Below, in pieces: positions 1-20,080 of a stretch of DNA of 20,080 nt; within the stretch, counting starts at the first letter, position 1, and every line of letters begins with the position of its first letter. The DNA is taken from IMG/VR virus record IMGVR_UViG_3300007345_000407, positions 1 through 20,080 of that record. One strand, written 5' to 3'. The DNA is from a virus. The translations under genes and the position numbers were made by a program. The notes beneath the pieces are model-generated. The model had not been told where the DNA came from. It did no database searches and was given only the letters and a program-made list of their open reading frames with translations.

Positions 1-213
1 ACCTGCCGCTGTATCGTTAGCGTCACCTCCTGCTTTTATTCTAAGTGTAGTAGCACTTGCAGGCTGTAAGGTAATGTAATCCCCTATTGAGCAAATAGGA
101 GTTAGTGTTGTTGGTGTTGCTGAGTTGTGTCCAAACTTGTGTACTAGAGAATGCCCTGCTACGTTTCCTTTTGATACCTCTGTATAGAAGTCTGTTTGTG
201 ATATATATGCCAT
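1..213 (-). CDS. Virion structural protein, N-terminal part (cut by window edge)
   Basis: Only the first 71 codons are in the window, starting MAYISQTDFY and still open at base 1. The residues are rich in Thr, Ala, Ser and Gly (GNVAGHSLVHKFGHN, then a stretch ending GGDANDTAAG), a composition and phrasing typical of phage head or tail structural proteins. The start is fixed by context: the stop of the upstream 457-residue gene is one base before this ATG, so the two are translated as one unit. I do not recognise a named family, and the rest of the protein is needed to say which part of the virion it belongs to. Confidence 0.7.
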   Translation of the reverse strand, partial: MAYISQTDFYTEVSKGNVAGHSLVHKFGHNSATPTTLTPICSIGDYITLQPASATTLRIKAGGDANDTAAG

Positions 214-214
214 G

Positions 215-1588
215 TTATCCTACTATGTGCCAATTAGATCCGTCACAGGCTACTGTGATAGATTCATATTGAGCTGTTAATAATTGTGTTAATTGTCCAT
301 CTATTGTTTCAGTGCCATCTCCATCAATTGTGATGGTTCCTGTACCTACATTCTTAAATTCATATCTTTTACCATTACCTGCTACTGCTGCTACTGGTAA
401 GGTTATCGTGAAACTGTTAGCTGTTGCTATAATTAAATAATCATAGACTGTGGCTGTATATGTACCACTCTTACCTACTGTTGGTAGAAATAATCCTTTT
501 CTTGAATCTGATACTGTAAACCATTCTGTACCATCACACTCTATAATCATAGATTGGTATTGGCTACTTAGGGTTTGAGTAGTTAGTCCATCTAGAGTTT
601 CAGCTCCATCTGGGTCAACTATAATCTCTGTGTTTGTTCCTGTGTTTACTACTTCATATCTCTTACCTAGACCGGCTGTTGCCGCTGCTGGTAGAGACAC
701 TGTAAAACTATTTGTAGTACATATTACTGAGTAATCATTAGCAGTAACAGTATAATTTGCTGTCTTTACTACGGTTGCATATAACTGTCCTAGTTGTGTA
801 CTGTCCTCTACGAACTTTTTAACTGATTGCTGAGATACTGTTTTAGTATCATCATCAGATGTCATATCATCTTCGTCTAAGAAATACCCGTATCCAGCCA
901 AAGTTGTATCTGCGTTCATTGTTGCTCCCGCTGCGTTTACATTGGTTGCATCTGTTACATCTGCTAGAGCCTCTATTCCATCTACCTTAGTTTGTAAGGC
1001 TGACCCCTTTAATCCTGCGGGTGTCATAGCTCTGGTTGCATCTGTCCCTGTGTCTGTTTCGGCTATTGTGGCTAGTTCTACTATTCCACTTGCTATAAGA
1101 CTTGCTGCTGATACAGCCATATCTCCGGCACTGTCGGCCTTAACTCCATTTACACTTAATCCTATGTATCCACCTGCATCTGGGGACTGTAATGTTCTTG
1201 TTGCTGTTAGTCCTGCAGAGGTTAACACCGTGAAAAAATCTGTAGCCCCCCCAATTTGTATGTCTGAGGAGGTTCTAATGTATGTGTCTGCGTTTAATAC
1301 TATTGTCTTAGCTGAATCACTAATGGTTACTTTTGTTTCAAACCCACTGTCATCATAGTCTCCTATTATAGTTGTGATATTTCCAGCGGCTTTTAGCCCA
1401 GATTCAGAAATACTTTCGTAACTTACCTCTGGCAACTGTGTTATATATGAGACTACAAAATCTGTTAAGTCCCCTATACTATAACTCTTAGTTGCAAATA
1501 GGGAATCTGAATCAGTCCCTAATAGGTAGTCGTCTACACTTATTAGTTGATCTAATGGATATTGTGTCTTATCTTTTATTCTTGCCAT
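215..1588 (-). CDS. Tail fibre/appendage protein with MARIK N-terminal anchor and duplicated C-terminal domain
   Basis: 457 residues. The first ~45 residues (MARIKDKTQYP..., then GTDSD, then TKSYSIGDL) match the start of the 696-residue protein upstream, so they are probably a shared anchor that fixes different fibres to the same virion site. The middle (about 160-265) has phrases common in tail fibres, such as GIVELAT, DATRAMTPAGL and DDDTKTVSQQSVKKFV. The C-terminal ~185 residues are two tandem copies of a beta-rich unit of about 85-90 residues; each has T(A)NYTV or GTYTATVYDY, then NSFT(V/I)(S/T)LP, GKRYE, GxETxDG and a W near the end. The family role is host contact; the exact target is unknown. 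Leader is A-rich (AAAAAATAAAAA) with no Shine-Dalgarno. It lies 26 bases after the repeat protein and abuts the next virion gene. Confidence 0.8.
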   Translation of the reverse strand: MARIKDKTQYPLDQLISVDDYLLGTDSDSLFATKSYSIGDLTDFVVSYITQLPEVSYESISESGLKAAGNITTIIGDYDDSGFETKVTISDSAKTIVLNADTYIRTSSDIQIGGATDFFTVLTSAGLTATRTLQSPDAGGYIGLSVNGVKADSAGDMAVSAASLIASGIVELATIAETDTGTDATRAMTPAGLKGSALQTKVDGIEALADVTDATNVNAAGATMNADTTLAGYGYFLDEDDMTSDDDTKTVSQQSVKKFVEDSTQLGQLYATVVKTANYTVTANDYSVICTTNSFTVSLPAAATAGLGKRYEVVNTGTNTEIIVDPDGAETLDGLTTQTLSSQYQSMIIECDGTEWFTVSDSRKGLFLPTVGKSGTYTATVYDYLIIATANSFTITLPVAAVAGNGKRYEFKNVGTGTITIDGDGTETIDGQLTQLLTAQYESITVACDGSNWHIVG

Positions 1589-1614
1589 TTTTTATTTTTT
1601 AATACTACCATTCT

Positions 1615-3444
1615 TTAAGGGTTTGAATAAGTCCAGTTTAAAGGTAGTGGGTTTGTTATTGGTACTCCACTTGGCCCTGTTAATACTTGCGGTGATGCTG
1701 CTGCTACAAGTCCAAGAACTACATTGTCCATTTCTGTTGCATTAAGACTTGTGGTTGAATAATCTATTGAAAAAGCTATACCTAACATTTTACCTACCGT
1801 TAATGCTCCTGCGTCAAAAAATGGATCACTAAAAACTGTTACATTTGACACATCAAATTCAGGTATAGTTGTAATTCCTGAATTTGGAAAGAATCTTGCC
1901 ATATATGGTAAAGATGAAAAATCATATAATGGTAATGTTGTTAATGACAAGCAACCTGCAAACATATAATTCTGACCTGCAAAACCGATTGAAGATGTGT
2001 CTATAAGAGGTGCTGTGGTAAGAGCCGCACAACCATTAAACATATTTTGAAAACTACTAATACCTGCGTGAATAAGTACTGGAATATTATCAATTACCGT
2101 ACAACCAGAAAACATACTACTAAACTCTGTTGCCAATGGTGTATTAAAAGAAGGAATAGTTAATAAAGAAGAACAATCTTTAAACATAGAACCCATTCTT
2201 GTTACAATAGAAAAATCAAATAAAGGCACAGAAACTAATGAACTACAACTATCAAACATACCAAAAGCACTTGTACACCCTGTTGTATCAAAAAGCTGAA
2301 CAGAAGTTATAGTTGCACACCCACGACAAAGATAATATAGGTCTGAGCATCCTGACGTATCTATAATAGGAATACTAGGTAAATCTCTACAACCGTCAAA
2401 CATTTGCATTGCAACCGTAAGAGGGGGTACAGTTCCTAAATCTAAATTAACTAAAAATGTATTGCTATAGAACATTTCTTCTGCTAATGATAAACTAGCT
2501 GTAGAGGTAAATGTTATGTCTGTTATTTTATAGCAATTTTTAAACATTTCACTCCCATTAGACAATACTGTAGTATTGTTCATTGTTACACCTAAAAGAT
2601 TTGTGCAATTAATAAAGGTTCTGAAACAACTACTTACAAGAGGTGCATTTATGGTTACTGCTGTTGTTAAAGAAGTACAATTTTGAAAAGAATATGCTAA
2701 ATCATTTGCTTGGGTGAAATCAAAATTTGGAATAGCTGTTAAAGATACAGCATAGTAGAACATTTCTCTGAAACTCGTAACTAAAGGAGTATTGAAGTCA
2801 GGCACAGTTACTAAATCACTACAATTATAAAACATAGCGTTCATAGTTAGAGCTGAACTAGTATCTATCAAAGGCATAGTTGTAAAAACATAACAGTTTT
2901 TAAACATACTATTAAAAACTGTTACTTTTGCTGTATCTAATAAAGGAATACTTTCAAGAAGCCAGCAGTCATTAAACATAGAACTTATATTTTCAACGTT
3001 GTTTGTGTCCAAAAGCGGAATTGTAGTTATTTTCCGACAATTAGAAAACATATTATTCATATTAGTTACTTTTGAAGTATCAAATAACGGAATGGAAGTA
3101 ATATTTATACAAAGACTAAACATTGAAGATGTATTTTCTGAATTGCAATCTCCATTCCAAATGAAATTTGTTAAACCAGTCATACTATTACACAATGAAG
3201 CCGTACTTGTTAGTGTATCTCCTTTTATAACTTCTAATTGAGTGTAGTCTGCTAATGTGCCACCTATATTAACAAAAGTAATGGTGTCATTAGATGTTAA
3301 GCTGTAAGTGCCATCAAGATTATCTGTAACATTTACTGTTCCTCCTGTAGCACTATTTATTGCAGGTAATGAAGGACTCGTAATAAGCATTTCAAAAGTC
3401 TTTACCTGTGATATTCTTTTTCTATCTAAAAATGGGCTTATCAT
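1615..3444 (-). CDS. BspA-like (DUF285) repeat virion protein, probable receptor-binding adhesin
   Basis: 609 residues. After a short N-terminal part (1 to ~105, with a DNLDGTYSLTSND strand) the protein is an array of about 19 imperfect repeats of ~23 residues, consensus xxMFxxCxxLTTIPLxDTSxVTx. This is the pattern of the BspA-type/DUF285 leucine-rich-repeat group (PF03382-like), known mainly from surface adhesins of Bacteroidetes, Firmicutes and mycoplasmas. Repeats start near NTSSMF and run to about residue 560, followed by a ~50-residue tail ending LNWTYSNP. The central repeats diverge (MFYSNTFLVNLDLGTVPP). No signal peptide or membrane anchor is visible. The start overlaps the stop of the upstream fibre gene as ATGA, and a fibre gene follows, so it is most likely a virion appendage. 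Binding function is inferred. Confidence 0.85.
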   Translation of the reverse strand: MISPFLDRKRISQVKTFEMLITSPSLPAINSATGGTVNVTDNLDGTYSLTSNDTITFVNIGGTLADYTQLEVIKGDTLTSTASLCNSMTGLTNFIWNGDCNSENTSSMFSLCINITSIPLFDTSKVTNMNNMFSNCRKITTIPLLDTNNVENISSMFNDCWLLESIPLLDTAKVTVFNSMFKNCYVFTTMPLIDTSSALTMNAMFYNCSDLVTVPDFNTPLVTSFREMFYYAVSLTAIPNFDFTQANDLAYSFQNCTSLTTAVTINAPLVSSCFRTFINCTNLLGVTMNNTTVLSNGSEMFKNCYKITDITFTSTASLSLAEEMFYSNTFLVNLDLGTVPPLTVAMQMFDGCRDLPSIPIIDTSGCSDLYYLCRGCATITSVQLFDTTGCTSAFGMFDSCSSLVSVPLFDFSIVTRMGSMFKDCSSLLTIPSFNTPLATEFSSMFSGCTVIDNIPVLIHAGISSFQNMFNGCAALTTAPLIDTSSIGFAGQNYMFAGCLSLTTLPLYDFSSLPYMARFFPNSGITTIPEFDVSNVTVFSDPFFDAGALTVGKMLGIAFSIDYSTTSLNATEMDNVVLGLVAAASPQVLTGPSGVPITNPLPLNWTYSNP

Positions 3445-5531
3445 AGTGCTATTTGTTCAAACCAAAATTCAACTTTACTTCCGTTATGAGTACAAACTAA
3501 ATACATATCTGTGCTAATTATAAAATCACTTCCAAATATTTTAGTTGCTCCTGTTACTGTAGGCTCAGATCCAGCGTTTATAAGAGTTTTTTGCCAAGCT
3601 CCACCAGTTGTTCCTGTTGTTGTATATGTAGTTGTTGCATTTGCAGACCCCATATTACAAAGTCTACCAAAAGTGTTGTTTAAAGTTATAACAGTACTAC
3701 AATCGGCCACAAGTTGGATTATTGGTGTAAACTCTACACCACTCTCATCACTTTTTACAGTTACTACTTTACTAGCTCCTCCTTCATAATTAGTCGGTGT
3801 ATCAATTAGTCCTATAAAACTAATATCTGTCGTAGGGTCTTCATGGTCAATACCTCCTTGAACATGTATCCAATCAAAATCTAACTCACTTGAATTCTTG
3901 ATAGAAAACTCTATTCTATCATATGTAGTCATTGAAATCGTTGTTGGTACAAAATCAGTAAAAGGCATGTTAACTAAATTCCATGTGCTACCTCTTGGCT
4001 CATCAAAACCTCGACTTTTTAATTTGTTTATGTAATAAGTTCTTAACCAATAACCTCCAGAAGATATATCTATTAACTTAATGGTTATACTTGTATTTTT
4101 CTCTGTTGTACCTGTCTCTTTAAGTGCAAAAATAAGTCTGTCATCTACATCAAATGTAGCTGATGAACCTTTATCCCAAATGACTGAATCTCCTGTACCT
4201 CCTATAGCTGGTACATTTAAACTTTTTGACCCTATATATGGAGGAGACGTTGTGTCATCTAAGTCTGCTCCTGCTGCGAGTGAAGAATTAGTCCACTCAG
4301 TATTTTCGTTGTACACCATGTCTGATGTAACATTTGGGTCAGTTGTTTCATTAGCTAGTACTAGCTTAACAGAAAGCTTAACTTCTGTAAGTAAGTTTAT
4401 TGATTCTTCTACAGGTGATCCGGCTGGTGTTCCTTCTAAGACCTCTATAGTTGGATTTATTGATCCTAATGGATTTATTCTAGCTACAATTACATCAATT
4501 CTATTGTTAGCAACATCTCCATTACTAAGAGTTATAGTATCTGATGCAAATATATTGTAGTCTATACCATCTATAATAAACTTGTTTACGTAGACATAAT
4601 ATGTTAATCCAGATATATGTGTTACTCCATACTCTACTGCAGCGTTAGGTCTGAATAAATCTGGAAGAGTAACTACAGGTTTTAGTTTTAATACTGGTGT
4701 GATTGACCCCATTGGATCTCGATATACTGTTGGTACCCAATCATCTTTACCTTCATAGGTTGTATCTATAGTGTCAGTAAGTGATAAGTATGTTCCTTCT
4801 GTTATACCTAAATCATTAGAAGATAACAATATAAAATCTCCGTTTACAGTTGCCGTAAAACCGTTTCCATAAGTCCCATCGGCTCCTACAAATCTGTAGT
4901 ATTTTATATTACCTGTAAAAATGGGAACCCCTTTAGTATTATATTCAACCTCTCTTATTTCAAAAAAGTAATCAGCATTACTATCTATTAAATATCCACC
5001 AACAACAGTAGTTATGTTTACAACTTCTTCTGGTGGTGTTGAAATATCTTCGGTTGTTAATTCATAAACAACTGGTGGAAGATTATCATTAGTTTGTATA
5101 GTATAAATTTCAGTAGACTTCCTAAACTCTAAATTATCAGCCGTAATTACTATTGTTCCCCCTACTCCATATGTTCCTTGTCCTACATCTTTTACCCAAT
5201 AATAATCATACCAAATTTTTTCATCAGTTTTTGTATTTGTTATAGTAGTTTCATTTCTTTGTACTACTACACAAGCTATATCTTGATTAGCAACTGTAAA
5301 TTCATTTGAGGCATTTACAGCTATAACTGCAGCATCTATACCACTTGTAGTAGCTTTTTTAGTGTAAAATAACCTAACAATATTAGTTTGGTCAGTTTGT
5401 ATATAGGTTGCTAAATCATCTACAGTGTAATTTTTAGTAGCTCCGCCCCCTGTATCAGAGCCTATAACTATCTCTTGTCCAGTTATACTTGTATCTCTGG
5501 GGTATACTGTTTCATTCTTAATTCTTGCCAT
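3441..5531 (-). CDS. Tail fibre/baseplate appendage protein with MARIK anchor
   Basis: 696 residues. The N-terminus (MARIKNETVYP..., GSDTGGG, TKNYTVDDLATYI) is the same anchor module as in the 457-residue protein. Residues ~160-400 are beta-rich without a recognised family. Residues ~410-560 (NTEWTNSSLAAGAD ... SLNVPAIG ... DFDWIHVQGG) look like a jelly-roll carbohydrate-binding fold. Next comes FIGLIDTPTNYEGGA-KVVTVKSDESGVEF, a phrase found at the end of many fibre shafts, and then a ~100-residue C-terminal domain with a Cys at each end of its first strand pair. It opens an operon: a promoter-like box lies 35-42 bases upstream, and it shares ATGA with the following DUF285 protein. The sugar-binding assignment is inference from pattern only. 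Confidence 0.8.
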   Translation of the reverse strand: MARIKNETVYPRDTSITGQEIVIGSDTGGGATKNYTVDDLATYIQTDQTNIVRLFYTKKATTSGIDAAVIAVNASNEFTVANQDIACVVVQRNETTITNTKTDEKIWYDYYWVKDVGQGTYGVGGTIVITADNLEFRKSTEIYTIQTNDNLPPVVYELTTEDISTPPEEVVNITTVVGGYLIDSNADYFFEIREVEYNTKGVPIFTGNIKYYRFVGADGTYGNGFTATVNGDFILLSSNDLGITEGTYLSLTDTIDTTYEGKDDWVPTVYRDPMGSITPVLKLKPVVTLPDLFRPNAAVEYGVTHISGLTYYVYVNKFIIDGIDYNIFASDTITLSNGDVANNRIDVIVARINPLGSINPTIEVLEGTPAGSPVEESINLLTEVKLSVKLVLANETTDPNVTSDMVYNENTEWTNSSLAAGADLDDTTSPPYIGSKSLNVPAIGGTGDSVIWDKGSSATFDVDDRLIFALKETGTTEKNTSITIKLIDISSGGYWLRTYYINKLKSRGFDEPRGSTWNLVNMPFTDFVPTTISMTTYDRIEFSIKNSSELDFDWIHVQGGIDHEDPTTDISFIGLIDTPTNYEGGASKVVTVKSDESGVEFTPIIQLVADCSTVITLNNTFGRLCNMGSANATTTYTTTGTTGGAWQKTLINAGSEPTVTGATKIFGSDFIISTDMYLVCTHNGSKVEFWFEQIAL

Positions 5532-5565
5532 AGTATATTGGTAGTACTTAGTTTATACTTCTGTG

Positions 5566-5573
5566 CAAATTTA
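5566..5573 (-). promoter_or_regulatory. Promoter -7 box before the fibre operon
   Basis: The minus strand reads TAAATTTG, a full match to the Bacteroidetes -7 consensus TAnnTTTG, followed by about 34 A-rich bases to the fibre ATG. No clear -33 TTG is seen at the usual 19-21 base spacing. It lies in the 102-base gap after the lysis cassette. Confidence 0.55.
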
Positions 5574-5633
5574 CTAAAAATAAAGATGTGGTTTATTTGT
5601 AGGTATTAGACTTTCTTATTTTTTGAAGTGTAG

Positions 5634-6068
5634 TTATAACGTTGACCCTACAAAATACCCTGTTAATCCAGCTACAATTAACCACAACCATTTTTTCAAC
5701 CGTTGTTTTTTAAGAAGTTTCTCAGAGTTATTAAATAAAACTGTAACTTGATTGAAGTTAGCGTCTTTGGTTTTTATAATTTCTTTGTATGCGGGGACGA
5801 TTGTATCTTGATAATTAACAAACCTTTTCTCTAGTGAAAGATAGGAATCTGAAAGACTTTTATTTTCTCTTTTCAAGATGTTAAAAGCCGTATCTAGTTT
5901 TGCCTCATTCTCTAATCCGTTGGCTATCTCATTAACTTGTTCCCAAGAATAGGTAGCTGAATCTTTTAATGTTCTCTTCCTAATCTCTTCTAAACTTATA
6001 GTTTGAGAGAAGGCTGTCATTGTGAAAACGAGAGTTAATACGATAAATAAATAACTGTTTCTCAGCAT
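5634..6068 (-). CDS. Spanin-like envelope protein (signal peptide, coiled coil, C-terminal membrane segment)
   Basis: 144 residues. The first ~22 form a signal peptide (LFIVLTLVFTMTAFSQ, probable cut after SQ or FS), residues ~25-120 are charged and helical with heptad character, and the end (WLWLIVAGLTGYFVGSTL) is a transmembrane helix after a basic patch KKQRLKK. Signal sequence plus coiled coil plus C-terminal membrane helix is the layout of unimolecular spanins, which span the periplasm and fuse inner and outer membrane at the last step of lysis. However, there is no cysteine in the protein, so it lacks the lipobox of a true u-spanin or Rz1. Its start lies 89 bases inside the upstream spanin-like gene in another frame, as in Rz/Rz1 pairs. 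Other membrane-tethered functions are possible. Confidence 0.55.
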   Translation of the reverse strand: MLRNSYLFIVLTLVFTMTAFSQTISLEEIRKRTLKDSATYSWEQVNEIANGLENEAKLDTAFNILKRENKSLSDSYLSLEKRFVNYQDTIVPAYKEIIKTKDANFNQVTVLFNNSEKLLKKQRLKKWLWLIVAGLTGYFVGSTL

Positions 6069-6336
6069 CTTTTCTTAATTTTTGTTCTTTTTTATAGCTG
6101 TTATAATAACTATTGTGAACCACTGTTTCTGTTTGTTCAAAATTATTTGCTGTTAAGATAACTCCGTTTAATGAGTCAACTCGTAGTTGACGGGTAACTA
6201 GACTATCTTTATAGTCTTTCTTCATTTGCCTGTGTTCTTTAAAACCATAACCACCACCTGCCAATAAAAGAAGGATAATCAAAACCATAGTGCCTATTAA
6301 CCATGGGGTAATTGTTCTTTTCTTTTCAGTTGTCAT
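5980..6336 (-). CDS. i-spanin-like (Rz-type) membrane protein
   Basis: 118 residues. A short basic N-terminus (MTTEKKRTITP) is followed by one transmembrane helix (about 12-32, LIGTMVLIILLLLAGGGYGF) and a charged helical domain, the N-in/C-out layout of inner-membrane spanins. The start shares ATGA with the end of the DUF5675 gene, and the last ~30 codons overlap the next spanin-like gene in another frame. Position at the end of a lysis cassette supports a spanin role, but there is no sequence family I can name and a generic phage membrane protein is an alternative. Confidence 0.55.
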   Translation of the reverse strand: MTTEKKRTITPWLIGTMVLIILLLLAGGGYGFKEHRQMKKDYKDSLVTRQLRVDSLNGVILTANNFEQTETVVHNSYYNSYKKEQKLRKDAEKQLFIYRINSRFHNDSLLSNYKFRRD

Positions 6337-6776
6337 CTTGGAGGGTCTATAATAGTTATTGTTGTTCCAACATTCTGCATAGGTTTCATAATGTTGTGGA
6401 ATCTAGTGAGAGCTTTTCTACTTGCTCCCACATCATAATACCCATCTCCATTAATACGTGCCATAAACTCTCCCGGTGCAATACACCCCTTTAATTGGTT
6501 CCAATAGTTAGCTGGGTGAATTTTTAACTCAGATCTCCCATCAGGTACATTTTTTAACTCCCACACCATGCCGTATTTAGGAGATCTTTCCCAAACCAAT
6601 GGATAAGTACCCGGAGGACAATTACTCTCCCCCTGTGCGTTGTTTCGATCACCACGTTCAATACATGGTTGTACATATATTGGTTGCCCTTTTGTATCAA
6701 GTACATAAAGAGAACCTGTAGATTGATTATAATCTTCCCAATGTCGTTGTAAAAAAACCTTTAATCTCATTGTCAT
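6333..6776 (-). CDS. DUF5675 family protein in lysis cassette
   Basis: 147 residues. The order of conserved pieces fits DUF5675: an N-terminal strand with STGSLYVLD, a Cys-Glu-Arg block (QPCIERGDRNN), a small loop PPGTYPLVWERSPKYG, then LKIHPANYWNQLKGCIAPG (about 84-102). His87 and Cys98 sit in an H...GC arrangement that recalls L,D-transpeptidase-type active sites, but this resemblance is only by eye. DUF5675 proteins are frequently placed among phage lysis genes and are often guessed to act on the cell wall; no activity is established that I can cite. ATGA overlaps on both sides place it in one translational unit with the holin-like and spanin-like genes. No other endolysin candidate is seen in the window. 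Confidence 0.75.
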   Translation of the reverse strand: MTMRLKVFLQRHWEDYNQSTGSLYVLDTKGQPIYVQPCIERGDRNNAQGESNCPPGTYPLVWERSPKYGMVWELKNVPDGRSELKIHPANYWNQLKGCIAPGEFMARINGDGYYDVGASRKALTRFHNIMKPMQNVGTTITIIDPPR

Positions 6777-7063
6777 ACTTCTCTATCATTCTTATTAAAA
6801 AACTCTTCTTCTTCTTTATAAATTCTGTTTTGTTTTTCTCCCACAGTCCCTACTAGTAATCCTACTCCGGCAGTGACTACTCCAAGTATTAAAGTAGTGT
6901 CAATAACAAACTCCATGTCTTCTGCAGCTTCTATTAGTTTAAAAAATACTATGGCCCTAATAATTATCGAAAACCAAGCCATAAGAAGACCGTTTATGAT
7001 AATAATAGTGCCATTAACTCTTTTAGTAGACAGCTTTCCATTTCTATCTTTAAACTGTTTCAT
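6773..7063 (-). CDS. Small membrane protein, holin candidate
   Basis: 96 residues with two hydrophobic helices, about residues 18-42 (IIIINGLLMAWFSIIIRAIVFF) and 54-75 (TTLILGVVTAGVGLLVGTVG), a charged N-terminus and an acidic C-terminal tail (YKEEEEFFNKNDREV). Size and layout fit holins, which permeabilise the inner membrane to start lysis. The start overlaps the upstream stop by one base (TAATG) and its stop overlaps the DUF5675 start (ATGA). No named holin family is recognised. Confidence 0.6.
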   Translation of the reverse strand: MKQFKDRNGKLSTKRVNGTIIIINGLLMAWFSIIIRAIVFFKLIEAAEDMEFVIDTTLILGVVTAGVGLLVGTVGEKQNRIYKEEEEFFNKNDREV

Positions 7064-7341
7064 TAGAGATTATATTCTTTTTTTAAGTCTTTAAGCATAC
7101 CCATTCTCTCAGGATCATCATTAAACTCTCTTTCATAAGCATCAAATACTATTGAAAAAGCCTTTTTAAGTCCTTTAAGTTCGCTTTGTATTTCCTCTAG
7201 TTCGTGATGTAGTTTTTGGGTTGTTTCAGAACATTTACTTTTGTTGTTTAATATTACTCCAGCAAGACCAATTATACCGCCACCAATCACGCTTACAACG
7301 CCATAGATATTATTAACACCGTCTGTTATTAGTTTAATCAT
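7063..7341 (-). CDS. Small membrane protein with coiled-coil tail
   Basis: 92 residues. One hydrophobic segment near the N-terminus (about 12-31, IYGVVSVIGGGIIGLAGVIL) is followed by a charged helical region (QKLHHELEEIQSELKGLKK) with clear heptads. A single-helix holin, an antiholin or a lysis regulator would all fit; the context of three consecutive small membrane genes favours a holin/antiholin group. The start lies inside the end of the upstream gene (8-base overlap). Confidence 0.55.
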   Translation of the reverse strand: MIKLITDGVNNIYGVVSVIGGGIIGLAGVILNNKSKCSETTQKLHHELEEIQSELKGLKKAFSIVFDAYEREFNDDPERMGMLKDLKKEYNL

Positions 7342-7603
7342 ATAGCCGCTTCGTGGTTTCTTTAATATTATTTAAAAAATCCTTGAAGCTACTACTTTTT
7401 CTTATATCACCTATCAGTCTTATTGTTCCATAGCTGGATACTGCTCCCGTAACTATACCTAGAAATATACGTAAAGAAAGGGTTATATTGACAGTCATGC
7501 CATCATTTAAAACCATTATTACGCCACACACTCCGAATGTGACAATTGTTGCCCATTTTGCTATAGGTGGCATTAGTCCTGTTTCATCTAGTGGCTCTCT
7601 CAT
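7334..7603 (-). CDS. Small two-helix membrane protein, holin candidate
   Basis: 89 residues with hydrophobic helices at about 15-33 (KWATIVTFGVCGVIMVL) and 42-65 (LSLRIFLGIVTGAVSSYGTI) and a basic C-terminal helix (IRKSSSFKDFLNNIKETTKRLYD). This is the layout of class II holins. It is the first gene of the lysis run, 13 bases after the stand-alone anchor-module gene, so the lysis genes are probably co-transcribed with the virion genes upstream. Confidence 0.55.
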   Translation of the reverse strand: MREPLDETGLMPPIAKWATIVTFGVCGVIMVLNDGMTVNITLSLRIFLGIVTGAVSSYGTIRLIGDIRKSSSFKDFLNNIKETTKRLYD

Positions 7604-7616
7604 AATTCTTATGTTT

Positions 7617-7901
7617 TTATACTGGTGATATTAATATAGATGCTGCTGCTATAAAAGTATCAAAATCTGAGTAAGGTGTTGTTCCATCTGTCCAATCTGT
7701 AACTAAGGCTGGTGATTTTAAAGTTCTACCTAGTTCATTTCTAGACTTTAATCCTATTCTTATTTTATCTTCGTTGATTACTCCGGAAGAGTTTTTTTCA
7801 ACAGAATCGTAGTAAAAAGAGTATAGTCCCTTCTCATAATCTAATCCATCTAAATTAAAGTAGGCTGTAGCATTGTTAGTACTTGCTTTTATTGCTGGCA
7901 T
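7617..7901 (-). CDS. Stand-alone virion anchor module (paralogue of two larger proteins)
   Basis: 94 residues, MPAIKASTNNATAYFNLDG... to ...ISPV. Almost the whole protein matches the N-terminal ~92 residues of the 258- and 290-residue proteins upstream: KAS(T/I)NN, LDGLDYEKG(L/M/V)Y, YYDSVE, I(R/V)xGx(K/R)S, and TDWTDGTTPYSDFDT. It lacks any C-terminal effector part. It could be a minor virion subunit, a competitor or spacer for the shared attachment site, or what remains after loss of an appendage. No frameshift is visible at the C-terminus. A good promoter (-33 TTG, 19 bases, -7 TATCTTTG) lies 29 bases upstream of the ATG. Confidence 0.75.
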   Translation of the reverse strand: MPAIKASTNNATAYFNLDGLDYEKGLYSFYYDSVEKNSSGVINEDKIRIGLKSRNELGRTLKSPALVTDWTDGTTPYSDFDTFIAAASILISPV

Positions 7902-7929
7902 ATTCTTATTTTTTATTGTTGCTTTTGTA

Positions 7930-7959
7930 CAAAGATAGTAAATATTTAATTAGACTCAA
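7930..7959 (-). promoter_or_regulatory. Promoter before the anchor-module and lysis genes
   Basis: Minus strand: TTG at 7959-7957, a 19-base spacer, and TATCTTTG at 7937-7930. This is a complete -33/-7 Bacteroidetes promoter and the best match in the window. The -33 end overlaps the last codons of the 31-residue ORF upstream. Confidence 0.7.
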
Positions 7960-8041
7960 TCCACCCATTATCAATCATCCACTGCTCATCTTTTATATCG
8001 TAAGATGGAGGTACAAATAATGCATTAGATATGTAGTTCAT
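7946..8041 (-). CDS. 31-residue small ORF
   Basis: Short reading frame MNYISNALFVPPSYDIKDEQ..., ending in IESN and TAA. The start shares ATGA with the end of the 56-residue ORF upstream, the same coupling used by other genes here. No family is recognised. The acidic and aromatic end (W21, W27) gives little clue. The last codons overlap the -33 region of the next promoter. Confidence 0.45.
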   Translation of the reverse strand: MNYISNALFVPPSYDIKDEQWMIDNGWIESN

Positions 8042-8208
8042 TTTTTGCTTTTTAAAGTATACCCATCTTCTTCATTATAATTTCCTATATGTTGAAAAGT
8101 ATCATCACCCCAATTACCTGTATAATAACACACTGATGGAGGCATTCCCATCATTGTTTTATACTTCCATCCTTTTGGTAGCTGTAATAAAAATTGTTCT
8201 CTGTTCAT
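8038..8208 (-). CDS. 56-residue small phage protein
   Basis: Short frame beginning MNREQFLLQLPKGWKYKTMM and ending GYTLKSKK. It starts by TAATG overlap with the LamG protein stop and ends with an ATGA overlap into the next small ORF, so it fills the gap exactly as a coupled gene would. Composition (W14, Y16, CYYTGNWGDD) looks like a folded small protein, not random sequence. Function unknown; because it follows a fibre-like gene, a chaperone or assembly role is possible but unsupported. Confidence 0.6.
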   Translation of the reverse strand: MNREQFLLQLPKGWKYKTMMGMPPSVCYYTGNWGDDTFQHIGNYNEEDGYTLKSKK

Positions 8209-9821
8209 TAGTAAATTCCATAATAAGTGTTTATATCTGCGTGTAATTCTGTTAGGTCTGCTGTTTTATCACTTGGGAATATTGTTATCTCTTGGATTGT
8301 TCCATTAAGATAATTTCCTTCCGCCGATTGTCTTCCTAATATAAAGTCATTATTTAGATATGTACCTGTTCTAGCAGTTGAAGTTTGTATAGTGTTATTT
8401 AGGTATGTTTTTAAATTAGTTGGTTCTATTATAGACGTTAGTAATTTTTGATTTGAGTTGTTTTGTTGTAATAATGTTTTAGCTTCAAAATTACCAGTAC
8501 TTGCAACAATAAAAGACGCAAATTTATTCGCAGTTCTATCATTAAATATTGTTATTCTATTCGTAGGAGAAGCAGAAGTTGAATATATAGTTCCAACACT
8601 TACTGATGAGTTATTACCACTTACAGTTAGCGACGTGTAACTATTTCCACTGTTTAAATCCGTGTTTGCGCTCGCTAAAAGAAATGTATTTGTATTTAAA
8701 AAATCAATTACAGGCTTCCCATTTTTAGTTAATATAGTACCGCTAGAAATAAATTGAGGTTGTAATGTTGTTGTTGCCTGTATAGCTCGTTTGTCAATGT
8801 CAATAATGTTATTTGGAGTAATACCCACCCATTGAACTACGTAAGCATCGTTACTACCTATCCAATCTCCTAAAGTGGTAGCACTTGGTGTTGTTAGTGT
8901 GTCACCTATTTTACTATTTAAAGTAATCGTGTCACCAACCGCATCACCATCAAAAAATACCGTTTTAAACGCATTATCCCCGCTTCTTCTTAACTGCAAA
9001 ACAGCATTAGTCCATTTAGTAGCCATATCGGGTCTACGTAATGAATAAACTACACTAGCATTATCATAGATACCACTCGCTGGTGCTGGCAATACACTCG
9101 TACCAGCCTTTTCTAAATCGTACAATTCAGTTACTTCTGCCTGTGATAGTTCCCTACCTTTCCATATTTTCACTTCATCCATTTTACCATCTAATTCTAG
9201 TGTATTATCGTGAAATGCTGACCCTAATGTTAATGAACTAATTGTATTTGTCATTCCTGCATAAGTACCAACTTCTGCCTGTGTGCCTGTGCTTACTCCA
9301 TCTAAATACAATTTTAAACCCTCTTTCGCTTCTGTTCCGTCATAAGTAAAAACTAAATGATACCAAGTATTTATAACTAATCCAGCCTGTGTTATGTTTA
9401 ACCTATTATCTGGTGAATTTGTAGGGCTAAATAACTGCATACCAATAGTGCCTGTTGTTGATACAAATATATCCCACTCTCTATTACTTATACTTCCATC
9501 TCTTTTATTTAATAATACAATAAAAGCACCTAAAACATCAATATTAACCCAAAAACTAATGCTAAAAGGTAGGTCTGTAATACCATCTGTAAAACTAAAA
9601 TCATCGCTATCTGCCACCGTTAATAAATCAAAAACACCTATAAAGTCTGCTGCATTACCTACCTTTCCAGTTGCAAAGTTTACCGTCCCTGTTTTAGTAG
9701 CATCGTGATTATTAGCTGTGTAATCTAAAAAATCATTTTCAAACTGCCAACTAGCTACTAAGTTAGTAGTAAAGTCTGTGCCAGCAGCACCACCAAATCT
9801 ATATGGATTTAATATAAACAT
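8208..9821 (-). CDS. LamG/concanavalin A-like receptor-binding or tailspike protein
   Basis: About 537 residues from MFILNPYRFGG; an in-frame ATG 36 bases upstream (9857) would give 549 residues but overlaps the previous gene by 25 bases, and NPYRF-type starts are common in phage LamG proteins, so I prefer the shorter form. Residues ~15-235 are a LamG_3-like domain: LVASWQFENDFLDYTANNHDA, ISFWVNIDV, NTWYHLVFTYDG, LKLYLDGV, and DGKMDEVKIWKGRELSQAEVTELY. The second half has a related concanavalin A-like layout (SLRRPDMATKW, LRRSGDNAF, GTIQEITIFPSD...). Such domains usually bind glycans, which suggests host-surface recognition. It follows the anchor-module protein and is coupled to two tiny ORFs. 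Whether it carries enzymatic activity cannot be told. Confidence 0.82.
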   Translation of the reverse strand: MFILNPYRFGGAAGTDFTTNLVASWQFENDFLDYTANNHDATKTGTVNFATGKVGNAADFIGVFDLLTVADSDDFSFTDGITDLPFSISFWVNIDVLGAFIVLLNKRDGSISNREWDIFVSTTGTIGMQLFSPTNSPDNRLNITQAGLVINTWYHLVFTYDGTEAKEGLKLYLDGVSTGTQAEVGTYAGMTNTISSLTLGSAFHDNTLELDGKMDEVKIWKGRELSQAEVTELYDLEKAGTSVLPAPASGIYDNASVVYSLRRPDMATKWTNAVLQLRRSGDNAFKTVFFDGDAVGDTITLNSKIGDTLTTPSATTLGDWIGSNDAYVVQWVGITPNNIIDIDKRAIQATTTLQPQFISSGTILTKNGKPVIDFLNTNTFLLASANTDLNSGNSYTSLTVSGNNSSVSVGTIYSTSASPTNRITIFNDRTANKFASFIVASTGNFEAKTLLQQNNSNQKLLTSIIEPTNLKTYLNNTIQTSTARTGTYLNNDFILGRQSAEGNYLNGTIQEITIFPSDKTADLTELHADINTYYGIY

Positions 9822-9832
9822 ATTTCTTCTAT

Positions 9833-10705
9833 CTAAACTCTTGTTCCTATTAGCCAAACAACTAACCCCGTCTCATCTGCTCCACCTGTAACTGCATCAA
9901 AGTCAATTGTTATCTCTGCATCATCAGCTAAAGATGAATCAGATATTACTGCTGGTACGGCCGCTGTAGTTGAAGTCTTCTCTGTGTTATCTATGGTTAG
10001 TTTAGTACTTAGTACAGATGTTCCAGACTCATTTATATCTACCGTAGTTGTTCCTGATGTAGATCCTGCCCCTGTTAGGTTTGCTCTAACCTCAGTTAAA
10101 GTTAGTGCATAAGGCATCCTAAAGGTAACCTTAGCTGTTCCAGTAGTTAAAGCCGTAGTTTCATCACTACAAGCTACCCCTATAGCTACGGTTTCATTAA
10201 CTAAGGCTTCTAATTGGTCTGCTATTGCATTTCTATCTGATACCCAATCTGAACCACTCCATACATACCATCCTGCAGGGTAATAATTACCTAAACTAAT
10301 TGCAGATAACCAAGCTGTACCTTGTGATTCCCTTACGTAAGCTAAATCTCCTGCTGTATCTCCGTCGTCTAAGGCTGCGTAGTTAAGGACGTTTTGAGTT
10401 ATTGATAATCCTTGAGCTGTTACCGGCCCTACTATAAGAGTAGATATATCAGCTATTAAGGTATCAAAATCTGAGTAAGGTGTAGTTCCATCTGTCCAGT
10501 TTGTAACTAGTTTTGGTCTAACTAGAACCCTGTTAAATTCGGATTTAGATCTTATACCAACCCTTATTACACTCTCGTTTATTTCTTTAGCAGTATTTAT
10601 TTCTACGGAATCATAGTAAAGAGTATACACACCCTTTTCATAATCTAGGCCGTCTAGGTAGAAAAATCTATCTGCGTTATTTATACTCGCTTTTATTGTT
10701 GGCAT
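9833..10705 (-). CDS. Virion appendage protein: shared anchor module plus unique C-terminal domain
   Basis: 290 residues. Residues 1-92 (MPTIKASINNADRFFYLDG..., TNWTDGTTPYSDFDTLIAD) are the anchor module shared with the 94- and 258-residue proteins. Residues ~95-165 (LNYAALDDGD..., GTAWLSAISLGNYYPAGWYVWSGSDWV) look like a linker or needle-type segment. The end (about 180-290: TFRMPYALTLTEVRANLTGAG, VDINESGTSVLS, EITIDFDAV, GLVVWLIGTRV) is a beta-rich domain met in many phage tail proteins. It probably forms a host-facing spike attached through the common module. It is 11 bases after the 155-residue gene and directly before the LamG gene. Confidence 0.75.
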   Translation of the reverse strand: MPTIKASINNADRFFYLDGLDYEKGVYTLYYDSVEINTAKEINESVIRVGIRSKSEFNRVLVRPKLVTNWTDGTTPYSDFDTLIADISTLIVGPVTAQGLSITQNVLNYAALDDGDTAGDLAYVRESQGTAWLSAISLGNYYPAGWYVWSGSDWVSDRNAIADQLEALVNETVAIGVACSDETTALTTGTAKVTFRMPYALTLTEVRANLTGAGSTSGTTTVDINESGTSVLSTKLTIDNTEKTSTTAAVPAVISDSSLADDAEITIDFDAVTGGADETGLVVWLIGTRV

Positions 10706-10716
10706 ACAGTTTATTT

Positions 10717-11184
10717 TTAGTTGAGGTAGTCATCTATCCCACCTTTCACAAAGTCATATAAATTACCTAGCACTCCACTAGGTCGATTTAAAGCATCTAT
10801 ATTTATTTGTGCCTGATCCCACTCACCAATTAATAACGGTGCAATAGCAGGTCTTAGAATGTCTTTTATAGCGTTAAATTGTACTTCTGAAATAGTACCT
10901 TTATTATAGTGGTACATTACTAACACTCTAATTTCGTGAAAGAACGCTTTTCCGTCATTTTCAAACTGTGCTAATAGTTGTGCGACTGTTTGCTTTTCTT
11001 GTGCTTCTAGTCTATCATCTATTTGCTGTTGGGTAATAGATTCTTCTACTTCATCGGTTGCGATATTATAAAAGGGTATCTGATACCATATTGTAGAACC
11101 TCTTTCGTTAGGGTTTAGAATGTAGTTTATACCCTCATTTCTTATTCCTATTATTCCGTTGTTTAAAATTGTATATACTACCAT
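10717..11184 (-). CDS. Hypothetical protein between two anchor-module genes
   Basis: 155 residues. The N-terminus is beta-like (MVVYTILNNGIIGIRNEG, STIWYQIPFYN) and residues ~50-155 look mainly helical (QQIDDRLEAQEKQTVAQLLAQFENDG, ISEVQFNAIKDILRPAIAPLLIGEWDQA). No membrane segment or signal peptide is seen. It is three bases from the preceding gene and 11 from the next, so it is co-translated with the two anchor-module proteins and may be a small virion component or assembly chaperone. Family not recognised. Confidence 0.6.
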   Translation of the reverse strand: MVVYTILNNGIIGIRNEGINYILNPNERGSTIWYQIPFYNIATDEVEESITQQQIDDRLEAQEKQTVAQLLAQFENDGKAFFHEIRVLVMYHYNKGTISEVQFNAIKDILRPAIAPLLIGEWDQAQINIDALNRPSGVLGNLYDFVKGGIDDYLN

Positions 11185-11187
11185 ATC

Positions 11188-11964
11188 TTAATCTATTGAG
11201 CATTTTAGCCTCATACTAGAAGGCGTTACATTATTAATGCTTGATGCAATAAAAAATACATAAATTAAATCTTTATCTGTAATACTTGTTATTGTAAAGT
11301 CTGTATCAACTAAATCAAAATATCCATCTGTACCAATCGTTACTGAATTATTTTCGTATAAAATATTTATAGAATCTATTACTGTATGATTACTTGAAAG
11401 CCTGACCTTTGCTATTGATATGCCAGTGATCTTATCTACATTCACTCCAAATTGAAACCTCATTGAATTTATTGTCTGATTACCAACCGCAACGCCTATT
11501 GGTTTTGCAGTTATTAATTTAATAGAGGAAACAGTAGCCATAGATGCGGTGTTAGCTACACTCATCCACGTATTGTATTCACTCATCGCAAGAGTGGAGG
11601 AACTACCATACCACCAAACATCTGCAGTCGCAACATCTACAAGAAAATCTTGCTCATAAACCTGATACTCCGTACCACCACTAGCTGCTGCTATAAGGGT
11701 AGAGACATCTGCTATAAGTGTATCAAAATCAGAGTAAGCTGTAGTTCCATCTGTCCAGTCAGTAATTAATTTAGGAAGGACTAAATTTCTATCTATCTCT
11801 ACTTTAGACTTTAATCCTACTCGTATTTTTGTTTCATCTATTACTCCAGATGTATTCTTCTCTACGCTATCATAGTATAAGGAGTACATCCCTTTTTCAT
11901 AATCTAATCCATCTAGGTTAAAGTAACTAGTTGAATTATTTGTGCTTGCTTTTATTGCTGGCAT
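11188..11964 (-). CDS. Virion appendage protein: shared anchor module plus different C-terminal domain
   Basis: 258 residues. Residues 1-93 (MPAIKASTNNSTSYFNLDG..., TDWTDGTTAYSDFDTLIAD) are nearly identical to the 94-residue protein and close to the 290-residue one. The C-terminal part from ~97 (GGTEYQVYEQDFLVDVATADVWW...) is unrelated to the other two and beta-rich, with Trp residues and a final MRLKCSID. Same anchor with different ends is the pattern of modular receptor-binding proteins. The leader (AAATAAAACAACAACGATAAACT) is A-rich; the gene follows the basic 97-residue gene by 17 bases and probably shares its promoter at 12298-12305. Confidence 0.75.
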   Translation of the reverse strand: MPAIKASTNNSTSYFNLDGLDYEKGMYSLYYDSVEKNTSGVIDETKIRVGLKSKVEIDRNLVLPKLITDWTDGTTAYSDFDTLIADVSTLIAAASGGTEYQVYEQDFLVDVATADVWWYGSSSTLAMSEYNTWMSVANTASMATVSSIKLITAKPIGVAVGNQTINSMRFQFGVNVDKITGISIAKVRLSSNHTVIDSINILYENNSVTIGTDGYFDLVDTDFTITSITDKDLIYVFFIASSINNVTPSSMRLKCSID

Positions 11965-11981
11965 AGTTTATCGTTGTTGTT

Positions 11982-12275
11982 TTATTTCTCACCCCTTGCG
12001 TTTTTATCACCCGCTGTACCACCTTTTCGTCCTCGGTTAGCTTTAGAAGATGTAAATCTTTTTGTTGCGTGATCGTAGTCCTTCCCAGTAATATTCTTAC
12101 CAGAGGCTTTAGCTTTAGTTCTAGCCCTACCACTCTCTCTTCGTTTTTTCTTTTGTTCAGATCTACTGTTTATCTTTTTATCTGTAGCTGCTTTTCGCTT
12201 ACGGGCTCCCGGATTATCTCGGTAGAACTTAGCAGACTTACTTAAACTAGACCTTTTCTTTTTCTTTGGAGCCAT
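11982..12275 (-). CDS. Very basic Lys/Arg-rich phage protein
   Basis: 97 residues with Lys and Arg making up a large share. The order SKSAKFYRDNPGARKRKAATDKK, EQKKKRRESGRART, GKDYDHATKRFTSSKANRGRKGG fits a widespread but uncharacterised phage protein type with SxxxxYxxNPxARxKK, R-rich helix, D-x-x-H and NRGR pieces. It most likely binds nucleic acid or is packaged near DNA; this is inferred from charge. A frame on the same strand (11936-12133) is an overlap artefact. It has its own promoter directly upstream (TATATTTG at 12305-12298) and opens the appendage operon, which suggests high expression. Confidence 0.7.
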   Translation of the reverse strand: MAPKKKKRSSLSKSAKFYRDNPGARKRKAATDKKINSRSEQKKKRRESGRARTKAKASGKNITGKDYDHATKRFTSSKANRGRKGGTAGDKNARGEK

Positions 12276-12297
12276 ACTTGATTATTATAATTCCTTG

Positions 12298-12305
12298 CAA
12301 ATATA
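12298..12305 (-). promoter_or_regulatory. Promoter -7 box (TTTTTCGTATATTTG type)
   Basis: Minus strand TATATTTG preceded by a T-rich run ending CG, the same extended box as at 18789 and 18278. It lies 22 bases upstream of the basic protein ATG. No -33 TTG is visible at 19-21 bases, where the terminator of the previous gene sits instead. Confidence 0.65.
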
Positions 12306-12306
12306 C

Positions 12307-12341
12307 GAAAAAAATAAAGGGGGACTTTTAAGGGTTCCCCT
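12307..12341 (-). terminator. Intrinsic terminator overlapping the end of the winged-helix gene
   Basis: Minus strand GGGGA (12340-12336), an 11-base loop, TCCCC, then C and a T-rich tract with one A. The TAA stop of the 186-residue gene (12330-12328) lies inside the hairpin loop, and the T-tract doubles as the upstream part of the next promoter. Confidence 0.65.
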
Positions 12342-12888
12342 GAGATTTATTAACCTTATCATTAAAGGTCTTAAATAAATCCATTAGTTTTTTATCTTTT
12401 CTGTCTTTACTCCTAGCTACAGCATTCTTCACTGACACAGGTATTTTCTCTTCTAACATGTACATACTGTGCATCCTAGAGACAAGTAGATTCCCTTTGT
12501 GTGAAAGGGTGTAATACACTTTTCTTTTAGACTCGCTCCATTTTAAGAGCCACCCTGCTTTTAACAGACTAGAGAACATTGTACCGGATGTTTTACCAGC
12601 TTCCTTTTGGGCGTCTAGAAACTGTTGTCTGGAAAAGAATGCAAGAGGACAAATGTACAAGAGCATATCTAGCTGAGTTTCAGTTAGTTTGTGATTTCTA
12701 AGTGCCCACTTTCTAATTAAGAACCCATATTGCAGGAAGGTGTATTCTATCTTAGATACCCTTACGTACTCTTTGTGTTTCTTTTGTTTTTTCAACGGTA
12801 ATCTTTTTAGGATTATGTTCTTCTCTATCCTCTCGTACAGGAAGTCTTCGGACTCTCTTCTTTTTTTTATCTTCTCGTGTTCTTCCAT
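12328..12888 (-). CDS. Winged-helix (MarR-like) putative transcription regulator
   Basis: 186 residues. The N-terminal ~45 are strongly charged (KKRRESED, LPLKKQKKHKEY). Residues ~65-150 follow a winged helix-turn-helix: LTETQLDMLLYICPL (helix 1), SRQQFLDAQKEAG (helix 2), TSGTMFSSLLKAGWL (recognition helix candidate), then the wing KWSESKRKVYYTLSHKG and a helix NLLVSRMHSMYML. The C-terminus is basic again. This resembles MarR-type fold proteins with a 'SLLKAGWL...R.VYYTLSHKG' wing. It stands between a major structural gene and the appendage operon with its own promoter and terminator, so it may control late transcription. The ATG is only eight bases after the -7 box, so the mRNA is nearly leaderless. 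Confidence 0.7.
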   Translation of the reverse strand: MEEHEKIKKRRESEDFLYERIEKNIILKRLPLKKQKKHKEYVRVSKIEYTFLQYGFLIRKWALRNHKLTETQLDMLLYICPLAFFSRQQFLDAQKEAGKTSGTMFSSLLKAGWLLKWSESKRKVYYTLSHKGNLLVSRMHSMYMLEEKIPVSVKNAVARSKDRKDKKLMDLFKTFNDKVNKSQGNP

Positions 12889-12896
12889 GTCTGGTA

Positions 12897-12927
12897 CAAA
12901 GATACGTAAAATAATTGGAACTCACAA
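12897..12927 (-). promoter_or_regulatory. Promoter giving a near-leaderless mRNA
   Basis: Minus strand TTG at 12927-12925, a 20-base spacer, TATCTTTG at 12904-12897. The ATG of the winged-helix gene starts at 12888, eight bases after the box, so the expected 5' leader is only a few bases. The -33 TTG is also the end of the hairpin at 12925-12956. Confidence 0.65.
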
Positions 12928-12956
12928 GCCCCGGTAGAATTAACTATCGAGGCTTG
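12925..12956 (-). terminator. Strong hairpin after the structural gene, terminator candidate without T-tract
   Basis: Arms CAAGCCTCG (12956-12948) and CGGGGCTTG (12933-12925) pair over nine positions with one G-U, enclosing a 14-base loop. There is no T-run after it on either strand, so it may be a processing or stability element, or an operator for the overlapping promoter, as much as a terminator. Confidence 0.45.
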
Positions 12957-12990
12957 AAAATCACAATCCATCAAAATTAGTGGTTAAGAC

Positions 12991-13872
12991 CTATGACGTA
13001 ATAGTTGGTGTTACTGTATAATCATTACCTAATTTAGTAATTGTCCAATCAAAGCTCTCAAAAGGTGTTGAACCTCTTAAAGATACTCCAGTATATGTTG
13101 CATCTCCTGTAGATCCTGTACCTGATTCAGCTACTCTATCTTCTAACTTCTCAATGAAGTTTAACATAGCTAGTCCACTTCTAACTGAAAATGGATAAGG
13201 GCTAGATGCTAAGATTAAATCTATAATCCTACGTGTTGCAATAGCTGGTCTCCCAATAGTAGTAATTACGTTATTTACCTCACTGTCAAATGTAAGTTGA
13301 TAGTCTACTGCGTCTACTCCTCCAGTAAATACTGCTCCGGATACAGCTAATGTAGCTCCATCAGATGATACTAAAGTAGTTGCATTACCTAATGTTCCTA
13401 CTACAGATTGAGTTATTGTAACTACTCCTAATGCACTAACCGCTGTTACATCATTTAATGTGCCTGTTCTAGTGTCTGCTGTAATAGATGCTGCTAAGTC
13501 TAAAGCTGCTGCAGTGTCACTTGTGTCAATAGAGAACTCTGTATTATCTGATTTTGCTCCTGCTACACCTGTGTAAAGTAATCCATTTACTGTCACTGTG
13601 TCATCAGCAATAGCCGTAGCACAGGTTACTGTACCTGATGCTGCTACTGCAGTTGTTTCACCTGTTACTATATCCCAAGTAGCTGATGTGTAAGGGTCAT
13701 CTGTTCTACATACTTCCCCAGAATATGTCCCGTCTGCTATTTCTTCTTCTTGCATACGAGCTATTTTGTTAAATCCTGCTCGAATTGCATTAATTGATTG
13801 GTCTCCTGCACTACCTACAAATTCAATGTAGACTTGTGGTAAGTACGAGAGAGCTGATACTCCTTTTCCCAT
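12991..13872 (-). CDS. Virion structural protein with inserted beta-rich (decoration-type) domain
   Basis: 293 residues. Residues ~1-75 (MGKGVSALSYLPQVYIEFVG..., INAIRAGFNKIARMQ, SGEVCRTDDPYTSATWDIV) and ~190-293 (YQLTFDSEVNNVITTIGRPAI, FSVRSGLAMLNFIEKLEDRV, TPFESFDWTITKLGNDYTVTP) seem to form one body. Between them is a ~110-residue Ala/Thr/Val/Asp-rich domain (SGTVTCATAIADDTVTVNG ... FSIDTSDTAAALDLAASI ... GTLGNATTLVSS ... FTGG) that occurs in many phage capsid and tail tube proteins as an add-on. Single-gene transcription from its own promoter, with a hairpin after it, suggests an abundant structural protein. Which one (tail tube, capsid or other) I cannot decide. Confidence 0.7.
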   Translation of the reverse strand: MGKGVSALSYLPQVYIEFVGSAGDQSINAIRAGFNKIARMQEEEIADGTYSGEVCRTDDPYTSATWDIVTGETTAVAASGTVTCATAIADDTVTVNGLLYTGVAGAKSDNTEFSIDTSDTAAALDLAASITADTRTGTLNDVTAVSALGVVTITQSVVGTLGNATTLVSSDGATLAVSGAVFTGGVDAVDYQLTFDSEVNNVITTIGRPAIATRRIIDLILASSPYPFSVRSGLAMLNFIEKLEDRVAESGTGSTGDATYTGVSLRGSTPFESFDWTITKLGNDYTVTPTITS

Positions 13873-13905
13873 GTTGTTGTTTGTTATTAAAAATTAATAC
13901 TCCTG

Positions 13906-13913
13906 CAAAGATA
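13906..13913 (-). promoter_or_regulatory. Promoter -7 box before the structural protein
   Basis: Minus strand TATCTTTG, full match to TAnnTTTG, with a 33-base A/T-rich leader to the ATG. No convincing -33 TTG is seen. Confidence 0.55.
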
Positions 13914-13934
13914 ACACTTATTTTTTTAAGGTGT

Positions 13935-14159
13935 TTAGACCCCTAGAAAAAACCTCTCTAAAGATGTTAAATGAGATAGATATCTTCTGAAATCCTCTAC
14001 AGAATACATCCTCTTTAAACTCTCTTTAAAATCTGACTCAAACTTCTTTTGGTTTTTTGTCATTAGACTGTCTAACTCTGTGTCCCACTCTCCACCTCTT
14101 TTTATTATTTTATGTAATGTGTTGTGTTCGTGGACTTTACCTGTTTTTTGTACACTCAT
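13935..14159 (-). CDS. Small hypothetical protein, last gene of the metabolism operon
   Basis: About 74 residues from MSVQKTGKVHEHNTL; a longer form from 14198 adds MEIITINKNIKKN, but those codons are an A/T-only stretch that looks like an untranslated leader and overlaps the DUF1353 gene. The protein is charged and helical (DTELDSLMTKNQKKFESDFKE, then SVEDFRRYLSHLTSLERFFLGV). No family is recognised. A short imperfect hairpin surrounds its stop codon, but no T-tract follows, so where this operon ends is not clear. Confidence 0.55.
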   Translation of the reverse strand: MSVQKTGKVHEHNTLHKIIKRGGEWDTELDSLMTKNQKKFESDFKESLKRMYSVEDFRRYLSHLTSLERFFLGV

Positions 14160-14188
14160 GTTTTTTTTTATATTTTTGTTTATTGTTA

Positions 14189-14656
14189 TTATTTCCATAC
14201 AAACCTTCCGAAGAGTCTGACTCCGTAGTATCTTACGTGGATATCAATGTTTCGTAAGCTCCATCTACTTGTCTGCTTCATAGCCTTGGCCCACTTTAGC
14301 ATCTCTTTATCTGCAAACTTTCTGGTTGTCTTTTTTTCAACGTACAGCATATCGTGTATACAATAAGCTATATCATCTGTACCATCTGGGCTAAGTAGAT
14401 TCTGTAAGAACTTAGGTACACTTGCCCTATCCCAAAGCCACCCATGTTCAAATCTCATGTGGGCTCCATCACTGAGTTTTACAGTAAAAGAGTTCTCTAA
14501 TTTGTGAGTTCTCCATTTATCAGTTGCGTCAATGACTCTGCTGTATTTAACGGGGTTGTCTATAATACTTTGTTCCCTTACATTTTTAAGGGTGAAAGTG
14601 CAGTTTTGTAACTTATGTTCCCAAAGAGCATCATCGAAATCTTGTGTTATTGTCAT
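14189..14656 (-). CDS. DUF1353 family protein
   Basis: 155 residues. The conserved DUF1353 blocks are in order: DRASVPKFL (76-84; the family has DxAS(V/I)P), CIHDMLY (99-105), a conserved A-D pair (115-116) in FADKEML, and RYYGVRLFGRFVW (142-154). DUF1353 is common in tailed phages and has no proven function that I know; the conserved Asp and His residues could bind metal. It sits three bases after the DUF7768-like gene in the nucleotide metabolism operon. Confidence 0.8.
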   Translation of the reverse strand: MTITQDFDDALWEHKLQNCTFTLKNVREQSIIDNPVKYSRVIDATDKWRTHKLENSFTVKLSDGAHMRFEHGWLWDRASVPKFLQNLLSPDGTDDIAYCIHDMLYVEKKTTRKFADKEMLKWAKAMKQTSRWSLRNIDIHVRYYGVRLFGRFVWK

Positions 14657-14659
14657 ATC

Positions 14660-14995
14660 TTATCTTATAAATAGCTTCCTGTAAACCCTTGTTATTCCAT
14701 TCTTCTCTCCAATTGCCTCAGCTTCCTTCATACCTTTACTCATACCGTAGTCTGTGTAAAACACTTGAAGGTCTGCTGATGGTAACCATTCTAGTCCCAT
14801 AGCTACTCCTATCTCTCTTTCAGATTTCTTTTCATCGTTTAGTATACCTTCTTGGGTATACAATAGGTGTGAGGCCAGTGGTGACTCTCCACGTAGTATA
14901 CTGTCCTTTACACATAGTCTGGCATACTTTACGTTCTTTTTAATGTTACCGGAATATGGGCTTTCTAAAATTACTTTAAGTGTGGTTTTTGTCAT
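14660..14995 (-). CDS. DUF7768-like / nucleoside 2-deoxyribosyltransferase-fold protein
   Basis: 111 residues. The sequence starts TLKVILESPYSGN and continues NVKYARLCVKDSILRGESPLASHLLYTQ, ILND, REIGVAMGLEWLPSADLQVFYTDYGMSKGM and VYRKL. These are the hallmarks of a phage family (DUF7768/DUF4406-like) related to nucleoside 2-deoxyribosyltransferases: a nucleotide-binding first strand with ESPY, the GE.P.ASHLLYTQ block, and YTD.G.S.GM near the end. A role in nucleotide salvage or base modification fits its place just downstream of the ribonucleotide reductase gene (19-base gap). Catalytic activity is not certain. Confidence 0.75.
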   Translation of the reverse strand: MTKTTLKVILESPYSGNIKKNVKYARLCVKDSILRGESPLASHLLYTQEGILNDEKKSEREIGVAMGLEWLPSADLQVFYTDYGMSKGMKEAEAIGEKNGITRVYRKLFIR

Positions 14996-15014
14996 TTGTT
15001 TGTTTTATAGTTTG

Positions 15015-16763
15015 TTATACTCCACAAGTTCCTCCACCTGATATATCACAGATATCATGAAACTCCTCTTTAAATTCTTTTCCTTCGTGTGCTATAGCCT
15101 CATTATAAGGTATAGACGTAATTGGCTGTCCTCCTCTGGCTCCATCTGGATAACAGGTAAATCCTCTTATCCTATGTGCATAACTAAGAAGAGTCTTAGC
15201 AAACTTATACACCCTTGTTTCATTGTTTAACTCTGTCCCCCAAGGAGTTATGTTAATAGTAGAAGAAATAGACATATCTACGTAATCTTGTATATCTGCT
15301 TGAAACTTAATTCTTCTCTCTGGGTTACCAGCTAAGTCTACTGCAGACTCTATAGCCTCTGGATCTATACCTGTGTCTATAAGTGTCTGGGCCATACCAT
15401 CTACTACATATTGAAAATGCCAGTTATGTTGTCCTTTAAGATATCTTCTTTTGTAAGCTACTGCAAATAGTGGCTCGATTCCCGTAGAAGTCGCTGCCAA
15501 AATACCTATTGTACCAGTAGGAGCTATAGCTCTGTAAGCTACCGGTTGGTTTATTTTAAGGGTCTTTGCAAGGGCGTTTGCTGATGTCTCAGAATGGTCT
15601 TTATAAACTTGTAACCACTGCTTTAGCTCATCGTTAACATTGTAATTATAACCTCTTTTTAAAAGCCACTCGTGTACTCCCATAAGACCTAATCCTAATC
15701 TACGATTCTTCTCTCGTACCTCTTCTACTTTCTTGTACGGTAACTTTGCTTTTAAAGTTCCGCACAGTAAGAACTCACTGGCTAACTCTACTACTTCTTT
15801 AAACTCCTCTAGGGATTCTATACGTGACATATTTACAGAGCCTAAGTTACAAACATCACTATCATCTTCTGATGTGACCTCTGTACAAGCATTTCTAAGG
15901 GTCTCATTCTCCTTGTCAAAGAAGTTAAAAGAGAATCCCGGCTCCCCTGTTTTAAGGGCTTGTCTTACGTTTTCTATAAACACACTTGGTATGTACTTAA
16001 ATGGTAGGCTCTCACCTTTGTCTGCAGCCTTTTTTATCTCTACTATTGGCATGTCATATACTGTCTCTAAAAAATGATTGTCATAGTTAAGTGATATGTT
16101 TGTCATGTCTAACGGAGCAGGGTAATTAAAGTCCTTTTCTTTGAGTAAACCAATGGTTAGGTTTTTACCGTTATCATCGTAGGCTCCAGATACAGGCATG
16201 TTATACCAATCCTTTGCGTGTAGAAACTCGTTTATATCTCCGTGTCTCCAGTTTAGTGAGCCATAAATAGCACTACGTCTAGAACCACCTTGCATAACGT
16301 TCCTACCTATTTCATTTATCATCTTCATCTTAGGTATTACTCCAGAGGCTTCTCCACCAGTCTTTTTAATGATAGATCCTGCAGGTCTATATATACTGTA
16401 GTCATTACCTATACCTCCACCTGTCATAAGACAAGTCTCAGCCTTCCAAGATAGGTTAGCCCAGTCTTCTCTAGTGTCTTCAAGAGATCTAAGTAGGTAA
16501 CAGTTGTTAAAGAACTTGTTTGGTCTACCTGCGTAATATAGATATCTACCACCGGGTATAAACTTCATGGTTGCAATAAATCCTTCTAGCTTCTTTCTTC
16601 TCTCAGGAGAGAGTTTACCTTTACATACGTCCTCTACAAGAGTGTGGGAGAGTTCCTCCCAAGTCTGTGCTCCCTCGTGAGCATACTTTTGTTTGAAAAT
16701 ATCGTAACCAAGTTGTGTTCTAAATGGTTGTGGGTAGTTTGTGTTGTTGTTTTCTTCTGTCAT
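15015..16763 (-). CDS. nrdJ: Class II (adenosylcobalamin-dependent) ribonucleotide reductase
   Basis: 582 residues. It turns ribonucleotides into deoxyribonucleotides for phage DNA synthesis. Visible marks: NNCYLLRS with Cys88 (redox cysteine), TGGGIGNDYS (114-123), GGSRRSA (159-165), NACTEV with the N-x-C-x-E radical site (Asn291, Cys293, Glu295), CNLGSVNMSR with Cys305 (partner of Cys88), RRLGLGLMGVHEWL, APTGTIGILAATSTGIEP (phosphate loop), and a C-terminal pair Cys572/Cys580 (CDISGGGTCGV) for thioredoxin-type re-reduction. There is no R2 (NrdB) gene nor NrdD/NrdG-type activase nearby, and the length and lack of a long ATP-cone favour class II over class I. The ATG directly follows the stop of the 66-residue gene. 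Class assignment is inferred from sequence pattern. Confidence 0.88.
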   Translation of the reverse strand: MTEENNNTNYPQPFRTQLGYDIFKQKYAHEGAQTWEELSHTLVEDVCKGKLSPERRKKLEGFIATMKFIPGGRYLYYAGRPNKFFNNCYLLRSLEDTREDWANLSWKAETCLMTGGGIGNDYSIYRPAGSIIKKTGGEASGVIPKMKMINEIGRNVMQGGSRRSAIYGSLNWRHGDINEFLHAKDWYNMPVSGAYDDNGKNLTIGLLKEKDFNYPAPLDMTNISLNYDNHFLETVYDMPIVEIKKAADKGESLPFKYIPSVFIENVRQALKTGEPGFSFNFFDKENETLRNACTEVTSEDDSDVCNLGSVNMSRIESLEEFKEVVELASEFLLCGTLKAKLPYKKVEEVREKNRRLGLGLMGVHEWLLKRGYNYNVNDELKQWLQVYKDHSETSANALAKTLKINQPVAYRAIAPTGTIGILAATSTGIEPLFAVAYKRRYLKGQHNWHFQYVVDGMAQTLIDTGIDPEAIESAVDLAGNPERRIKFQADIQDYVDMSISSTINITPWGTELNNETRVYKFAKTLLSYAHRIRGFTCYPDGARGGQPITSIPYNEAIAHEGKEFKEEFHDICDISGGGTCGV

Positions 16764-16964
16764 TTAATTAAGTATTATTTCATTTCTAGGATCTTTAATA
16801 ACACACCCAAGTTCTTTTTCACCAAGCATATACTTCATTAAATCCTTATCTGAGATATACCCCAGTTTGTTTTGTAGTAAATATCCTTCAAACTCTCTGT
16901 GATTTTCTTCTCTTTCTCTCTCCCTTATTAAATCATTTAAGATTCTTTCTCTGTTATAGTTCAT
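16764..16964 (-). CDS. Small charged hypothetical protein
   Basis: 66 residues, very rich in Arg and Glu at the start (MNYNRERILNDLIREREREENHREFEGYLL), then KLGYISDKDLMKYMLGEKELG. It looks helical throughout with no membrane segment. Its start overlaps the recombinase stop (ATGA) and its stop abuts the reductase ATG, so it is part of the same translational chain. No family is recognised; a helper or regulator of either neighbour is possible. Confidence 0.55.
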   Translation of the reverse strand: MNYNRERILNDLIREREREENHREFEGYLLQNKLGYISDKDLMKYMLGEKELGCVIKDPRNEIILN

Positions 16965-17710
16965 AATTTTTTTATCTCTCGTTTATATAATTCCAGTAGG
17001 TTCTTTACCTGCGTAGATCCAAAAGTCTTCCCTGTTGAGGTCAAAAACCCGTTGTCATTTAAAAACTCAGCCATTTTACTAATAGAAGAGTCTTCTTTCA
17101 TTAATCTAAGCACTGAAATAGCCCTTTTGTTGTTAGGGTTGTTAAGAGCCTTCTCTAATCGGGTGTTCATTGACTTATCTCTTCCTTTTTGGCTTAGATT
17201 ATTAAGTGGTGAGCCTAGTGCAGTGATTGTGTTACCAGCTTTTGATACATGGTATCCATTTTTCTCTATGTTTGACTTTATTTCTGCTAGGGCGTCCTTA
17301 ACTCTCTTTTTTGTCTTGTCTCTTTCCTCTTTTGCAACTAAAAACTTGATGTTCTTAGAGAATGCAGAGTCGTGAGGTGCATCGGCTTCAATGAATGGTA
17401 CCCCTTGTTCCTCGAGTAAAGCGATGGTCATAAATCCGGATCTAGAGAGTCTATCTACCTTGTGTACAAGGAGAGTTGAGTTTGTCCCCTTTGCCAAATC
17501 CACTGCTTCGTTGAATAATATTCTGTTTAGTGACCCTCCTGAGATAATTTCAGTAAATTCCTTGACTACTGTGCCTCCAAAGTTGGTTATAAACCTATCT
17601 ACTGCAGTTTTTTGAGCGTCAAGGCCTAATCCATCTCTTTGGGATTCTGTGGAGGCTCTATAGTACACTACGTACTTCTCCGCTTCTTGTGGTCTAAATT
17701 TTGGACTCAT
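16961..17710 (-). CDS. Serine recombinase (resolvase/invertase family)
   Basis: 249 residues. The N-terminal catalytic domain is clear: VVYYRASTESQ with Arg18 and nucleophile Ser20, GLGLDAQ, a strand followed by GG, TLLVHKVDRLSRSG with Asp86, Arg87 and Arg90, and VPFIEAD; KEERDKTKKRVKDAL resembles the long dimer helix. Instead of the large zinc-ribbon part of serine integrases, the C-terminus is ~100 residues with SISKMAEFLNDNGFLTSTGKTFGSTQVKNLL, which resembles the DNA-binding 'Recombinase' region. It acts on DNA by double-strand cleavage and rotation; the site is unknown. Its place within a metabolism operon, between an HExxH gene (TAATG overlap) and a tiny gene, is unusual for an integrase. 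Resolution of replicated genomes or DNA inversion are alternatives. Confidence 0.85.
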   Translation of the reverse strand: MSPKFRPQEAEKYVVYYRASTESQRDGLGLDAQKTAVDRFITNFGGTVVKEFTEIISGGSLNRILFNEAVDLAKGTNSTLLVHKVDRLSRSGFMTIALLEEQGVPFIEADAPHDSAFSKNIKFLVAKEERDKTKKRVKDALAEIKSNIEKNGYHVSKAGNTITALGSPLNNLSQKGRDKSMNTRLEKALNNPNNKRAISVLRLMKEDSSISKMAEFLNDNGFLTSTGKTFGSTQVKNLLELYKREIKKL

Positions 17711-18012
17711 TATTTTAGTAGTATAGTTGTTAATTCATTTACCTCATCCTGAGATAACACTGGGAATTTAACGTGTAACATCTCGTGTACCACATCTTCT
17801 TCTGTCATAGGTCTGTCATAGTATATTGTGTGATATCCTTCATTTGAAGTGTTTACACCTATGTAATATCTGTCCTTTTTAGGGACATCTGCAGCGTACA
17901 CCACTTGGTCAGGGTGTATTTCTTGTGTTTTGATAACCTGATCTTGTAGGTTGAGTATCTTTTGCCATTTTTTTATGTAGTGCATATCTTTATAAGTCAT
18001 TAAATTCTTCAT
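17710..18012 (-). CDS. Small HExxH metallopeptidase-like phage protein
   Basis: 100 residues (an in-frame ATG at 18000 gives 96 residues with a shorter overlap). The key feature is EEDVVHEMLHVKFP with His76, Glu77 and His80, a zinc-binding HExxH motif, preceded by DRYYIGVN and HTIYYDRPMTEE. Small phage proteins of this pattern are common and look like minimal gluzincin-type folds; whether they cleave protein is unproven. The third zinc ligand could be a later Glu (89 or 92, in DEVNEL). It overlaps the upstream coiled-coil gene by 23 bases and the recombinase by one base. Confidence 0.65.
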   Translation of the reverse strand: MKNLMTYKDMHYIKKWQKILNLQDQVIKTQEIHPDQVVYAADVPKKDRYYIGVNTSNEGYHTIYYDRPMTEEDVVHEMLHVKFPVLSQDEVNELTTILLK

Positions 18013-18253
18013 CTAGGAATGTTAGTTTTTTAAGAGATTCTTCTTTTAGTTCTTCTAACAACTTTTTTATCTTGTGATCTGGTATAGGTATACCAATTTC
18101 TCTGTTATAATAATGGTGTAATCTTGATACGTTACCTCCATGGGTCTTATTATTTAAACAGTTTATAAATAAGTTCATGTCTTGGATAGAATCTTCTAAG
18201 GATTTTATTTTAGAGTTTATTGCATCTGCTTTTTTATAACATTCTTCTCTCAT
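17990..18253 (-). CDS. Small coiled-coil hypothetical protein, first gene of the operon
   Basis: 87 residues. Two helical, heptad-like stretches (ADAINSKIKSLEDSIQDMNLFINCL and KKLLEELKEESLKKLTFLDEEF) flank a middle part with GGNVSRLHHYYNREIG. No family is recognised. The promoter TATGTTTG lies 24 bases upstream, with an A/T-rich leader, and the terminator of the RNA gene sits directly in front. Confidence 0.6.
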   Translation of the reverse strand: MREECYKKADAINSKIKSLEDSIQDMNLFINCLNNKTHGGNVSRLHHYYNREIGIPIPDHKIKKLLEELKEESLKKLTFLDEEFNDL

Positions 18254-18277
18254 AATTGTTTATTTTTTATCATAGTA

Positions 18278-18309
18278 CAAACATACGAAAAAAAAATGAC
18301 ACTACCAAA
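18278..18309 (-). promoter_or_regulatory. Promoter of the metabolism operon, interleaved with a terminator
   Basis: Minus strand TTTG at 18309-18306, 20-base spacer, TATGTTTG at 18285-18278. The -33 TTTG is in the loop of the terminator at 18288-18322, and the terminator stem and T-tract make the spacer. The first ATG is at 18253. Confidence 0.65.
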
Positions 18310-18322
18310 TGTTATAGTGTCA
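18288..18322 (-). terminator. Intrinsic terminator of the RNA gene
   Basis: Minus strand TGACACTA (18322-18315), a 10-base loop, TAGTGTCA (18304-18297), then nine T (18296-18288). The eight-base stem is perfect and the T-tract immediate, which makes this the clearest terminator in the window. Confidence 0.85.
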
Positions 18323-18780
18323 AATTTATCTTTTTTTTCTTCTTTTTTCTATTACTTAGGGTATAGATACAACATTACCCTCTAAGCATCTTTTAATAGT
18401 CGCTCTAAATAAAGAACTAAACCAGATTAAAAGAGAGTACTCTTTATACTATATAGCTATAACTACATAATATTTTAGCTACTACACCTTACAGAAGCAT
18501 TACTCTCTGCGAGCCCTATCCGAAAACCAGATTTCTCTGGAAAAGATGCCTTGAGGGTAAGAGTTGTCAGTTGTGGACATTGCTCTCTTTAGACTCGATG
18601 CGTTTGACTGTATTTAATCAGTATCTTCACACTATTTTATTTATGGGGCATCTCGAACCCCCGTGAATTGTGATTAATGTTGTTTATGTCTTCTATTTAT
18701 AAAGGTATTCAATCTGTAACATTGGTGAGGTACAGCCTTGTTTGGAGTTTAAAAATAGAAAAAATACTCCTGTGTTTTAT
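18323..18780 (-). ncRNA. Putative structured non-coding RNA of unknown class
   Basis: No reading frame fills these ~460 bases, yet they have their own promoter (18789-18796) and terminator (18288-18322). Minus-strand helices seen by eye: 18560-18541 with 18394-18375 (20 positions: 18 Watson-Crick, one G-U, one A-A), extended by ACAAC 18567-18563 with GTTGT 18373-18369; CCAGA-GAAA-TCTGG (18540-18527), a GNRA-capped hairpin directly on that helix; AGAGAGTA 18508-18501 with TACTCTCT 18439-18432; TAGCTA 18481-18476 with TAGCTA 18459-18454. The 5' part has GGAGT/ACTCC (18770-18744), CTGTA/TACAG (18735-18714) and a T-arm-like GGGGGTTCGAGATGCCCC (18662-18645). It is not a tRNA (no acceptor stem) nor a normal tmRNA (no tag frame). 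It might belong with large ornate phage RNAs such as ROOL or GOLLD, but I cannot show homology. Confidence 0.65.
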
Positions 18781-18788
18781 TATGTGTG

Positions 18789-18796
18789 CAAATATA
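18789..18796 (-). promoter_or_regulatory. Promoter -7 box of the non-coding RNA gene
   Basis: Minus strand TATATTTG preceded by TTTTTCG, the extended box shared with three other sites here. Expected start is near 18780. No reading frame follows it for almost 500 bases. A -33 TTG is not evident (GTTAAA is at shorter spacing). Confidence 0.65.
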
Positions 18797-18853
18797 CGAA
18801 AAATATATTTAACATTATTTAGGGTTAAAGCTTTGATAATGAGCTAAAACTGT

Positions 18854-18885
18854 AAAAACCGATGTAAAGCAAACTTTACATTTCG
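18854..18885 (-). terminator. Intrinsic terminator of the first small-gene operon
   Basis: Minus strand CCGAA-ATGTAAAG, loop TTTG, CTTTACAT-CGG, then TTTTT (18858-18854). The inner stem (18862-18881) is eight perfect pairs and extends by CCG/CGG past a small bulge. It lies 16 bases after the 49-residue ORF. Confidence 0.8.
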
Positions 18886-18900
18886 GCAGATTTAGGAGTT

Positions 18901-19050
18901 TTATAATTCTGTGTGAAACTTAGAGAACATCCTTAACTCATTTTCTAAGTAATCTACGTATTTCTCCAGATCACTATGGTACCTGTTTAATTCCTCCGAA
19001 TGTGTAAACTGATTACACGTTGTATATTCTGATTGTATTGGTCGTTTCAT
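18901..19050 (-). CDS. 49-residue small ORF closing the first operon
   Basis: Frame MKRPIQSEYTTCNQFTHSEE... ending KFHTEL and TAA. It starts two bases after the stop of the 78-residue gene and ends just before a strong terminator, so it occupies exactly the place of a last operon gene. The second half (ELNRYHSDLEKYVDYLENELRM, positions about 21-42) looks helical and amphipathic. No family is recognised. Confidence 0.6.
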   Translation of the reverse strand: MKRPIQSEYTTCNQFTHSEELNRYHSDLEKYVDYLENELRMFSKFHTEL

Positions 19051-19052
19051 AC

Positions 19053-19289
19053 CTAATATAATTTTTTAATGTTATCTTGATGCTTTTTAAATTCCTCCGG
19101 AGTCTCTGGCTTCTTATAACTATCTTCAAAATCTAAACTAATCTTCCCCGGTAACATACTCTCCCAATACTCTATTCTGGCCTCTACAATCCTTATTTTT
19201 TCTGTTGTGGCGGATCGTTGCTTCTTTAACTCTTTGAGGATTCTATTGTTAGTAGAGATTATTGCGGTTATTTGTTCTTTGGTTTTCAT
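19053..19289 (-). CDS. Small coiled-coil hypothetical protein
   Basis: 78 residues, almost wholly charged helix: TNNRILKELKKQRSATTEKIRIVEARIEYWESM, then a Pro-containing acidic part (DSYKKPETPEEFKKHQDN). Overlaps the DUF3310 gene stop by one base (TAATG). Family and function not recognised; the place in a probable early operon is the only clue. Confidence 0.6.
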   Translation of the reverse strand: MKTKEQITAIISTNNRILKELKKQRSATTEKIRIVEARIEYWESMLPGKISLDFEDSYKKPETPEEFKKHQDNIKKLY

Positions 19290-19711
19290 TATAACTGTGA
19301 TTTTTTTACTTCTGTTACAAACATTTCTAATTCGTTTCTAAGGAAGCTATCTGTAATTCCTCCCTCTCCTGTTCTATAGTCTTTAATAAATAGCATTATT
19401 TTATCTAGATCTAGGTACACTTCTTTCTGTAAGTTTTCCATTTTCTTTTGAGCCTCTAAGTGTTCACCTAAAGGTGTGAAATAGTCCCTTGCATCAAAAA
19501 GTAGTCGTTTTAAGTTTTCTTCATGTTGTATTTCCCTTTGTACGTACTCAAGAATCTTTTGTAAATCCTGTAAACGACTATCTTTCTTACCAGCTCTTGC
19601 AACATATTTAACTATGTTTCCAAGGTTGAAATTTAGGTCGTAGGCCTTACAGAAGTCTATTACGTCAAACTGTGTGGTTGTTTTGTAGTGTGCGGGTTTG
19701 ATTTTATCCAT
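19289..19711 (-). CDS. DUF3310 family protein (T7 gp1.7-like domain)
   Basis: 140 residues. The N-terminal ~65 carry the DUF3310 signature: KPAHY (5-9), the pair FDVIDFCKAYDLNF, GNIVKYVARAGKK (31-43) and LQDLQKILEYVQREI. The domain is shared with T7 gp1.7, a nucleotide kinase, and is common in phages; whether this copy has kinase activity is unknown. Residues 66-140 are helical with no assignment. It is the second gene of the operon, coupled on both sides by one-base TAATG overlaps, and its nucleotide-metabolism theme matches the reductase operon downstream. Confidence 0.8.
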   Translation of the reverse strand: MDKIKPAHYKTTTQFDVIDFCKAYDLNFNLGNIVKYVARAGKKDSRLQDLQKILEYVQREIQHEENLKRLLFDARDYFTPLGEHLEAQKKMENLQKEVYLDLDKIMLFIKDYRTGEGGITDSFLRNELEMFVTEVKKSQL

Positions 19712-19902
19712 TACTTGTATTTAGTTATTGCCCAATCTCCCTTTGGTAGAGAAAAGAACCGTTTGTTACAATTCTTGCAGCGGAAGTTGAAAAGTATGTG
19801 AGAGATGCGTTGCATTCTTGTGTGAGGGCAATTCTTCTTTGATTTTTTGTCTAATTCGTTTTCTTCGATCTCTCTGATGAGGTTATCTATTTGTTTTTTC
19901 AT
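19711..19902 (-). CDS. Small zinc-ribbon-like protein, first gene of the operon
   Basis: 63 residues. An acidic/basic helix (IDNLIREIEENELDKKSKK) is followed by Cys25-Pro-His27 and Cys42-Lys-Asn-Cys45 (FRCKNCNKRFFSLPKGDW), a spacing that suits one zinc site of the ribbon type. It may bind nucleic acid or protein. The leader after the promoter is about 75 bases with a hairpin at its 5' end. Family not recognised. Confidence 0.6.
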   Translation of the reverse strand: MKKQIDNLIREIEENELDKKSKKNCPHTRMQRISHILFNFRCKNCNKRFFSLPKGDWAITKYK

Positions 19903-19947
19903 GGTGGGTTTTTATAAGTTTAGTCTTGTCTAAAAATTAGTTTCGGA

Positions 19948-19979
19948 GGTTAGTAACTTACCAGTTATTGTAACCAACC
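19948..19979 (-). promoter_or_regulatory. Hairpin at the 5' end of the first operon's leader
   Basis: Minus strand GGTTGGTTAC (19979-19970) and GTTACTAACC (19957-19948) pair over ten positions with one G-T wobble and one mismatch, with a 12-base loop. It begins close to the expected transcript start, so it may stabilise the mRNA or bind a regulator. Confidence 0.35.
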
Positions 19980-19982
19980 CTG

Positions 19983-20014
19983 CGAATATACGAAAAATAA
20001 TCAAGACTACCAAA
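19983..20014 (-). promoter_or_regulatory. Promoter of the first small-gene operon
   Basis: Minus strand TTTG at 20014-20011, 20-base spacer, TATATTCG at 19990-19983 (one mismatch to TAnnTTTG). The sequence TTTGGTAGT...TTTTTCGTAT is shared with the promoter at 18278-18309, including the spacing. Confidence 0.55.
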
Positions 20015-20050
20015 TTATAACGAGTCAAATTCCAATTTAAGTCATAGTAT

Positions 20051-20075
20051 AAAAGCGGGGGTGCGATCCCGAAAA
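20051..20075 (-). terminator. Weak hairpin at the window edge, possible end of an upstream unit
   Basis: Minus strand CGGG, loop, CCCG, then CTTTT. Only four firm base pairs. It could end a transcript from outside the window; the context is cut off. Confidence 0.25.
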
Positions 20076-20080
20076 AGAAA

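What the first reader, a model, noticed from the sequence alone, without database searches (positions are those of the whole stretch)
18288..18796. Free-standing structured RNA gene of unknown class in a flavobacterial phage
The sequence shows a ~500-base unit with promoter, no reading frame, nested long-range complementarity (one helix of 20 positions with a single mismatch, a GAAA-capped hairpin stacked on it, an eight-base inner helix) and a perfect terminator. Phages rarely keep this much non-coding sequence, so it should be functional. Large ornate RNAs (ROOL, GOLLD) are known from phages, but this one is shorter and I cannot match it to them or to 6S, tmRNA or RNase P.
Basis: partly seen in the sequence, partly recalled or inferred. 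Interest (0 to 1): 0.85.

Follow-up and report, generated by a model that had tools for sequence, protein, structure and literature searches.

The report
Phage RNA gene, no known family
A virus of marine flavobacteria appears to carry a gene for a roughly 490-letter folded RNA that makes no protein, and related viruses keep an RNA gene of the same build at a comparable genome spot, which points to an undescribed kind of viral RNA whose job is still unknown.

Summary
On the minus strand, a phage-type promoter (18803-18789) starts a ~490-nt unit with no reading frame above 26 aa, ended by a 9-bp hairpin plus nine T (18322-18297). It folds far better than shuffles (z -4.6) and no shuffle gives a helix as good as the 20-position one. 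No Rfam family matches.

The phage is a relative of Cellulophaga phage phi38:1 (Pervagoviridae). Six other lineages of this group have a ~350-500-nt non-coding unit with the same promoter type in the same neighbourhood, between the tRNA array (where there is one) and the serine recombinase. In two of them (L109, L170) the RNA is clearly homologous, with 9 compensatory pair changes in 29 pairs. In phi38:1 versus Calle it changes four times more slowly than third codon positions.

The window's own RNA has only weak, correctly stranded similarity to the RNAs of L173 and phi38:1, matches neither covariance model, and lies in the opposite orientation relative to the recombinase. Membership of one family is therefore likely, not proven.

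Best reading: a trans-acting structured phage RNA of an undescribed family, comparable in context to GOLLD and ROOL. Its biochemical role is inferred only.

The parts
18854..18886 (-). terminator-like hairpin of the upstream operon (CCGAAATGTAAAG-TTTG-CTTTACATCGG-TTTTT)
   Evidence: read from the sequence; has a small bulge and was not flagged by the simple scan
18789..18803 (-). promoter of the RNA gene, TTTTTCGTATATTTG (Bacteroidetes-type -7 element TAnnTTTG); its -33 region is weak
   Evidence: same motif before other operons of the window at 12298-12312, 18278-18292 and, with one mismatch, 19983-19997
18297..18783 (-). proposed non-coding RNA, about 490 nt (start inferred from the promoter)
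   Evidence: no ORF above 26 aa; fold z -4.6; no Rfam family
18689..18762 (-). 5' domain: 10-bp helix 18753-18762 with 18689-18698, enclosing hairpin 18714-18735
   Evidence: pair probabilities 0.84 and 0.97; phi38:1 RNA has a similar 10-bp 5' helix enclosing a hairpin
18645..18661 (-). GGGGU-UCGAGAU-GCCCC hairpin
   Evidence: pair probability 0.96
18541..18560 (-). 5' arm of the 20-position helix
   Evidence: significance
18527..18540 (-). GAAA-capped hairpin stacked inside the long helix
   Evidence: pair probability 0.95
18501..18508 (-). one side of the eight-base inner complementarity (AGAGAGTA), partner 18432-18439
   Evidence: sequence; competes with local hairpins in the predicted fold
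18430..18473 (-). two adjacent local hairpins (12 bp and 6 bp)
   Evidence: pair probabilities 0.97 and 0.90
18375..18394 (-). 3' arm of the 20-position helix
18297..18322 (-). intrinsic terminator, 9-bp stem then nine T; its 3' arm overlaps the -33 region of the next promoter
18278..18292 (-). promoter TTTTTCGTATGTTTG of the following operon (not part of the RNA)
16961..17710 (-). neighbouring serine recombinase, used to find the related phages
   Evidence: Pfam Resolvase; 58% identity to phi38:1

Best explanation
The region is a free-standing gene for a structured non-coding RNA of about 490 nt, made on the minus strand from a standard promoter of this phage and ended by an intrinsic terminator. 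It is most likely a very diverged representative of an undescribed group of RNAs that Pervagoviridae-like phages keep at one place, near the serine recombinase and next to a large tRNA array in most members. The RNA itself is the product and acts in trans. The most likely role, by context only, is in the phage's translation module (tRNA array; in Calle also tmRNA and RtcB), in the manner of the tRNA-island RNAs GOLLD and ROOL. Shown: unit boundaries by sequence, folding signal, lack of coding, comparable units in relatives, covariation and slow change in relatives. Inferred: transcription, common descent of the window's copy with the others, action in trans, any link to translation.
For: Fold z -4.6 and the long helix beyond 400 shuffles. 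Promoter motif 7 against 0.23 expected and terminator. No ORF. Relatives carry a unit with the same promoter type in the same neighbourhood: phi38:1/Calle, L111/L154, L109, L170, L171, L173. L109 and L170 RNAs are homologous (E 1e-29; CM E 1.5e-9) with 9 of 29 pairs changed on both sides and 98% of cells paired against 29-57% for slid controls. phi38:1 versus Calle: 5/424 changes in the RNA, 11/238 at recombinase codon position 3, 6/125 in the intergenic stretch upstream (Fisher p 0.008 and 0.02). Window RNA against 804 real non-coding segments: L173 ranks above all, phi38:1 has 0-2 above it. In the relatives the RNA points away from the recombinase, which argues against a leader role for the group.
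Against: Neither covariance model of the L109/L170 5' domain finds the window's RNA, and a model of the window's core finds only itself in 1.24 Mb of related phage DNA. Folding of the phi38:1 RNA is no better than shuffles (z about +1). Window-L173 and window-phi38:1 similarity is only z about 3-4, and the window shows none to L111, L171 or L170. Orientation relative to the recombinase differs. No tRNA genes lie in the 20-kb window. There is no expression evidence.
Confidence: 0.62

Rival explanations
1. It is a real free-standing RNA gene of this phage but unrelated by descent to the RNAs of phi38:1, L173, L109 and L170; a different RNA took the same neighbourhood.
For: No covariance-model match either way; opposite orientation; similarity to L111, L170 and L171 at background level.
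Against: Similarity to L173 and phi38:1 on the correct strand exceeds nearly all real non-coding segments, and both the window and phi38:1 RNAs are predicted to have a 10-bp 5' helix enclosing a hairpin.
Confidence: 0.2
2. It is a regulatory antisense or sponge RNA that pairs with phage or host messages or tRNAs.
For: Free-standing unit in trans; fast sequence change.
Against: The longest complementarity to the rest of the window is 12 nt, equal to shuffled controls; the long-range fold is unusual for a pairing RNA. Host messages and the rest of the phage genome could not be tested.
Confidence: 0.1
3. It is a long 5' leader or attenuator of the downstream operon (small protein, HExxH protein, recombinase).
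For: In the window it lies upstream on the same strand and ends in a terminator.
Against: The downstream gene has its own promoter after the terminator (18292-18278); in the relatives the RNA runs in the opposite direction.
Confidence: 0.04
4. It is a DNA element: the 20-nt inverted repeat around 146 bp, close to an invertase-type serine recombinase, is an invertible segment or recombination site.
For: 20-nt inverted repeat, 90% complementary, about 0.7 kb from a serine recombinase gene.
Against: No promoter motif inside the segment; the arms differ by a mismatch and a G-U-type change; no comparable long inverted repeat stands out among the predicted helices of the relatives' RNAs, though they keep the recombinase; the folding signal is stronger on one strand.
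Confidence: 0.05
5. It is decaying non-functional DNA, for example a former tRNA island.
For: AT-rich; one T-arm-like hairpin (18645-18661).
Against: Intact promoter and terminator, significant fold, and slow change of the corresponding region in phi38:1/Calle.
Confidence: 0.04

Closest known systems
GOLLD RNA
   Same: Large, structured, phage-encoded, free-standing; GOLLD often sits near tRNA islands (PMC12286853), as do most relatives of this RNA.
   Different: Many GOLLD RNAs exceed 800 nt, with a conserved 3' region (PMC12286853); no Rfam match here.
ROOL RNA
   Same: Phage-encoded, often near tRNA islands, extensive predicted fold, function unknown (PMC12286853).
   Different: The ROOL solved in PMC12286853 is 659 nt; no Rfam match here; no assembly data.
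Non-coding units of Cellulophaga phages phi38:1 (record KC821614, 39012-39435, minus) and Calle_1 (MT732432, 30050-30473, plus)
   Same: Comparable place, same promoter motif, similar length, weak sequence similarity on the same strand. Unannotated, apart from a 46-aa CDS on the other strand in phi38:1.
   Different: Runs against the recombinase; predicted fold not better than shuffles.
RNAs of L109, L170 and probably L173 (IMG/VR contigs)
   Same: Same promoter type and comparable place; structured by covariation (L109/L170).
   Different: Four-hairpin 5' domain not found in the window.

Membership tests
GOLLD / ROOL | match to the Rfam covariance models | tested here: not met
   cmscan of the whole window and of 601 bases around the RNA at permissive E-values: none
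GOLLD / ROOL | phage context near a tRNA island | tested here: inconclusive
   tRNA arrays next to the unit in phi38:1, Calle, L111, L170, L173; none in the window, whose contig ends 1.3 kb beyond the RNA
GOLLD / ROOL | homo-oligomeric RNA assembly | not testable with these tools
   needs native gel or cryo-EM
tmRNA | tRNA-like ends and tag reading frame | tested here: not met
   ARAGORN finds none; in Calle the tmRNA is a different gene, 43002-43361
6S RNA (incl. 6S-flavo), RNase P RNA | match to Rfam models | tested here: not met
L109/L170-type RNA of Pervagoviridae-like phages | match to covariance models R1/R2 of the four-hairpin 5' domain | tested here: not met
   best window score 6.1 bits (R1) and 3.1 bits (R2), on the wrong strand
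L109/L170-type RNA of Pervagoviridae-like phages | same promoter motif and genomic neighbourhood upstream of the recombinase | tested here: met
   orientation relative to the recombinase is reversed in the window
phi38:1 / L173-type RNA | sequence similarity above real non-coding background on the same strand | tested here: inconclusive
   ranks 0/804 for L173 and 0-2/804 for phi38:1, z about 3-4; no covarying structure established

The most novel reading that the evidence does not exclude
Pervagoviridae-like phages share an undescribed, extremely fast-evolving family of large structured RNAs at the tRNA-island/recombinase junction. The window carries a re-oriented, ornate member. They would form a further tRNA-island-associated phage RNA class besides GOLLD and ROOL, possibly a structural or ribosome-associated RNA.
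Probability: 0.5. Interest if true: 0.78.

Novelty: new variant of a known kind. Interest (0 to 1): 0.62.

Why it matters
If true, cultured laboratory phages (phi38:1 and Calle on Cellulophaga) already carry a tractable member of an undescribed phage RNA group. The role of large RNAs in phage tRNA islands, open for GOLLD and ROOL, could then be tested by deletion and RNA-seq in a lytic system. It would also show that such RNAs can escape Rfam-style searches because they change sequence so fast.

Tried and rejected
Rfam scans of the window and relatives: only tRNAs and sub-threshold chance hits. blastn of the RNA against annotated phages and 47 related IMG/VR records: no homologue; best pieces are A-rich or promoter elements. 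Exact DNA pattern scan for the GGGG hairpin: none. Scan with the adjacent 87-aa protein: none. RNR-based search returned mostly unrelated phages (apparently a horizontally spread gene). The first alignment against phi38:1 used the wrong strand. A pattern from the L109/L170 hairpin hit L182, which is coding sequence and a chance match. Model R2 on 38 kb gave a chance hit (L109 9701-9830, 16.6 bits) above the expected L173 site (14.0 bits, E 0.18), so L173 membership is not claimed as shown. Searches of 251 genomes of a flavobacterial family with R2 and R3: nothing convincing. Genome-contig scan: two distant relatives, no use. Group I intron, group II intron, retron and CRISPR readings were considered; no Rfam hit, reverse transcriptase or repeat array supports them.

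Full report
WHAT IS THERE. All genes around the region run on the minus strand. Reading that strand, an operon ends at a hairpin-plus-T-run (18886-18854, read). Then comes a promoter TTTTTCGTATATTTG at 18803-18789, about 490 nt without any frame above 26 aa, an intrinsic terminator at 18322-18297, and at once the next promoter TTTTTCGTATGTTTG (18292-18278) for a small gene, an HExxH protein and a serine recombinase. The promoter motif is the phage's own standard: 7 matches with up to 2 mismatches, 0.23 expected. The terminator's 3' arm is also the -33 region of the next promoter, so an operator reading of that inverted repeat cannot be excluded.

STRUCTURE. The minus strand folds at -121 kcal/mol, z -4.6; the plus strand gives -2.6. 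The 20-position helix (18541-18560 with 18375-18394) has one mismatch and one G-U pair, and none of 400 dinucleotide shuffles has a helix this good. It closes a 146-nt core that begins with a CCAGA-GAAA-UCUGG hairpin. No Rfam family matches, and there is no tRNA or tmRNA.

WHICH PHAGE. The window is a 20,080-base virus record. Its recombinase is 58% identical to Cellulophaga phages phi38:1 and Calle (Pervagoviridae), and three further proteins match phi38:1 gp077, gp078 and gp080 in order. No annotated phage matches the window at the DNA level.

RELATED UNITS. In phi38:1 and Calle a 430-nt stretch between tRNA array and recombinase is non-coding and has the promoter TTTGTATATTTG on the strand opposite to the recombinase. 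Annotation is empty there in Calle; phi38:1 has a 46-aa CDS on the other strand. A comparable arrangement appears in L111/L154, L109, L170, L171 and L173; distances to the recombinase vary, and in L109 the unit lies at the contig's edge with other genes in between. tRNA arrays adjoin it in phi38:1, Calle, L111, L170 and L173. L109 and L170 RNAs are 69% identical over 265 nt. A covariance model built from L170 alone finds L109 at E 1.5e-9, and on the resulting alignment 9 of 29 pairs changed on both sides, with 98% of cells paired against 29-57% when partners are slid. That alignment was fitted to the structure, so the count leans towards it; but a free prediction on the pair also gives 12 double changes in 55 pairs. 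L173 shows the same four hairpins by eye, one with a similar 13-nt loop, but its model score (14.0 bits) is not significant alone.

SELECTION. phi38:1 and Calle differ at 5 of 424 positions in the unit, 11 of 238 recombinase third codon positions and 6 of 125 positions of the intergenic stretch upstream of the unit's promoter (Fisher p 0.008 and 0.02). One change turns a GCAA tetraloop into GAAA, keeping the GNRA type.

IS THE WINDOW'S RNA ONE OF THEM? Models R1 and R2 do not find it, and a model of its own core finds only itself in 1.24 Mb. Pairwise alignment on the expected strand against L173 and phi38:1 beats block shuffles (z about 3), 2,500 real segments of like composition (0 and 4-8 better) and 804 non-coding segments (0 and 0-2 better). 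L111, L170 and L171 show no such signal. Both the window and phi38:1 RNAs are predicted to have a 10-bp 5' helix enclosing a hairpin. I judge common descent likely (about 0.6), not shown. The orientation relative to the recombinase is reversed in the window, so either the unit moved or a different RNA took its place.

HOW IT MIGHT WORK. Because the group's members run opposite to the recombinase, and the window's copy ends at a terminator before a new promoter, a cis role is unlikely. No unusual complementarity to the rest of the window was found. The context of large tRNA sets, with tmRNA and RtcB in Calle (PMC8776804), points to the translation module, as for GOLLD and ROOL, which often lie near tRNA islands and form RNA cages of unknown function (PMC12286853). 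This last step is inference (about 0.3).

LIMITS. No expression data were available. The window's helices could not be tested by covariation for want of close homologues. Pairwise similarity tests may retain some compositional bias.

Noticed in passing
window 7617-7901, 9833-10705, 11188-11964: Three direct paralogues share an N-terminal region of about 90 aa (MPAIKAS...; 278-nt repeats 67-72% alike). In L171 and L172 genes with this N-terminus lie on both sides of the serine recombinase in opposite orientation, which suggests a tail-gene inversion switch; no long DNA inverted repeat was found there.
   Followed up: partly
window 12298-12312, 12897-12911, 18278-18292, 18789-18803, 19983-19997: A strong shared promoter motif TTTTTCGTATRTTTG, about 30 times over expectation with up to 2 mismatches; some copies are preceded by TTTGGTAGTCT or similar at -33.
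   Followed up: partly
L082 5349-5489 (phi38:1 gp073): The annotated 46-aa hypothetical protein gp073 lies inside the RNA unit on the other strand and is absent from the Calle annotation; probably spurious.
   Followed up: partly
L170, L111, L173 at the 3' end of the RNA units: The units end in a C-rich stretch (AACCTCCCCCC or similar) after AT-rich TAAGTA-type repeats; it resembles an anti-Shine-Dalgarno sequence but may be chance.
   Followed up: no
L173 6580-6640 and L180 4600-5990: Repeats of the form ACTATAGATAAA-TCTATNGTA near the RNA promoter, unexplained.
   Followed up: no
window 15015-16763: The ribonucleotide reductase is 64-79% identical to those of many apparently unrelated virus contigs, and about 65% to Roseobacter phages, unlike the rest of the genome.
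   Followed up: no
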